From Akkermansiaceae bacterium (lineage in GTDB: Bacteria > Verrucomicrobiota > Verrucomicrobiia > Verrucomicrobiales > Akkermansiaceae): DNA of 62,334 bases. Position 1 is the first letter of the stretch. Each line of letters starts with the position of its first letter. Shown piece by piece: positions 1-62,334 of this stretch. The notes beneath the pieces were generated by a model. That model was not told the origin of the DNA and made no database searches. It saw only the letters and a list, made by a program, of their open reading frames with translations. The stretch is from the NCBI GenBank assembly GCA_903878115.1, contig CAIRGO010000164.1, forward strand, positions 1-62,334, written 5' to 3'. The position numbers and the translations under genes are program-made.

Positions 1-364
1 CGCGATCCACGTGAAAAGAACAGACATCCGTGCGCATCAACGCTTGCTCCTCATGACCGATGTAGCCATTGACGCAATCAATCTCAGGATCAAAGCCATA
101 CGCTTGCAATTGCTCCTGGTCACGGAGCATGAAGTCAATCGCCACTTTCCCCGCCGCACTCACCGGCAGCGCGAGCAATTGAGCACGGTCAAGCGTGGTG
201 ATGCCGCGCTCTCCGCTGAGATGACGAATCACTTCCGAAAAATCTCCCTCTAACGAACGTCTCAGACACAGCGCATTGACTCCATCGCGCATCGGCGTGG
301 ACACAAGTTCTTCCATGCTATGCACATAGCGCACATACGGCAGATCAGGTGGCGCGGAGTTCAT
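1..364 (-). CDS. Hypothetical protein, 3' part cut off by window edge
   Basis: Open frame on the minus strand from an ATG at 362-364 to the window edge, about 121 codons, with the C-terminus outside. It starts MNSAPPDLPYVRYVHSMEEL and ends near DVCSFHVDR. There is no signal peptide or membrane segment. The frame is intact and codon use resembles the neighbours, including a GTTAGA Leu-Glu context near 249-254. The conserved-looking FHVD at the cut end is reminiscent of the DUF1826 family, where a Cys-Pro-x-FHVD motif occurs, but the rest is missing so this is only a suggestion. No function can be assigned. Confidence 0.6.
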   Translation of the reverse strand, partial: MNSAPPDLPYVRYVHSMEELVSTPMRDGVNALCLRRSLEGDFSEVIRHLSGERGITTLDRAQLLALPVSAAGKVAIDFMLRDQEQLQAYGFDPEIDCVNGYIGHEEQALMRTDVCSFHVDR

Positions 365-467
365 GCAAGATTTCCTACAACACGCACGCATAAAATGCCA
401 ACCTTTTGCTGTTTGATGAGATCAGGTGAGTAGTCACTTTTCTAGGGTTAAAGGTTACGCCATGGCA

Positions 468-740
468 TCAATCGTTGATCTCACTCTGATCCACCCAACG
501 CCAAACCATCACATGCGCACCGCTATCGGATGCCGAAACAACGGGAGCTTCATCAAGGCTAAACGCATCCTCATCGCCTAACTGAAATGCGGCGGCATAG
601 CGTTTTTCCACGTCCGTTCGGCGCGCCTTACTCGCCAAAAGCCTCGCGATTTCCTCATGCCCCGCAGAAAGTAAGGCCTCGTGAATGGCTAGCACTTCTT
701 CTGGTTGCAGGTATGCGGTGTGGAATGTATTGGCCTTCAT
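468..740 (-). CDS. Small hypothetical protein, coupled to upstream gene
   Basis: A 90-residue acidic soluble protein starting MKANTFHTAYLQPEEVLAIH and ending VMVWRWVDQSEIND. The frame is open up to 785, but the ATG at 740 overlaps the stop of the upstream gene (ATGA, 737-740), which argues for that start and for translational coupling. The N-terminal half is predicted helical (EEVLAIHEALLSAGHEEIARLLA), and the C-terminus has a Trp-rich VWRWVD strand. No known domain is recognised. The two genes probably form a small transcription unit of their own behind the promoter at 1114-1142. Confidence 0.6.
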   Translation of the reverse strand: MKANTFHTAYLQPEEVLAIHEALLSAGHEEIARLLASKARRTDVEKRYAAAFQLGDEDAFSLDEAPVVSASDSGAHVMVWRWVDQSEIND

Positions 741-1072
741 GCGCATTCGGTTTTCAGACTTCCCGCCTCCGCCAAAAAATTCCACAATGCTGTGGTAAGT
801 ATTTCGCTCGGCTCTTGCCCACGTTCATGCGCCAGATGCAACAAGTTGCAAATCAAGTCAACCGTCGAACTGTCATGCCTTTCGTGGTAGTGGTTTTCCC
901 TCTCAAAGAATCCTAACACCGACATCCCCTGCGCGACACCCAAGCCCTTGGTGCAATCGGGCTCATCGAGGCCGTCAGTCGTTTGATACCGAGTAGGATC
1001 ATGGGGTGGAAGGGATGCTAATTGCGTCACCAATGTGGAGAGGGATGGGGGTTCTAGCATTAAGGGATTCAT
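737..1072 (-). CDS. Small hypothetical protein
   Basis: An 111-residue protein if the ATG at 1072 is used; a TTG at 1096 would add eight residues. I chose the ATG because it gives a 5' leader of about 35 nt from the predicted start site near 1107. It has a HERHDSSTVDLICNLLHLAHE helix and an overall charged, soluble composition, with no signal peptide. The stop overlaps the start of the next gene. I do not recognise the family. It lies directly downstream of a large helicase gene but appears to have its own promoter. Confidence 0.6.
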   Translation of the reverse strand: MNPLMLEPPSLSTLVTQLASLPPHDPTRYQTTDGLDEPDCTKGLGVAQGMSVLGFFERENHYHERHDSSTVDLICNLLHLAHERGQEPSEILTTALWNFLAEAGSLKTECA

Positions 1073-1113
1073 GAGATTTGGCAGGTAAGAAATCAAGAAG
1101 TTTTACGTGTTCA

Positions 1114-1142
1114 AATAAACACTAATAGAATGCCAAAGTCAA
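1114..1142 (-). promoter_or_regulatory. Sigma-70-type promoter for the two small genes
   Basis: On the minus strand TTGACT (1142-1137) and TTTATT (1119-1114) are separated by exactly 17 bp, placing the start site near 1107. It lies in the gap between the helicase stop (1150) and the small gene start (1072). It is supported only by consensus match and spacing. Confidence 0.45.
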
Positions 1143-1149
1143 GAAAAAA

Positions 1150-4100
1150 TTACTCCTCCAGCCCACAAACCCGACGTGCTTCGCGGTAGTGCCCCATGGG
1201 CATCGGGTGTTGCATTTGCCAACGAATCGCGATCGGGCGATTGCCGATTGCATCGATAAATTTGCCTTCGCCCAGGAATAAAAATGGCGAAGTAACGCCA
1301 TTCGTCACCTGTTTACAAATTCGAGTGAAAAACAATATGCGATACCCCAGAGCCTCGTAATTGGCGTAAATTTTGCCGATCTTGCTGGTTTGTGTTGTGT
1401 TCGCCTGACTTTCCCAGTGCAGCAAATCAGGTGCCGTGGGGAAATCGCGATACATGGTGCTTTCCGAAAATTGTTTTTCGTTTTTTTCAAAAGTCACCAG
1501 ATGAACGATAACCTTTTGCGCCTCAAAGTGAATCACGCCCACACCTGTGGATCCTCTGCCGTTAAAAGCATCTGCTCCAAATATGGCATTGATTTCTTTG
1601 CTGGAGTAAACGCCGTGAATCTCCAATGTTTCCGGCAAATCCGAAATCGTCTTAGAATGCAAAGGAGATCTACTTTGAGCAAAATCAACAACCTCAGCCA
1701 GATCGCGCATCACGGAAGCATTACGCGTAAGTCGCAGATAAGCTTCTGTTAGATTGGTTGCTTCAATCTCTTTCGCATTGCGATTCCATAAGATCTGATA
1801 CGCAGGCTTGGCGAATGGCTCTGCCGCTAACAACTTCAATTCTTCTCCCGATGCTTTTGCGAATCTCGCCAACCAGTTGAGATATTGAGGCGCGCGTTGC
1901 AACGCAGTTCTAGCGAGAGCAAGGTGGAGTTTGAATCCAGCAAGATCAGGATCATTCTCCGTCTGCTCGTTTCTAGTCAATGACTTCCATTGCGACCAAC
2001 TCCGCTTGCTGAGCAACTCGATTGGATCCTCTTGTGTGACTTCGATGAATTCGCGGAACGACGGCATCTGATCCGCAGGCCATTGAGAAAAAGCATCGCG
2101 AATGCGGAACTCTGGATTCTGATACGTGCGCTTGATGCTAGTGAGGATGGTCTCCTTGGCCTGCCGCTCCATGAGGATCGCACAACCACTGGGTAGATGC
2201 GGAAAACCATTCTCCACCTCTTCCACCAATCGATTCCGCTTGCCAGGCAGAAGAGAAGAAAATCTAAGATCATAGCGGAACTCACGCCGGCACTGACCGA
2301 CAAAATCCAAAACTGTGAGACACTTGCCTTCACTTGTTCGACGCAAACCACGTCCGAGCTGTTGCAGATAGACGATGTGACTTTCCGTGGGCCTAAGAAA
2401 TAGCACGCAATTGATTTCTGGAATATCAACACCCTCATTGAAGACATCCACCACGAAGAGCACATTGATCCGCCCAGTGGCAAGATCGGCGCGCAATTTT
2501 TGTCGAGTATCAGAATCAGTATTCGAAGTCAGGACCTCCGCAGCGATTCCAGCTTGCTGGAAAAAACTTGCCATGAATTCCGCGTGTTTGATGCCTAAGC
2601 AAAATCCCAGCGCTCTCACCGATTTTCGATCAAACTCCGCGCTGCCATAGGGATCGGGGAGGTATTCGCGAAGTTTATCTAACACCAATTGCGCACGGAG
2701 ATGATTAGCATTGAGAAGATTTTGAATTTCTTTGTCGTCGTATCGTCCCCTACTCCATGCCACCTGAGAATAATTCACGGTCGCATCACTGATGGCAAAG
2801 TAATGGAAGGGACAGAGAAGCTTGTCTTGCAGCGCATCAGGCAAACGAATCTCCGCTGCCACGGGTCGATCAAAATGCATCGCTACGCTTGATCCATCGG
2901 TTCGCTCGGGAGTAGCTGTGAGACCTAACAGAGTTTTAGGTTGAAGCAAATCGATGATCGCATCATAGCTTTTTGCCTCCGCATGGTGCGCTTCATCGAT
3001 GACGACATAATCCCAAGCATCCACTCCATGTGCTTCGTGAAGCCGCTGCGAGGTAAACGACTGGATGGAGCAAAACACGTGATCCATCGAGTGCGGGCGA
3101 AGTCCATCCACAAAAAGCCCGCCGAAGTTACCATCTTTGAGAACTTGGCGGAAGCTACCGAGCGCTTGCTCAAGAATTTCCTTCCGATGAGCGATGAAAA
3201 GCAACTTTGGATGACGACCCAATTTGCGTGATTCATTACGATAATCAAAGGCAGCAATCATCGTTTTCCCCGTGCCTGTCGCCGCGATGATGAGGTTGCG
3301 GAAATGGTAACGAGACTCGCGAGCAAAAGCCAGCGCCTCCAGGATTTCTTGCTGGAACGGATGCGGCGCAAGGTCGAACACCGTCAATGGCGTGTAGCTC
3401 TGCCCATCAAAATCATTACGCTCTTTACGAATTGCATCCCGAAAACGCTGAGGCTTCTTCAAATCATAAAGTTCGAATGACGGATTTTCCCAATAACCAG
3501 AAAACTCTGCGGTGCAGCGACGAAACAAATGAGGCAGTTCACGAGCGGCGCATTTAACCGTCCACTCGAGTCCACTGGTCATAGCGGCGTGCGAGAGATT
3601 GGCGGAACCAACATAAGCCGTAGATAAACCCGATTCTCGATGAAAAAAATACGCTTTAGCATGAAGACGGGCGGCATGCGTATCATAATTGATCCGCACT
3701 TCGGTATTAGGCAGTGCGGCAATTTCTTCCACCACCGCAGGATCGGATGCGCCGAGATAACTAGTGGTAATCAAACGCAAAATGCCACCTCGCTCAGTGA
3801 ATTGTTTTAAGGTGTCACGCATCAAGCGCATGCCGCCACTTTTGACAAATGCGACCAGCATGTCACAGCGATCGGCAGTAGCTAGCTCTAGTTCAATTTC
3901 ACGCCCGAGTTGCGGCAGACCTGGTGCACCGGTCAGCAGTGAGGAAGAAGAAAGGTGCGTGAGGGGGCGTGGAGATGCCTCATGATTGTCACCGCAAACT
4001 TCTTCAAGTAGATCAACGTGATCCTCTAACGTAATTTTTTCATTCAGCAAATACGCCAGTTCTTCGCTTTGTCGCGAAACGAGCTCCAGCACCGCATTAG

Positions 4101-4308
4101 TCAGCGCTACCTGACGCGGTGCGTCGTTGGAGCCGTAAATGCGTATGGCCTGCGCAAGCTTCGCCGCGAGGAAGCGGGTGAGATAATCCGGCAGTTCCGC
4201 GGCTTCGATTTTGCCTAGCAGAGAGACAACGCCCTCCCCTCTTAAACGCGAGATTTCATCACGCAAGGTTTGCGTGATGAGATCATCGTAGAGGCCTGCT
4301 TTCAGCAT
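1150..4308 (-). CDS. PLD-nuclease/superfamily II helicase/DUF3427 protein
   Basis: A 1052-residue three-part protein. Residues about 130-290 form a phospholipase-D-like nuclease domain with the HxK motif at H216-x-K218 and a downstream N237 (GSANLS). Residues about 310-690 are a superfamily II helicase: Walker A ATGTGKT at 343-349, DEAH at 438-441, TATP near 464, and the motif VI-like QQLGRGLRR. The rest matches the DUF3427 domain (TMYRDFP...HWESQ). The protein probably binds and processes DNA or RNA in an ATP-dependent way. Members with this architecture occur as free-standing genes and in defence islands; here no other defence gene is recognisable. Its start at 4308 lies just past a 16-bp-arm hairpin that separates it from nrdA. 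The exact substrate is unknown. Confidence 0.88.
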   Translation of the reverse strand: MLKAGLYDDLITQTLRDEISRLRGEGVVSLLGKIEAAELPDYLTRFLAAKLAQAIRIYGSNDAPRQVALTNAVLELVSRQSEELAYLLNEKITLEDHVDLLEEVCGDNHEASPRPLTHLSSSSLLTGAPGLPQLGREIELELATADRCDMLVAFVKSGGMRLMRDTLKQFTERGGILRLITTSYLGASDPAVVEEIAALPNTEVRINYDTHAARLHAKAYFFHRESGLSTAYVGSANLSHAAMTSGLEWTVKCAARELPHLFRRCTAEFSGYWENPSFELYDLKKPQRFRDAIRKERNDFDGQSYTPLTVFDLAPHPFQQEILEALAFARESRYHFRNLIIAATGTGKTMIAAFDYRNESRKLGRHPKLLFIAHRKEILEQALGSFRQVLKDGNFGGLFVDGLRPHSMDHVFCSIQSFTSQRLHEAHGVDAWDYVVIDEAHHAEAKSYDAIIDLLQPKTLLGLTATPERTDGSSVAMHFDRPVAAEIRLPDALQDKLLCPFHYFAISDATVNYSQVAWSRGRYDDKEIQNLLNANHLRAQLVLDKLREYLPDPYGSAEFDRKSVRALGFCLGIKHAEFMASFFQQAGIAAEVLTSNTDSDTRQKLRADLATGRINVLFVVDVFNEGVDIPEINCVLFLRPTESHIVYLQQLGRGLRRTSEGKCLTVLDFVGQCRREFRYDLRFSSLLPGKRNRLVEEVENGFPHLPSGCAILMERQAKETILTSIKRTYQNPEFRIRDAFSQWPADQMPSFREFIEVTQEDPIELLSKRSWSQWKSLTRNEQTENDPDLAGFKLHLALARTALQRAPQYLNWLARFAKASGEELKLLAAEPFAKPAYQILWNRNAKEIEATNLTEAYLRLTRNASVMRDLAEVVDFAQSRSPLHSKTISDLPETLEIHGVYSSKEINAIFGADAFNGRGSTGVGVIHFEAQKVIVHLVTFEKNEKQFSESTMYRDFPTAPDLLHWESQANTTQTSKIGKIYANYEALGYRILFFTRICKQVTNGVTSPFLFLGEGKFIDAIGNRPIAIRWQMQHPMPMGHYREARRVCGLEE

Positions 4309-4327
4309 GGCTTGGTTTGGTTTTTTG

Positions 4328-4373
4328 TTTGATCTGACGGATCTGTCGGATTGGACCGATCCGTCTGATCAAA
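4328..4373. repeat. Large inverted repeat between nrdA and the helicase gene
   Basis: The arms 4328-4343 (TTTGATCTGACGGATC) and 4358-4373 (GATCCGTCTGATCAAA) pair over 15 of 16 positions around a 14-nt loop. The interior repeats GGATC/GTCGGATT/GACCGATCC-like units. It sits between the nrdA stop (4381) and the helicase start (4308). There is no U-run on the minus-strand transcript after the stem (it is followed by A-rich sequence), so it is not a canonical intrinsic terminator. It could be a processing or stabilising hairpin, an operator, or a mobile repeat. Confidence 0.8.
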
Positions 4374-4380
4374 CCTATGG

Positions 4381-7300
4381 TCACTGACAAGCCTCACAAG
4401 TCCCGCCGTTCATCATTGCCTCCAAGGAGCAGGCGTTGCGTTCGGCTTCGGTGTAGGTGCTTTTTGGCTCGCCGCTCATGGTGCCGCGGATTTCTTTGGT
4501 GACGTTGATGGTCGATTTCTCGATGTTGTTGGCTTGCATGGTGCGCAAATAATACGTCGTCTTGAGGCCTTTGCTCCAGGCGCGGCGATACATGTGGCTG
4601 AGTGCCTTGAAGTCGGGGTCGGCCAGGAACAGGTTGACGCTTTGGCTCTGATCGATCCACTTTTGACGACGCGCGGCGGCATCGACGATGGCTTCGTAGC
4701 CGACACCGAAGGCGGTTTGGTAACGTGCTTTGATGTGCTCGGGGATCGTGGAGATCGCATCGAGTTCACCGTCGAAGTATTTCAACTGGTCGAGCATTTC
4801 CTGATTCCACAGGCCGGCTTTTTTCAAATCCTGCACGAGGAAGGAGTTGAGGATGATGAAGTCACCAGCGAGGTTGGATTTCACAAACAGGTTCTTGTAG
4901 TTCGGCTCGATGCAGGGCGTGGTGCCCATGATGTTAGAGATCGTCGCGGTCGGCGCGATGGCCAATACGTTCGAGTTGCGCATGCCGTGCTTGGCGATTT
5001 TTTCTCTGACAAATGTCCAGTCCATTTTGCCACCACGTGGGGTATCGATCTTCACGCCGCGTTCTTCTTCTAACAAGTCAATCGTATCCTGTGGCAACAA
5101 TCCACGATCCCACTTGGAGCCTTTGTAGCTGGAATAGGTGCCGCGATCAGCAGCGAGGTCGCTCGAAGCACTATAAGCATAGTAGGCGATCGCTTCCATG
5201 AATTCATCGTTGAATTCCACAGCAGCAGGCGAACTAAAGGCGAGGCCTTTTTTGTAGAGTGCATTTTGCAAGCCCATCACGCCGAGACCGATGGGGCGGT
5301 GGCGTGAGTTAGCTGTCTTCGCAGCCACGGTGGGGTAGAAATTGATATCGATCACACTATCCAGCGCGCGGATCGCCACGGTGATGGTTTCCTTGAGCAT
5401 CTCATGGTCGATGATGCCATCTTCATTGATGTGAGTATCGAGGATGACCGATCCAAGGTTGCAGACGGCGGTTTCCTCATCGCTGGTATTGAGAGTGATC
5501 TCGGTGCAGAGGTTCGACGAGTGAATCACACCGCAATGGTCCTGCGGCGAACGCACGTTGCAAGGGTCCTTGAAGGTGATCCAAGGGTGGCCAGTTTCGT
5601 AAATCATCTTCAGCATCGACTTCCACAAATCAATCGCTGGCAATTGACGCGACCAGATTTTTCCAGTAGCGGCAAGTGCTTCGTATTCCTCGTAGCGTTG
5701 CTCAAAGGCCTTGCCAAAGAGGTCGTGCAGATCCGGCACTTCGTTCGAGCGGAACAAAGTCCAGTGCTGGCGCGCCTCCATGCGTTTCATGAACAAATCC
5801 GGAATCCAGTTCGCGGTGTTCATGTCATGGCAGCGGCGGCGGTCGTCGCCCGTATTTTTACGGAGATCAAGGAAATCCTCGATGTCGTTGTGCCAGGTTT
5901 CCAGATAAGCGCAACCAGAGCCACGACGCTTGCCGCCTTGGTTCACAGCCACGAGTTGGTCGTTGTGGAGCTTCAAGAAAGGAATGATGCCTTGTGATTC
6001 GCCGTTGGTGCCTTGAATGTAGCCACCGGTGCCGCGCACAGCGGTCCACGAACCACCGAGGCCGCCCGCCCATTTCGAGAGGTAGGCATTTTCGGCGATG
6101 CCGCGTTGCATGATCGACTCGATCGAGTCATCTACTTTGTAGAGGTAGCAAGACGAGAGCTGGCTGTGCAGTGTGCCCGAATTGAAAAGGGTAGGAGTGG
6201 ACGAGCAAAAACGACGACCTTTGTAGAGATTGTAGAGGCGCACGACCCACTGCTCGCGGTTTTCGACTTCCGTCTTGAACAAGCCCATGGCGACGCGCAT
6301 CCAGAAAAACTGTGGCGTTTCCAGGCGACGTTGTTTGTTGCCCGTTTTGTCGATGATCAGATAGCGGTCATACATCGTCTGCACGCCGAGGTAGTCGAAA
6401 TCGAGGTCGGCACTGGGGTCGAGCGCATCGGCGAGGATATCGAGGTTAAAGGATTCGAGCAAATCCGGATGGATGCGCTTGATCGCGACACCGTGCGTGA
6501 GGTGACGACGGAAAGCATTGCGGTGGGCGGTTTTGATGCCACCAATGCCATCGCGCAGGATGTTCCAGCCGAGCACTTCCTCGTAGATGTAGGTGAGCAA
6601 TATGCGACCAGCGAACTTGGCGAAGTCGGCATCTTTTTCGATCATCGTGCGGGCATTGAGGATGATCGTTTGCTTGAGATCATTGGCGGAAATTTCCGAG
6701 CCGATCGAACGACGCAATTCGCGCTCGATTTCGTTTTCCGTGAGGCAGAGGTCCAGACCGATCGAAGCAAAGCCGATGCGTTTTTTCAAATCCGCGCCAT
6801 CCCAGAAAGCCGATTGGCCATCCTCATCGGTGACAACGATCATCGACTCCTGATTGAGATCCTCGACCACTTCCTCGTGATCACTGCGGTAGCGGGCACG
6901 CTCAAAACGATAGCCCATGTAAGCGCGCATCGCCTTCAAGAAACCAGCGCGGCCGAGTTCTTCCTCGACCATGTCCTGCACGTCCTCGATGTTGACAAAT
7001 GCTTGCTCACCGGTGCGCACACGGTCGGTGACAGCCTTGGCGATATCGAGCGATGGCTCTGGATTTTCGCGGATCGAAAGGAATGCCTTGCGCACCGCGA
7101 TTTCGATTTTCGTTTCCGACCACGGCACCACGTTGCCATTGCGGCGGATCAAACGCACCGGCATCGTTTGCGGCGCGGTGTTCACATCGACGTCGCCACT
7201 GCGCTCATAGGAACGACGGAACGCGAGTGACTTCGCGACATCGTAGGCGTCATTTTCTACGAGGGCTTTTTCAATGAGCAGGTAGAGATCATTTTCCGAG

Positions 7301-7644
7301 AGGCGCATGCGACCGCCTTCTTCGATGTTTTTCGTGAGAGATTTTGCGACCGAGTGCGCGACGGCAGAAACAAACGCGCGATTCGAATCGCTGAAGATCG
7401 AGTCTTGTTTCGTTTGACGCGAAACGAGCAAATCCGTGAGAGCATTGCCGATGGTATCGGCGACTTTTTCCAGCGAGAACTGTGTTTCATTGGCACCCGA
7501 AGTGACAGTGATTTCTGGATGAGAGCCATTGAAATCCTTGCCCAGTACTTCGCGCCATGCGAACTGCGTGTCGACGATATTGGTGCGGTCAGTGATGACT
7601 TTTTTCAAGGCGAGGTCTTCTTCAAGATTAAGGGAGCGGTACAT
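4381..7644 (-). CDS. nrdA: Ribonucleoside-diphosphate reductase large subunit, class I
   Basis: A 1087-residue R1 subunit that reduces ribonucleotides to deoxyribonucleotides with the NrdB encoded upstream. A canonical ATP-cone (VRLIRRNGNVVPWSETKIEI) spans about 162-252. A second, diverged cone lies at about 44-145, making the N-terminus much longer than in E. coli NrdA (about 760 residues). Catalytic features are visible: C499 (QLSSCY), C713 and E715 (NLCTEI), C728 (CNLGS), and a C-terminal redox pair C1083-x-x-C1086 (GGTCEACQ). The C499-C713 spacing of 214 equals the E. coli C225-C439 spacing. Third gene of the nrdB - four-helix - nrdA operon. No Shine-Dalgarno precedes the ATG. Allosteric control by ATP/dATP is expected from the cones. 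Confidence 0.97.
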   Translation of the reverse strand: MYRSLNLEEDLALKKVITDRTNIVDTQFAWREVLGKDFNGSHPEITVTSGANETQFSLEKVADTIGNALTDLLVSRQTKQDSIFSDSNRAFVSAVAHSVAKSLTKNIEEGGRMRLSENDLYLLIEKALVENDAYDVAKSLAFRRSYERSGDVDVNTAPQTMPVRLIRRNGNVVPWSETKIEIAVRKAFLSIRENPEPSLDIAKAVTDRVRTGEQAFVNIEDVQDMVEEELGRAGFLKAMRAYMGYRFERARYRSDHEEVVEDLNQESMIVVTDEDGQSAFWDGADLKKRIGFASIGLDLCLTENEIERELRRSIGSEISANDLKQTIILNARTMIEKDADFAKFAGRILLTYIYEEVLGWNILRDGIGGIKTAHRNAFRRHLTHGVAIKRIHPDLLESFNLDILADALDPSADLDFDYLGVQTMYDRYLIIDKTGNKQRRLETPQFFWMRVAMGLFKTEVENREQWVVRLYNLYKGRRFCSSTPTLFNSGTLHSQLSSCYLYKVDDSIESIMQRGIAENAYLSKWAGGLGGSWTAVRGTGGYIQGTNGESQGIIPFLKLHNDQLVAVNQGGKRRGSGCAYLETWHNDIEDFLDLRKNTGDDRRRCHDMNTANWIPDLFMKRMEARQHWTLFRSNEVPDLHDLFGKAFEQRYEEYEALAATGKIWSRQLPAIDLWKSMLKMIYETGHPWITFKDPCNVRSPQDHCGVIHSSNLCTEITLNTSDEETAVCNLGSVILDTHINEDGIIDHEMLKETITVAIRALDSVIDINFYPTVAAKTANSRHRPIGLGVMGLQNALYKKGLAFSSPAAVEFNDEFMEAIAYYAYSASSDLAADRGTYSSYKGSKWDRGLLPQDTIDLLEEERGVKIDTPRGGKMDWTFVREKIAKHGMRNSNVLAIAPTATISNIMGTTPCIEPNYKNLFVKSNLAGDFIILNSFLVQDLKKAGLWNQEMLDQLKYFDGELDAISTIPEHIKARYQTAFGVGYEAIVDAAARRQKWIDQSQSVNLFLADPDFKALSHMYRRAWSKGLKTTYYLRTMQANNIEKSTINVTKEIRGTMSGEPKSTYTEAERNACSLEAMMNGGTCEACQ

Positions 7645-7660
7645 ATGATTATAGTGGTAA

Positions 7661-8128
7661 GTGTGGAGTGATCAGTGATCAGTGGATTGAGAATTGATGG
7701 CGATTAGCTATCGGTTTTGTTTTGTTTGCGTTCTAGGGCGTTTATGAGGCCTTGAAGCATGGCGGAGATTTCTTTGGTTTCTTGGATGATTTCTTTGGCC
7801 GTAGGCAAGCCAGTGAGGTTAAGTTTTTTATGCACTCTTTCGTGCACGTAAATTTGAGTGCGGAGTTCACCGCAAGAGCCTTTGCTATAGCGAAGGAAGC
7901 GCATGAAATCCGCAGTGGAATCGCGCTTGCAGCCTTCTGCAATGTTCGACGGAATTGAAACGGATGCGCGGGTCATTTGATCCTTGAGCGAATAGTTTTT
8001 CGAATCATGCATGCAAACGCAAACATCGACAGCAAGCTGACATGCACGCTTCCATACTTCGAGGTCTTCAAATGTTTTCACATCACTCATAACACTGCTT
8101 CTTCACACTGTCACTGATCACTTCACAC
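7661..8128. mobile_element. Inverted-repeat-bounded cassette carrying a four-helix-bundle gene
   Basis: The 25-nt stretches 7661-7685 and 8104-8128 are inverted copies: read toward each other they match at 17 of the first 18 positions (GTGTG, one mismatch, then AGTGATCAGTGA). They lie immediately outside the stop (7704) and start (8090) of the gene between them, and inside the nrdB-nrdA operon. The core is a tandem AGTGATC-like unit. No transposase is encoded. The simplest reading is a small non-autonomous insertion containing one gene; a hairpin-forming RNA element is the alternative. Confidence 0.5.
7704..8090 (-). CDS. Four-helix-bundle protein (S23/IVS family)
   Basis: A 128-residue protein of the four helix bundle family (TIGR02436), related to proteins encoded in 23S rRNA intervening sequences and to Avd of diversity-generating retroelements. 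Family hallmarks are the N-terminal FEDLEVWKRACQL, then LKDQMTRASVSIPSNIAEG and FMRFLRYSKGSCGELRTQI. Molecular function is not established for stand-alone members; they are small, basic and probably oligomeric. It lies between nrdB (stop 8140) and nrdA (start 7644) in the same direction, flanked by inverted repeats. That position suggests insertion into the reductase operon rather than a role in nucleotide reduction. Confidence 0.9.
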   Translation of the reverse strand: MSDVKTFEDLEVWKRACQLAVDVCVCMHDSKNYSLKDQMTRASVSIPSNIAEGCKRDSTADFMRFLRYSKGSCGELRTQIYVHERVHKKLNLTGLPTAKEIIQETKEISAMLQGLINALERKQNKTDS

Positions 8129-8139
8129 TAGCAACTTCA

Positions 8140-9267
8140 TCACAGATCATCGTCGTCGATTTGGCCGAGGGCGGAGGATTTTTGATATTCGGTGACGCGG
8201 CCTTCGAAGAAGTTTTGCTCTTTCTTGATGTCCATCATTTCGGCGAGCCATGGGAATGGATTGGAAACACTTTCGTTGAGCGGTGCGAGACCACACGAGA
8301 TCAGACGACGGTCGGCGATGTAGTCGATGTATTCTTCAAAGTCGCTGGAGTTCAATCCGATCGATGCGACGGGCAGGCAGTCGCGGATGAATTTTTTCTC
8401 GAGACGAATGCCCTCGGACATTGTCGCGCGCAGATCTTCGCGGAACTCCTCCGTCCAGATGTCGGGATTTTCATCGACGAGATCCATCAGTAGATTGCGG
8501 AAGACTTCGATGTGGTTCGATTCATCGCGCAGTGTGTAGCGGAACATTTGACCGATGCCAGGAAATTTGTTTTGGCGATAGAGGCTGAGGATCATGCCGA
8601 ACAAGCCGTAGAATTGCGTGCCTTCCATGACTTGGCCAAAGAGGAAAATGTTCTTCGCGAGCGACTGTTTGTTTTCCGTTTTCGTGAGGTCGATATCGCG
8701 ACGCATGGCGCGGCTGTTAGACACGACAAAATGATTTTTCTCCGTGATCGTCGGGATGTCTTCGAACATCGCTTCGCACTCGTGTGGATTGAGACCAAGC
8801 GAGGAAATCATATAGACGAGCGAATCCGCGTGGATGTTTTCTTCGTGCGCATGACGACCGAGCACCAACTTCAGTTCCGGAGCAGTCACCACTTCGCGGA
8901 CGACATGCAAGACGTTATCACCGACGATGCCTTCCGCAGCGGAGAAGTAACCGATGCCCATCTTGATGATCCAGCGCTCGACATCAGAAATTTCATTCGA
9001 GCGCCATTGCTCGACGTCTTTTTGCATCGGGATGTCCTCCGGCTCCCAATGGTTGTTTTTCATCGTCTTATACAAATCGTAGGCCCAGGTGTATTTCAGC
9101 GGCAGGATGTTAAAGAACATCGTGTCTTTGCCGTTGATGACGCGTTTGGCGTTAAAGGCGGCTTCGGCTTTTTCTTTATCGAGGGTGAAAGTGCGTGTGC
9201 CTAAGGTGACGGTGGTGGTATTAGCAGAAACAATATTTGTGGTTGGTATAGTGGTAGTAGCAGACAT
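8140..9267 (-). CDS. nrdB: Ribonucleotide reductase small subunit, class Ic-like
   Basis: A 375-residue R2 subunit when started at the ATG at 9267; the frame stays open to 9381, but that extension overlaps the NrdR-box region and looks untranslated. Metal ligands align as E112, E143, H146, E215, E249 and H252, with the same 31 and 34 spacings as Chlamydia R2 (E89/E120 and E193/E227). The first ligand is Glu rather than the usual Asp. The radical-tyrosine position, four residues after the first His, is L150 (ENIHADSL) instead of Tyr. Both traits are hallmarks of class Ic enzymes that use a Mn/Fe centre instead of a tyrosyl radical. The C-terminal tail with a Tyr and acidic end fits R1 docking. 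First gene of the operon. Confidence 0.95.
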   Translation of the reverse strand: MSATTTIPTTNIVSANTTTVTLGTRTFTLDKEKAEAAFNAKRVINGKDTMFFNILPLKYTWAYDLYKTMKNNHWEPEDIPMQKDVEQWRSNEISDVERWIIKMGIGYFSAAEGIVGDNVLHVVREVVTAPELKLVLGRHAHEENIHADSLVYMISSLGLNPHECEAMFEDIPTITEKNHFVVSNSRAMRRDIDLTKTENKQSLAKNIFLFGQVMEGTQFYGLFGMILSLYRQNKFPGIGQMFRYTLRDESNHIEVFRNLLMDLVDENPDIWTEEFREDLRATMSEGIRLEKKFIRDCLPVASIGLNSSDFEEYIDYIADRRLISCGLAPLNESVSNPFPWLAEMMDIKKEQNFFEGRVTEYQKSSALGQIDDDDL

Positions 9268-9372
9268 AAATAGAAGAATGATATGGTGAAAAAGCGCTGA
9301 TCGTAGATAAAATGCCATCATGCGCGCAGCGAGGCGAAGATTAGGGAAAAATACTTCGGACGTCAAAGGAAT

Positions 9373-9420
9373 TTTGCTCATATAGTATGCACAAATTATT
9401 CACAATACCATATGTAGTAT
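9373..9420 (-). promoter_or_regulatory. Pair of candidate NrdR boxes upstream of nrdB
   Basis: The 16-bp windows 9373-9388 and 9405-9420 share ATATrTAGTAT-type right halves (CATATAGTAT and CATATGTAGTAT) exactly 32 bp apart. That is about three helical turns, the usual NrdR box spacing. The second window matches the NrdR consensus acaCwAtATaTwGtgt at 12 of 16 positions; the first matches only in its right half. They lie just downstream of a predicted promoter and about 105 nt before the nrdB start. Repression by NrdR-ATP/dATP would fit, although nrdR itself is not in the window. Confidence 0.55.
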
Positions 9421-9432
9421 GTTTGGCGATGT

Positions 9433-9461
9433 ATATTATATGTAAATTGCTTAAAGATCAA
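9433..9461 (-). promoter_or_regulatory. Predicted nrd operon promoter
   Basis: On the minus strand TTGATC (9461-9456) and TAATAT (9438-9433) are 17 bp apart; an overlapping TATAAT (9440-9435) has a 15-bp spacer. The start site would be near 9427, so the NrdR-like boxes overlap or directly follow it, a suitable position for repression. Confidence 0.45.
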
Positions 9462-9637
9462 TACTTAAATCGCTTCGCTTTGCACCGTCTTGGTGCTAAA
9501 AAAAAATTTACTTGTTAGAGATAAATAGCAGCTTAAGGAATATTCTAAAAAATATATGCCCAAATCGTAAAAAAGAGCTGCTTTATCCAAAATGACGCCA
9601 TGGAACACTGAATTTATATGGAATAAAAATTTTATGC
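9462..9637. other. AT-rich intergenic stretch, no gene seen
   Basis: Between the nrd promoter and the peptidase terminator. A 66-codon open frame on the minus strand (9465-9665) is Phe/Tyr/Ser-rich, runs through the terminator hairpin and has no recognisable features, so I do not call it. No tRNA or other RNA gene was seen. Confidence 0.5.
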
Positions 9638-9673
9638 AAAAAGGTCGTGAGGCAAAATTCCCCACGACCTTTT
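9638..9673 (-). terminator. Intrinsic terminator of the M42 peptidase gene
   Basis: GGTCGTG (9643-9649) pairs with CACGACC (9663-9669), flanked by A-run and T-run. On the minus-strand transcript the stem is followed by UUUUU. It lies about 30 nt after the peptidase stop at 9702. The A/T flanks are symmetric, so it may work in both directions. Confidence 0.8.
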
Positions 9674-9701
9674 ACTGGTCAAAAATTGCATATTAAGGCA
9701 T

Positions 9702-10760
9702 TTAATACCCCCAATCGTAAGCATCAATCTCGCATACGCAAGCGGCTAAAAGGTCGATAGCTCCTTGGATATCGCCCTTATCTGAGGTCTCAATTGTTTG
9801 ATGAATGTGACGGGTAGGAATCGACACCGCACCAGCGATGGAACCACCGGCTACCATGCGCTGTAAATTTGCCGTATCGGTGCCTCCTGCGGCGAGAATT
9901 TCTGGTTGCCAATTGATCTTATGTTTTTTCGCGGTGCTTTTCATGAAAGCAATCATGCGATAGTCACAAATGACTGATGAATCCATGAGTTTAATAGCCA
10001 CGCCCTTGCCAAGCGCAGTGCACTGTTCCTGCGGCGTAGATCCTGGGACATCGTAGGCAATCGTGGTATCTAGACCAAAGCTAAAATCCGGCTGCACTAA
10101 CAATGCTGAGGCGATCGCGCCGCGCAATCCAACTTCCTCTTGCACCGAGAAAACAGCATAGAAATCATAGGCTGGTTTGCGCTTGGATTTTTTCAATTCA
10201 CGCAATGTTTCAATCAACATAAAAACGCATACTCGGTTATCTAACGATTTTACATTCACGCAGTTACCAAGCTCCACGAGTGGGCTGTAACGCGTAACCG
10301 AATCACCAACGCTGATGTGCTTCTCTAACTCTTTTTTTGTTAGACAAGTATCGATGAAATAGTCCTTCATTTGTGCGGCTTTCGTGCGCTCTTCCGGTTG
10401 CATGATGTGGGTTGGTTTGCTGCCCATCACACCCATGATGTCTTTTTTTCCATGAATGATGACACGTTGAGACGTAAGTGTTTTTGGATCAAATCCACCG
10501 AGCGGATTAAAGCGAACAAAGCCGCGATCATCAATGTGTGTGACGATGAAACCAATCTCATCCATGTGCGCAGCGGCCATGGTTTTTTTAGCGGAAGATT
10601 TTCCTTTTTTCAAGGCAATGACATTGCCCATGTTGTCCACCTTGATCTCATCGGCGAGACCTTTGATTTCCTCTAACACAAGTTTTCTGATTTCTTTTTC
10701 AAATCCCGGAGCACCAGGAGCTTCGCAAACGCGAGACAACAAGTTTGTATTGATTGACAT
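9702..10760 (-). CDS. M42 family metallopeptidase (aminopeptidase/endoglucanase-like)
   Basis: A 352-residue co-catalytic metallo-aminopeptidase of the M42 family (FrvX/YsdC/glutamyl aminopeptidase type). Visible are the first metal ligand and partner H65-x-D67 (AAAHMDEIG), bridging Asp in SLDNRV, catalytic Glu pair in SVQEEVGLRG, later Asp in GLDTTIAYD, and the final His in RHIHQTIE. Length is normal for the family. It probably trims peptides in the cytoplasm, as there is no signal peptide. It is divergent from the DUF2851 gene and ends in a clear intrinsic terminator. A second, more distant M42 protein is encoded at 27071-28330. Confidence 0.92.
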   Translation of the reverse strand: MSINTNLLSRVCEAPGAPGFEKEIRKLVLEEIKGLADEIKVDNMGNVIALKKGKSSAKKTMAAAHMDEIGFIVTHIDDRGFVRFNPLGGFDPKTLTSQRVIIHGKKDIMGVMGSKPTHIMQPEERTKAAQMKDYFIDTCLTKKELEKHISVGDSVTRYSPLVELGNCVNVKSLDNRVCVFMLIETLRELKKSKRKPAYDFYAVFSVQEEVGLRGAIASALLVQPDFSFGLDTTIAYDVPGSTPQEQCTALGKGVAIKLMDSSVICDYRMIAFMKSTAKKHKINWQPEILAAGGTDTANLQRMVAGGSIAGAVSIPTRHIHQTIETSDKGDIQGAIDLLAACVCEIDAYDWGY

Positions 10761-10803
10761 GGCTGAGAATAAAATAAAATCTCACACCCTATCAAGGCGA
10801 GAA

Positions 10804-10832
10804 TTGACAATAAATCCCCAATCGTAAATGAT
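10804..10832 (+). promoter_or_regulatory. Possible promoter for the DUF2851-dprA unit
   Basis: TTGACA (10804-10809) is followed after 17 bp by AATGAT (10827-10832). The start would fall at or next to the ATG at 10838, making the mRNA leaderless or nearly so. The -10 match is poor, and the region also has to serve the divergent peptidase gene. Confidence 0.25.
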
Positions 10833-10837
10833 GCTGA

Positions 10838-12211
10838 ATGCGCTACTCCCAACTCATTGATGATGTCTGGAACACAACGCTGATGGTAAGCGACGGCGTA
10901 GTGCCAGAGATGCCTGCAGAGCTAGAATTGCAAGCCATCTGGTATGCGGGCGGCTTTGGCAGAGACTTTACAACGACTGAGGGAAAAGTTGTGCGCGTCG
11001 TGCAGTTCGGTGAATGGAATCGTGGGGCAGGTCCTGATTTCCAGCACGTTGCCGTTGAGATTGATGGCGAACATTTTCATGGCTCGTTAGAGTTAGATCC
11101 TTATGCTGCTGACTGGGAAAATCATCAACACGCTACGAATCCAAATTATCGAAATGTGATCCTGCATGTGAGCTTTCGCAAAGAAAGCGGCGAGCATTTT
11201 ATCCGCAACGATGAACATCGCATGATTCCGCAAGTGGTGATCGATGAGCATGCATTGAGCACCGCCCTCAATCATCCACGTCGAGAAGGTGCCATAGCGC
11301 AGCCAGGACGCTGTGTGGCGCCGTTGCGAGCCATGACGGCACTGGATATCGAATCTCTGCTTGAAGAGGCCTGCCGCCACCGTGCAGCGCTGAAAGTCAA
11401 ACGCTTCAGTAGCACCGCTGAAGTGCACGGACGCGATGCCGCGCTGTTTCAAGCCGTAGCGCAAACCCTTGGCTATCGGGGCAATTCCTTACCGATGCAA
11501 TTGTTAGCACAACGCGCGTCATTGAAAAGCCTTCGAGAAATTCCCGATGCGATCGAAGCGGCCCTATTCGGCACGGCAGGGTTTTTATCGCCTGACATGC
11601 ATGAAAAAGCAGAGGGCGCCACTCGCGACTATCTCAGCGATCTATGGACTGATTGGTGGAAGCACCGCTCAGGATTTGAATCGACACGCGCCATCCCATG
11701 GAAAATGCATGGGCAACGTCCGGCGAATCACCCGCATCGTCGCGTGGCCACTTTATCGATCTTAGCACAGCACTGGAGCGGTTTTCGGAAAGTCGCTCTA
11801 GCGCGGCCATTTTCTGCAAAAAAAATCGTCGATTTTCTCGCCGCGCTGACTCATCCATTTTGGAATTTCCATCATACTCTTGGGTCAAAGCCAACGCCCA
11901 AAGCGATTGCTCTGTTTGGAAAAACGCAAGCACTAGAACTCATCGCCAATCATCTGGCGCCAATAGCGTTGCAAGAAGACGCACTTTTTTCTTATGAAAA
12001 ATTTGCCAAACTACGCAGTTCCACACGCAATGAAAAACTGCGTCGTGTGGCGATCCGCCTTTTCGGTAGCGAGCTTCTCGCAGAACCATGGCTTGGCAGC
12101 CTTGTCCATCAACAAGCGCTGTTGCAAATCTATCATGATTTTTGCTTGGAAGATGTGAGCGATTGCGCACAATGTCCTTTTCCTGAACAACTTGCTCAAT
12201 GGCACTCATGA
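10838..12211 (+). CDS. DUF2851 family protein
   Basis: A 457-residue protein of the DUF2851 family, known mainly from Bacteroidetes and PVC bacteria. The N-terminal signature is visible at about 45-110: GEWNRGAGPDFQHV, HGSLELDPYAADWENHQHA, YRNVILHVSF. A C-terminal C-x2-C (DCAQCPF) follows EDVSD, with a further Cys just before, and could bind a metal. The HxxH-like and Asp-rich N-terminal region hints at a nuclease-like or metal-binding fold, but the biochemical role is not known. Its stop overlaps the next start (ATGA at 12208-12211), so it is translationally coupled to dprA. The linkage suggests a DNA-related role. Confidence 0.88.
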   Translation: MRYSQLIDDVWNTTLMVSDGVVPEMPAELELQAIWYAGGFGRDFTTTEGKVVRVVQFGEWNRGAGPDFQHVAVEIDGEHFHGSLELDPYAADWENHQHATNPNYRNVILHVSFRKESGEHFIRNDEHRMIPQVVIDEHALSTALNHPRREGAIAQPGRCVAPLRAMTALDIESLLEEACRHRAALKVKRFSSTAEVHGRDAALFQAVAQTLGYRGNSLPMQLLAQRASLKSLREIPDAIEAALFGTAGFLSPDMHEKAEGATRDYLSDLWTDWWKHRSGFESTRAIPWKMHGQRPANHPHRRVATLSILAQHWSGFRKVALARPFSAKKIVDFLAALTHPFWNFHHTLGSKPTPKAIALFGKTQALELIANHLAPIALQEDALFSYEKFAKLRSSTRNEKLRRVAIRLFGSELLAEPWLGSLVHQQALLQIYHDFCLEDVSDCAQCPFPEQLAQWHS

Positions 12212-13308
12212 CTGATACCGAAGCACTCGTAGCACTCAATTTATTACCACGCATCGGACCGGTGCGAGTGCGTAAATTGTTAGATCGTTTTGATTCTCCT
12301 GCTGCCGTTCTTGGTGCTCCGTTGGACCGACTGCGCAGCGTGGATCAAATCGGTGAGGAAACAGCCACCATCATTCATCGCTGGCAAGATCACTGCGATG
12401 TCACCAAAGAACTCAACGACGTAAAAGCGCGTGGGTTAACCTTGCTATCAAAATTCGATGAAGGTTACCCCGCTCCCTTGCGCGATGCCTATGACGGCCC
12501 GAATGTGCTCTATGTGTGGGGAAAGCTTGAAGAACGTGATCGTCACTCGATCGCAGTTGTTGGCTCACGACGCAGCACCAACTATGGCAATACTGCGACG
12601 AAGAAATTCTCATTTCAACTTGCCAATGCGGGATACACGATTATTTCCGGATTAGCACGCGGCATTGATACCATCGCCCACGAGTCTGCCATCGCAGCTC
12701 AAGGGCGCACCATTGCGATCATCGGTTCCGGTCTTGCGAAAATTTACCCACCAGAAAACATGGCTCTTGCTGAAAAAATTGCCAATGGTCATGGTGCCAT
12801 CGTTTCTGAATTTCCGCTCAACACCGAGCCTGACAAACAAACATTTCCTCAGCGCAATCGCATCGTCGCCGCGTGGTGTAAAGCTTTACTGGTTACCGAA
12901 TGCCCCGCTTGGTCAGGCGCGATGATCACCGCTAATTTGGCCAGCGAGTATGGCAAACAAGTCTATGCCGTGCCCGGACCGATTGATAAACCCACCTCCA
13001 CAGGATGCCATCAACTCATCCGTGATGGTGCTACTTTGGTGTTTGATGCCTCACAAATCATGGATGATTTCGGCTCACTGGCATTTGCCAATACGAATAA
13101 AATCATCGAAGAAAAATCGAACGAGCTACCCTTGCTAGAAGGCGATGAAGCGAGGATCTACGATGTTCTTAGTAGTGACGAAATGAGCGTGGATCGCATC
13201 ATTTCCCAGAGTGGACTGCCGGCTTCGACCGTAACCGCCACTTTACTCAAATTAGAAATGAAACGCATGGTAAAGGCATTGCCAGGGTTCCGTTTTGCGC
13301 GACGTTGA
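12208..13308 (+). CDS. dprA: DNA-processing protein DprA
   Basis: A 366-residue DprA/Smf protein, which loads RecA on incoming single-stranded DNA during natural transformation. A helix-hairpin-helix-like N-terminus (residues 1-60) precedes the Rossmann core with VVGSRRSTNYG, SGLARGIDTIAHESA, IGSGLAKIYPPEN, FPQRNRIVAA and SGAMITANLASEYGKQVYAVPG. A winged-helix C-terminal domain follows (about 310-366). The frame is also open from an ATG at 12199, but the ATG at 12208 overlaps the upstream stop and gives a standard N-terminus. It is convergent with the next gene, with a single base between stops and no visible terminator. Confidence 0.96.
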   Translation: MTDTEALVALNLLPRIGPVRVRKLLDRFDSPAAVLGAPLDRLRSVDQIGEETATIIHRWQDHCDVTKELNDVKARGLTLLSKFDEGYPAPLRDAYDGPNVLYVWGKLEERDRHSIAVVGSRRSTNYGNTATKKFSFQLANAGYTIISGLARGIDTIAHESAIAAQGRTIAIIGSGLAKIYPPENMALAEKIANGHGAIVSEFPLNTEPDKQTFPQRNRIVAAWCKALLVTECPAWSGAMITANLASEYGKQVYAVPGPIDKPTSTGCHQLIRDGATLVFDASQIMDDFGSLAFANTNKIIEEKSNELPLLEGDEARIYDVLSSDEMSVDRIISQSGLPASTVTATLLKLEMKRMVKALPGFRFARR

Positions 13309-13309
13309 G

Positions 13310-14260
13310 TTAACCGGCGTGCCACTGCTCGCCGATCGCACCAACGACGAATGAATCTAACGGAATATTTCTTTCCTGCAATGCTCGCGCAAGTCTCAGC
13401 GGTGGCTCGCCAAGCGGTTCATCAGTTAACGCAAAAGTCCCCCAATGCATGCCCACCGCGCGGCGGCATTTGGCATCAATAAATGCCTGCACGGCTTCCT
13501 CTGGATTCATGTGCATGGATTTCATAAACCAACGAGGTTCATACGCGCCAATGGGAATCATGCCAAAGTCGATCGGGCCTAAACGTTCGCCGATTTCAAC
13601 AAATCCTGGACAGTAGCCGCTATCGCCCGCATGCCATAAACGCTGCCCGCCACCATCGATTGCCCAACCGCACCAGTGACCACGATTGCGATCCCACAAA
13701 GTGCGAGCCGTAAAATGCTGCGCCGGCGTCGCGGTGATCCACACATTTTTTGCCACTTGTGCTTTTTCCCACCAAGCGATCTCGCAAACTTGAGTAAATC
13801 CTTTTTTCTCTAACCATTTTTGATGTCCCTCGGAAATATAGATCGCCACATCATAGCCGATGTATCGTAATGCAGTTAGATCGCAGTGATCGTAATGTGA
13901 GTGAGTCAACAGCACCGCATCAATTTCTGGCAAATCTGCCAAATTAAATGGTAATGGGTACAGTCGCTTCAATCCAGGCATGGGAAATGGTCCACAGTGC
14001 TTGGCAAAAATCGGATCGATCAACAAGCGCACTCCATGACCAACGCAAAGAAACGACGCATGACCGAGCCATGTCACCTGCCAGCCCATTGTCGATAATC
14101 CACGCTTTATCTGCTCGACTGCTAATAGTCGCCACTCGGGACCATTCATCGCGCTTGGATCACTCGCCACATAGGCAGGCCCAAGTCCCATTTTCCAACG
14201 CAGCACATCCCTAAATCCATGCCGCTCGTGAGGCCAAGGATTTTCAAAACGTTTGCTCAT
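13310..14260 (-). CDS. MBL-fold metallo-hydrolase (NAPE-PLD/UlaG-like)
   Basis: A 316-residue metallo-beta-lactamase-fold hydrolase. The metal-binding motif THSHYDHCD is clear (HxHxDH); WLGHASF and a later WHAGDSGY and GMHWGTFAL supply further conserved residues. The RFENPWPHERHGFRDVLRWK start and overall order fit the N-acyl-phosphatidylethanolamine phospholipase D-like branch. The substrate in bacteria is unknown. It is the last gene after nusA-infB-rbfA, 21 nt from rbfA, so probably co-transcribed. No signal peptide. Confidence 0.88.
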   Translation of the reverse strand: MSKRFENPWPHERHGFRDVLRWKMGLGPAYVASDPSAMNGPEWRLLAVEQIKRGLSTMGWQVTWLGHASFLCVGHGVRLLIDPIFAKHCGPFPMPGLKRLYPLPFNLADLPEIDAVLLTHSHYDHCDLTALRYIGYDVAIYISEGHQKWLEKKGFTQVCEIAWWEKAQVAKNVWITATPAQHFTARTLWDRNRGHWCGWAIDGGGQRLWHAGDSGYCPGFVEIGERLGPIDFGMIPIGAYEPRWFMKSMHMNPEEAVQAFIDAKCRRAVGMHWGTFALTDEPLGEPPLRLARALQERNIPLDSFVVGAIGEQWHAG

Positions 14261-14281
14261 GACGAAAGTGGCTAGCCGCTA

Positions 14282-14656
14282 TTACACTTCTGGCCCGCCT
14301 TCTTCTGGTAACTCGGGTGCTTTGGGCAATTTATCGACTTCCTCTAACAAATTCACCATGCTCACGCCTCGTTCAGCTGAAGTGTCTTGGCGGAACTGTA
14401 AAATGGGTGTCATTTTAAGAACCACGCGCTTCATTACTTTGCTTTGAATGCGTCCGTGATCACGATTCAGTTTATCGAGCACATTTTGCGAGTGACCGCC
14501 GAGAATACTCATCCAGACGCGGGCTTCTTTGAAATCTTGCGTGATATCGACTTCGTTGACCGTGACTAGCATGCCCGGCCATTCATAATCTTTGCCGATG
14601 ACCGTGCTGATTTCACGGCGAAGCAATTCGTTGACTCGGTCTTGTCGTTGGGACAT
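14282..14656 (-). CDS. rbfA: Ribosome-binding factor A
   Basis: A 124-residue KH-like protein that assists 30S maturation (16S rRNA 5' end). The family start SQRQDRVNELLRREISTVI, the central VTVNEVDITQDFKEARVWMS and RVVLKMTPILQFRQDTSAERG are typical. The C-terminus has a short acidic proline-rich tail. It follows infB by 54 nt in the same direction, the usual nusA-infB-rbfA order. TruB, often next, is absent here. Confidence 0.95.
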   Translation of the reverse strand: MSQRQDRVNELLRREISTVIGKDYEWPGMLVTVNEVDITQDFKEARVWMSILGGHSQNVLDKLNRDHGRIQSKVMKRVVLKMTPILQFRQDTSAERGVSMVNLLEEVDKLPKAPELPEEGGPEV

Positions 14657-14710
14657 AGCAATAAATAATTAGGGATGAAAAGTAGCGGCACTGAGTCACC
14701 GCTACTATGT

Positions 14711-16894
14711 TTATAGTTCTTGAGCCACTTTTTCGAGAGTGTAGCACTCAATAAGGTCGCCCTCTTGGTATTCATCGAAATCACCGAGGCGAATGCCGCA
14801 TTCGGAACCGACCTTGACCTCGTCCACTTCGTTTTGGTAGTGGCGGAGGGTGGACATTTTGCCATCGAAAATAGGCACCCCACCGCGGACCACACGAGCG
14901 TGGGCTTTGCGGAGGATTTTCCCTTGCTTGACGTAGCTGCCGGCGGCGACTCCTTTGGTGAGTTTGAAAACTTTTTTCACGTCCGCCAAGCCAACCATGC
15001 TCTCGCGGTTGAGCGGCTCTAGCAATCCTTTCATGGCATCGCGCACTTGATCGATCAATTCATAAACAACCGAGAACAATTTGACTTGCACCTCTTCATT
15101 TTTGATCGATTTGACCGCTTTGCTTTCTACTTTAACATTGAAACCGATCACGATCGCATTTGCGGAACTGGCCATCAAAATATCCGATTCGGTGATAGGG
15201 CCAACTGCAGCGACAAGGATTTGCGCTTCGACTTTTTTGGACTCAACTGCTTCTAACGCATTTTTGATCGCTTCCACAGAGCCTTGCACATCGCACTTCA
15301 ATACGATCTTCAATTTTTGCATCGAGGCATCATCATTGACCATCGAGAAAATATCTTCCATGCGCATCTTCATGGGATTGGTAAGGCGCGTAGCACGGCG
15401 CTCGGCCTGGCGTTCTTCTGCGAGTTTTTTCGCAGCGCGTTCGCTATCCATTTCCACCAATTCATCGCCAACGTGCGGCATGTCTTCAAAGCCAACAATT
15501 TCTACTGGCGTTCCTGGACCTGCTGACTTGAGCGGCTTGCCCATATCGTCCATCAAAGCACGCACTTTGCCGGCATAAGGCCCGCAGATAAAAGGAGTGC
15601 CCATTTTCAGAGTGCCCGTCTCAACGATGGCAGTAGCGGTGGCGCCACGACCCGCAACAATACGAGCCTCGATAATGTTTGCACGGGCAGTGCCTTTCGG
15701 ATTTGCCTTGAGTTCCATTACCTCTGCTTGCAAGAGTAGTAGTTCTAACAAATGATCCATGCCTTCGCCTGTGACAGCGGATACTTCTGCAAATTCTGTG
15801 TCGCCACCAAAGTCGGTCGTTTGCAAACCTAACTCCGCACACTGTGACTTAGCGCGCATGATGTTCGAAGCAGGTAAATCGCATTTGGTAAAGGCGATCA
15901 CGATTGTGCGACCCGCTTTTTTCGCGTGTTGGATTGCCTCTTTGGTTTGTGGCATCACCCCGTCATTAGCGGCGATCACGATGATCACGATATCGGTCAC
16001 ATCAGCGCCACGGGCACGCATGTTAGAGAAAATGGCGTGACCTGGAGTATCGAGGAAAGTGATCGGCTGATTGTTGTGCATCACTTGATAAGCGCCGATG
16101 TGCTGAGTGATACCGCCAGCTTCCGATTTGGCAACTTTCGCTTTACGAATCGCATCAAGCAAGGTCGTTTTTCCGTGATCCACGTGACCCATGATCGCAA
16201 TGACAGGTGCGCGTGTGACAAGTAATTCCTCAGGCTCCTCAACGGGAGCTTCTGGCACCACGGCAACTTCTTCCGCTTTGTGAACACCGCCGCCTTTTTC
16301 ACGCTTCTCGCGCTCGAAAATAAAGCCATGAATTTCGCAAACTTTCGCCGCAATATCTGGTTCGATGGCTTGAGTCGGTGCGACGAAAACTTTCAGCTTG
16401 ATCAAATCTGCCATCAACTGGAAGGACTTGAGCTTCATGCGCGCAGCTAAGTCAGCAACAATGATTGGTGGCTTAATGCTAATGATTTTATCGTTGTCGC
16501 CAGAGGGTGCGGAAGCCACTTCAGAAGCAGGAGGCTCTGGTGGAGCGGGAGGAACGACAGTAGGTAAAATGGCTGCAATCGCAGGAATGGCGGGCAGTGG
16601 CGGGAAGGCCATGTCGGCATCCTCTTTATCGCGCACTTTGGAAATCGTAGGGACTACGGCTTTTCCAGAATTCACCGTTTTACGTATTCCCGTGGATTTT
16701 TTCTTTTTTCCAGTTTCCTCAAAAATATCCAATGCCGCCTTTTTAGCAGGCGCTGGTGGTGCTACTTTTGGCGCAGGTGCATCTTTCGCCGCAGCCGTCT
16801 CACGCTGTCTTTCACGGCGTGATGGTTTTGCTGGAGTCTCGAGAAGGTCCAGAACTTTTTTCTTCGGTGGCTTGCTTTCGCTATTGGATGGCAT
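14711..16894 (-). CDS. infB: Translation initiation factor IF-2
   Basis: A 727-residue GTPase that places initiator tRNA on the 30S subunit. Residues 1-150 are a disordered Lys/Ala/Pro-rich region, followed by the IF2N-type helical segment (VADLAARMKLKSFQLMADL). The G domain shows GHVDHGKTTLL (G1), GGITQHIGAY (G2), DTPGHAIF (G3) and TKCDLP (G4). Domains II, III and C-terminal IV with the IF2-C fold follow. Length is within the normal bacterial range. It lies between nusA and rbfA; no Shine-Dalgarno precedes the ATG. Confidence 0.98.
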   Translation of the reverse strand: MPSNSESKPPKKKVLDLLETPAKPSRRERQRETAAAKDAPAPKVAPPAPAKKAALDIFEETGKKKKSTGIRKTVNSGKAVVPTISKVRDKEDADMAFPPLPAIPAIAAILPTVVPPAPPEPPASEVASAPSGDNDKIISIKPPIIVADLAARMKLKSFQLMADLIKLKVFVAPTQAIEPDIAAKVCEIHGFIFEREKREKGGGVHKAEEVAVVPEAPVEEPEELLVTRAPVIAIMGHVDHGKTTLLDAIRKAKVAKSEAGGITQHIGAYQVMHNNQPITFLDTPGHAIFSNMRARGADVTDIVIIVIAANDGVMPQTKEAIQHAKKAGRTIVIAFTKCDLPASNIMRAKSQCAELGLQTTDFGGDTEFAEVSAVTGEGMDHLLELLLLQAEVMELKANPKGTARANIIEARIVAGRGATATAIVETGTLKMGTPFICGPYAGKVRALMDDMGKPLKSAGPGTPVEIVGFEDMPHVGDELVEMDSERAAKKLAEERQAERRATRLTNPMKMRMEDIFSMVNDDASMQKLKIVLKCDVQGSVEAIKNALEAVESKKVEAQILVAAVGPITESDILMASSANAIVIGFNVKVESKAVKSIKNEEVQVKLFSVVYELIDQVRDAMKGLLEPLNRESMVGLADVKKVFKLTKGVAAGSYVKQGKILRKAHARVVRGGVPIFDGKMSTLRHYQNEVDEVKVGSECGIRLGDFDEYQEGDLIECYTLEKVAQEL

Positions 16895-16946
16895 CAGTTA
16901 GTATTACGCTGTTTCAGAGGGAAAATTTTGAGTGTTTTTTGAAAAA

Positions 16947-18212
16947 TTATTTTGCGGCAATGAGCTGCTGCGCTTTGGTCAGAATCGCGGTGGCTTCGTC
17001 TTCGGAAATTTCCAACGCCGAGGCAATGTAATCAGCTGGCATTTCTAATACGAGATCTAAGGTAATGCCACCTGCGCGGAACAATTTCGCAGCCACATCA
17101 TCGTTCAAGCCCAGTTGCTCGCCCATGCCGTGAGCCGCATTATTGATGCGATCATCAAACATTTTTTGTTGTGACTCATCACGGCGCACTTGCACGTCCC
17201 AATCGATCAGGCGTGAAGTCAAACGAGCATTCTGACCGCGACGGCCAATCGCCTTGCTGAGATCTTCTTCGGACACGGTTACGTGAACGATTTTTTTATC
17301 GTGATCAAGTGTGATCGAACGAATCACCGCTGGTTTGAGCGCTTCTTCTACAAGAGCCTTTGGATCATCGCTCCAACGGATGATGTCGACTTTTTCGTTG
17401 TTGAGTTCACGAACGATATTTTTCACGCGAGCACCGCGCAGGCCGACGCAAGCACCTACTGGATCGACTTTATCATCCTTGCTCCAAACGGCGATTTTGG
17501 TGCGATGTCCTGCCTCACGCGCAATTGCGCGGATTTCTACCGTGCGGTCTGCGATTTCGCTTACTTCGGCTTCAAACAGGCGTCTCACAAAATGTGGATG
17601 GCTGCGTGACAAGATCACTTCAGGCCCACGACCTTCATTTTCCACAGCTACCACGTAGGCGCGAATGCGGTCATTGATGTTGTATTCTTCGGTTTGCACC
17701 CGCTCACGCGATGGCATGAGTGCTTCAAATTTTCCAAGATCGATGTAAACATCAGAACGCTCGAAACGATGAACCGTGCCTGTGACAATCTCACCGGCGC
17801 GGTCTTTGAATTCTTCAAAATTCATTTCTTTTTCGGCCATGCGCAAGCGTTGTTGCATGGTCTGTTTGGCAGTCTGCACGGCAATCCGGCCGAAGTCTTT
17901 TGGAGTGATATTAAATTCAATCACATCACCAAGTTGCGCCTCAGGATTCTTCTTCGCTGCTACTTTTAATGGCACTTCGTTAAATTTATCCTGGTAATCA
18001 TCATCGGCCACTGTGGTCAGCGAGGCGTAAATTTTCGTTTCACCCTTTTTAATATTGATGTCTGCACGTAGTGTTTCAATGTGCTCGGCACCAGGCACCA
18101 TTTTCCGGTAAGCGGCGCAAAAAGCATACTCGAGCGCGGCGACAACGCGTGAGCGGTCGATGGCTTTTTCTCTTTCGTAGTAATCGATTAAGGCTACGAT
18201 ATCATTGGTCAT
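16947..18212 (-). CDS. nusA: Transcription termination/antitermination protein NusA
   Basis: A 421-residue RNA-polymerase-binding factor that modulates pausing, termination and antitermination. The N-terminal domain begins MTNDIVALIDYYEREKAIDR. An S1 domain (EIVTGTVHRFERSDVYIDLG) and two KH domains (DPVGACVGLRGARVKNIVREL; AIGRRGQNARL) follow, with a short helical tail. The open frame extends to 18263, but the ATG at 18212 gives a normal N-terminus. First gene of the nusA-infB-rbfA operon; rimP, usually directly upstream, is missing. An intrinsic terminator at 18274-18298 separates it from rsmH. Confidence 0.97.
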   Translation of the reverse strand: MTNDIVALIDYYEREKAIDRSRVVAALEYAFCAAYRKMVPGAEHIETLRADINIKKGETKIYASLTTVADDDYQDKFNEVPLKVAAKKNPEAQLGDVIEFNITPKDFGRIAVQTAKQTMQQRLRMAEKEMNFEEFKDRAGEIVTGTVHRFERSDVYIDLGKFEALMPSRERVQTEEYNINDRIRAYVVAVENEGRGPEVILSRSHPHFVRRLFEAEVSEIADRTVEIRAIAREAGHRTKIAVWSKDDKVDPVGACVGLRGARVKNIVRELNNEKVDIIRWSDDPKALVEEALKPAVIRSITLDHDKKIVHVTVSEEDLSKAIGRRGQNARLTSRLIDWDVQVRRDESQQKMFDDRINNAAHGMGEQLGLNDDVAAKLFRAGGITLDLVLEMPADYIASALEISEDEATAILTKAQQLIAAK

Positions 18213-18273
18213 GGCTGTACAATTCGCTTGGCGGTTAATAAAAAAAACAGGACTACGAGACACCTAGAGACAC

Positions 18274-18298
18274 AAAAGAGTGGGTAGGTAACCCACTC
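18274..18298 (-). terminator. Intrinsic terminator between rsmH and nusA
   Basis: GAGTGGGT (18278-18285) and ACCCACTC (18291-18298) form a perfect 8-bp stem with a 5-nt loop. On the minus strand it is followed by UUUUGUG. It lies about 100 nt after the rsmH stop and before nusA, so it ends the pyrophosphohydrolase-rsmH unit. Confidence 0.75.
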
Positions 18299-18401
18299 CT
18301 AACCTGCGTCGGAAGTTGCTTCGGCGCTAGTATCAGCACGAAATCCCCTTGATGGCAAGCATAAAATGGCAAAAAACGCGGTAACCGCAATCGCCTCCCC
18401 A

Positions 18402-19445
18402 TCAGCCACGCTGAGCCCAGCGGAGCTTGGCGGGAATGCTGCGGGGATTGGCTCGGCGTTCTTCCGGTCCGGCGATGATGACTTCCTCGGAGATGGCTGA
18501 GTAGAGTCCATCGCGCAATCCAGCCTGAAATGATTTTTTCACCCTGCGATCTTCTCCCGAATGAAAACTGAGGATGGCGATCGTGCCGCCGGCTTTTAGT
18601 GAAAATGCGGCACTGCGTAAAAATGCATCCAATGCGGTAAACTCCTCATTCACCGCGATGCGAATCGCTTGAAATACGCGACGCGTACTATCGCCCGTTT
18701 CATCATGAGTATTTTCCATGACCGCCCTAGCGAGGGCAGAAGTGGTGGGAAAAAATTTCCCTGCGAGATGATCCGCGATGCGCTCGGCATGTGGCTCGTC
18801 GGCATTTTCACGCAAAACCTCTGCAAGATTCGCAGCAGAAACTTTTTTTAACCAATCCGCCGCGCCGATGCCCCGTGTAGGATTCATGCGCATATCCAGT
18901 TTGCCCTCGCGTTTAAAGGTAAACCCACGGCGTGGATCATCAATCTGCATGGATGAGCAACCAAGATCGGCAAAAATAAAGTCCACCGCATCGAGCGATT
19001 GTTGTATGAGCACTTTACTGATTCCCGCATAATTCGAGTGCACGGCCTGAAATACATCTTCGCCAAAGCCGGCCTCGCGCAGTCGTGCCTCGGTTTTCGG
19101 TTGCTCGATCGGGTCAATGTCGAGTCCAATCAATTTTCCGTTAGGTGCGATCCGAGTAAGAATTTCCCGCGCATGCCCGCCATAGCCTAGGGTGCAGTCC
19201 ACACCAATCATGCCAGCTTGCAAGCGCAACGCATTCATCGATTCCACCATAAGCACTGGCACATGAGTGCCGGCAGGAGTTTTTCCCGACTCGGCCACTT
19301 TTTTGACAATCTCAGGATAGCGTTCGGGATCTAACTCTTTGTATTTCTCAGAAAAATGGCGAGGATTTTTCCCCGAGTAGCGCACTCGCCGCTGATGAAC
19401 TGGCGGTGTCGTCTCGCCCGCAGGATCAGTGGGTTCAGAGTTCAT
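18402..19445 (-). CDS. rsmH: 16S rRNA (cytosine-1402 N4)-methyltransferase RsmH
   Basis: A 347-residue SAM-dependent methyltransferase modifying C1402 in the 30S P site. Core motifs: HVPVLMVESM, DCTLGYGGHAREIL, IGLDIDP, DLGCSSMQIDDPRRGF, DMRMNP, RVFQAIRIAVNEE, ILSFHSGEDRRVK. There is an N-terminal extension of about 65 residues (RRVRYSGKNPRHF...YKELDPERYPE) that E. coli RsmH lacks and that I recall in PVC homologues. Start chosen at 19445, inside the end of the upstream pyrophosphohydrolase gene (11-nt overlap). It is separated from the usual mraZ-ftsL-ftsI cell-division cluster. Confidence 0.95.
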   Translation of the reverse strand: MNSEPTDPAGETTPPVHQRRVRYSGKNPRHFSEKYKELDPERYPEIVKKVAESGKTPAGTHVPVLMVESMNALRLQAGMIGVDCTLGYGGHAREILTRIAPNGKLIGLDIDPIEQPKTEARLREAGFGEDVFQAVHSNYAGISKVLIQQSLDAVDFIFADLGCSSMQIDDPRRGFTFKREGKLDMRMNPTRGIGAADWLKKVSAANLAEVLRENADEPHAERIADHLAGKFFPTTSALARAVMENTHDETGDSTRRVFQAIRIAVNEEFTALDAFLRSAAFSLKAGGTIAILSFHSGEDRRVKKSFQAGLRDGLYSAISEEVIIAGPEERRANPRSIPAKLRWAQRG

Positions 19446-19785
19446 TGTATTTTCGATTATTGCCACGCGATTTCTCAGCAGGATAGCGTTGTTCATTGTA
19501 GGCAATTTTTTCTGCCATCACTTCGCCGAGATTCATGCCAAGCAGATCCGCCATTTCAAAAAGCAAAATGCCGACGTCAGCGATTTCCGAGGCGATTTCC
19601 TCGCGATGTTCAGCCACCCGTTGTTCTAGTTGCTCAGGTTGCTGCCATACAAAATGCTGCATCAACTCGCCGGCCTCGGCGGCGATCGCCACTGCCATGT
19701 CTTTCGGGTTATGGTATACTTGCCACTCCCGCGCTTCCACAAATTCCCGGATGCGCGTGGTCATCTCTTTGATCGAATCACTCAT
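19435..19785 (-). CDS. MazG-like nucleotide pyrophosphohydrolase
   Basis: A 116-residue all-alpha NTP pyrophosphohydrolase of the MazG-like/dCTPase (RS21-C6) group. The metal-binding pattern is visible: ExxE in AEAGELMQHFVW and ExxD in EIASEIADVGI. It probably hydrolyses modified or non-canonical (d)NTPs. The 3' end overlaps rsmH by 11 nt, so the two are co-transcribed and coupled. The divergent gene at 19896 starts 110 nt away. Confidence 0.9.
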   Translation of the reverse strand: MSDSIKEMTTRIREFVEAREWQVYHNPKDMAVAIAAEAGELMQHFVWQQPEQLEQRVAEHREEIASEIADVGILLFEMADLLGMNLGEVMAEKIAYNEQRYPAEKSRGNNRKYNEL

Positions 19786-19895
19786 GCGCCGACTCTGCCG
19801 CGCCCTGATTCAACTAGCAAGTCTGAACTGCTGACTTCTTTTCAGTTGCTCATTCTCATTTCGTCATTATACTGACCCCGTAAATTATACAAATT

Positions 19896-20831
19896 ATGAA
19901 AAATCAAAATGTGATTGCTGGAGTTGTCGGTGTTGCGCTACTCGCTGGAGGAATTTATTTGGGCAAAGCGATGGGCGGAGCACCAGCTGCTAACCCCGTC
20001 AACGATCCAACAACAGCTGCTGCGCCAAAAAACAGTGCAGGAGGTGCAGCCACGGACGACAACAAGCCCGTTGCTGGAGCAAAGGGATCATCCAACAGCC
20101 GTGAATCGGCATGGGCTAACTTGACCGCGAAGTATGGCGACGGCAAAACCAAGTTATCGAAAAAAATCACCGAAGACATGGCGGGCATGCTCGATGACGC
20201 CATGGAACTCGCCGACATGGGCGCTGAACTTGGTGGTTCCACCTCTGCCAAAGATATGGCCACCAAACAAGCCGTTGATGCACTGAGCTCACGCCTTGGT
20301 CTGACCGATGAGCAAAAAGCAAAAGTCACCGACCTAGTGGCCGTTCGCATGGGTGAACGCATGGACGCCGTAAAAGAACTCACCAGTGCGATGCGTGATG
20401 ATCCTAGTGGAATGATGCAAACCATGCTTGCGGGCGATGCTTTTTCTCGCAAAGAAATCACCGAGGAGGAATACAACTCCGCATCGGCCGAAACGCTCGC
20501 GGTATTAAAAAATGTCAGTGGCTTTGCGCTTGGTGGTGCAGGTGGCGGCTCACAAATTTCCGACCCATTGCTCGCTCAGCAATTGCAATCCGTATTAAAT
20601 GCCGATCAACAAGCGCAACTCGCAGAGATGATGCAAAAAGCTACCGAAAAATCTGCTGCTGGCGGCAGAGGTGAAATGCCATTTCAGAATGGAAATCTTC
20701 CAGTGATGGAATTAGAAAAACTCGATCAAACGATGATGTCCGCTCAAAAACTTACCACCGGACTCAAAGCAATGATGGAAGGCTTCAAAGGCCTCAAAGC
20801 CGCAGTGCCAGAACAACCAGCTGGGCAGTAA
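19896..20831 (+). CDS. Hypothetical membrane-anchored helical protein
   Basis: A 311-residue protein with an uncleaved-looking N-terminal anchor (VIAGVVGVALLAGGIYLG), an Ala/Pro/Asn-rich linker of about 45 residues and a mostly helical, Met/Ala/Leu-rich body facing the periplasm. The segment LTDEQKAKVTDLVAVRMGERMDAVKEL resembles LTxxQ-type periplasmic helical proteins (Spy/CpxP-like), and LNADQQAQLAEMM repeats the pattern later. No enzyme motif is seen. It is a monocistronic gene followed by an array of palindromic repeats. The Spy-like comparison is weak. Confidence 0.7.
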   Translation: MKNQNVIAGVVGVALLAGGIYLGKAMGGAPAANPVNDPTTAAAPKNSAGGAATDDNKPVAGAKGSSNSRESAWANLTAKYGDGKTKLSKKITEDMAGMLDDAMELADMGAELGGSTSAKDMATKQAVDALSSRLGLTDEQKAKVTDLVAVRMGERMDAVKELTSAMRDDPSGMMQTMLAGDAFSRKEITEEEYNSASAETLAVLKNVSGFALGGAGGGSQISDPLLAQQLQSVLNADQQAQLAEMMQKATEKSAAGGRGEMPFQNGNLPVMELEKLDQTMMSAQKLTTGLKAMMEGFKGLKAAVPEQPAGQ

Positions 20832-20890
20832 GGTTGCCAATCTGTAACTATGCAGGTGCTACTTATACATTGATCAATTTCACATGGATT

Positions 20891-21178
20891 CCGTCGCATC
20901 GCGACGATGGCCAATAGCCTAGGGTGATTTTGTGTAACAAAGTTACCCCAGGTGAAACCAAACAGAAAAATCAATCTGCCCTGTAAGGGCGGCGCATGGT
21001 GACTCGCTAGTCCTTTGCAAATCTGATGGCAATCACGAACTCCACCGCACCCTTCAGGGCGGAAAGACTTTTGAAACCATTATCCTAGGGTAATTTTTAT
21101 GAAAAAATCACCCTAGGCTACTAGCCTTTGCCACGTTGTGGCAGGAGAATCAATCGTCGAACTGTGCCATAATGTGGC
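20891..21178. repeat. Array of intergenic palindromes
   Basis: At least six short inverted repeats lie in a gene-free stretch (20832-21247): CGTCGC-ATC-GCGACG (20892-20906); CCTAGGGT/ACCCCAGG (20918-20952); GCCCT-GTA-AGGGC (20978-20990); a CCCTTCAGGG core (about 21049-21059); CCTAGGGT...ACCCTAGG with an inner ATTTTT/AAAAAT stem (21084-21117); and TGCCAC-GTT-GTGGCA (21129-21143). A GCCA-TAAT-GTGGC-like one follows. The order CCTAGGGT hairpin plus CCCT...AGGG hairpin occurs twice, suggesting two diverged units. I recall comparable intergenic hairpin repeats in PVC genomes, but cannot check. No ORF or tRNA is present. Confidence 0.75.
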
Positions 21179-21247
21179 GACCAGACTGTGTCCACAACGT
21201 AAGCTGCTCGATATAGGTCTGGAGATGCATATTTGTTTTGCCGAACC

Positions 21248-21793
21248 TTAGATGCGGAGGCACCGGCGGATCAAGTTCCGAATTAAACTAGAAACGTTGT
21301 CGCCAGTTGCCTCACATGAATTGTTCTGCTCGCCTATTTCTGATCGTCTCAGGATAATCAAATCGAAGTCGTAAGGGCATCCAAGGATGAGCCAATTGCC
21401 ATCAGTAGAGAATGTTCCAGCAATCCAATCTCCAGAAAAATTCTTATATATATCCTTAAAAATTACCTTCCCGTCAAGTCTCACAGTAAATCGCTGTTTC
21501 GATTCGTCGATGCGGAGTTCCTCTCCATGAACAGACCGGTGTATTGGAGTGCCGCCCATTAGTCCAATAATAGGCCAATCGCGATCTTTGTAGGATGCAA
21601 CTCCAAGGTCAGGATCGTAGAGATCATATTCTTGGAAATTGTTGTCGTGGCTTACGACGATGTCCTCTCCCAGTTTAAGTGTGTGCATTCCTTCGTATGA
21701 GATGATTAGGAGTTCTTCGTGCTCATCCGGGATTGAGAAGCCTATCACCCGCTCACAAACACTCGGTGCTGTAACATACTTCCAGTTAGCCAT
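21248..21793 (-). CDS. Orphan hypothetical protein downstream of repeat A
   Basis: A 181-residue soluble, acidic, beta-rich protein starting MANWKYVTAPSVCERVIGF. Repeating strand-like segments (EELLIISYEGMHTLKL; RFTVRLDGKVIFKDIY; DGNWLILGCPYDFDLIILRR) suggest a small beta-propeller or immunity-protein-like fold, with a charged C-terminal helix. There is no signal peptide or catalytic motif. It lies alone between the palindrome array and repeat A, about 25 nt downstream of the repeat. I do not recognise the family. Confidence 0.65.
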   Translation of the reverse strand: MANWKYVTAPSVCERVIGFSIPDEHEELLIISYEGMHTLKLGEDIVVSHDNNFQEYDLYDPDLGVASYKDRDWPIIGLMGGTPIHRSVHGEELRIDESKQRFTVRLDGKVIFKDIYKNFSGDWIAGTFSTDGNWLILGCPYDFDLIILRRSEIGEQNNSCEATGDNVSSLIRNLIRRCLRI

Positions 21794-21805
21794 TTTCTTT
21801 ACTCA

Positions 21806-21933
21806 ACAGTATTTATTCATAGGATCCCGCAGTGACATATCACAAGGGGTTGGCGTGTTGAGAAAACAGGATTTTGCAGTTATTGCAAGCATGTTTTCAA
21901 AATCGCGCGTCGCTTAAAAAGCTTTAGCTCGCC
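21806..21933 (-). repeat. Repeat A (copy of repeat B at 45337-45472)
   Basis: About 128 bp that aligns colinearly with 45337-45472. Shared blocks, read on the plus strand: TTCAT, ATCCC-CAGTGA--TATCACA, AACAGGAT-TTG, AAGCAT, AAAATCG, TAAAA-GCTTT-GC. It contains a near-palindrome GTGACATATCAC and a nested stem GAAAACA/TGTTTTC with TTGCA/TGCAA inside. On the minus strand the conserved part ends with an ATG at 21820 opening a 5-codon frame (MNKYC), 27 nt upstream of the orphan gene start. It may be a mobile element end, a recombination site or a conserved leader. Confidence 0.7.
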
Positions 21934-21967
21934 TAAAATCCATGGTTAAAAAATTCTTCCTCAACCC

Positions 21968-21993
21968 TTAGCGGTCTTCGTGTCTTAGCGGTG
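21968..21993. repeat. Tandem CTTAGCGG repeat
   Basis: CTTAGCGG occurs twice, 17 bp apart, around TCTTCGTGT. I recall similar 'cttagcg-cttcg-cttagcg' stretches in intergenic DNA of unrelated bacteria. Its role is unknown. It lies just beyond the putative terminator of the Verru_Chthon gene. Confidence 0.5.
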
Positions 21994-22045
21994 AAAAAAA
22001 ACAGCCCCCGCATGAGGCAAGCCATCCGCACTCCGGGTGGCGGCT
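21994..22045 (-). terminator. Putative terminator of the Verru_Chthon protein A gene
   Basis: On the minus strand AGCCGCC and GGGGGCT can pair (one mismatch) around a GC-rich interior, followed by GTTTTTTTT (plus-strand A-run 21994-22001). It lies just after the stop at 22055. The loop is large and the fold approximate. Confidence 0.5.
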
Positions 22046-22054
22046 TTATCCGAC

Positions 22055-25000
22055 TCAAATCTCTTCCCGCTTCATCCAGCGGAAAGACACGACGCGGAAT
22101 TGGCGACCGAAATCGCCCGCTTTTCCTGCATTGAGTGGATTGATGCCAGTGTCATCAGCACGCACGGGATCTGGGACTCGTTGCACAATGCACTCGCACC
22201 AAGCACGTGCTTGAACCGCACCAAAATCGTCCAGCGCATCGCCGTAGGCACGGATGCGGAACGTATCGGAACGGGCAGATAGCACAGGACCGATCACTTG
22301 CAGGACATCAGCTTGCGTGAGGTAACCGGGCATGCCCCATGCTTTGCTGTTGGGCTTCATGGTTTGTTCCAAGCGTGTGGAATCTCTGATATTATCGGGA
22401 TGGGTGTAGTCAACCAGCGAGCTCGCGTTATTCAATGGATAAGCCGCACGGAAAGAATCATTCAAGCCGGCAGCTTCGATCGCGGCTTGGAGTGGGCCCA
22501 TGCGGCCAGTCTCGTCATCGCGTAGGCGTCGATTCACAAAATCCGATAGAGAAAGAAATGGCCCACGCAATTTTACCTGCCTGACGATTTCTTCCGACAA
22601 GCGTTTCACCTCAGCATCAGTGAGGCTGCGATAGCCATCCCATGCTGGTTGTGCTGTGGCACCAGCTCCTGCCATCCATTCTGTGCCAGCAGGATTCAAG
22701 ACCCGTGGGAAAGAAACAGAATTGCTTTTTCCCATCAGCCCTTTGGTGGCTCGCAGTAATGATTCCCACGCAATCGCTGAGCTGGAATTCACATTGAACG
22801 CTCCATCTAACATCAAATGTCGCGCTGCTTTATGCAGATCTGTGAGTTCAGTCGTCGTCGCAGTAAGGCGCGAGGAAGAATTCAAGCGCATTCGCGCATT
22901 AGGTAGCGGATTCGCCGACGCATCTGCAAGCCATCTGCCTTTCGCGGAAGCATTGCCAGTAGAGAGGAAAAAATCATCCCAGATGGTATGATTTAGCTCG
23001 AAGGATAAATCATACACTAGGTTATTCGTATCGGAGTAATCTTGATAAATCGCTCGACCTTGACGCGCCCATGCATCGTTGTCGCTGGAGCGCTCGGCAT
23101 CGCTCGACCAACCAACATTCGCTTGATCAAAACCGCCACGTGATTTTTCCGCAGCAGAAGTTAATACAGGTGCCGTTCGATTGATGCCCCGCGCGTTGCC
23201 CGAAGCGACACGTGGATCAGCGAGAGAATTCCCAAATGCATACGATGGTTGCCAGACGAATTCAGAAAATTTTACATGTTGCAGTTGGCCTAACGAAACA
23301 AGTCCCACATCAGCGCGTGGCACATCGAACAGCACAATGCGTTCACGCCCTTCCTGAGGTGTGCCAAATGGATTTCCCGTGAAGCGGCCATTGCGGAATA
23401 CTGGCATTTGATCATTCCACGAAACGGCCTGATCGTATAAATCCCTAGTGTAGATGCCAAAAAACCATGGTCCACCGCCAGATCCCGTCACTGGCATTGA
23501 GCCGCCGATATTTTCCCATGGACTACGGGTGGCATAGGCAGCCCGCGGATTCCAAGTCGCCAAGGGCGCTTCATCCATAAATGGCGTTCCCGTTAGTCTA
23601 CCTGAATTGATCAAATTCGAAGTATGCTCACGGAACCAGCGCATGCGCATGCCTTCACGACTGCGGATATCGGGCAATATCGTAGGGATAGGATTGATAG
23701 TGTCAGTGCGTTCTACGTTTTGCCAAGAACTCGTGCGTTGCGCAAGTCGTGGCTCGCGACCACCACCGTATTGCAAGGAGGTAGAAATATAAGCATACTG
23801 CGACAGTCGATCGAATTGAGCAAAATCCACACTACTTTGATTGCCGAGAACTTTCACAATGATGCGTTGATCATCGGCTTGATTTTTAGCAGCGTTAACG
23901 AGCGGATTGAACTGGTAACGCATAGGAAAATAATCTACATTGACAGATTGTCCCGCGCCATTAACCAATTGATTGCTCAAAAAAAAGCAGCGACCAACAT
24001 CAGGTGCAGTGGTGCAACTGAGCAAGTTGTTAGCGATGTTCTTTTCGTCATATTCCTGCCCCCTCGCCGTAGAGAATACGAGGCATTCACCAGGCTCAAA
24101 AGTAGTCGCGGGAACAGTGAAATAATTCGAGCCTACGTAGGCTTCAGTGTAGCCTTCCGATTGTTCGAATCCCTCATTTGAGGCAAAATTATTACCTCTT
24201 CCATCGTTACCCCAACTTCCGCCGTAGGTGAGTCTCAATCCGTACCAGTTTATCGTTTCAAGCACCTCAAATCTCCCGTTGCCTTGGATCATGACAAGCA
24301 GCGCTGGTATGGTGATGCGCGCATTATAAGGATTCCATAAAACTACACGCGGATACATGTGCCGGCGGTATTGGTAGAGTCCACCTGGCACTGAGGGATT
24401 GAGGTAGTAACTGTAAGTCCAAAGGGTGGTAGCCTCTACGACAACGGGCCCGACGCTGGAAACACTATAGTTGGTGAGACTCGCGGGACTGTAGTTGGCT
24501 GAGGCTACCGTGGCTGAGTAGTTATTTTTTGGACGTGCTTCTGGCTGTGGGGTGATCGCCTCAATAGTGGAATTTGACGCGATGGATGCACTCTTAGCGA
24601 TTTTGACCCAATCACGCACCAATCCAAAACGCGGTGAGGCATCACGCTGACGAACTTTTGTCCATTCGATACCTTCCATCGCCGAGACAGTCGCATTGGC
24701 GGGTCCCACGAGGTTATCATTAATGCTCAGACCAGGTGAGACAACGACGCCTTGGCTTTTTAAGTCAGGAAAATTTTGGTTACTTTCGACAAATGCCGTA
24801 AGATCGCGCTTCAATCGTCCATCGCGCACGTTTGCCAATACTCCCTGCGACCATGTGGTGGAGCTGAGAAATGAAGCGTCACCCGCCGCTTTACCGACCG
24901 TGCTGACGAGATCGAGTTGGCGCTGCGAGAGAACTTTTCCTTTATCGGCATCACTCAATGTCTTGCCTCCTAACAAAATCGAAGCATCGGCATCCTGAGA

Positions 25001-25696
25001 ATTGAGAAGGGAAAAATAACCACCGTCCGCTGGCGTCGCAGGGTTGGGGAGTTTGCCCTTGTAAGGATTTACATTGGCAAGGTTGGCTTTGACTCCTTCA
25101 TCGCCGACCCAATAAGCGTAGTTACCAGAACTTCCCGGCTTGGAGGCGATTTTCACTAACGGCGCTTTGACAAAATCTGTTGCCAGGGCGCTCGTTCCTA
25201 GAGTTCCTTTATCAACCATGATGGCGGATTGGTCTGCGGTAAATACCGTAGCTGGTTCCGCTCTACGTGTGATTTCATTGCCGCTGACGAGCCAATTCAT
25301 CACTTGTGGTGAAGCACTGCCAGAGATGCCACGACTATCACTTAGTCCACCATTCAAGTCATCACGTGTGTAAATCGACGTCCCATCAGCTTTGCGCGTG
25401 CTCCACACTCCGGTCCAGTTGCGATTGTTGGTATCCGCAAGCAATGACGCAGGTGCAGATATGCGTTGATCGGGACCGAGATTTTTCTGCAAATTCCCTA
25501 TCGCCATCATCATCGCTAGGCGCGAATTCGCTTGTGCTCGGGCTTGGTAATTGGCCTGCCCTGCCCGACGCAGCTCGACCGAAGCAAGACTCATCAGGCC
25601 GATCGCGATCAGAGCGATCAGCACCATAATCGATAGACACAAAATCAGCGTAAAGCCATTTTGTGGGGTTCTTCTATGGATGGAATTACATTTCAC
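22055..25696 (-). CDS. Verru_Chthon cassette protein A
   Basis: A 1213-residue protein of the Verru_Chthon cassette protein A family (TIGR02600), typical of Verrucomicrobia. The N-terminus resembles a type IV prepilin: basic leader, then G|FTLILCLSIMVLIALIAIGL and the family block LRRAGQANYQARAQANSRLA. I chose the GTG at 25696, which leaves a 14-residue leader before the G|F cleavage site; an ATG at 25789 would give an implausible 45-residue leader but lies 7 nt after the upstream stop. The large C-terminal part is presumably exported. Family cassettes normally have A to D genes together; here only A is present. Function unknown, perhaps a surface pseudopilin-like structure. Confidence 0.85.
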   Translation of the reverse strand: MKCNSIHRRTPQNGFTLILCLSIMVLIALIAIGLMSLASVELRRAGQANYQARAQANSRLAMMMAIGNLQKNLGPDQRISAPASLLADTNNRNWTGVWSTRKADGTSIYTRDDLNGGLSDSRGISGSASPQVMNWLVSGNEITRRAEPATVFTADQSAIMVDKGTLGTSALATDFVKAPLVKIASKPGSSGNYAYWVGDEGVKANLANVNPYKGKLPNPATPADGGYFSLLNSQDADASILLGGKTLSDADKGKVLSQRQLDLVSTVGKAAGDASFLSSTTWSQGVLANVRDGRLKRDLTAFVESNQNFPDLKSQGVVVSPGLSINDNLVGPANATVSAMEGIEWTKVRQRDASPRFGLVRDWVKIAKSASIASNSTIEAITPQPEARPKNNYSATVASANYSPASLTNYSVSSVGPVVVEATTLWTYSYYLNPSVPGGLYQYRRHMYPRVVLWNPYNARITIPALLVMIQGNGRFEVLETINWYGLRLTYGGSWGNDGRGNNFASNEGFEQSEGYTEAYVGSNYFTVPATTFEPGECLVFSTARGQEYDEKNIANNLLSCTTAPDVGRCFFLSNQLVNGAGQSVNVDYFPMRYQFNPLVNAAKNQADDQRIIVKVLGNQSSVDFAQFDRLSQYAYISTSLQYGGGREPRLAQRTSSWQNVERTDTINPIPTILPDIRSREGMRMRWFREHTSNLINSGRLTGTPFMDEAPLATWNPRAAYATRSPWENIGGSMPVTGSGGGPWFFGIYTRDLYDQAVSWNDQMPVFRNGRFTGNPFGTPQEGRERIVLFDVPRADVGLVSLGQLQHVKFSEFVWQPSYAFGNSLADPRVASGNARGINRTAPVLTSAAEKSRGGFDQANVGWSSDAERSSDNDAWARQGRAIYQDYSDTNNLVYDLSFELNHTIWDDFFLSTGNASAKGRWLADASANPLPNARMRLNSSSRLTATTTELTDLHKAARHLMLDGAFNVNSSSAIAWESLLRATKGLMGKSNSVSFPRVLNPAGTEWMAGAGATAQPAWDGYRSLTDAEVKRLSEEIVRQVKLRGPFLSLSDFVNRRLRDDETGRMGPLQAAIEAAGLNDSFRAAYPLNNASSLVDYTHPDNIRDSTRLEQTMKPNSKAWGMPGYLTQADVLQVIGPVLSARSDTFRIRAYGDALDDFGAVQARAWCECIVQRVPDPVRADDTGINPLNAGKAGDFGRQFRVVSFRWMKREEI

Positions 25697-25795
25697 GTGC
25701 CTAGGCAGTTGAACTACGAACAATAGTCTTGCATATACAATGCCAAACTCAAGGATATTTTGCCGAATTTTAAAAAAATCAGCAGACAATCAACG

Positions 25796-26923
25796 TTAAT
25801 TAAACAATAATGGAGCGAACTCAACCAAGTAACGACGCCATACCGGCCAACTATGATCGCCTTCGGTCGTTTGGAACGTGTGCTTGATGCCAGCTTTTTC
25901 GATGATTTTTTCAAATTGCACGTTACGCTGGTACAAAAAGTCGTTTTTCCCGCAGGCAATCCATAACAGCGAAAGATCCGCATTTACAGCGTCCGACTGA
26001 TCGAGTGCCACTTGCACATCTTTCGCATCCGGCGGCGCAGCGCTGAATGAACCAATCGCGCCAAAAGTGCGATGTTCTAACAAACCCAACATGAGCGCAT
26101 GATGTCCTCCCATCGACAACCCCGCAAAAGCACGATCTTGGCGCTGCGCAGAGGTGCTATAGTTCGCATCGATCAAAGGAATGATGTCCTCCAGCATTTC
26201 ACGCCGGAAGGCTGGTGAGTTTTCACTACTATATTTATCGTATTTCCCTGGCGGCAGCGGCACTGGCACCGCATGCGCATCGGGCATCACCACAATCATG
26301 GACTTGGCTTTCCCTTTTGCAATCAAATCATCGAAAATCCAATGTGCCTTGCCATGCACCGACCATGATTTTTCATTATCGCTAAATCCATGTGATAAAT
26401 ACAGAACCGGCCATTTTTTACTGCCTAGCACATAATTCGGCGGCGTATAGACCACCAATTCTCGATAGGCGCCGTTGAGCGCCTTCGCTTGGTAACCATG
26501 TGTGTGCAAGGTGCCGTGGGGAATCGCCTGCAAATCCCACGGCGCGGGAGGAGTGGCGGCAATATGAAGAATGCTCGATGACGGTGAGCGCTGCGGTTTG
26601 ACCATCGAATTCATCGCATCGATCACTTGCATGCCATCGACCATGAAAAAGTATTCGTAAATCCCCGGCTTTACTGCTGCGGCGGTGGTGCCAGTCCATA
26701 CGCCATTATCACCTTTTGTCATGATCACCGCTTCACCGAATTGCCCAACGGCTTTTACCTCCTTCGCTTGCGGTGCCCGATGACGAAACACCACCGTCCC
26801 AGCGCTCGTAATCTCAGGAACAGCCGGCAATGTGGTAGGGATGTTTTGCGCCTGTAATTCACCCAAGCAGCACAAGCCACACAGAGACTTGCAAAGAACT
26901 AGCCAACTAGGGAATCGGATCAT
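25796..26923 (-). CDS. Secreted esterase with N-terminal CBM48-like domain
   Basis: A 375-residue esterase D/enterochelin-esterase family (PF00756) protein. A signal peptide (WLVLCKSLCGLCCLGELQAQ) is followed by an immunoglobulin-like CBM48/E-set domain (FRHRAPQAKEVKAVGQFGE...YEYFFMVDG) and an alpha/beta-hydrolase domain. The nucleophile Ser lies in FAGLSMGGHHAL and a catalytic His in GDHSWPVW. Relatives include feruloyl and acetyl-xylan esterases, so cell-envelope or exported action on plant polysaccharide esters is likely; the exact substrate is open. It is upstream of, and in the same direction as, Verru_Chthon protein A. Confidence 0.88.
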   Translation of the reverse strand: MIRFPSWLVLCKSLCGLCCLGELQAQNIPTTLPAVPEITSAGTVVFRHRAPQAKEVKAVGQFGEAVIMTKGDNGVWTGTTAAAVKPGIYEYFFMVDGMQVIDAMNSMVKPQRSPSSSILHIAATPPAPWDLQAIPHGTLHTHGYQAKALNGAYRELVVYTPPNYVLGSKKWPVLYLSHGFSDNEKSWSVHGKAHWIFDDLIAKGKAKSMIVVMPDAHAVPVPLPPGKYDKYSSENSPAFRREMLEDIIPLIDANYSTSAQRQDRAFAGLSMGGHHALMLGLLEHRTFGAIGSFSAAPPDAKDVQVALDQSDAVNADLSLLWIACGKNDFLYQRNVQFEKIIEKAGIKHTFQTTEGDHSWPVWRRYLVEFAPLLFN

Positions 26924-27070
26924 GAGTCGATAGTTATCAGAAAAGTTTTACGAGGCAAGCTTACAGGAAGAATCCACTTGATTTCATCCCCGTATCTGAT
27001 CGTATCAGCGCCGACACCCAAGCTCTAGTCTACGCACCACTTTCCATCATCATTTACAGTATACATCATT

Positions 27071-28330
27071 ATGGCCTCTAAAAAATCAGCAAAAAAAAAC
27101 TCCACGAAGAGCAAACCTTGGGCCTCACGCATGCCCGACGACCAATTCGAACGCATGCGCGCCATTCTTGCAGCGCCCAGCCCGATCGGAATGGAAGCCT
27201 CTATGTCCACTGGGGTCATTGAGCCGATGATGCGTTCTTACATGCCAGCGAACTGGGCCATCCACCGCTTCAAGGGTCACGCGGGGCTAGTCCTTGATAC
27301 TCATCCAGGCGATACCACACGGCCCAGCGTTATGTTGGTGGGCCATGCCGATAAAATCCGCATGCAGGTGCGCAGTATCTCGGAAGATGGTAAAATTTAC
27401 ATCAACACGGACTCATTTCTGCCCAATGTGATTGTCGGTCACGAGGTGCTCCTTTTCAGCGAAGAACCAGAAAAACCCGGCCACTGGCGTCGCATCGAAG
27501 GCGGCACCATCGAGGCCATCGGTGCCATCCACTTCAGCGAGGCATCCCAACGCTCGGGCGATAAAGGATTGTCGCCTGATTCGATCTATCTTGAATTGCA
27601 GATGCACGGAGAAAAGGCCAAAAAGCGCCTGCAAAAACTCGGCATCAAAGCAGGTGACCCCATCATTCTGCACCGTCCGATCAAGCGTGGCTTCAGCCCA
27701 GACACCTACTACGGCGCGTATCTCGATAACGGTCTCGGCTGTTTCATGGTAACGGAACTTGGACGATTGCTTGCGAAGAGTCCGCTGAAAAATCTGCGCG
27801 TTCTTTTGTCCATCGCCACCCATGAGGAAATCGGACGCTTCGGAGCCACCGCCTTAGCAGGTGATTTCAAGCCAGATGTCCTGATCGGCACCGATGTCGG
27901 CCATGACTATCTCGCCGCACCAAATCTTGCTGCCAAGCGCATGAACCCAGAGACGATGGGCAAGGGCTTTGCACTTACTGTCGGCTCGATTGTTACGCCG
28001 TACCTGAACCAACTCATCATGGAAGCCTGCCAGCAGGCCGACATTCCTGTGCAGACTGCTGTGGTCGGGCGCGATACTGGCACCGATGCCATGGGCGCCG
28101 CTCTCGCCGGTTTCGACTGCGTGGCCACTAGCATTGGCTTCCCGATTCGCAATATGCACACCATCAGCGAGACAGGACACACCGCCGATATCCTAGGCGC
28201 TCTACACGGTATGTTTGCGAGCCTCCACTTCATGGATGGCATGAACAAAGGCAGGGGTGTCACGCGCGAAGACTTCAAGAAAAATCATCCACGCTTGGAC
28301 CTTACCTCCAAGCTTGAGTGCGGGTGGTAA
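27071..28330 (+). CDS. M42 family metallopeptidase, second and divergent
   Basis: A 419-residue M42-type peptidase. Metal and catalytic residues are in place: H in VGHADKI, bridging D in AYLDNGLGC, EE in THEEIGRFGA, D in IGTDVGHD, and terminal H in NMHTISETGH. A Lys-rich N-terminal extension (KKSAKKNSTKSKP) is unusual, and the lid/insert regions differ from the copy at 9702-10760, so this is a separate subfamily rather than a recent duplicate. No signal peptide. Monocistronic, convergent with the DUF3137 gene. Confidence 0.88.
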   Translation: MASKKSAKKNSTKSKPWASRMPDDQFERMRAILAAPSPIGMEASMSTGVIEPMMRSYMPANWAIHRFKGHAGLVLDTHPGDTTRPSVMLVGHADKIRMQVRSISEDGKIYINTDSFLPNVIVGHEVLLFSEEPEKPGHWRRIEGGTIEAIGAIHFSEASQRSGDKGLSPDSIYLELQMHGEKAKKRLQKLGIKAGDPIILHRPIKRGFSPDTYYGAYLDNGLGCFMVTELGRLLAKSPLKNLRVLLSIATHEEIGRFGATALAGDFKPDVLIGTDVGHDYLAAPNLAAKRMNPETMGKGFALTVGSIVTPYLNQLIMEACQQADIPVQTAVVGRDTGTDAMGAALAGFDCVATSIGFPIRNMHTISETGHTADILGALHGMFASLHFMDGMNKGRGVTREDFKKNHPRLDLTSKLECGW

Positions 28331-28344
28331 TCTAAATGAAACGA

Positions 28345-29352
28345 CTACTCCTTACTCCACAAACGAGTATTCAAGTCTAACATTTCTACAATTCGTAGGA
28401 CGCTGAGCAACTGCGCGCTGAATTGTGCCAGTAACTCCGTACTATGAGCCGAAACCGCAATCGAAGGTTCATACCAGTCTTCACTTTTCGGCAGCGCGAT
28501 GTAAATATGAGAATTCATCAAATGAAATGATACCTGAGAATTCCATTGTTCGCGCAATGCTAGCATTTTTTCTTGCATCACGGGAGTGAGCAAATACGCC
28601 GCTTCCACCGCATCCGTGGCTGTCACTTTGAAGGCTTTCTCAAAGGCAGGATTTTCCAATCTCACCAAGCCACTGCTGAGACCCTGCATCTTACGACCTA
28701 ACCAACCAAAGCTCGCCTCGGCGACATCGGTTTCAATTTTCACCTGGCCATGAAAATCTTTATGAAAATCCGCCAAAAATACAATCCCCCGAAACACCGT
28801 CACCCAGCGATGTGTTCTACGACCTTTGCTATCGGTCGATGTATCACGACGCTCTGCATGGACTTCTGAAAAAATCACCTTCGTTTTTCCGACCATGCCT
28901 TCAAAATAATCTTCCGCATGATAACGATCAATGCGCGATGAGCATAAGCCACTTTGCTCAAACGTAGCCTCACTCACGCCGCTTTCCGGATGATAGGACA
29001 TCCCTGGTGCAAGATGCTGCGTGATCCGCGTGAATACTTCTCGTTTATAGAGGTCTAGATATATTTTCGTGATGCCACCACCCGATAGATACCATGTTGC
29101 CACGGCTACAATGACGCTCCCCGCCGCCCCAAATAACAATACCGCAGGCTCTTGCGTGATGAAAAAGCTGATGATCGTCAATACCGCGCCGACACCCACT
29201 GCGATCATTGTCTTATTCGTAGCACTCCGTTTCTTTGCCAAAAATATCTGCCGTTGTTGCTCGATTTCCTGCATCACTGGCGTCAATGCTTTCGCCATGT
29301 TGGCGGCATCACCATCCCAGTGTACGGGGTTTTCCGCGTCAGAAACGGACAC
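28345..29352 (-). CDS. DUF3137 membrane protein
   Basis: A 335-residue protein with two adjacent membrane segments (TMIAVGVGAVLTIISFFIT and AVLLFGAAGSVIVAVATWYL) near the N-terminus and a long cytoplasmic domain matching DUF3137 (YHAEDYFEGMVGKTKVIFSEVHAE; VFRGIVFLADFHKDF). It overlaps lemA by 14 nt. LemA and DUF3137 genes often occur together. The function is unknown, probably an envelope-associated complex with LemA. Confidence 0.9.
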   Translation of the reverse strand: MSVSDAENPVHWDGDAANMAKALTPVMQEIEQQRQIFLAKKRSATNKTMIAVGVGAVLTIISFFITQEPAVLLFGAAGSVIVAVATWYLSGGGITKIYLDLYKREVFTRITQHLAPGMSYHPESGVSEATFEQSGLCSSRIDRYHAEDYFEGMVGKTKVIFSEVHAERRDTSTDSKGRRTHRWVTVFRGIVFLADFHKDFHGQVKIETDVAEASFGWLGRKMQGLSSGLVRLENPAFEKAFKVTATDAVEAAYLLTPVMQEKMLALREQWNSQVSFHLMNSHIYIALPKSEDWYEPSIAVSAHSTELLAQFSAQLLSVLRIVEMLDLNTRLWSKE

Positions 29353-29881
29353 TTGGATTCCTCCTTTCCTCTACCGCAACTTCAAACGAAGGCATCTCGC
29401 GAAACGAAAACAATGACGCGATGATCGAAGACGGAAACATGTGAATCGCATTGTGATAATCCATCACCGACGAATTATACACCCGTCGCGCGGCGGCGAT
29501 TTGCTCTTCGCATTCGCTCAAACTACGCTGCAAAAATAAAAATTGTCCGTCCGCTTTCAATTGCGGATAAGCCTCGACCCGCGCCATGAGTTGGGCAACG
29601 TGCGAACTTAACATTTCCTCGCCCGACCATGTGGAATGTTGTGTGAGTTGCTGCCGTGCCAGAACCACAGATTCTAACAACTGACTTTCGTGCGCTGCAT
29701 ATCCTTTTACCGTTTCCACCACTGATGGGATCAGATCAAAACGCTTTTTTAATTGCACATCGATGCTTGAAAAAGCGTAGCGCACTTGATTGCGACGATT
29801 CACCAATCCATTGTACATGATCGCAATCACCAACAATGGCAGTAGTAATAAAATGAACGCAACAATAAAACCTGATTCCAT
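29339..29881 (-). CDS. lemA: LemA family protein
   Basis: A 180-residue LemA protein: one N-terminal membrane segment (SGFIVAFILLLLPLLVIAIM) and a long helical domain (NGLVNRRNQVRYAFSSIDVQLKKR; DLIPSVVETVKGYAAHE). I chose the ATG at 29881; the frame is open to 29902. LemA topology places the short N-terminus outside. Relative to the family the C-terminus is normal. It is coupled by overlap to the downstream DUF3137 gene. The role is unknown. Confidence 0.93.
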   Translation of the reverse strand: MESGFIVAFILLLLPLLVIAIMYNGLVNRRNQVRYAFSSIDVQLKKRFDLIPSVVETVKGYAAHESQLLESVVLARQQLTQHSTWSGEEMLSSHVAQLMARVEAYPQLKADGQFLFLQRSLSECEEQIAAARRVYNSSVMDYHNAIHMFPSSIIASLFSFREMPSFEVAVEERRNPSVRF

Positions 29882-30037
29882 GGCGAAGTCACTTGTTAGC
29901 AAAATACTGCCCTACTGACGATTCCAACTTTGAGATATTTTTCCACTGATCCAACATATGATCTTGTCAGCACGACCGTAGGAGCTAGCTTCTTTTTTCA
30001 TCAAGTTGTCTTCATCTACCACTACGCACTTTTATCA

Positions 30038-30892
30038 ATGATGAATCCTTATTTCACACGTCGTCAGTTTGGAGTCCTGCTGATTTTTTCACTAGCAGCA
30101 CACGCAGAAGAAGCCGCATTTGCTGGACGGAAGCTCGATTTCGAAATCGACGATGGTTTTGAAAAAGCCAGTGCTGCCGACATTTCTGCCGTTCTGAAAT
30201 CCGCCGGCGGAGCGCTCTGGAAACACTGCCCCCATACTCGCTGGGAAGTGCCGGGATTCTACATTTTTCACAATGAGAAATATCCGATCACGGTTTTTGA
30301 TCACCGCAGCAACGGGCGCATTGCCATCGGTCTTACCACTCAGGGGCCATTCTGGTCACAGTTCGCGTATCAATTTGCCCACGAGTTTTGCCATGCTCTC
30401 GCTGGACACGCGAATGACTGGCGGGCCGCGTGGATCAAACCGAAAAAAGCCAATCATTGGTTAGAGGAATCGCTGTGTGAAACTGCTTCGCTCTTCGCCC
30501 TGCGCGACATGGGCAATACTTGGCAAACCGAGCCACCCTATCCGAACTGGAAAGACTACGCGAAATCACTGAGCGAATATGCAGCGGAAAGAATCGAGAC
30601 GGTAAAAAAGGAGAAAGGCGAAAATTTTGTATTCAAAAAATGGTTTGCAGAAAATGAAACTTCGATGCGCGAAAACTCAACGATTCGAGAGAAGAACAAC
30701 ATAGTAGCAATGGAGCTGCTGCCAATCTTCGAACAGAACCCAGCGGGGTGGGAGTCTGTGACATTTTATAATCTCGGCAAGAACCGCGACCCAGAAAAAA
30801 CCCTAGCGTGTCATTTCGCCGATTGGAGTGCAGCGGCACCAGCAGAGCAACGCGAATTCATCGCAAAACTTGCCGCCGTTTTTGGAATTTGA
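30038..30892 (+). CDS. Putative secreted zinc protease (HExxH)
   Basis: A 284-residue protein from the ATG at 30038 (an adjacent ATG at 30041 is equivalent); the open frame extends to 29930 but the upstream part looks non-coding. An N-terminal signal with twin Arg (FTRRQFGVLLIFSLAAHAEE) is followed by a domain with HEFCH (YQFAHEFCHALAGH). A Glu 27-28 residues later in WLEESLCETASLFA could be the third ligand, a gluzincin-like arrangement. The C-terminal region is helical and charged. It is probably a periplasmic metallopeptidase; the family is not recognised. Divergent from lemA. Confidence 0.65.
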   Translation: MMNPYFTRRQFGVLLIFSLAAHAEEAAFAGRKLDFEIDDGFEKASAADISAVLKSAGGALWKHCPHTRWEVPGFYIFHNEKYPITVFDHRSNGRIAIGLTTQGPFWSQFAYQFAHEFCHALAGHANDWRAAWIKPKKANHWLEESLCETASLFALRDMGNTWQTEPPYPNWKDYAKSLSEYAAERIETVKKEKGENFVFKKWFAENETSMRENSTIREKNNIVAMELLPIFEQNPAGWESVTFYNLGKNRDPEKTLACHFADWSAAAPAEQREFIAKLAAVFGI

Positions 30893-30904
30893 TATGAAGT
30901 CAAC

Positions 30905-32362
30905 CTACGCCAAGATTCCCGGCACTACCCTGCCATGGACATCGGTGAGTCGAAAATCACGACCTTGATAGCGGTAGGTGAGTTTTTCGTGGTTGATGCC
31001 TAACATGTGCATCAGCGTTGCTTGCATGTCGTGAACATGAACGGGATCCTTGGTGATTTGATAAGCAAAGTCATCAGTCTCACCAATACTTTGACCAGGT
31101 CTGAATCCTCCGCCCGCTCCCCAAATCGTATAACCAATGCCAAAATGGTCGCGTCCGTGGGCTTTCGCAATATTGATATCACCTTGCACAAAAACGGTGC
31201 GACCAAACTCGCTGACCCACAGCACAATGGTGTCGTCTAACATGCCCCGCTGCTTTAGATCTTTGACCAACGCCGCTGCTGGCTGATCGGTGTCTTTGCA
31301 TTGCTTTTCTAACTGATAGGAAAGATTTTTATGTTGATCCCAGCCTGAATGCATCAATTGCACAAAACGAACACCACGCTCCACCAACTTCCGCGCCATT
31401 AAGCAATTGTGGGCAAATGATCCTTTACGCTGCACATCGGGGCCATACATTTCTAACACATCTGGTTTTTCGCCCGATAGATCTGTTAGTTCGGGTACAC
31501 TCATTTGCATGCGATAGGCCATCTCATATTGGGCAATGCGGCTATCGATTTCTGGATCACCATAACTTTGCAAATGATGCGCATTAAGAGCCGATAAATC
31601 ATCAAGCGCACTGCGCCGCAGTTCACGACTCACCCCCGCTGGATTATTCAAGTACAGCACGGCATCACCCTCACTACGCAACCGCACCCCTTGGTATTTT
31701 GATGGCAAAAATCCACTGCCCCAGTAGTAATCGAAAAATAATTGACCGCAGGTTTTATCGACATCGGATGAGGTCATCACTACGAAAGCAGGCAAATCTT
31801 GTGAGAGACTTCCGAGGCCATAAGTGCCCCATGCTCCTATACTAGGGCGTCCAGGAATTTGGCTGCCAGTCAGAAAAAACGTCACCCCTGGCGCATGGTT
31901 TACTGCTTCGGTAAACATCGAATCCACATAACAAATATCATCAGAAATCGATCCCGTATGCGACATCAATTCGGATAGCCAACGACCGCACTTCCCATAT
32001 TGTTTGAATGGCTTAAAGGCTGGCAAAATGGGGAATTTTGATTGACCTGCTGTCATCGATGATAATCGACTTGTGCCGCGAATGGATGGCGGCAACTCCT
32101 GCAAACGCATTTTTTCCAAGCTCGGTTTGTGCTGGAAAAGGTCTACTTGTGACGGACCTCCACCTTGCCAAAGGATGATCACATTTTTTGCCTTCCCAGG
32201 AAGGTGTGGCAAGCCATCTAACGGATTCATATTGACAGCCGGCGCACCTAACAAATTTTCATTGAGCAAAGACGCCAGCGCTACCGTGCCAACGCCTGTG
32301 GCAGATTTTCCAAAAAATTGACGTCGTGTGACGAGCTGTTGTTGATGGATAAATGGATTCAT
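30905..32362 (-). CDS. DUF1501 protein (Tat-exported)
   Basis: A 485-residue DUF1501 family protein with a Tat-type leader (TRRQFFGKSATGVGTVALASLL). Core motifs: NVIILWQGGGPSQVDLFQHKP, NHAPGVTFFLTG, WDQHKNL, WVSEFGRTVFVQGD, GRDHFGIGYTIWGAGGGF. DUF1501 proteins are alkaline-phosphatase/sulfatase-fold-like and are encoded beside PSD1/cytochrome proteins in Planctomycetes and Verrucomicrobia. Here one base separates it from the upstream gene stop (32364). Likely periplasmic; substrate unknown. Confidence 0.93.
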   Translation of the reverse strand: MNPFIHQQQLVTRRQFFGKSATGVGTVALASLLNENLLGAPAVNMNPLDGLPHLPGKAKNVIILWQGGGPSQVDLFQHKPSLEKMRLQELPPSIRGTSRLSSMTAGQSKFPILPAFKPFKQYGKCGRWLSELMSHTGSISDDICYVDSMFTEAVNHAPGVTFFLTGSQIPGRPSIGAWGTYGLGSLSQDLPAFVVMTSSDVDKTCGQLFFDYYWGSGFLPSKYQGVRLRSEGDAVLYLNNPAGVSRELRRSALDDLSALNAHHLQSYGDPEIDSRIAQYEMAYRMQMSVPELTDLSGEKPDVLEMYGPDVQRKGSFAHNCLMARKLVERGVRFVQLMHSGWDQHKNLSYQLEKQCKDTDQPAAALVKDLKQRGMLDDTIVLWVSEFGRTVFVQGDINIAKAHGRDHFGIGYTIWGAGGGFRPGQSIGETDDFAYQITKDPVHVHDMQATLMHMLGINHEKLTYRYQGRDFRLTDVHGRVVPGILA

Positions 32363-32363
32363 A

Positions 32364-35300
32364 TTACTGCCGAGTCAATGCTTCATCAAGATTGTAAATG
32401 GTAAGGCAAACATGGGCCAGTGCCGCATGCTGCGTGAGATTGAGCGAAGCATCACGTTGGCTTGCTCCATTTGATAAAAATTCCGTGGCCGCCTTATTGT
32501 TCGCGCCGAAATGCTCTAACGAGTGGTCAAAGGCACGTCGTAGAATTTCTTTCTCTTGATCATCAGGCGGACGTTGGCAAATGATTTCAAATGCTGAATT
32601 TGTCCATGATGAGGCATCGCTTGAACCTAACATGAGTCGCTGTGCCAGAACCCGACTGGCCTCCACCCAAGTGGTGTCGTTCATGGTTGTAAGCGCATGC
32701 AACGGAGAACTGGTGGTCGAATTTTTCACCACACAGGTGCGTCGTTCCGACATATCAAACATATTCCCTGGCGCTACTGTGCGTCGCCAAAATGTATAAA
32801 TGCTACGTCGATACAAATCTGCACCAGTGGATAATGGATACGTAAAATCCCGCTCTTTGGTGATCGATAAACCATCCCAAATCGTTGGTGGCTGATAGGG
32901 ATAGACTGGCTTCCCATACATCTTCTGTTCTAGCAAGCCGCTCGTTGCTAATGCTAGATCACGAATCATCATCGATGGCAAACGGAAGCGCGCGGACCGA
33001 GCTAACAGTTTATTTTCAGGATCGCGTTCTAACATTGCAGCAGAAACTTTTGAACTTTGGCGATAGGTGGCACTCGTGACAATCAGACGATGGAGTTTTT
33101 TCATATCCCAGCCGCTTTCACGAAATTCTACCGCTAACCAATCGAGTAGTTCCTGATGGTTCGGCATCTCACTTTGCGCACCAAAATTTTCAGCCGTTTT
33201 CACGAACCCCACGCCAAAATACGTTTGCCAAATGCGGTTCACCTGCACTCGTGAAGCGAGCGGATTTTGAGAACTTACCAACCACTTCGCAAGGTCTATG
33301 CGGTTCTTTGCTTGCTGATTAGCGATGGGAGGCAAACAGTCAGGCGTATTTGAGGTGACAACTCCTAACGGCACCGTATAGCTGCCGCGATCTTGGATAT
33401 GAGTAACACGCGGCTTGGCATCAGACATCACCATCACGCGTGGCATCGCATTTTGTAAATTTTTTTGCTGATCTAACAATTGTTTCTTTTCGGCGCTATT
33501 GGCTTGAAATAAACCGAGCGGATCCAACTCTAGCAGCGCTGTGCGCAGTTGTTTTTTCTCCTCTGGACTGCGGGCTGCGAGGTCTTTCGTGACAAGTGCT
33601 AGCAACTCAGGTTTCACATTTTTTGGCATCAGTGGCGCTGGCGCACTCGTGAATGAAACGCGGAATCTGCCAAACATGTGCGCAAGATGTTTCGATTGAA
33701 ATTCTAACAAAAACGTTATTGGCGTTTGTCCATCGCTTTCAATCGGCGCGGCAAATTCTAACGAAATTTGGTGCGGTTTTGCGACATCGGGCACGAAGGC
33801 CCAGCCGGTTTCAGGATTGGCATCAAGAATTGCCTCAGGAGAAAATCCACCTTGCGAATAATCGGCCGTTACCCGCGAAAATTCGATGGCTTTTTCTCCT
33901 TGCTTGGCGCTCAATTTACTCAGCACGGCATTGCCACTCTCGGCGCGCCCTGCACCGCCTAGTGGAAAACGAGCGTCAGGAATAAGATCAAAACGCACTC
34001 CGTAAAGGCGACCTTTTTCTGGAATGAATTGTAAGGTATAATTGGCCTTCGCTGCCAATGCACCCGAAGCCACTATCGATCGATCATTCTCTAACGAAAG
34101 GATTACAGCATCCGTCGCGCTCATCGATGAAGGCGACACCGGAGCCCATGCTGCGGGTGCGTTTTGTTTGACAAAATTTTCCGCTGCAATCATTTGAGTT
34201 TCAAATTCTGGCTGCTTTTTGATGGCCGCTTCCTCTTGTGTGTTTGCTTGAATTTTACCGTCAATGCTCGCAAGTTGTGCCTGCTGCTCTTCCGTGCCCA
34301 CTACGATCGACGGCTCTGCGATGCGGTATTGTCCACCACCTTCTGGCACACCTCTTTCTGGCACATTGTTAAAGAATGCCATCATCGAATAATAATCCTT
34401 CTGCGTGAATGGATCGTATTTGTGATCATGACATTGCGCACAGGCTAACGTAATGCCTAACCAATTCGTCGCAGTGACATCCACACGATCATACAAAATT
34501 ATGTTACGCTGTTCTTCTGGAATATTTCCTCCCTCGCCATTGTTGAGGTGCAATCGATTGAATGCTGTCGCAATCTTTTGATCAGTGGTGGCATTGGGCA
34601 ATAAATCGCCGGCAATTTGCTCGATGGCAAATTGATCAAAGGGCATGTTATTATTCAACGCGCGGATCACCCAGTCACGCCACATGTATTGATGAGTATC
34701 GCCATCTTGTTGGAAGCCATTGCTATCAGCATATCGGGCGGCATCTAACCATGGCAATGCCATGCGTTCACCGTAGTGTGGACTGGCCAATAGCCGATCG
34801 ACGATTTTTTCATACGCATCTGGCGTAGAATCAGACATGAATGCTTGCATTTCCTCGCGACTCGGAGGAAGTCCTGTTAGATCAAACGACAAGCGCCTGA
34901 GCAAGGTTGCTTTGTCAGTCTCTGGCGAAGGTGATACTTTTTCCGCATCCAATTTCGCCGCGATGAACGAGTCGATAGGATTTCGCACCCATTTCGCTTG
35001 TGATGAAGCGGGGATTGCCGCGCGCACTGGTGGAATGAACGCCCAATGAGGTTGATAGGTGGCGCCCTCATTGATCCACTGACTGACAATCGCAATGTCG
35101 CGCTCAGTTGCCTTGTGCACTGACTCTTTTGGTGGCATCACTTCTTCGGGGTCAGTTTGCAGCATGCGTTTGATCACCTCACTGTCTTTGGCATTTCCCG
35201 GTATGATGGCAATGTGCTCACGTTTCGGATCGATGGCCGCCGCACGATCGTCGAGGCGCAATTCACCTTTCCGTTTCTTCGCGTCGAATCCGTGGCAAGA

Positions 35301-35414
35301 AAAACACTTTTCGCTGAGAATCGGACGGATGTCATGATTGAAGGACAACGGCGCGGCCGCAACCTGGCGCGATAGCAGGATGCTTAAGATGACTACTGTC
35401 AGAGCTGCCTTCAT
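32364..35414 (-). CDS. PSCyt1/DUF1549/DUF1553 (PSD1) cytochrome c-like protein
   Basis: A 1016-residue secreted protein. A signal peptide (TVVILSILLSRQVAAAP) precedes a planctomycete cytochrome C domain with the heme-binding C37-x-x-C40-H41 (EKCFSCHG) and a possible distal Met in EEVMPPKE. DUF1549 (PSCyt2) follows with DLTGLPPSREEM and CAQCHDHKYDPFTQ, then a central sugar-binding-like insert and C-terminal DUF1553 (PSD1: NRIWQTYFGVGFVKTAENFG; RRSIYTFWRRTVAP). Paired with the DUF1501 gene downstream. The pairing is typical of PVC bacteria and is often linked to polysaccharide catabolism, but the reaction is unproven. Confidence 0.94.
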   Translation of the reverse strand: MKAALTVVILSILLSRQVAAAPLSFNHDIRPILSEKCFSCHGFDAKKRKGELRLDDRAAAIDPKREHIAIIPGNAKDSEVIKRMLQTDPEEVMPPKESVHKATERDIAIVSQWINEGATYQPHWAFIPPVRAAIPASSQAKWVRNPIDSFIAAKLDAEKVSPSPETDKATLLRRLSFDLTGLPPSREEMQAFMSDSTPDAYEKIVDRLLASPHYGERMALPWLDAARYADSNGFQQDGDTHQYMWRDWVIRALNNNMPFDQFAIEQIAGDLLPNATTDQKIATAFNRLHLNNGEGGNIPEEQRNIILYDRVDVTATNWLGITLACAQCHDHKYDPFTQKDYYSMMAFFNNVPERGVPEGGGQYRIAEPSIVVGTEEQQAQLASIDGKIQANTQEEAAIKKQPEFETQMIAAENFVKQNAPAAWAPVSPSSMSATDAVILSLENDRSIVASGALAAKANYTLQFIPEKGRLYGVRFDLIPDARFPLGGAGRAESGNAVLSKLSAKQGEKAIEFSRVTADYSQGGFSPEAILDANPETGWAFVPDVAKPHQISLEFAAPIESDGQTPITFLLEFQSKHLAHMFGRFRVSFTSAPAPLMPKNVKPELLALVTKDLAARSPEEKKQLRTALLELDPLGLFQANSAEKKQLLDQQKNLQNAMPRVMVMSDAKPRVTHIQDRGSYTVPLGVVTSNTPDCLPPIANQQAKNRIDLAKWLVSSQNPLASRVQVNRIWQTYFGVGFVKTAENFGAQSEMPNHQELLDWLAVEFRESGWDMKKLHRLIVTSATYRQSSKVSAAMLERDPENKLLARSARFRLPSMMIRDLALATSGLLEQKMYGKPVYPYQPPTIWDGLSITKERDFTYPLSTGADLYRRSIYTFWRRTVAPGNMFDMSERRTCVVKNSTTSSPLHALTTMNDTTWVEASRVLAQRLMLGSSDASSWTNSAFEIICQRPPDDQEKEILRRAFDHSLEHFGANNKAATEFLSNGASQRDASLNLTQHAALAHVCLTIYNLDEALTRQ

Positions 35415-35558
35415 GGGTTAACAGAATACGAAAATTAGCAATACCATCTTTCAGCTCATATTCTTTCTATTGCAAGCACTTGCGGGCTGTTTCTATGATC
35501 CGCGCATGACTTCAATTGCTCCTTGTCATTTTAGCAGATACGTTCATAGTAACAACAC

Positions 35559-36959
35559 ATGAAAATTACATTTTGCGGCGCAGCGGGCACTACTACCGGG
35601 TCTCAGCATTTGCTAGAAATCAATGGGCACCGAATTTTGTTAGACTGCGGACTCTACCAAGGGCGCCGCGATAAAAGCCATGAAGTGAACTGTAATTTCC
35701 CCTACTTTGATCCCGCTCTGATTGATTGTGTGGTGCTTTCTCACGCGCACATCGATCATTCGGGCAACTTGCCCAACTTGTGCCGCAAGGGCTATAAAGG
35801 GAATATTTATGCTACTTTTGCTACCCGCGATCTGTGTCAAATCATGTTGGCAGATTCGGCACGCATCCAAGAAGGAGACGTCGAGTGGCTCAACAAACAT
35901 AACGCGAAAAAAGGTATCGCGCCGATCACGCCGCTTTACACCGAGCAAGATGCGGAAAAATGTCTGCGCCAATTTGTGACTCTAAACTACGAGCGTCCAA
36001 TGCTGATTGCTCCTGGTGTGACGATGACTTTTTTGGATGCAGGCCATATTCTCGGTAGTGCGCAGGTTTTGTTAGAAATCGTAGATGAAGATGACGGCAA
36101 AACCAAACGTCTGCTGTTCTCTGGCGATGTCGGACGAGGAAAGAACGACTTGCTTTGCGATCCCGTGATTGCCGAGAATGTCGATATCCTGATCATGGAA
36201 AGCACATACGGTGGTCGCGAGCATGAAGTGCCTGCTGGTGTTGATGCGCGTATTGGCGACGTCATCAATGACGCGATTCGGCGCAAAGGAAAAATTTTCA
36301 TCCCTGCATTTGCGGTAGAACGCACGCAGCAAATTCTCTACGTGCTGCACAAATTGTTTGAAGAAAATAAAATCCCTGAAATTCCAGTATTTGTTGATAG
36401 TCCGCTCGCGGTGAGTGCCACAGAAATTTTCCGACTACATCCAGAGGGCTTCAATCACGAAGTCTATCAAGATCTCTTCGAAAAGGATAATCCCTTTGGT
36501 TTTGAAAACCTGACCCTGATCCGTGCTGTGAAAGCCTCTCGCGAACTCAATGATCTGAAAGGCTCGGCGATCATCATCGCAGCCTCAGGCATGTGCGAAG
36601 CGGGGCGTATTTTGCATCACTTGAAAAATGGTATTGGCGATAGCAAAAACACCGTTCTTTTTGTCGGCTACTGCGCGGAAAACACTTTAGGCCGACGCAT
36701 CCGCGATGGGGAATCGGAAGTACCGATTCTTGGCGGCCGTTATTCCGTTCACGCCCATATCGAAAAAATTGATAGCTTTTCTGGCCACGCCGATCACTCG
36801 GAGTTGTTAGAATATTTCGCTCGAATGACAGGGAAAAAAGAACGCGTATTCCTCGTTCACGGCGAGACGAAATCCTCCGCCGACCTGCAAGAGGCGCTCT
36901 TAGAAACACACGATGGCAAAATCGAAGTAGCCGTGCTCGGTCGCGAAGTGGCTCTGTAA
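35559..36959 (+). CDS. Beta-CASP metallo-beta-lactamase RNase-like protein
   Basis: A 466-residue MBL/beta-CASP/RMMBL protein related to the CPSF73/TTHA0252 ribonuclease group. MBL motifs: LSHAHIDHSG, DAGHILGSAQVL, FSGDVGRGKND. The beta-CASP insertion contains MESTYGGREH and IFIPAFAVERTQQILYVL, and the RMMBL end has FSGHADHSELLEYF and FLVHGE. No KH domain. It probably acts as an endo/exoribonuclease in RNA maturation. Monocistronic and divergent from the PSD1 gene. Confidence 0.92.
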   Translation: MKITFCGAAGTTTGSQHLLEINGHRILLDCGLYQGRRDKSHEVNCNFPYFDPALIDCVVLSHAHIDHSGNLPNLCRKGYKGNIYATFATRDLCQIMLADSARIQEGDVEWLNKHNAKKGIAPITPLYTEQDAEKCLRQFVTLNYERPMLIAPGVTMTFLDAGHILGSAQVLLEIVDEDDGKTKRLLFSGDVGRGKNDLLCDPVIAENVDILIMESTYGGREHEVPAGVDARIGDVINDAIRRKGKIFIPAFAVERTQQILYVLHKLFEENKIPEIPVFVDSPLAVSATEIFRLHPEGFNHEVYQDLFEKDNPFGFENLTLIRAVKASRELNDLKGSAIIIAASGMCEAGRILHHLKNGIGDSKNTVLFVGYCAENTLGRRIRDGESEVPILGGRYSVHAHIEKIDSFSGHADHSELLEYFARMTGKKERVFLVHGETKSSADLQEALLETHDGKIEVAVLGREVAL

Positions 36960-36968
36960 ACGATCAGT

Positions 36969-38276
36969 TTATCGCTCTAACAAAATCGTGCCATCTTTGA
37001 CGACGAGGTCAATACTCCCTCTCAATGTTTGATTGATGAACGGAGTATTTTGGCTACGCGATTGCATATAGTCCGCCGTGAAGGTGGTGCTACCCTCGGG
37101 ATTGAACAACAGAAATTCTGCCGGCTTACCCTCGGCAATCGGCACGGGCTCTAATCCCATAAAGCGCCGTGGTTCAGCAGAGTAACGTTTGACCACCAAG
37201 TCCCAGCCGAAAACATTACTATGAACATAGTAGTGGTAAAGACTGATCAACGCCGTTTCTAGGCCAGTAACCCCATTGGGCGCGCTGACAAAGTCTTGCG
37301 ACTTTTCAAACGCGGTATGCGGCGCGTGATCGGTGGCGATGAGATCGAATACCCCTTGCTTGAGACCTTCTAACAATTTGGCATTGTCGAGCTTGGTGCG
37401 CAGCGGTGGGTTCATTTTATAATTGGTATCGAAGTCACCAATATCATCTTCGCTGAAAAGCAAATGGTGCGGGGCTACTTCCGCCGTGACTTTTACATCG
37501 CCGCGATCTTTCCACCAGCGAATGGTTTCCATGCCGAGCGCCGAAGATACGTGTTGAATGTGAATGTGTGCACCCGTGGCATGAGCGAGACGGATGTCGC
37601 GATCAATGATGATTTCTTCGGCACAGGCTGGCGAGCCTTTGATACCAAGTCGGAATGCCGTAGGCCCTTCGGTAAGGGCGCGCAGTCCCGCAATCTCGGG
37701 CACTTCACAATGGCTGGCGAAAAACATGCCGAACTCTTTGGAGTACAACATCGCGCGATACAACACCGCGGGATCGTAGACGGAATCGCCGTCATCGGTG
37801 AGCATTTTCACACCAAGATTACGCATGCCATCAATCGCTGCCAGTTCTTTGCCGTGGCGGCCTTTGGTGATGCATCCGCTCGTCAGCACCGTGATCGGCG
37901 TGGCTCGACCAGCCTCTAACACCGTGCGAATCGTGGCAGGATTATCAAGTGCGGGCGAAGTGTTAGGCATCATCACAATCCCCGTCACGCCGCCATTAAT
38001 GGCAGCACGAGCCCCGCTAGCAATGTTTTCTTTGGCCTCGAATCCTGGCTCACGAAAATGCACATGCGCATCAAACATCGCCGGCATTAGGATGCGACCC
38101 TTAGCATCGATCTCACGGGCTTGGTCGGGCTTGGTCAGGCCGTTACCGATGGCTTTGATGCGTCCATTTTCGACAAGAACATGGGCAGGAATCAGCGCAG
38201 GCGAATCTTCGCTAGCGATGAGGCAATTGGATAAAAATAACATGGAAGGTGACGGAATGATGAGTTTATTCCCCAT
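36969..38276 (-). CDS. pyrC: Dihydroorotase
   Basis: A 435-residue type I amidohydrolase that cyclises carbamoyl-aspartate to dihydroorotate. Metal-binding HxH lies in FDAHVHFREPG; other conserved blocks are MPNTSPALDN, SHCEVPEI, HIQHVSSALG and DLIATDHAPH. I chose the ATG at 38276, which overlaps the end of pyrB by 11 nt; a second ATG at 38243 would remove the hydrophilic MGNKLIIPSPS leader. The open frame to 38426 is a pyrB shadow. Last gene of the purD-pyrR-unknown-pyrB-pyrC operon. Confidence 0.95.
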   Translation of the reverse strand: MGNKLIIPSPSMLFLSNCLIASEDSPALIPAHVLVENGRIKAIGNGLTKPDQAREIDAKGRILMPAMFDAHVHFREPGFEAKENIASGARAAINGGVTGIVMMPNTSPALDNPATIRTVLEAGRATPITVLTSGCITKGRHGKELAAIDGMRNLGVKMLTDDGDSVYDPAVLYRAMLYSKEFGMFFASHCEVPEIAGLRALTEGPTAFRLGIKGSPACAEEIIIDRDIRLAHATGAHIHIQHVSSALGMETIRWWKDRGDVKVTAEVAPHHLLFSEDDIGDFDTNYKMNPPLRTKLDNAKLLEGLKQGVFDLIATDHAPHTAFEKSQDFVSAPNGVTGLETALISLYHYYVHSNVFGWDLVVKRYSAEPRRFMGLEPVPIAEGKPAEFLLFNPEGSTTFTADYMQSRSQNTPFINQTLRGSIDLVVKDGTILLER

Positions 38277-39186
38277 TCGGCTTGAGCGAATAGAGGACTG
38301 ACATGCGGACGGCGATGCCGTTTTCGACTTGTTGATTGATGAGAGAAAGTGGGTAATCCATGACCGCGTCACAGAGCTCCACACCGCGATTGACTGGCCC
38401 GGGGTGCATGATGTGGATGCCCTCACCAGCGATGCGTTTCAGGCGGGCCTCGGTGATTCCATAGACCCGGTGATATTCGCGCAGACTAGGGAAATATTGC
38501 ACATCTTGGCGTTCCATTTGCACTCGCAGCAGGTAGAGCGCGCAGGGCTCCCAGCGCATCGCTGTTTCATAATCGGTGAAGCAAGTTACTCCCGCAGGTG
38601 GATAAAGTGGCAGCAGTGAACCGGGGGCTAACCAGGCGACGCAGGCACCAAGGCGCAGGAAAATTTCGGTGGTTGAGCGGGCAACACGACTGTGCAAAAT
38701 GTCGCCGATCAGTAGGATTTTTTTGCCTGTGAGGTCGGGGTAAATTTCGCGCAGTGTGAAGGCATCGAGTAGTGCTTGTGTAGGGTGCGCGTGGGCGCCA
38801 TCACCGGCATTGATGACGCTGGCATTGGTCATTTTGGCAATGGCCGCAGGTAGGCCCGAGCGTCCGTGGCGCACGATGATGTAGTCGGTGCGCATGGCTT
38901 GCAATGTTTCGATCGTTTCGCGCACGGATTCGCCTTTGCTGATCGAGGAGGAAGGCACGTCGAAATTCGTGACATCGGCCGAGAGTCTTTTGGCCGCGAC
39001 CTCGAACGAGGAATGGGTGCGGGTGGATGCTTCATAGAACAACATCAGCACTGATTTACCCTTGAGCGCGGGCACTTTTTTGACCGAACGAGTGAAGATT
39101 TCTTTAAAAGGCGTCGATTGATCGAGCAGAGAAATAATTTCCTCTCGACTGAGCGAATGAATATCTAACAAGTCCTTACGCGGCAT
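38266..39186 (-). CDS. pyrB: Aspartate carbamoyltransferase catalytic subunit
   Basis: A 306-residue enzyme joining carbamoyl phosphate and aspartate, the first committed step of UMP synthesis. Carbamoyl-phosphate motif YEASTRTHSSFE, IVRHGRSGLP, NAGDGAHAHPTQALLDAFTL and HPGPVNRGVEL are all present. No regulatory subunit (PyrI) gene is seen, so it is probably a class B/C-type enzyme. It overlaps the upstream membrane protein gene by 11 nt and pyrC by 11 nt, so the three are tightly coupled. Confidence 0.97.
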   Translation of the reverse strand: MPRKDLLDIHSLSREEIISLLDQSTPFKEIFTRSVKKVPALKGKSVLMLFYEASTRTHSSFEVAAKRLSADVTNFDVPSSSISKGESVRETIETLQAMRTDYIIVRHGRSGLPAAIAKMTNASVINAGDGAHAHPTQALLDAFTLREIYPDLTGKKILLIGDILHSRVARSTTEIFLRLGACVAWLAPGSLLPLYPPAGVTCFTDYETAMRWEPCALYLLRVQMERQDVQYFPSLREYHRVYGITEARLKRIAGEGIHIMHPGPVNRGVELCDAVMDYPLSLINQQVENGIAVRMSVLYSLKPNGE

Positions 39187-39931
39187 ACGGAGATTTTATG
39201 GTGAGAAGAATGACAAAGCCTAAGGTGAGACAAGCAATGCCACAGAGAAACGCGGCGTGATGGCGCGCACGCGATTTTTTGAGATAAATGATGAGGCTAA
39301 CAATAAGCAAGAAACTACATCCCACACCTGGGGCGATGTATTTCTGAGGAGGAAATGCATCCCAGAAGTGAATCGTTAAATAGACAATCACGGCGGCGAT
39401 CAGATACAAAATTCCCGCCATGATGGGATTCAGCGCTTGCCTAACAATTTGCGCAACCGGTGACCGTGTTTGAAAGGCATCACGGCGGCGCATGTCGAGG
39501 ATTTCTCGCTCATCGTGTTTCCGCTGAGGCAATGCGGTGTTAGCCACGGGAGAGTGCGCAATGATGGGACTGTTTACATTTTCGTTCGCGGAATCTGGTT
39601 TTAGACCATCGAACGCATGCGTGACGCCACTTTTTTCCGGAGCAATGTGGCGAGGCCGCTGCTCCACCGCATGCAACGGTGGAAGCATGGATTGCGGATG
39701 CGAAACTTCCGGCAAATGCCCTTCAAATCCAGAATGCACGCCGTGTTTCACGGGTGGCATGTATCGTTGATGCTCAGGTTCTAGATGAACCACCGATTCA
39801 CGATCCAGCGGCGAAGAAACTGCTGGCTGATCATTCACAGTCGATGCAACGCTTTCGGGTGAGGGAAAATCTGTCCCTCGAAGAGCTGCTAACTCTTCTA
39901 GCGTGTGCTTGCGCTGTGGTAGTTGACTCAT
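39176..39931 (-). CDS. Unknown repeat-bearing membrane protein in the pyr operon
   Basis: A 251-residue protein. The first 150 residues are polar and disordered and contain two pairs of internal repeats: LPQRKHTLEELAALRGTDF near the N-terminus resembles LPQRKHDEREILDMRRRDAF near 135-155, and KHGVHSGFEGHLP resembles KSGVTHAFDGLKP. Three membrane segments fill the C-terminal third (IMAGILYLIAAVIVYLTIHF; APGVGCSFLLIVSLIIYL; AFLCGIACLTLGFVILLTI). Its start overlaps the pyrR stop (ATGA) and its end overlaps pyrB. The family is not recognised. Placement suggests a membrane-linked helper of the pyr enzymes or a uracil-related function, but this is inference. Confidence 0.75.
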   Translation of the reverse strand: MSQLPQRKHTLEELAALRGTDFPSPESVASTVNDQPAVSSPLDRESVVHLEPEHQRYMPPVKHGVHSGFEGHLPEVSHPQSMLPPLHAVEQRPRHIAPEKSGVTHAFDGLKPDSANENVNSPIIAHSPVANTALPQRKHDEREILDMRRRDAFQTRSPVAQIVRQALNPIMAGILYLIAAVIVYLTIHFWDAFPPQKYIAPGVGCSFLLIVSLIIYLKKSRARHHAAFLCGIACLTLGFVILLTIKSPYAA

Positions 39932-40452
39932 GCGCGCGGAATAATTTCTACTTTATCTTCGCCGTCGGTTCCCTCTAGAGAAACTAATACATGATCGAGG
40001 CGCTGTGTGGCGAGAGAAATCCCAACATAATCTGGCTGAATCGGCATTTCTCGGTGTCCACGGTCAATTAATACCGCTAATTCAACCTTTCCTGGGCGTC
40101 CGTAGTCAGAAAGAGCATCAAGCGCCGCGCGGATGGTACGACCAGTGAAAAGCACATCGTCCACCAAAATGATGGTTTTATCCTCTAACGAAAATTCGAT
40201 GTCACTACCTTGCAACTTTGGGTTTTCATGGATGTGCTCAAAGTCATCACGATAGAGAGAAATATCCAAGGTGCCAAAAAGTAATTCGCGGTCATCTTCT
40301 GCCAGCATTGTCACCAAGCGCTCGGCGACTTCATCGCCACGACTGCGAATGCCCACCAGCGCAATTTCTCCTTCAGGATGTCGAGTGCGGATATCCGTGG
40401 CGAGTTTGCGAACGGCGACTTCGATGTCCTCCGCGTTGAATGTTCGTTTCAT
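39928..40452 (-). CDS. pyrR: PyrR bifunctional regulator/uracil phosphoribosyltransferase
   Basis: A 174-residue phosphoribosyltransferase-fold protein. The PRPP loop is IILVDDVLFTGRTIRAALD; the N-terminal VGIRSRGDEVAERL and the LDISLYRDDF hairpin are typical of PyrR. In Firmicutes it controls pyr mRNA attenuation by binding leader RNA; no obvious PyrR-binding leader was spotted here, and the gene sits inside the operon rather than first. It follows purD by 12 nt and is coupled to the next gene by ATGA. Confidence 0.95.
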   Translation of the reverse strand: MKRTFNAEDIEVAVRKLATDIRTRHPEGEIALVGIRSRGDEVAERLVTMLAEDDRELLFGTLDISLYRDDFEHIHENPKLQGSDIEFSLEDKTIILVDDVLFTGRTIRAALDALSDYGRPGKVELAVLIDRGHREMPIQPDYVGISLATQRLDHVLVSLEGTDGEDKVEIIPRA

Positions 40453-40464
40453 AAAAATCAGTGA

Positions 40465-41715
40465 TTAAAAATTGCGAATGCCAATGTCTGATCGGCGTTG
40501 TGATCCAGGAAAAGTAATTTTGGCTGCTTCGGCATGAGCCAGCGCAGCAGCAGCGATACGCGTCTCTGCGGTGGCAACGATCGCCAGAACGCGCCCACCT
40601 TGCGTCACCCAAGTGCCATCGCTGAGGCGTTTGGTGCCAGCATGGTAAATGCGCGCACGATCGACATCAGCCAGCCCAGAAATCACATCGTCATTGCGTG
40701 ATGTTTCAGGATATCCTGCGGAAGCAAGGATCACTCCCACACTCCAGCCGTCGGAAAATTGAATCGCCTCGGGCTGTACGATGCCACGCGCGCCTGCCAA
40801 ACAAAATTCCGCAAGATCACCACTCACCAGCGGCATTACTGCTTGGCACTCGGGGTCACCAAAGCGACAATTGTATTCGATCACTTTTGGCCCCTGCGGT
40901 GTCAACATCAGACCGAAGTATAGAAAACCACGATACGGTAAGTTTTCTGCATTCAATCCACGCACTGTTGGTTGAATGATTTCTTTTTCGATCTGTTCTA
41001 ACAATTCTGGAGAAATCAAATTCCGACTCGCCACGGCACCCATGCCGCCAGTATTAGGACCTTCATCGCCATCGAGTGCTCGTTTGTAATCGCGAGCAGG
41101 TGTAAAGATCAAATACTGCTCATCCACAATCGCCGCGAAGATCGATACTTCAGGCCCGGTGAGACATTCCTCGACTAACAAACGACCTGTGCCAAAGCGT
41201 TTTTCGACTAATACTTCTTCGAGAAACTCGCGCGCCGTTGTTTCATCGGGGCATACCGCTACGCCTTTTCCTGCTGCCAGACCATCGAACTTTAGCACCG
41301 TCGGGTATTCTCCGCCGATGGCTGTCATGGCATCTTCAAAGGTATCGACCACCTGCGCTTTTCCCGTCGGGATGGCCTGACGCTCGAGGAAATTTTTCGC
41401 AAACTCTTTGCTCGCCTCTAACTGCGCGGATTGTTTGTGTGGTCCCCAACAGGGAATTCCGACTTGCTCACACAAGTTTGCCAATCCTTCATCTTTCACC
41501 AAATAACTCTCTTCGCCAGCGACGCAGAGGTCGATTTTTTCCGCTACCATCCACTCAATCAAGGAATGTAAGCCATCGACAGGCACCGCATGCGCTCGTT
41601 CAAAAATCGCATCACTGCCCGGAAAACAATACAATACTGGTGCCGACGGCGATTCCGCCAAGGCCCGAATCAACGCATGCTCACGTCCCCCTTTTCCTAC
41701 CACAAGTATCTTCAT
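40465..41715 (-). CDS. purD: Phosphoribosylamine-glycine ligase
   Basis: A 416-residue ATP-grasp enzyme of purine synthesis (GAR synthetase). N-terminal MKILVVGKGGREHALIRAL, central KFDGLAAGKGVAV, DYKRALDGDEGPNTGGMGAV and FGDPECQAVMPL are diagnostic. I chose the ATG at 41715 (the standard MKILVVG start) over the open frame to 41733. First gene of an operon that mixes purine (purD) and pyrimidine (pyrR, pyrB, pyrC) genes. No Shine-Dalgarno precedes the ATG. Confidence 0.97.
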   Translation of the reverse strand: MKILVVGKGGREHALIRALAESPSAPVLYCFPGSDAIFERAHAVPVDGLHSLIEWMVAEKIDLCVAGEESYLVKDEGLANLCEQVGIPCWGPHKQSAQLEASKEFAKNFLERQAIPTGKAQVVDTFEDAMTAIGGEYPTVLKFDGLAAGKGVAVCPDETTAREFLEEVLVEKRFGTGRLLVEECLTGPEVSIFAAIVDEQYLIFTPARDYKRALDGDEGPNTGGMGAVASRNLISPELLEQIEKEIIQPTVRGLNAENLPYRGFLYFGLMLTPQGPKVIEYNCRFGDPECQAVMPLVSGDLAEFCLAGARGIVQPEAIQFSDGWSVGVILASAGYPETSRNDDVISGLADVDRARIYHAGTKRLSDGTWVTQGGRVLAIVATAETRIAAAALAHAEAAKITFPGSQRRSDIGIRNF

Positions 41716-41827
41716 TGCGCGACTATCATTCAACGAAAATCACTGCGGTGACAACCATTAATTGCGTATTGTCCACCAACCATCGTCTTTTTCTCGACAT
41801 CTGACCACTATTGGTTAGTGTTTTTCT

Positions 41828-42964
41828 ATGAAACGTATTGCCGCTTTCTTGCTAGCATTGTTTGCAACCTCCGCTTTCAGTGAAGATCTACCTGAGCATT
41901 TCATCAAACGCTATGAAGGCACACTGGATGGCAAAATGGGAATCACCGTGATGCTCGCAGGAAATGGCGAAGAAGTAAGCGGCACCTATTACTATCATCG
42001 TAAAGGCATGCCGATCGAGCTGACTGGTAGCATCTCGGTGATGGGAAAAATTGACATGAAAGAGTCCACTTACAATGCCGACGGCGACGAGGTGGTCACA
42101 GGCATCTGGAACATCAACACCACCGAAAATGGCAGCTTGCGCGGAACGTGGAAAGCCTCAAACAATGCCAAACCACTCGCCCTAACACTCAAGGAAATGT
42201 ATCCCGCTGGGTCGATTCCCACGGTGGTTACCAATCTCACCTATAGCTCCAAAAAAGGCCGAGATGGCGAGGAGCTTGGCGTCTCGCGGGAGTGCCAATA
42301 CGTGCAGTTCCAATCCACCTCACCCGCAGCGACAGCCATCAATGCAAAACTCCGCCAGCATGTGATCGAACCGATGCTTACCGTCGAGGATGATGCCGAT
42401 GGCAAACCGATTGCGCGACCAGTAAAAACCCCCACCGCTGCGGAAATCGAAGCATTGGTTTATCAACCCGCTAACAAAGAGGACGAAGACTGGGAAGCTG
42501 CCTACGTGAATGAAACAATCACCAGCATGGAAGTCATTTTTAACGAACGCAATTTTCTCTGCATCAAAAGCAACTACTATGAATATAGTGGTGGCGCTCA
42601 CGGAAATCATGGAGCTGGTTATTATGTGTTTTCGTTAAAAACTGGTGAAGAACTAACATTAAAAAACCTACTCAAACCTGGATATGAAAAATCGTTTACC
42701 AAACTTGGCGAGGCTGATTTGAAAGTACAAGCTAGTGTCCAACCAGATGCTCCCTTACATGATGCTGGTCTATCGATTGATGCGCTGGAACTCACCGACA
42801 ATTGGTTCGTCAATGCGGGTGGCATTGGCTTCAGCTATTCACCGTACGAAATCGCCTCTTATGCACGTGGCTATGTGGTATTCACCTTGCCATGGAAAGA
42901 CATTCAATCGTGGATCGATACCGCTAGTCCCTTACGCCCACTGATTCCAATCAACACAAAATAA
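41828..42964 (+). CDS. Secreted DUF4163/DUF3298 (RsiV-like) protein
   Basis: A 378-residue protein with a clear signal peptide (MKRIAAFLLALFATSAFSED). An N-terminal beta domain (about 25-120; GTYYYHRKGMPIELTGSI) precedes a DUF4163-like region and a DUF3298 domain (YSGGAHGNHGAGYYVFSLKTGEEL; GIGFSYSPYEIASYARGYVVFTLPW). This domain pair occurs in RsiV anti-sigma factors (lysozyme-binding) and PdaC-type proteins, but no transmembrane anchor to a sigma-binding domain is present here. Probably periplasmic; role unknown. A weak hairpin CACTA/TAGTG precedes the ATG. Confidence 0.82.
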   Translation: MKRIAAFLLALFATSAFSEDLPEHFIKRYEGTLDGKMGITVMLAGNGEEVSGTYYYHRKGMPIELTGSISVMGKIDMKESTYNADGDEVVTGIWNINTTENGSLRGTWKASNNAKPLALTLKEMYPAGSIPTVVTNLTYSSKKGRDGEELGVSRECQYVQFQSTSPAATAINAKLRQHVIEPMLTVEDDADGKPIARPVKTPTAAEIEALVYQPANKEDEDWEAAYVNETITSMEVIFNERNFLCIKSNYYEYSGGAHGNHGAGYYVFSLKTGEELTLKNLLKPGYEKSFTKLGEADLKVQASVQPDAPLHDAGLSIDALELTDNWFVNAGGIGFSYSPYEIASYARGYVVFTLPWKDIQSWIDTASPLRPLIPINTK

Positions 42965-42987
42965 TCCGCCCCTCTTGATCGATCGTC

Positions 42988-44082
42988 ATGGAAATTCTCA
43001 GCATCACACAACTCAAAGAACAGGCCGGCGATACGCCATTTTATGCGGAAATCGATGTGCAATTGCAATCGCTCAATCAGAAAAAGACGCGCACCGACAA
43101 ACCCTATCTAGAACTCGCTTTCGCCGATTCCACTGGACATTTTTTGCTAAAAATCTGGGAAGACCGACCGCTATTCACCGCCGCAAAAGACTGGCCAGAA
43201 GGTGTGATCGTGCGACTTGCGGGCAAGTGGACACAAAATCAATACGGACTCGATGGCAGCGACCTCAGTGCCCGTGTGCTCAACAAAGAAGAACGTGAAC
43301 TTTTCCTCACCGGCGATCCAGAACTACAGGTCAAGCAGCACGATGATTGGCTGACGATCACGCAACTCTGCGCATCGATCCAAGACCCACGGCTGCATTT
43401 GCTCACAGAGAAATTTTTCGAAAAATTCGCGGAAATGTTTCGTCGCACAGCCGCCGCAAAACGCAACCACCACGCCCGTCGCGGTGGACTGGTAGAACAC
43501 GTCGCACAGATGATGCGCTCGGCCGATGTGCTGTGCTCGATCTATCAATACTGGAACCGCGATCTTCTGCTCGCTGGGGTATTGTTTCACGACTGTGGCA
43601 AACTTTGGGAGAACTCCTATCCGAAAGACGGATTCAATCAAATCCACAGCCTGCGTGGCGAAATGTTAGGTCATATACCCATCGGCATTGAGGTGGTGAA
43701 TTCCCTCTGGCGCGAGATGCTCGATAGCGAGGCCGCCAGTGATTGGCTCAGCCTAGAACCACACAGCAAAGAAGTGCGACTACATTTATTGCATCTCATA
43801 GCCAGCCACCACGGGCAATACGAATTCGGTTCCCCCACCCTGCCGCGCACGCCAGAAGCATTTGCCCTGCACTACATCGATAACCTCGATGCCAAAATGG
43901 AAATGCTCAAGGATGCCTACGCGCAATCAAAAGAAATCGCCCCGAAAATTTACGAAAAAATCTTCCCCCTGCCCGCAAATTTGGTCGCACCTCTCAGCAG
44001 CTTCCTCCCCGACCCACCAGTCATCGATGAATCCGCAGCAGAAACGATGGACGATACGAACGAGGCAAATGATGCGCAATAA
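42988..44082 (+). CDS. YhaM-type HD domain 3'-5' exoribonuclease
   Basis: A 364-residue protein with an N-terminal OB-fold (residues about 1-105; FADSTGHFLLKIWED) and an HD domain: H in GGLVEHVAQMM, HD in LFHDCGKLWEN, H in IASHHGQYEFGSP and D in HYIDNLDAKMEM. This order matches YhaM-family exonucleases that degrade RNA (and DNA) from the 3' end. An acidic Asp/Glu-rich tail follows. Monocistronic, 23 nt after the DUF3298 gene stop, so both may share a transcript. Confidence 0.88.
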   Translation: MEILSITQLKEQAGDTPFYAEIDVQLQSLNQKKTRTDKPYLELAFADSTGHFLLKIWEDRPLFTAAKDWPEGVIVRLAGKWTQNQYGLDGSDLSARVLNKEERELFLTGDPELQVKQHDDWLTITQLCASIQDPRLHLLTEKFFEKFAEMFRRTAAAKRNHHARRGGLVEHVAQMMRSADVLCSIYQYWNRDLLLAGVLFHDCGKLWENSYPKDGFNQIHSLRGEMLGHIPIGIEVVNSLWREMLDSEAASDWLSLEPHSKEVRLHLLHLIASHHGQYEFGSPTLPRTPEAFALHYIDNLDAKMEMLKDAYAQSKEIAPKIYEKIFPLPANLVAPLSSFLPDPPVIDESAAETMDDTNEANDAQ

Positions 44083-44109
44083 GGAGCAGGGGTTTGTAAC
44101 CCCTTCTCC
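44083..44109. terminator. Hairpin between convergent genes
   Basis: GGAGCAGGGGT (44083-44093) pairs with ACCCCTTCTCC (44099-44109), one mismatch, five-nt loop, beginning right after the exoribonuclease stop. It is between convergent genes, so a bidirectional stop is plausible, although neither side has a good U-run. Confidence 0.5.
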
Positions 44110-44118
44110 ATAAGAAAA

Positions 44119-44490
44119 TCATACCCCTCCCGGGCTTACAGTAGCGATCCAAAGAAAATGCAATCCTGCGGCAAGATTGACGACGATACTCAACACCGCA
44201 CAGCACAGATAGAATCGACGACCAGGCTGTTTGACTCCGGAAATCGAAACTAAGGCAATCACGAGAAGAACAATAGCGCCTAACCACAAAAGGAGAACTC
44301 CCTGCAAGAAATGCCAGAGCCATGGAACCGCTTCGGCTTGCCAAAAGGCTGCTAAAACCACAGCGGAGATCCAAGCTCCCATCAAGCCCAGTGGATATGG
44401 TCCGTTGCGCTGCTTATTCTTAATCATCGCGATCGTCCAAGCGGTCGCTGCAACAAATAATACGATTAGATAGGGCAAAAGTGGATTCAT
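44119..44490 (-). CDS. Small four-helix membrane protein, coupled to addiction-module gene
   Basis: A 123-residue hydrophobic protein with about four predicted membrane helices (YLIVLFVAATAWTIAMI; GLMGAWISAVVLAAFWQAE; GVLLLWLGAIVLLVIALVSI; LCCAVLSIVVNLAAGLHFLW). Its ATG overlaps the stop of the antitoxin-like gene upstream (ATGA), so the two are translated together. I do not recognise the family. It stands where a RelE/ParE toxin would normally be encoded, but it is not related to one by sequence. Confidence 0.65.
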   Translation of the reverse strand: MNPLLPYLIVLFVAATAWTIAMIKNKQRNGPYPLGLMGAWISAVVLAAFWQAEAVPWLWHFLQGVLLLWLGAIVLLVIALVSISGVKQPGRRFYLCCAVLSIVVNLAAGLHFLWIATVSPGGV

Positions 44491-44711
44491 TGTGTCTTGT
44501 AATATAGTTGGCTCAAGCGCTTGGCTTCGTCCCAGTCAACCTGCCGCTCTTCGCCAGTCGCGACACGGACGACGGTTTCACGGAGTGCATTCTCGTGCCA
44601 CTCAGGGGAATCTAACTCCTCCTCAACAATGCTTAAATCGGACCATAGAGCCTCCATCAACCTGAATTTCTCAGAACGGGGTAATACCTTTATTTGTTCC
44701 AGCATACTCAC
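44487..44711 (-). CDS. Putative addiction module component (antitoxin-like)
   Basis: A 74-residue protein matching the addiction-module component family (TIGR02574/PF09720), with the helical LEQIKVLPRSEKFRLMEALWSDL and the terminal WHENALRETVVRVATGEERQVDWDEA signature. Such proteins are usually encoded directly before a RelE/ParE-type toxin and neutralise it. Here no toxin frame follows; instead the stop overlaps the ATG of a small membrane protein. Either the toxin has been lost or the membrane protein is the partner. Confidence 0.8.
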   Translation of the reverse strand: MSMLEQIKVLPRSEKFRLMEALWSDLSIVEEELDSPEWHENALRETVVRVATGEERQVDWDEAKRLSQLYYKTQ

Positions 44712-44884
44712 AGGACTTTATTATCACGAAATTCAGCCGGAATCAAGAATTTTGATTCAGATCAGAAACCGACCGGCTTACATGGCAAAGGCTCTGAGCA
44801 GTATCTCCTTTTCGGCAAAATCGGTGGGACCGTGTAAAAAAGTAACTTTCGCCATTTGAATAGAGACTCAAAGCTTGCAGACGG

Positions 44885-45319
44885 TTATGAAGCGAAATCT
44901 TGCTCGGCGGCTCTTGTCCACGCGCCAAGGAGTAGGACGACACCTGATATACCAAAAATTACTGCGAACTCCCCGAGAATGCCTGCTGTTTGCATACCAG
45001 CTCTCATCATTACATTAAACCAACTCTGCGGATTCGTCGTGACATCTGCGAAACCGGCGCTGTTCGTAACTGCTTCCATAACCACCCAACGACGCAATCC
45101 GAGTAACCCGTGAGTGAGTGACCAGAGGGTTGCCGCTAGATGGCCAATCAGGATATACCAAAGCATTCGTCTCAAATTGGGTCGCCACGTTGGTCGGGCA
45201 ATAAAGAGAGGGATCACCAATAGCCAAACGAAGGCCAGCGCATGAGCCGGAATCGTCCCAGCGTTGATGGGAAGCCAAAGACGATACCACGGTATAGGAA
45301 ATGCGATTGAACTCAGCAT
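44885..45319 (-). CDS. Orphan membrane protein downstream of repeat B
   Basis: A 144-residue integral membrane protein with about four helices (AHALAFVWLLVIPLFIA; RMLWYILIGHLAATLWSLTHGLL; AGILGEFAVIFGISGVVLLLGAW). No charged catalytic cluster or known domain is visible. Its ATG lies about 18 nt after the end of repeat B, and in the same direction as the antitoxin/membrane pair 170 nt further on. Function unknown. Confidence 0.6.
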   Translation of the reverse strand: MLSSIAFPIPWYRLWLPINAGTIPAHALAFVWLLVIPLFIARPTWRPNLRRMLWYILIGHLAATLWSLTHGLLGLRRWVVMEAVTNSAGFADVTTNPQSWFNVMMRAGMQTAGILGEFAVIFGISGVVLLLGAWTRAAEQDFAS

Positions 45320-45336
45320 GCAACATTAAATTTTAC

Positions 45337-45472
45337 GTCGAACGTATTTTTCATAAGTATCCCACAGTGATGTATCACACGAGTTTGAAATATGCATAGA
45401 ACAGGATATTGGCTGATATAACAAGCATATTGTGAAAAATCGTTCGTTGCGTAAAAGGCTTTGCCTCACGCG
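45337..45472 (-). repeat. Repeat B (copy of repeat A at 21806-21933)
   Basis: About 136 bp, colinear with repeat A and roughly two-thirds identical by eye. It contains the palindrome GTGAT-GT-ATCAC (45367-45378), and a stem AGGC-TTT-GCCT that differs in sequence from the AGC-rich hairpin at the equivalent place in A but keeps pairing. On the minus strand, after the shared GGGAT block, an ATG at 45354 opens a 13-codon frame that overlaps the start of the following membrane protein gene. As in copy A, the repeat is immediately upstream of an unrelated orphan gene. Confidence 0.7.
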
Positions 45473-45729
45473 ATTGCCATATCAGGTAGCTATTTGAAGC
45501 GATTGGGGGGCTACATTTCTCATGGTGATATCATTTGGAAAAGTGAGCCGTGACAGTAGGGAGAGAAATTGACGATTTACGACTGTATTTCCCAACGCCT
45601 TGCATTACCCTGCCATACGACACCCACTTGGAGCCTTACGATCACGCTCTCCGTCATTCATAGAAAACATTGTTTGCAAAAAAGCCGTGATTTTTTTCTC
45701 GGCGTGTGCTTCACTTGCGGGCAGCCATT
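45473..45729. other. Gene-free leader of proS
   Basis: No ORF of merit, tRNA or clear promoter was recognised between repeat B and proS. A GCCG...CGGC pairing around a T-run (45684-45704) sits about 25 nt before the proS ATG; it is too short to call a regulator. T-box or other riboswitch elements were not seen. Confidence 0.4.
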
Positions 45730-47259
45730 ATGTCCGACGCCAAAACAGCCATCTCTCCCACCCGCAGTGAAAATTTTCCCGAATGGTATCAGCAGGTCAT
45801 TCGCGGGGCTGATCTTGCGGAAAATTCCGAAACGCGTGGTTGCATGGTCATCAAGCCATGGGGCTATGGCATTTGGGAATTGATCCAACAACAGCTCGAT
45901 CGACGCTTCAAAGCGACCGGTCACCAAAATGCTTATTTTCCGCTGCTGATTCCCCTTTCCTACTTAGAAAAAGAGGCCGAGCACGCCGAGGGATTCGCCA
46001 CCGAATGCGCGGTAGTCACGCACCATCGTTTAGAAACGGTGAAAGATCCCGTGACCGGAAAAACCAAAATGATTCCCAGCGGGAAACTCGATGAACCGTA
46101 TGTGATCCGTCCCACGTCGGAAACCATCATCGGTGCCGCATTTGCGCGCTGGGTGAATTCCTATCGCGATCTGCCATTGTTGATCAATCAATGGGCCAAC
46201 GTCATGCGTTGGGAAATGCGTCCGCGGATGTTCCTACGCACCGCCGAGTTCCTTTGGCAAGAAGGGCACACCGCTCACGAGACCAAAGAAGAAGCAATTG
46301 TGGAAACTCGTTTGATCCATGGCGAATACGAAGCATTCCTTCGCGATCACCTCGCGATCCCTGTGATTCCTGGCGAAAAAACCGAAAATGAACGTTTTCC
46401 TGGTGCCGAAATGACGCTCACTGTCGAGGCGATGGTGCAGGATAAAAAGGCGATTCAGGCAGGCACTTCTCACTACTTGGGACAAAATTTCTCGCGCGCG
46501 CAAGACATCAAATTCACCGGTCGTGATGGCTCGATCCAACACGTGCACACCACCTCTTGGGGCGTTTCGACCCGCATGATCGGCACCTTGATCATGGCTC
46601 ACTCCGATGACGATGGCTTGATCCTGCCGCCACGCGTCGCCACCCAGCAGATCGTGATTATTCCGGTCACCCCGAAGGAAGATACCAAAGACGCCGTGAT
46701 CGATGCCTGCCAAGCTCTTGCCACCACCTTGAGAAATCAAAGCTACTACGGCGATCCACTGCGCGTGCATGTGGACACTCGCGATGTTGGCGGCGGCGTG
46801 AAAAAATGGGATTGGGTGAAAAAAGGCGTGCCGATACGTATCGAAATTGGGCCTCGTGATCTCGAATCGCGGAAAGTCGCGCTTTCGAGACGCGACCAAG
46901 CCAGCAACGAAAAATCCTTCATCGAAAAAGAAGAATTTATCCGCAACGTCGCAGAAACACTAGCTTCCATTCATCAAACATTACTACTACGCGCCACCGA
47001 CCTTCGTGATGCGAATATTACGTATTGCGGCGACATGGCATCATTCGATGCACATTGGGCGAACGAAAATGCCGGTTGGTTATTAACCCCATGGATGGGC
47101 AATTCTACCGAAGAAGAAGTCATTTCTAAACAACACAAAATCACCATCCGCTGCTTACCTTTGCCCGAGGTAGTTTTCCCCCAAGCACCAGCCTCGGCAC
47201 CGTGCATATTGACAAACGCAAATACCACACAATTTGCCCTGTGGGGTCGTAGCTATTGA
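45730..47259 (+). CDS. proS: Prolyl-tRNA synthetase, archaeal/eukaryal type
   Basis: A 509-residue class II synthetase. It has the compact ProRS form without the large editing insertion of the E. coli enzyme: FPEWYQQVIRGADLAENSETRGCMVIKPWG, HAEGFATECAVV, YVIRPTSETIIG (motif 2 region), RTAEFLWQEGHTAH, GTSHYLGQNFS, and the C-terminal anticodon-binding and Zn-like domain ending LWGRSY. I chose the ATG at 45730 because the GTG at 45706 only adds eight residues. This type occurs in a minority of bacteria. Monocistronic; its 410-bp upstream gap includes repeat B. Confidence 0.97.
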   Translation: MSDAKTAISPTRSENFPEWYQQVIRGADLAENSETRGCMVIKPWGYGIWELIQQQLDRRFKATGHQNAYFPLLIPLSYLEKEAEHAEGFATECAVVTHHRLETVKDPVTGKTKMIPSGKLDEPYVIRPTSETIIGAAFARWVNSYRDLPLLINQWANVMRWEMRPRMFLRTAEFLWQEGHTAHETKEEAIVETRLIHGEYEAFLRDHLAIPVIPGEKTENERFPGAEMTLTVEAMVQDKKAIQAGTSHYLGQNFSRAQDIKFTGRDGSIQHVHTTSWGVSTRMIGTLIMAHSDDDGLILPPRVATQQIVIIPVTPKEDTKDAVIDACQALATTLRNQSYYGDPLRVHVDTRDVGGGVKKWDWVKKGVPIRIEIGPRDLESRKVALSRRDQASNEKSFIEKEEFIRNVAETLASIHQTLLLRATDLRDANITYCGDMASFDAHWANENAGWLLTPWMGNSTEEEVISKQHKITIRCLPLPEVVFPQAPASAPCILTNANTTQFALWGRSY

Positions 47260-47295
47260 TTTGCGAAACGCATTTCTTGGATTATCCTAAATCAC

Positions 47296-47574
47296 ATGTC
47301 CTCACTCCGCCAATTCGCTTATGCTAGCCTCATCATCTTCTCGGTGTTGATGTTAGTCATCGGCACCTGGGCGGGACGATTTTTCCCTGATCCCGTAGGC
47401 GCAATTTTTGCAAGGATTTTTCACATCTGCACTACGCCCATCATCATGGAAATCACCTTAGCTACTATCGGCATAGTAATTGTAGTAGCACTGGCGCAAT
47501 ACCACGAAAAACACGCCAACGAATGGGTAGAAATGGACATCCCTGATGATTCAAATCAGCCGCCTAAGGAGTAA
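47296..47574 (+). CDS. Small two-helix membrane protein
   Basis: A 92-residue protein with two hydrophobic helices (FAYASLIIFSVLMLVIGTWAG and EITLATIGIVIVVALAQY) and an acidic, proline-ended C-terminal tail (EMDIPDDSNQPPKE). Family not recognised. It follows proS by 36 nt in the same direction and precedes the alkaline phosphatase gene by about 60 nt. Coding status is supported by open frame and ordinary codon use. Confidence 0.6.
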   Translation: MSSLRQFAYASLIIFSVLMLVIGTWAGRFFPDPVGAIFARIFHICTTPIIMEITLATIGIVIVVALAQYHEKHANEWVEMDIPDDSNQPPKE

Positions 47575-47660
47575 TATTTTTCCGTTTCTAACAAGGTGAC
47601 AGCATTGTCAAATGGGCGATTCTACCTTGCTCTATGAATTTTTCCCATTATGATGTGTGT

Positions 47661-49076
47661 ATGTTTTCAGCATCGAATCGCTCTGTTGTAGATCGTCGCA
47701 GTTGGCTCAAGGCGCTCACTTTGGGTGGCGCAGCTTCTGTGTTCTCATCCTGCGCTGAGAAGAAACCTGCGGCGCAATCAACACCGAACAACAAAGTCCG
47801 TGGTGTGATTTTCATGGTATCGGACGGCATGAGCCCTGGTGTCCTGACCATGGCGCAGGCCTTTTCCCAACAAATACGAAACAGCGGCACCACTTGGTGG
47901 AAACTGCTCAACGAGCGCTCGGCCGCACGAGGCTTGATGGACACTCAATCGGCAAATTCCATGGTCACCGATTCCGCAGCGGCCTCGTCTGCCTGGGGCA
48001 GCGGCCATCGCGTCAATAACGGCATGATCAATGTAACGCCCGACGGCAAAGAACTAGAACCCATCGCTGCCGTTCTGGGTAAAAAAGGAGTGCGCTGCGG
48101 ACTGGTGACCACCGCAAAGATTACCCACGCCACGCCTGCTGGCTTTGCCACATCTGTCAGAAATCGCGACGATGAAGAATCGATCGCCCTGCAATATCTC
48201 AACCGCGTGGAAATCTTACTCGGTGGCGGCGTGGAGTATTTCGATCCTGCAAGCCGCAAGGATCGTAAGGATCTGTTTTCCGAGTATCGCACGGCAGGTT
48301 ACGAAGTCATCCGCAATCGCGAGCAGTTGCAGTCGGTCAAAGGGAAAAAGTTGTTAGGCACTTTTCATGCTGGGCATTTCCCTTACAACATCGATCGCGA
48401 GCAAAATCCCGACTTGATGCGCGATGTCCCCACTTTGGAAGAAATGTCCCGCGCCGCCGTGTCCCGCTTCCTTGAAGGTAATCAAAACTTCTTGTTACAA
48501 ATCGAGGGCGCCCGCATCGACCACGCCGCACATATGAATGACATCGGCGCCTTACTGCGCGAACAACTAGCCTTCGACGATGCATTGGCCGCCGTGTGGG
48601 GAATGACTGCAGGCCACGATGACATTCTGATCGTTGTCACTAGTGATCACGGCAATGCCAATCCCGGACTGAATGGCCTTGGCTCTACTTACAGCGATAG
48701 CAACAAAGCCTTTCAACACATCAGTGGCATAAAATCATCTCACGACAAAATTTTCCACGACTGGGAATCACATCCTGGTTCAGATTTAGGGAAATTAATC
48801 CAACAACAGCTCGCGATCACGTTGCAAACTGACGAACTTGATGCCCTGCAAAACATCCTCACCAATGGCAAGGTCAATGAATGGAATGACTTGCTTGCCA
48901 AACCTGAAGGGCTGCTAGGTCAATTTGTTGGCAATCATACAGGAATCGGCTGGACGGGCACTTCCCACACATCAGATCCCACTTTGGTTTCTGCTGTAGG
49001 TCCGCAATCGGAACGTTTCTCTGGGATGGTAATCAACTCAGACGTGTTTGGCCATATCGTTGAATTACTAGGTTAA
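47661..49076 (+). CDS. Alkaline phosphatase
   Basis: A 471-residue exported alkaline phosphatase. The leader VVDRRSWLKALTLGGAASVFSSCAEKK is Tat-like and ends in a lipobox-like FSSC. Active-site features: VIFMVSDGMSPG (metal), TDSAAASSAWGSG with the nucleophile Ser, IEGARIDHAAHMND, VVTSDHGNANPG and the final HTSDPTLV. The ATG at 47661 is preferred over 47634 because the leader then starts MFSASNRSVVDRRSW. It releases phosphate from organic esters in the periplasm. It lies near the phosphate signalling operon. Confidence 0.93.
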   Translation: MFSASNRSVVDRRSWLKALTLGGAASVFSSCAEKKPAAQSTPNNKVRGVIFMVSDGMSPGVLTMAQAFSQQIRNSGTTWWKLLNERSAARGLMDTQSANSMVTDSAAASSAWGSGHRVNNGMINVTPDGKELEPIAAVLGKKGVRCGLVTTAKITHATPAGFATSVRNRDDEESIALQYLNRVEILLGGGVEYFDPASRKDRKDLFSEYRTAGYEVIRNREQLQSVKGKKLLGTFHAGHFPYNIDREQNPDLMRDVPTLEEMSRAAVSRFLEGNQNFLLQIEGARIDHAAHMNDIGALLREQLAFDDALAAVWGMTAGHDDILIVVTSDHGNANPGLNGLGSTYSDSNKAFQHISGIKSSHDKIFHDWESHPGSDLGKLIQQQLAITLQTDELDALQNILTNGKVNEWNDLLAKPEGLLGQFVGNHTGIGWTGTSHTSDPTLVSAVGPQSERFSGMVINSDVFGHIVELLG

Positions 49077-49154
49077 TAGTAATTACCTCATCATTCGGCG
49101 AATCTACTGATAAATTCAGTTGTTTTTTCAGCAATATGTTCTATTGATTAAGGC

Positions 49155-49796
49155 ATGCGATTGGTTGCATGGTTTGTGAGTTTGTCTTTAGTGTTCCTAC
49201 TCGTCTGGGTGATCTGGGGCGGACATTGGGCGCAGTGGACGGATGTCAATGCGGTGGCGGCGGCACTCGGGTCACATGGGATTTCTGTTGGCTGGGCCGG
49301 CGCGATATTACTAGTCTTAGATCTGCTCTTGCCGGTCCCGGGCACCATCGTGATGTCAGCTTTGGGTTTTGTGTATGGCACCATCGGCGGTGGGCTGATT
49401 TCCTTGGCGGGATCGCTTGCTGCGGGGATGATTGGCTATGGCGTGGGACGACTTTGCTCAGAAAAAAATGCGATCCGATTTTTAGGTGAAAAAGATTACC
49501 AAAAAGGAAAGTTGTTATTTCAGCGTGGCGGCGGATGGGTGGTTGCGGTATCACGCGCTGTGCCGATCCTGCCAGAGGCGATCTCCGTGACGGCTGGATT
49601 GCTGCGCATGCCCGTGGGCGCGTTTTTCCTTTCGCTGCTCTGTGGATCAGCACCGATGTCTTTTGTCTTCGCGTGGATCGGCGCTACTGGGCATGATCGT
49701 CCGTGGTTAACCTTTTCGCTTAGTTTTGCCATTCCCGCTGTTCTCTGGTCTGCTGCTTCTTATTGGCAAAAAAAAGATCGCATTGCCACAATGTGA
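49155..49796 (+). CDS. VTT/DedA-type membrane protein (TVP38/TMEM64-like)
   Basis: A 213-residue polytopic membrane protein of the VTT (SNARE-associated) family. Helices at the N-terminus ([20 protein letters not shown]), about 45-110 ([36 protein letters not shown]), and the signature [25 protein letters not shown]. Members handle phospholipid scrambling or transport. The upstream purine-rich AAGG near the ATG is one of few possible Shine-Dalgarno-like motifs in the window. Its stop is at the inverted repeat 49792-49809 in front of pstB. Confidence 0.9.
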
Positions 49797-49809
49797 CGAA
49801 ACTGTCACA
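49792..49809. promoter_or_regulatory. Inverted repeat before pstB
   Basis: TGTGAC-N6-GTCACA, with the second half overlapping CTGTCAC. It overlaps the end of the VTT gene and lies about 70 nt upstream of the pstB ATG. CTGTCAC recurs 14 bp later as CTGTCGG, not at the 11-bp repeat distance of an E. coli Pho box. It may bind the response regulator encoded downstream, or a CRP/FNR-like protein. Confidence 0.4.
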
Positions 49810-49878
49810 ATCGGGCTGTCGGGAGAAACAGGAATTTCCCTTATTCCTTTGTTAGGGAAAAACACAGTATTCAATTCC

Positions 49879-50676
49879 ATGGAAACATCAGAGAAATTAG
49901 CACCGGTCACGCACAAAATGAGTGCAGCAATTGCCGTGCGCGACATGGATTTTTATTACGGCTCCAATCGCGCGCTCAAGGACATCACAGTAAACATTCC
50001 GAAAAATCAAGTAACGGCATTTATTGGACCCTCTGGCTGTGGCAAATCAACATTGCTGCGCTGCATCAATCGAATGAACGATGAAATCCCAGGCACGAAG
50101 GTAACTAAGGGTAAAATCTACGTTAACGATATTGATATTTATGCGCGCAATATTGACGTCGTAAAACTCCGTGCCGAGGTCGGGATGGTCTTTCAAAAAT
50201 CCAATCCTTTTCCGCGCAGCATTTATGAAAATGTCGCCTTTGGCCCAAAATTGCAGGGTGAGCGACAAAAATCTGTTCTCGATGAAACCGTCGAGCGCTC
50301 GTTACGTGCTGCGGCACTGTGGGATGAAGTAAAAGACCGCTTGCATGAATCTGGCTATGGACTCTCTGGCGGGCAACAGCAGCGACTGTGCATCGCTCGA
50401 ACCATTGCGGTGAATCCCAAAATTATTCTCATGGACGAGCCATGCAGCGCACTTGATCCAATTGCCACCGCAAAAGTGGAAGAATTGATATGGGAACTAC
50501 GCGAGTCATACACTTTTGTGATTGTCACTCATAGCATGCAACAAGCATCACGCATTTCCGACCGCACGGCATTTTTTTATCTAGGTGAACTTATCGAATT
50601 CGATGATACCGTAAAAATGTTTAGCAACCCTTCTAACAAACGCACCGAAGAATACATCAGCGGCCGATTCGGATAA
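49879..50676 (+). CDS. pstB: Phosphate ABC transporter ATP-binding protein
   Basis: A 265-residue ABC ATPase of the phosphate transporter. Walker [20 protein letters not shown], PstB-specific [22 protein letters not shown], signature LSGGQQQR, Walker [14 protein letters not shown] and [12 protein letters not shown] end are diagnostic. I chose the ATG at 49879; an ATG at 49918 would shorten the leader, and the open frame to 49726 is within the VTT gene. First gene of pstB-phoU-phoB-phoR. The permease genes pstSCA are not next to it. Confidence 0.96.
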
Positions 50677-50710
50677 TTCCTAGCAAGCACCTAAAAAGAA
50701 CTATAACACG

Positions 50711-51412
50711 ATGAATGGATCCCACATATTTAAGGATTTTGACAATGCCATCCGCACCCTAAAAGATGAAGTGCTACTCATGGCCAGCCTCACTCGCCAG
50801 AATTTACAGCGTGCCATGAGCGCTTTGCTCAATCGTGATATCGAACTCGCCCGCGCAGTCATTGGTGACGATTCGGAAGTTGATGAGCTCGAGCGAAAAG
50901 TCGATCAAACCGGCATGGACATTCTAGTGCGCCATCATCCTGTGGCGAGTGATCTACGTTTAGTGATTTCCTCTATGAAAATGGCGATCAACCTCGAACG
51001 CATTTCTGATCATGCTGTCAATATTGCCAAGCGTGCCAAAAAAATCTGTAAAGGACCAGAACTAGAGGATCTGGCCCTAACGGAACCACTTTATACCCTC
51101 GCCGATTCATTACTTCGCGATGCAATGACCTCTTTCACCGATTGCAATGTCCCTCTCGCAGAGGGATTAAAAATGCGCGACAAAGATTTAGATCGCATGC
51201 ATAAGGCGTTAATAGCCTCCCTCAGTTCCCGCCTCGAAGAACCTAACGGTAAATCTGAATCATTACTACACCTCATTTTCGTCATTCGCTCACTAGAGCG
51301 CGTGGGTGATCTCTCGGTCAATATCGGCGAAGACGCAGTGTATCTTGGTGATGCGCGTGATATCCGGCATGGACATCGAAATGAAACAAAAGATCCACCC
51401 CCGACAACGTAA
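50711..51412 (+). CDS. phoU: Phosphate signalling protein PhoU
   Basis: A 233-residue protein of two three-helix repeats. The metal-cluster motifs ERISDHAVNIAKR and ERVGDLSVNIGED are visible. PhoU connects the Pst transporter with the PhoR kinase. It follows pstB after 34 nt. The C-terminus has an unusual short Pro-rich tail (KDPPPTT). Length is standard. Confidence 0.96.
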   Translation: MNGSHIFKDFDNAIRTLKDEVLLMASLTRQNLQRAMSALLNRDIELARAVIGDDSEVDELERKVDQTGMDILVRHHPVASDLRLVISSMKMAINLERISDHAVNIAKRAKKICKGPELEDLALTEPLYTLADSLLRDAMTSFTDCNVPLAEGLKMRDKDLDRMHKALIASLSSRLEEPNGKSESLLHLIFVIRSLERVGDLSVNIGEDAVYLGDARDIRHGHRNETKDPPPTT

Positions 51413-51465
51413 CTGTGTTACGCAATTGTCACTCTGATTTCCTATCAAATATAAATTTCGCCCTT

Positions 51466-52161
51466 ATGACTGAAGACGTGCAAACGATATTAGTGATTGA
51501 AGACGAAATGGACATCGCTGATTTAGTCGCGTATAATTTGGAGCGCGTAGAGTTGCGGGTTCTCAAAGCCCACGATGGTCAACAAGGACTCGAAATCGCC
51601 CTCAAAGAGCGTCCAGACTTAATCGTTCTCGATTTGATGCTGCCAACATTGAATGGTCTCGGCGTGCTCAAGGGACTACGCCGCGATGCCCGTACGCAAC
51701 GCATCCCAGTAATCTTACTCACCGCGCGCGCTCAAACAGAAGATCGCATCCAAGGATTGATCGCGGGGGCCGATGATTACGTAACCAAACCCTTTTCACC
51801 AAAAGAATTGGTGTTGCGTGTGCAAGCGATACTCAAGCGCCTCCAAGTCACATCTAGCGGTACCGAATTTTCCGCAGGTGGATTTACTTTTGATAAAAAT
51901 GCGCTGAAATTTTATATCGATAACGATCCCATCGAACTTACCTCGACAGAGTTTAAATTGTTACTGTTTCTCTGCGAACGAGCCAACCATCCTCAGCTCC
52001 GCAATGACATGCTGCGCAATGTGTGGGGTTACAGCGATGATGTGATTAGCCGCACCCTTGATACGCACATGAAACGCTTGCGACAAAAACTCGGAACACA
52101 TGCAGATAGAGTTGAAACGATCCGCGGAGTAGGATATCGTTTCGTTTCTCCTGAAACATGA
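51466..52161 (+). CDS. phoB: Response regulator, PhoB/OmpR type
   Basis: A 231-residue two-domain regulator. Receiver domain: acidic VIEDEMDIADL, phospho-acceptor Asp in LIVLDLMLPTLNG, Thr in LLTARAQTEDRI, Lys in DYVTKPFSPKEL. A winged-helix Trans_reg_C domain follows (TSTEFKLLLFLCERANHPQLRNDML; RTLDTHMKRLRQKLG). I chose the ATG at 51466; the frame is open to 51415. Coupled to the kinase gene by ATGA at 52158. Neighbours make a phosphate-starvation role very likely. Confidence 0.93.
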   Translation: MTEDVQTILVIEDEMDIADLVAYNLERVELRVLKAHDGQQGLEIALKERPDLIVLDLMLPTLNGLGVLKGLRRDARTQRIPVILLTARAQTEDRIQGLIAGADDYVTKPFSPKELVLRVQAILKRLQVTSSGTEFSAGGFTFDKNALKFYIDNDPIELTSTEFKLLLFLCERANHPQLRNDMLRNVWGYSDDVISRTLDTHMKRLRQKLGTHADRVETIRGVGYRFVSPET

Positions 52162-53402
52162 ATCACCTCTCCGCCATCATCATTACATCGATTGTCTTGC
52201 TGACAATCATGTATGTGATCAGGAAAATGGAAACGCAGCGTTGGCAGAATAAATTATCATCAGTGAGAGAATTACAGGAAAAACTAGCAGAAGTAGAAAT
52301 CAAAAGACACGAGCTTTTGCTCGATGGTCTATCTGATGCTCTTCTGCTCGTTGGTCGAGATGGCGGCATTTGCTACGCCAATGATGCCGCAAAAAAATTA
52401 TTTGTAGATCGTGTGTTGATCGGTCTCGCACCACAAGAAGTTTTTCCTGATTCTCGATTTATCGATGCCATCTCGAAAAGTGAAACAAAAAACACCCCCA
52501 TCATTACCCGCATCATCTTACCACAACAACTTTCTCCCCTAGGCTCTAGAGAAAATCGTGGTGCCAATGCGTGGTTGCTCGATGTGGCACCACTACCCAA
52601 AGAGGCCTACCCACATGCGAAAACTCGTATTCTGCTGCGTGACCTGACCATCGAGTATCAGAGCGAGCAAGTGCGTAAAGATTTCGTAGCGAATGCTTCA
52701 CACGAATTGCGCACACCATTGGCGATCATTCAAGGGTATTTGGAAAACTTGTTAGAAGATGGTGCTCTAACAGATAAAAACATGGCCGGCCGCTTTCTCT
52801 CGATCATGTCAAAGCATACCGATCGAGTATCGCGAATCGTCGAAGACATGTTGGTCATTTCCCGCTTAGAATCAGGGGAGGCAGCATCACTCAGCATCGA
52901 GCCATTTTCTTTTCTTTCCTGCGCACAAGACGTGGTTGAGCGCCTTGAACACCTCACTCATAGTCAACAAGCGACGGTAACGATTGATATTGACGAACAT
53001 TTGCAAATCTCTGGTGATCGATTTTATTGGACGCAAGTGTTATTCAACTTGGTTGAAAACGCTCTCAAACAAAACCCAAGACCTGGCTTGCACGTCGTGG
53101 TCAAAGGTCATTTTGTGGGACATGAAATTCATTTATCCGTTAGTGATGACGGCATTGGTATTCCCTCTTCTCACTTGCCATTTATTTTCAAACGCTTCTA
53201 CCGAGTTGATCAAAATCATACCAATTCTGCCATCAAAGGAACTGGCCTAGGATTATCAATCGTCAAGCGGGCCGTGGAAGCCCACGGTGGCGAAATTTCC
53301 GTCACCTCTACCCCAGGCAAGGAAACCCGATTCTTGATCGTGCTTCCATCTCTGTCCGAGACGAAAGATTCATCTAGCACTTCGGTGACGGATGCATCAT
53401 GA
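52158..53402 (+). CDS. phoR: Sensor histidine kinase, PhoR-like
   Basis: A 414-residue kinase with a single N-terminal membrane segment (AIIITSIVLLTIMYVI) and no sizeable periplasmic domain, like PhoR. A PAS-like domain (DGLSDALLLVGRDGGICYANDAA) is followed by HisKA with the phospho-His in SHELRTPLAIIQGYLENLL and HATPase with NLVENALKQNP, DDGIGIP and GTGLGLSIVKR. It lies in phase with the response regulator, start overlapping its stop. Its own stop overlaps the tsaC start. Confidence 0.93.
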   Translation: MNHLSAIIITSIVLLTIMYVIRKMETQRWQNKLSSVRELQEKLAEVEIKRHELLLDGLSDALLLVGRDGGICYANDAAKKLFVDRVLIGLAPQEVFPDSRFIDAISKSETKNTPIITRIILPQQLSPLGSRENRGANAWLLDVAPLPKEAYPHAKTRILLRDLTIEYQSEQVRKDFVANASHELRTPLAIIQGYLENLLEDGALTDKNMAGRFLSIMSKHTDRVSRIVEDMLVISRLESGEAASLSIEPFSFLSCAQDVVERLEHLTHSQQATVTIDIDEHLQISGDRFYWTQVLFNLVENALKQNPRPGLHVVVKGHFVGHEIHLSVSDDGIGIPSSHLPFIFKRFYRVDQNHTNSAIKGTGLGLSIVKRAVEAHGGEISVTSTPGKETRFLIVLPSLSETKDSSSTSVTDAS

Positions 53403-54433
53403 TCGTCCGCGTGACCAATATCATTTCCGCATCCGATGAAGACTATAAAGAAGCCGTGCAGGCTGCTACCGCGCTACTAGCCGCTGGAGAAGTAGTAGCT
53501 CTGCCTACCGAGACAGTGTATGGACTCGCGGCGAACGTGTTTGATCCCGTCGCAGTAGCAAAAATTTTCGCGGTCAAAGAGAGACCTTCATTTGATCCGT
53601 TGATCGTTCATGTTGCCACTCGTCCTGATCTCGACCGCGTTGCGATCGTTCCAGATGACATTCGTGTTACCGTAGAAAAGCTCCTCAATGCATTTTGGCC
53701 AGGTCCACTCACATTGATTTTGCCGAAGCATCCCGATATCCCCGATCTCGTGACCAGCGGATTGCCAACGGTCGCGGTAAGACAAAGCGGCAATAAAATT
53801 TTTCGCGCCATCGGCAAAGAACTCGGTCAACCTTTGGCCGCGCCCAGTGCCAATCGTTTCGGGCGAATTTCTCCCACCTCTGCCACGGCGGTGCATAAAG
53901 AATTAGACGGACGTATTCCTCTCATCGTTGATGGCGGTGCCTGTTCCGAAGGATTGGAGAGCACCATCATTCACATCGAAGCGGGAGAGAAACGTCCCAC
54001 CATTACCATCCTGCGCCCTGGCCCGATCACCAAGGAGATGCTGCAAAATTTCGGCAAAATTCAACGACCTAAACGATCGAACGAAGCGAACCCAATGGCA
54101 CCCGGTATGCTCAGCAGTCATTACGCGCCGCGCACGCCACTGTTATTGTTAGAAAGAGTCGAAGATTTCCGACCCGAATCAGGGAAAAAATATGGCCTAC
54201 TTTCCTACACCGGTGAAGCTGGACGTGGTTATGTGAATTTATACTCATGGTCCGCCATGGAATGCCTTAGCCCAGGGAATGGCAAATTGCCCGAAGCAGC
54301 ACTACGACTTTTCCACACTCTTCGCAAGCTGGATGAAGCTGGGCTCGATATGATCATCGCAGAACCAATCACCGAAGTCGGCCTAGGTGTTGCGGTGATG
54401 GATCGCCTGCGCCGGGCATCAATTTCTTTCTGA
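53399..54433 (+). CDS. tsaC: Threonylcarbamoyl-AMP synthase (Sua5/TsaC type)
   Basis: A 344-residue Sua5-type enzyme making threonylcarbamoyl-AMP for t6A37 tRNA modification. The YrdC/TsaC domain covers about 15-205 (LPTETVYGLAANVFD; KIFAVKERPSFDPLIVHV; PGPLTLIL; APSANRFGRISPTSA; STIIHIEAG). The extra C-terminal Sua5 domain follows the linker PGMLSSHYAPRTPLLLL. Its ATG overlaps the phoR stop (ATGA), so a housekeeping tRNA gene is coupled to the phosphate operon. A strong hairpin terminator follows at 54522. Confidence 0.96.
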   Translation: MIVRVTNIISASDEDYKEAVQAATALLAAGEVVALPTETVYGLAANVFDPVAVAKIFAVKERPSFDPLIVHVATRPDLDRVAIVPDDIRVTVEKLLNAFWPGPLTLILPKHPDIPDLVTSGLPTVAVRQSGNKIFRAIGKELGQPLAAPSANRFGRISPTSATAVHKELDGRIPLIVDGGACSEGLESTIIHIEAGEKRPTITILRPGPITKEMLQNFGKIQRPKRSNEANPMAPGMLSSHYAPRTPLLLLERVEDFRPESGKKYGLLSYTGEAGRGYVNLYSWSAMECLSPGNGKLPEAALRLFHTLRKLDEAGLDMIIAEPITEVGLGVAVMDRLRRASISF

Positions 54434-54501
54434 TCAAAAATTTAGCAAAAATAAATTTGCAAATTCATTTGACAATCTACCTGTTTGGGTTACTTTAATC
54501 G

Positions 54502-54586
54502 CGTCGCACTGCGACTGACAGGCGGTCCGATCATTTGCCTTAGGTTATGGGTTTTCCTAGGTATGCTGATCGGGCCGCTTTATTTT
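54502..54586 (+). terminator. Long structured terminator after tsaC
   Basis: GCGGTCCGATCA (54522-54533) and TGATCGGGCCGC (54567-54578) form a 12-bp stem with one G-U-type position. An inner CCTTAGG/CCTAGG pairing follows, and TTTATTTT (54579-54586) trails. A perfect GTCGC-ACT-GCGAC hairpin lies just before (about 54503-54515). It separates tsaC from the convergent transglutaminase gene. The unusual size leaves room for a small RNA, but none is claimed. Confidence 0.6.
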
Positions 54587-54596
54587 GCCCATTTTT

Positions 54597-56297
54597 TCAG
54601 GTCAACAACGATTGTATTTCCTTCACGAAGCTCTCTTCTACCGCTGGCTCTCGCGGCATTTTTTCATAAGTCGTCGCGTAATGATAGCGCCATAACGTTT
54701 CGGCAAAAACGGGAGCTAAAGGCAATGATGGCAACAAACTCCGTAAAGTATTTCCTGGCATCACCGCCACCCCATGACGACGGCACAAGCGCAGCAGCAG
54801 CTCTTGGTAGCGCGATGCTGTGGCTTGGCGATAAATCGATGGTACAGAGGTATCATTTCTACGTCTCATCATCAAAAAACCGATGCAGAGCAACAACGCC
54901 AGCGCCAAAATAATACAAGCAGCATAAGTGACGGCCACCACATTGGCGTCACCTGTCAATAGACTTTGTTCTTGGTCTTTGCCCATCTCATTAGATGCGA
55001 GCGGTTTTTCTCCAGCAGGCGCTGATCGGCTTGCACCGATCGATGTCGATGGTGTGCAATCCATTACCACCCAGCCGACTCCTTCGATCAAAACTTCCGT
55101 CCAGGCGTGTGCTTCACGAGCACGAAACACAAATAAATTACTATAATAATAGTAAGAACCACCAGCCCAACCGTATGCGATGCGTGATGGCAAGCCCAGT
55201 GCCCTAGCACAAAGGGCTCCCGCAGTGGCAAACATTTCACAATGACCACGTTTTTCGTGAAAGAGAAAATTTTCTAACGGATCTATATTATCCACGTTCG
55301 AGATATCTAACGAGTATGCACATTCGTTTCGCAGAAATTCGCGCAATTGTAACAGTTGCGATTTGGTCGATCCTTGTGTCACGGCCTCTGCATTCAAGCC
55401 GCGAATACTGCCAGAAAATTTTTCGTCGCTCGTCAATGATAGCCAAGATGGTGGCACCGATGTCCTTGCTGGAGCACGCGCTGAATCGGGCAATTCATCA
55501 ATCGTAAGTGTGCGGGAGCTCGCATGATATGAGTATCCGCTATAACCCTTTTCAGGAGGTAGCAAAGTGATCCCGTCGCCACGATAACTTGTATTTGTCT
55601 GATCGCACTCGATCATGCCTTGTAAGGAAATTAAAGGAGTTTGCCCAGAAGGGTCCGCCGGCAGAAACACCGAATGCCCTACAGATATGCCTGGTCGTGA
55701 GGAAAAAATGGGCGCATTTGTGGTATCCTGTGGCGTTAACGACCAAGCGGCATCCTGATAGGTTCCTAATGCAAAAGCACTCACATAAGCACGTCGTTTC
55801 AATAGTGCAGGTGCTTGCGTGGCATCATCGAGCTGAATAAATACTTCAGGCTGATTTCCGGGGCGAAGATTGGCACGGCGTGGCAAGGGGCGAATGTTTT
55901 GCTCGTTCCATAACCAGTTGCCTGCTTGTTTTTTTGGCTGTTTAATGACTTGCTCTACCGTCCGTTGTTGTGATTTTTTTCCACTAACAAAGACATCGGC
56001 AATTTTATCAGATAGGCTCTGCATTACTGGCGGAGTATGCAGGAAAAACAACAAGAAAAACGCCTCCATGACCAGCATCCCGCACAACAATGCGATCCAA
56101 TCGGGCCAGCTATGAGACCGACGACACACAGCTGACGATATTTTCCCCTGGCTCCGACGATAGGCGGCAAATAATCCACCGCCTAACAAAATTACCGCTA
56201 CAATCGCATTCATCGTAACACCGAGTGACACTGGCCAACCGCGCAGCAATAGATAGCCAGCTAGCAAGGAGCACAAAAATAGAAGCAATCGGATCAT
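54597..56297 (-). CDS. Transglutaminase-like membrane protein (TgpA-type)
   Basis: A 566-residue membrane-bound transglutaminase-core protein. About three N-terminal helices (LLLFLCSLLAGYLLL; TMNAIVAVILLGGGLFAAY; ALLCGMLVMEAFFLLFFL) precede a periplasmic domain with catalytic Cys (KRGHCEMFATAGALCARALG), His (REAHAWTEVLIEG) and Asp (WVVMDCTPST). A last membrane helix and a cytoplasmic DUF4129-like tail follow. It is shorter at the N-terminus than the TgpA family. ATG at 56297 overlaps the DUF58 gene stop (ATGA). The MoxR ATPase commonly seen in such clusters is not in the window. Confidence 0.9.
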   Translation of the reverse strand: MIRLLLFLCSLLAGYLLLRGWPVSLGVTMNAIVAVILLGGGLFAAYRRSQGKISSAVCRRSHSWPDWIALLCGMLVMEAFFLLFFLHTPPVMQSLSDKIADVFVSGKKSQQRTVEQVIKQPKKQAGNWLWNEQNIRPLPRRANLRPGNQPEVFIQLDDATQAPALLKRRAYVSAFALGTYQDAAWSLTPQDTTNAPIFSSRPGISVGHSVFLPADPSGQTPLISLQGMIECDQTNTSYRGDGITLLPPEKGYSGYSYHASSRTLTIDELPDSARAPARTSVPPSWLSLTSDEKFSGSIRGLNAEAVTQGSTKSQLLQLREFLRNECAYSLDISNVDNIDPLENFLFHEKRGHCEMFATAGALCARALGLPSRIAYGWAGGSYYYYSNLFVFRAREAHAWTEVLIEGVGWVVMDCTPSTSIGASRSAPAGEKPLASNEMGKDQEQSLLTGDANVVAVTYAACIILALALLLCIGFLMMRRRNDTSVPSIYRQATASRYQELLLRLCRRHGVAVMPGNTLRSLLPSLPLAPVFAETLWRYHYATTYEKMPREPAVEESFVKEIQSLLT

Positions 56298-57433
56298 GCG
56301 CTTTTTTTCTTGAGATGATTGCCACCAATTGCAGTGACGGGGATGATCACCGGTTTGATCGTTCGCTGTGGCACGGCGTGTTGCCAAAGCGAAATGGGCA
56401 TATCGGAAATGATCAACAATGTGGCATCTGAATCAATCATGGCACAGGCTCTGGTGAGCTCGTGCAGTTCCGTATGCTTGGAGCGTTTTGCACCTGCAAG
56501 TAGCTCTAAAATACCTGCTAGCTGAAGGCGATTATCACACTGATGCGTCAGCCAGCCATCAAAGTCAGCAACCCATTCCGTAGGTATCGCTTGCGCTAAC
56601 AAATAACGCAGGCTGCCGCATGCCATCGATAATGCTTTCTCAAAATGCTCTGGACGAATCATCGCTCGGTCTGAGGCGTAAGAATGAAACAGCACCGCAA
56701 TTTTTTTCGGATAAAAACCTGGTGGATCTGCTTCGGCTACGATCAACCCCGCACCACGTGCAAACGAACGAGCGCTCGCTGCTGCATGAATCATTTTGAA
56801 GGAATCACCCGCCCGCCAGGGACGCAAGCCACGGATTTCTCCGTGCATCGTTCCAAAGGTGCTGCCCGCGCTCGGAGTAGCATCATGCAACATCCCCGTT
56901 AGCTGCAAACTCGCCATGCGCAGTGGTCGCGGATAGACGATCAATTCATGAGCCACTTCTAATGAGTTCACAGACTCCCATAGGCCAAGCGGAAATGTCG
57001 ATCGCAGAGTAATGGGTAGCGTCCGCGAATGCCCACGTTTTTCTAACGGAAAAAAGGCATCCACATCAGCTGCAGAGTTCGCTGCAATCCAAGGAGCGGC
57101 GAGTTTGCACTCACCAGAGCCTGGCAAAAAAATTGTCACTTGGATGGCAAATGCATCAACAAATCGGCGATGATTTTCTATCGTCACGCGCACGGGAAAA
57201 CGATTGCCTGCATAGACTTGGTGCGCCGCTTGGCATTTTACCAGCATTCCTTTGTTGTTATTTTTCGCAAGGAAATAGGCAACGCCTAAGAGAATAAAAG
57301 CCGCGAGACCCAGTGCTGATAGCACACCATCCCCGCGCGATAAACCAATCAGCACGAACACCAAACCTGCTCCCATGATCAAGGCACCACGTTGCGTGAG
57401 CGAACATCGGGCATTGATTGAGTTTTTTGACAT
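56294..57433 (-). CDS. DUF58 domain-containing protein
   Basis: A 379-residue DUF58 protein with two N-terminal membrane helices (LIMGAGLVFVLIGLSRG; ALGLAAFILLGVAYFLA) and a conserved GEIRGLRPWRAGDSFKMIHAAASAR motif. The vWA-like end has DATLLIISDMP. DUF58 proteins accompany MoxR AAA ATPases and transglutaminases; the role is probably envelope protein assembly. Coupled downstream to the transglutaminase; the lipoprotein gene lies upstream 10 nt away. Confidence 0.92.
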   Translation of the reverse strand: MSKNSINARCSLTQRGALIMGAGLVFVLIGLSRGDGVLSALGLAAFILLGVAYFLAKNNNKGMLVKCQAAHQVYAGNRFPVRVTIENHRRFVDAFAIQVTIFLPGSGECKLAAPWIAANSAADVDAFFPLEKRGHSRTLPITLRSTFPLGLWESVNSLEVAHELIVYPRPLRMASLQLTGMLHDATPSAGSTFGTMHGEIRGLRPWRAGDSFKMIHAAASARSFARGAGLIVAEADPPGFYPKKIAVLFHSYASDRAMIRPEHFEKALSMACGSLRYLLAQAIPTEWVADFDGWLTHQCDNRLQLAGILELLAGAKRSKHTELHELTRACAMIDSDATLLIISDMPISLWQHAVPQRTIKPVIIPVTAIGGNHLKKKSA

Positions 57434-57442
57434 GAAAAAAAG

Positions 57443-57979
57443 TTATGGTTTCGGTGGCAACCAGTTCATCAAATGATCAAAGTATGCTGGCTCATTGATA
57501 TCAGTATGCAGCACGCCACCGGGACCAAAATATTTCCACTCATGGCAACCGTAACAAATTTGCAACACCCGCTGACCATCACCATTCGACCAGACCAAGG
57601 CATAGTCGGGATGAAATCCAGAGCATGTAGTTTTTGGCGATGCCAATGCTTGATGCGACTGCGGATCACAATACAGCGCCACCACATTGCTAATCAACTT
57701 CGCCGATGCAGGTTCAGGTTGTTTATGAAAGCGAAACCCAGCAAACGCAACATTCGGCACCGTTTTCAGTTGTTGTTGATAATACTCCGCATCGCGTTGT
57801 GGATGAGCGAGTCCGTGATATACTTTCAGATTTTTAGCTTGGTGCAAATCAGCAGAGGCTGCCTTCAGCGATTGCAATTCTACTTCACGCAAAGGATCGC
57901 CGCCGCGCCAGCAAGTAGCGCATGACGCCAAAAATAGAACCGGTAATAGGGAGAGAAGCTGTTTCATCATGGTGTGCAT
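57443..57979 (-). CDS. Hypothetical lipoprotein
   Basis: A 178-residue protein with a lipobox signal peptide (MMKQLLSLLPVLFLASC|A), so it is anchored by its N-terminal Cys in the envelope. The ATG at 57979 is used; ATGs at 57970 and 57967 are equivalent. The mature part is rich in His, Tyr and Trp and has VLQICYGCHEWKYFGPGG; the CxxCH could be read as a heme site but stands in a hydrophobic strand and is more likely structural. It leads the lipoprotein-DUF58-transglutaminase cluster. Function unknown. Confidence 0.75.
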   Translation of the reverse strand: MHTMMKQLLSLLPVLFLASCATCWRGGDPLREVELQSLKAASADLHQAKNLKVYHGLAHPQRDAEYYQQQLKTVPNVAFAGFRFHKQPEPASAKLISNVVALYCDPQSHQALASPKTTCSGFHPDYALVWSNGDGQRVLQICYGCHEWKYFGPGGVLHTDINEPAYFDHLMNWLPPKP

Positions 57980-58063
57980 CCATCATGCGAATTTTTCACA
58001 CTGATGCAATCTTATACTTTCACGGCACGCTTATGCGTATCCACGATTTACTACTACATATTA

Positions 58064-61000
58064 TCACACTAAGCCGTGATACTCTTGGATGGAGCGCACT
58101 GTGAAGTCATTTTTTTGCAATGCGCGAATTCCGCGCACACTGGCTTCCGCAGCAGCTAAGTTGGTAGCATAGGAAATTTTGTTAGCAATCGCGCCAGCAC
58201 GGATCTGCACTTCATCAGCGCGAGATTCATGACTGCTGGGTGTATTGATGACAAAATCAATTTCGTTGTTTTTCATCAAATCGACGCAGTGAGGACGCGC
58301 TCCTTCGAGGATTTTATAAACACGAACACTGGGGATTCCTTCTTTTTGGAAGAGTTGGTGTGTGCCACCTGTGGAGAAAATCGTAAAGCCCATCTCAGCA
58401 AGATCGCGGGCAATTTGCACCGTACGTGGCTTATCTCGATCACTCACAGAAATAAAGACGTTGCCTTTTGTCGGCAGTGGATTGAAAGCGCTCATTTGCG
58501 CTTTCGCGTAGGCCATGCCAGCATCGGTATCGATGCCCATCACTTCACCTGTGGATTTCATTTCAGGACCTAACACAATATCGATGCCAGGAAAACGATT
58601 CCATGGGAATACAGCTTCTTTGACATTGAAATGAGCGGGAATGATCCGCTTGGTGAAGCCTAACTCTTGCAGAGTTTTGCCGACCATGATCTTCGCGGCA
58701 AGTTTGGCAAGCGGCACGCCGATTGCTTTCGATACGAATGGCACGGTGCGTGATGCGCGGGGATTCACTTCGATGACATAAAGCTCGTTGTCTTTGACCG
58801 CGAACTGGATGTTCATCAGGCCTTTAACATTGAGTTCCTTGGCAAGATTCACCGCTGCAGCTTCAATTTTTTCCTGAATTTCTGCGCTCAACGAGAACGC
58901 GGGGATCATGCAGGCAGAGTCTCCGGAATGGATGCCAGCTTGCTCGATGTGTTCCATGATCGCACCTACTATAGCCGTAGTACCATCAGCAATGCAATCT
59001 ACATCAACTTCGGTGGCATTATCGAGGAAACGATCGACAAGGATAGGTCGTTCAGGAGATGCGGTAACCGCTTCACGCATGTAGCGGTCCAATTCGGCAT
59101 CGTTATAAACAATCATCATCGCGCGACCACCCAGCACAAAGGACGGGCGCACCAACACTGGATAGCCGATGCGATTGGCAATGACAATGGCTTCCTCTGC
59201 GGAAACCGCAGTGCCCGCTTCTGCTTGTTTCAGTCCAATGCGATCGAGCAGTGCGGAGAAATGCTTACGGTCTTCGGCGAGCTCGATGGATTCGGGCGAG
59301 GTGCCAATGATCGGCACACCGTGGCGTTTCAAATCCGCTGCAAGATTCAGAGGTGTTTGACCACCGAACTGCACGATCACGCCATCAGGTTTTTCTTGAT
59401 CGCAAATGTTTAATACATCTTCTAAGGTCAGTGGCTCGAAGAAAAGTTTATCGGAAGTATCGTAGTCAGTCGAAACTGTTTCAGGGTTGGAGTTCACCAT
59501 GATCGTCTCGTAGCCAAGCTCTTTCAGAGCGAACGATGCATGCACGCAGCAGTAATCAAACTCGATGCCTTGACCAATTCTGTTAGGACCGCCACCGAGG
59601 ATGATGATTTTCTTTTTATCCGATTGACGTGCTTCATTTTCATCACCATACGATGAGTAGAAATATGGTGTATATGCTTCAAATTCAGCCGCGCAGGTAT
59701 CTACCAGACGATAGGTAGGAATGACGCCCGCCGCCTTGCGTTCAGCGCGAACTACGTCTTCTTTCACGCCGCGAGCTTTGGCAATTTGGCGGTCGGAGAA
59801 ACCAAGTTTCTTGGCTTTTTTCAGCGGTGTTTGTGCTAGATTCATGCCTTCTTTGGCAATCTCTTCTAGGTGACGTAGAAACCATGGATCGATGGCGGTG
59901 ATGTCAAAAATTTCCTCCACCGTGTAGCCCGCAACAAATGCCGTTTGCAGCCAGAAAATCCGCTCCGCATTCGGCACGCGGAGTTTGCGTTCGATTTCTT
60001 CACGCGTGGGCGCTACAGGCTCTTTGTTGTCGAAACCAAATCCCCAACGCCCGGTTTCTAGCGAACGCAGGCATTTTTGCATCGACTCCTTAAAGGTGCG
60101 GCCGATCGCCATCGCTTCGCCGACAGATTTCATCGATGTCGTTAGCACAGGATTTGCCATGGGGAATTTTTCAAAGGTAAACCGTGGGATTTTGGTGACC
60201 ACATAATCGATCGTCGGCTCGAACGAAGCGGGTGTCTCGCGCGTGATGTCATTACGAATTTCATCTAATGAGTACCCGACAGCGAGTTTCGCGGCGATTT
60301 TCGCAATCGGGAATCCTGTAGCTTTGGAGGCCAACGCTGATGAACGAGAAACACGTGGATTCATCTCGATCACAATCATCCGTCCTGTTTTTGGATCAGT
60401 GGCAAACTGAATGTTGGAACCACCGGTTTCCACGCCGATTTCACGAATAACCGCAAATGACGCATCGCGCATGATTTGGTATTCACGATCACTCAGGGTC
60501 TGAATCGGTGCCACGGTGATCGAATCGCCAGTGTGCACGCCCATCGGATCAAGGTTTTCAATCGAGCAAATGACCACACAGTTATCCGCATGATCACGCA
60601 TGACTTCCATTTCAAATTCTTTCCACCCGAGCAATGATTCCTCGACCAAGACTTCGGTCACCGGCGAAAGATCAAGACCGCGGGTGATGATTTCTTCAAA
60701 TTCATCGCGGTTATAAGCAATGCCTCCACCTTGTCCGCCGAGAGTAAATGCGGGGCGTATGATCAAAGGAAATCGACCGATCCATTCAGCGACCGTGCGC
60801 GCTTCTTCCATGGTATGCGCAGTGCCCGATTGTGGCACATCAAGACCGATTTTTAGCATCGCATCTTTGAAACGTTGGCGATCTTCGCCTTTGTCAATGG
60901 CATCGGCATTCGCACCAATCATCCGGACATTATATTTATCAAGAGTGCCGGATTTAAAAAGCGACATCGAGGTATTCAAAGCCGTCTGGCCGCCAAGTGT

Positions 61001-61264
61001 GGGCAACAGTGCATCAGGCTTTTCACGAATGATGATTTTTTCCACCACTTCAGGAGTGATCGGTTCAATGTAAGTGCGGAACGCAAACTCCGGATCGGTC
61101 ATGATGGTCGCCGGGTTAGAATTGACCAAGATTACCTGGTAACCCTCTTCGCGCAGAGCTTTGCAGGCCTGCACGCCAGAGTAGTCAAATTCACATCCTT
61201 GTCCAATGACGATGGGACCGGAACCAATCACCAGAATTTTTTTGATCGAAGTATCTTTAGGCAT
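58064..61264 (-). CDS. carB: Carbamoyl-phosphate synthase large subunit
   Basis: A 1066-residue enzyme making carbamoyl phosphate for pyrimidines and arginine. Two ATP-grasp halves ([15 protein letters not shown] and [17 protein letters not shown]), each with [11 protein letters not shown]- and NPRASR-like ends, are followed by the C-terminal MGS allosteric domain ([19 protein letters not shown]). Length is normal. carA is absent from the window. No Shine-Dalgarno precedes the ATG at 61264. Confidence 0.98.
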
Positions 61265-61304
61265 AAGCGGGCGTGTCGTGTGTAAACTCGCAGGGATTTG
61301 GCAG

Positions 61305-61322
61305 TTACAAACGAATTTGTAA
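61305..61322 (-). promoter_or_regulatory. Small palindrome in the carB leader
   Basis: TTACAAA-CGAA-TTTGTAA, a perfect 7-bp inverted repeat; the minus-strand RNA would have a UUCG loop. It lies 41-58 nt before the carB ATG. It could be an operator or leader hairpin; no U-run follows, so it is not a terminator. Confidence 0.35.
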
Positions 61323-61434
61323 AGGATTGGATGAATAAAATGTGTTTTTTCTTTCGAATCGTCGTGGAATGGCCTCTAACGTATGCCAATTTCCTGATAT
61401 TCTCCGCAGATTTTCGTAAAACATTGCGCTGATC

Positions 61435-61450
61435 TGGCACAGATGTTGCA
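61435..61450 (+). promoter_or_regulatory. Sigma-54-type promoter for pckG
   Basis: TGGCAC (61435-61440), 5 nt, TTGCA (61446-61450): GG and GC are spaced exactly as in the -24/-12 consensus. The start would be at about 61461, next to the ATG at 61462. No enhancer-binding site or RpoN gene is recognisable in the window. Confidence 0.5.
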
Positions 61451-61461
61451 ATCATCACGTT

Positions 61462-62334
61462 ATGACAGCACCAACCACACATGCCGCCCTCGAAAAATGG
61501 GTCAATGAAGTGAACGCTCTTTGCACTCCCGATCAGGTGCAATGGTGCGATGGTTCGCAAGAAGAATGGAACACGCTCACCGAGTTATTGGTGAAAAATG
61601 GCACTTTTATCCGTCTCAATCCTGAAAAACGCCCTAATTCTTTCCTGGCTCGCTCGAAGCAGTCCGACGTAGCACGGGTGGAAGATCGCACTTACATTTG
61701 TGTCAAACGCCCCGATGAAGCTGGTCCTACGAATAACTGGGCTGATCCCGCAGAAATGAAGGCTATTTTATTAGAAAAATTCCGTGGCTGCATGAAAGGT
61801 CGGACGATGTATGTGATCCCATTTTGCATGGGTCCGCTGGATTCTCCACTGGCAAAAATCGGTGTCGAAATTTCCGATAGCCCTTACGTCGTGGTCAACA
61901 TGCGTATCATGTGCCACATGGGCACTCATGTGCTGAAACGCCTTGAAGATGAATCCACGGGAGTAATCACCAAAAAACGCGATGGCCATGGGCATTTCAT
62001 CCCTAGCATGCACTCCGTCGGTGTTCCTTTGGCTGCTGGCGATGTCGATTCTTCATGGCCCTGCAATGATGACAAATACATTTGCCACTTCCCTGATACC
62101 CGCGAGATCTGGTCTTACGGTTCCGGCTACGGCGGCAATGCATTGCTGGGGAAAAAATGCCTCGCACTGCGCATCGCCTCGAACATCGCCCGCGAGCACA
62201 AATGGATGGCCGAACACATGCTAATCACAGGCCTTCATTCGCCTGATGGCGAGGTCACTTATGTCGCCGCCGCATTCCCCTCTGCTTGTGGAAAAACCAA
62301 CATGGCGATGTTAGTCCCGCCCAAAGAATACCGC
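61462..62334 (+). CDS. pckG: Phosphoenolpyruvate carboxykinase (GTP), 3' end cut off
   Basis: The first 291 codons of a GTP-dependent PEPCK (gluconeogenesis: oxaloacetate to PEP). The N-terminus [28 protein letters not shown] is that of the family, followed by [48 protein letters not shown] and the kinase-1 motif [13 protein letters not shown] just before the cut. The start at 61462 gives the standard length. The frame stays open to the window edge. Divergent from carB across a 197-bp gap. Confidence 0.97.

What the first reader, a model, noticed from the sequence alone, without database searches (positions are those of the whole stretch)
7661..8128. Repeat-bounded four-helix-bundle cassette inside the nrd operon
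An S23/Avd-like four-helix-bundle gene lies between nrdB and nrdA. It is tightly bracketed by 25-nt inverted repeats (17/18 matches in the core) that start just outside the gene. The gene is foreign to ribonucleotide reduction, there is no transposase, and the operon continues on both sides. This looks like a tiny non-autonomous mobile unit that tolerates or exploits insertion into an operon. The repeats also carry tandem AGTGATC units.
Basis: partly seen in the sequence, partly recalled or inferred. Interest (0 to 1): 0.7.

Follow-up and report, generated by a model that had tools for sequence, protein, structure and literature searches.

The report
Heptamer-bracketed S23 gene cassettes
A tiny gene sitting between two essential DNA-building genes is bracketed by mirrored runs of a 7-letter DNA word, and the same bracket design surrounds most genes of this family (S23, known only from odd inserts in ribosomal RNA) that I sampled across many bacterial phyla, which points to a very small, previously unrecognised kind of dispersing DNA element.

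Summary
An S23 (PF05635) gene lies between nrdB and nrdA, bracketed by inverted 25-nt arms (0 of 5,000 shuffles as good). The finding is much larger than this site.

- In three samples (133 S23 genes, over ten phyla) 88-90% have matching inverted arms; PIN genes in the same genomes, 0 of 29. The arms have period 7 and no other.
- Arm sequences differ widely but share one unit form, nnnn-(A/G)-G-(T/A).
- Relatives' nrdB-nrdA gaps are short and gene-free, hold S23 with other arms, or hold an unrelated PDDEXK_3 (GxxExxY) gene in its own inverted arms. One of these keeps a leftover S23 arm.
- Identical arms occur alone elsewhere: 29 exact 21-mers in one genome, none in 33 others.
- S23 is under purifying selection (dN/dS about 0.1-0.16). 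Arm mismatches show no RNA-pairing signature.

Best explanation: a dispersing element organised like RAYT/REPIN (a gene with inverted ends, plus free ends), with arms acting as DNA sites and S23 the likely binder. No transposase was recognised, no target duplication found, and movement was not observed. rRNA intervening sequences may be a special case.

The parts
7704..8090 (-). S23 / 23S rRNA-intervening-sequence-type four-helix-bundle gene (128 aa), in sense with the nrd operon
   Evidence: PF05635 1e-29, TIGR02436, NF008912; AlphaFold pLDDT 95.8, four helices; Foldseek 2GSC, 2RLD, 4DWL; dN/dS 0.10-0.16 against congeners
8106..8136 (-). Upstream arm: array of 7-nt units (AGTTGCTAGTGTGAAGTGATCAGTGACAGTG), G-rich strand in sense, starting 3 nt after the nrdB stop
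   Evidence: unit form nnnn(A/G)G(T/A)
7653..7684 (-). Downstream arm, inverted copy (CACTGATCACTGATCACTCCACACTTACCACT), ending 8 nt before the nrdA ATG
   Evidence: a 25-nt core of it recurs (100% and 96% identity) on contig C232 of the same genome
8140..9270 (-). nrdB, ribonucleotide reductase small chain (host operon gene upstream)
   Evidence: PF00268 1.7e-67
4381..7644 (-). nrdA, ribonucleotide reductase large chain with ATP-cone (host operon gene downstream)
   Evidence: PF02867 8.5e-185, PF00317, PF03477

Best explanation
A minimal dispersing cassette: one S23 gene between two inverted arrays of a 7-nt unit. SHOWN: this architecture is the rule for S23 genes in all three samples; the arms of one gene match each other; the arms follow one unit form with a variable 4-nt part; arm copies lie dispersed without a gene; the site is occupied by different cassettes or none in relatives. 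INFERRED: the arms act as DNA recognition sites (not as an RNA hairpin); the S23 oligomer (five chains in solved homologues) binds them, perhaps one subunit per 7-mer with the 4-nt part giving specificity; S23 plus host nuclease, replication or repair functions copies or moves arm-bounded DNA into gene junctions, as RAYT is thought to do for REPINs. The catalytic step is unknown: no transposase or reverse transcriptase was recognised in the cassette.
For: Inverted arms at alignment score >=12: 88% of 74 S23 genes in order-level relatives (cross-pairs 5%, PIN 0 of 29), 90% of 30 genes from over ten phyla (cross 8%), 90% of 29 genes from an independently drawn Bacteroidota order (cross 17%). Period 7 is the only enriched period. 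Shared unit form with G at 83%; period-7 model score 30.8 against <=8.5 for periods 5, 6, 8 and 9. Exact 21-mer arm: 29 copies in G021, 8 in G022, 4 in G031, 2 in G028, 1 in G015, none in 33 others; reversed-pattern control 0. Those five genomes carry S23 genes of one part of the tree. The free unit is sharply bounded at about 32 nt amid unrelated flanks. Gene-free inverted pairs and a pair-free site at a second junction. nrd site: S23, two kinds of GxxExxY cassette, or short gap, with a relic S23 arm beside a GxxExxY cassette. Arm similarity follows protein identity at non-orthologous sites (0.42 above 60% identity, 0.19 at 20-30%).
Against: No movement was observed; all evidence is comparative, one genome per species. 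No target-site duplication. No recognised catalytic domain in the cassette. At the nrd site the S23 genes are mostly one clade, so much of the pattern is inheritance. Free arms persist in congeners that no longer have the matching S23 at nrd. The short-gap relatives could be ancestral or deleted states; gene trees did not resolve direction. S23 binding to the arms is untested.
Confidence: 0.62

Rival explanations
1. Regulatory rather than mobile: S23 is a sequence-specific nucleic-acid-binding regulator, the arms are its own operators, and the free arms near gene starts and stops are its regulon.
For: The outer end of free arms lies within 25 nt of a gene start in 16 and a stop in 17 of 45 cases, against 3 and 8 of 46 for the inner end; matched arms and protein co-vary; S23 is conserved.
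Against: Cassettes are exchanged wholesale at one site with an unrelated gene; free arms differ in number from 1 to 29 between related genomes; the polarity also follows if free arms are remnants of inverted pairs inserted between co-directional genes; regulation would not require an inverted pair around the gene.
Confidence: 0.17
2. RNA-level element, an mRNA version of the rRNA intervening sequence: the arms pair in the transcript, RNase III cuts the hairpin, and the arms are kept for RNA folding.
For: The cassette transcript folds with paired arms, z=-4.85; cassettes mostly lie in sense with neighbours (121 vs 25 and 48 vs 9); Coxiella IVS has an S23 ORF and a 28-bp terminal stem cut by RNase III in vitro (PMC4990558).
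Against: Arm mismatches show no excess of sense G-U wobbles (124 against 171 antisense-type); free single arms cannot form the hairpin; no Rfam match. A sense bias is also expected from selection against transcription clashes in operons.
Confidence: 0.1
3. Ordinary slippage repeats: 7-mer arrays arise by replication slippage in intergenic DNA and S23 genes merely sit among them.
For: Heptameric repeats are known to be common in bacterial genomes (PMC4692102, PMC4679880 as found).
Against: Slippage does not place an inverted matching array on the other side of a gene, does not do so for about 90% of one gene family and 0% of another in the same genomes, and does not produce exact 21-mers at 29 places.
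Confidence: 0.04
4. Old vertical insertion whose arms are simply decayed ends of a conventional lost transposon; S23 is a passenger.
For: S23 genes at the nrd site form mostly one clade.
Against: Arms of orthologous nrd-site elements differ between genera (6-13 between the arm types) yet match within each element (16-35), so both ends were renewed together; dead ends would only decay.
Confidence: 0.07

Closest known systems
23S rRNA intervening sequences (IVS) with an S23p ORF (Leptospira, Coxiella)
   Same: Same protein family (PF05635), an ORF of similar size between terminal inverted repeats, about 430-500 nt in all; suspected mobile, origin unknown (PMC4990558)
   Different: Not in rRNA here but between protein genes; arms are period-7 arrays; free arm copies dispersed. 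Whether rRNA IVS arms also have period 7 was not tested.
RAYT / REPIN system
   Same: A conserved gene flanked by inverted repeats whose copies are dispersed singly and in inverted pairs in intergenic DNA (PMC3116915)
   Different: No HUH/Y1 transposase; the ends are heptad arrays, not palindromes; S23 is a four-helix bundle without a known catalytic site
Heptameric repeats of cyanobacteria and Beggiatoaceae (STRR, TAACTGA) and small dispersed repeats (SDR)
   Same: Intergenic 7-nt tandem units; TAACTGA repeats were reported without a known carrier and an unidentified binding protein was proposed (PMC4679880)
   Different: No link to an S23 gene or to inverted brackets was reported in the papers found
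Avd, accessory protein of diversity-generating retroelements
   Same: Same fold (4DWL, TM 0.67, Foldseek prob 1.00); PF05635 noted as Avd-like (PMC10053308)
   Different: No reverse transcriptase or template repeat recognised in the cassette; sequence identity to Avd only about 11%
GxxExxY / PDDEXK_3 (PF13366) genes in inverted arms
   Same: Same layout of one small gene between inverted short-unit arrays, at the same nrd junction in congeners
   Different: Unrelated nuclease-type protein; arm period about 9-10 and weaker, different unit sequence

Membership tests
S23 / 23S_rRNA_IVP protein family (PF05635, TIGR02436) | Score above the curated cut-off over the whole model | tested here: met
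   103.1 bits against 33.8; TIGR02436 104.3 against 24
S23 / 23S_rRNA_IVP protein family (PF05635, TIGR02436) | Four-helix-bundle fold as in 2GSC and 2RLD | tested here: met
rRNA intervening sequence | Located inside a 23S rRNA gene | tested here: not met
   Lies between nrdB and nrdA; no Rfam match in 7400-8400
rRNA intervening sequence | Terminal inverted repeats able to form a stem | tested here: met
rRNA intervening sequence | Excision from RNA by RNase III | not testable with these tools
   needs RNA work
RAYT / REPIN | HUH (Y1) transposase gene | tested here: not met
   the only gene between the arms is PF05635
RAYT / REPIN | Gene flanked by inverted copies of a sequence also dispersed in the genome | tested here: met
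RAYT / REPIN | Ends are imperfect palindromes | tested here: not met
   ends are period-7 direct arrays of strand-biased composition, G>C in 90%
Classical insertion sequence or MITE | Target-site duplication | tested here: not met
   4-7 nt duplications no more frequent than in cross-pairs, tested on free arms only
Classical insertion sequence or MITE | Transposase, own or in trans with the same ends | tested here: inconclusive
   none in the cassette; trans-acting transposases not surveyed genome-wide
Diversity-generating retroelement (Avd) | Reverse transcriptase and template/variable repeats adjacent | tested here: not met
   none between nrdA and nrdB

The most novel reading that the evidence does not exclude
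S23 genes across bacteria are a class of tiny dispersing elements with a heptad-code end: a conserved (A/G)G(T/A) core plus four variable bases read by the S23 oligomer. They move without any known type of transposase, share the layout with GxxExxY cassettes of different period, are the source of many of the unexplained 7-mer repeats in bacterial genomes, and the S23-encoding rRNA intervening sequences are one insertion type of the same class.
Probability: 0.4. Interest if true: 0.93.

Novelty: categorically new. Interest (0 to 1): 0.86.

Why it matters
S23 intervening-sequence proteins and intergenic 7-mer repeats are two long-standing puzzles, and no paper found here links them (nine searches of an open-access library that lacks most subscription journals). 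If the link holds, it gives a protein candidate for the unknown carrier of heptameric repeats, an origin for rRNA intervening sequences, and a very small dispersing system with an apparently readable recognition code. Each point is directly testable with a 128-aa protein and 30-nt oligonucleotides.

Tried and rejected
RNA-pairing selection on the arms: tested through the strand asymmetry of G-U mismatches, not supported. Target-site duplications: none. Defence-system membership: no PADLOC match. Known RNA family: no Rfam match. S23 genes lacking arms sitting in rRNA: 10 loci checked, only nearby tRNAs. Direction of S23/GxxExxY exchange at nrd: nrdA and nrdB trees do not resolve it. Other cargo between compact inverted 7-mer arrays in the L008-L127 loci: the pairs at 300-800 nt with the G-rich arm on the left (L024, L038, L058) all contain S23; more distant pairs enclose other genes and may be chance. 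First idea that the arms mark only this gene's lineage: rejected, as arms differ in sequence but share the unit form. In one search the G035 open reading frame was mis-called, and its dN/dS values and arm scores were set aside.

Full report
What is in the window. The nrd operon runs on the minus strand as nrdB (8140-9270), S23 (7704-8090), nrdA (4381-7644), with identities confirmed by Pfam. The S23 gene is bracketed by inverted arms at 8106-8136 and 7653-7684. The upstream arm begins 3 nt after the nrdB stop and the downstream arm ends 8 nt before the nrdA start. The core match of 23 of 24 columns with one gap was reached by none of 5,000 shuffles.

The neighbourhood in relatives. In 38 related genomes nrdB and nrdA remain neighbours in most, but the gap differs. 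S23 genes with AGTGATC-type arms sit there in G000, G003 (degraded), G004, G009 and G035. S23 genes with GTTTTCA-type arms sit there in G015, G021 and G022, and with another type in G018. In six congeners (G001, G002, G005-G008) the gap instead holds a PF13366 (PDDEXK_3, GxxExxY) gene in its own inverted arms of two further types. Other relatives mostly have 66-235-nt gaps with no gene recognised. G006 keeps a full S23-type downstream arm beside its GxxExxY cassette, so one cassette apparently replaced the other there.

It is the rule for S23 genes. I aligned the 220 nt upstream of each S23 gene with the reverse complement of the 220 nt downstream. In relatives 88% of 74 genes scored 12 or more, against 5% of cross-pairs and 0 of 29 PIN genes from the same genomes. 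In 30 genes from over ten phyla the figure was 90% against 8%; those genomes had been chosen for holding a GTGATCA array, so the sample is biased toward array-rich genomes. In an independently drawn set of 41 genomes of a Bacteroidota order, 37 had S23, and 90% of 29 loci had arms against 17% of cross-pairs. Period 7 alone is enriched in all three samples. GxxExxY genes also have inverted arms (76% of 29), with period about 9-10 instead.

A shared unit form. A phase-finding model over the upstream arms prefers width 7 strongly (30.8 against at most 8.5 for widths 5, 6, 8 and 9) and gives nnnn-(A/G)-G-(T/A), with G at 83%. In 90% of elements the upstream arm has more G than C, so polarity is conserved. 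The four variable bases differ between elements (GATC, TTTC, CACT, ATCA and so on). Arm similarity rises with protein identity between elements at unrelated sites, mainly above 60% identity (overall correlation 0.13 against a permutation maximum of 0.09). This is modest support for the protein reading the arms.

Free arms. The exact 21-mer TTTTCAGTGTTCAGTTTTCAG occurs 29 times in G021, 8 in G022, 4 in G031, 2 in G028, 1 in G015 and in no other of the 38 genomes; the reversed control gives zero. G021, G022, G028 and G015 carry S23 with these arms, and G031 an S23 of the neighbouring branch. The copies are sharply bounded at about 32 nt with otherwise unrelated flanks; a few in G021 lie in longer local duplications. 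Their outer end lies within 25 nt of a gene start or stop far more often than the inner end. At the atp junction of the genus, five species have a gene-free inverted pair, one a single arm, one an arm plus another sequence, one no recognisable pair. The window's own arm also recurs on contig C232. The GxxExxY arm 16-mer is dispersed too.

Mechanism. The protein is under purifying selection (dN/dS about 0.10-0.16) and folds as the five-chain entries 2GSC and 2RLD and the DGR protein Avd. Orthologous nrd-site elements of different genera have unlike arms that still match within each element, so both ends were renewed together. Arm mismatches show no sense G-U excess, which argues that the arms are kept as DNA sites. 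I therefore favour a RAYT/REPIN-like organisation with S23 as the arm-binding factor and an unidentified, probably host-supplied, catalytic step. Binding and movement are inferred, not shown. The strongest rival is that the arms are an S23 regulon.

What is known. IVS elements in rRNA with an S23 ORF and terminal stems have been called selfish and of unclear origin (PMC4990558). Heptameric repeats have been described without a carrier (PMC4679880). PF05635 was noted as Avd-like (PMC10053308). Nine literature searches found no report joining S23 genes to 7-mer arrays; the library holds open-access papers only, so prior description elsewhere cannot be excluded.

Noticed in passing
L006 (G000 contig C232) 3240-3920: Gene-poor stretch with at least four spaced copies of the AGTGATC-type arm and other repeated phrases (for example ...CATTCGTCATTCGGAAATCAAA...), without an S23 gene.
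   Followed up: partly
L007 (G000 contig C7) 1610-2263: A 217-aa ORF with a weak S23-like N-terminal part (27 bits) and a C-terminal zinc-finger-like tail; similar weak matches lie 4-5 kb from nrdB in G004 and G007.
   Followed up: no
window 11-253 and L007 738-1394: The first ORF of the window closely resembles part of an ORF on contig C7, so the window edge may be a duplicated or collapsed stretch of the assembly.
   Followed up: no
G018:C3:987828-992694; G006:C19:50422-54616; G028:C1:2570925-2582352: Clusters of several S23 genes, or S23 between two PF13366 genes, within a few kilobases: possible pile-ups of cassettes.
   Followed up: no
L008-L127: Exact (GTGATCA)n arrays occur in genomes of many phyla (search stopped at 120 loci); 241 period-7 arrays in those loci, most without an S23 gene nearby.
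   Followed up: partly
L227-L256: PF13366 (GxxExxY) genes are bracketed by inverted arrays of longer units such as CACGGAATA, CACGAATCT and CACAGATGGA; a parallel class that deserves its own study.
   Followed up: partly
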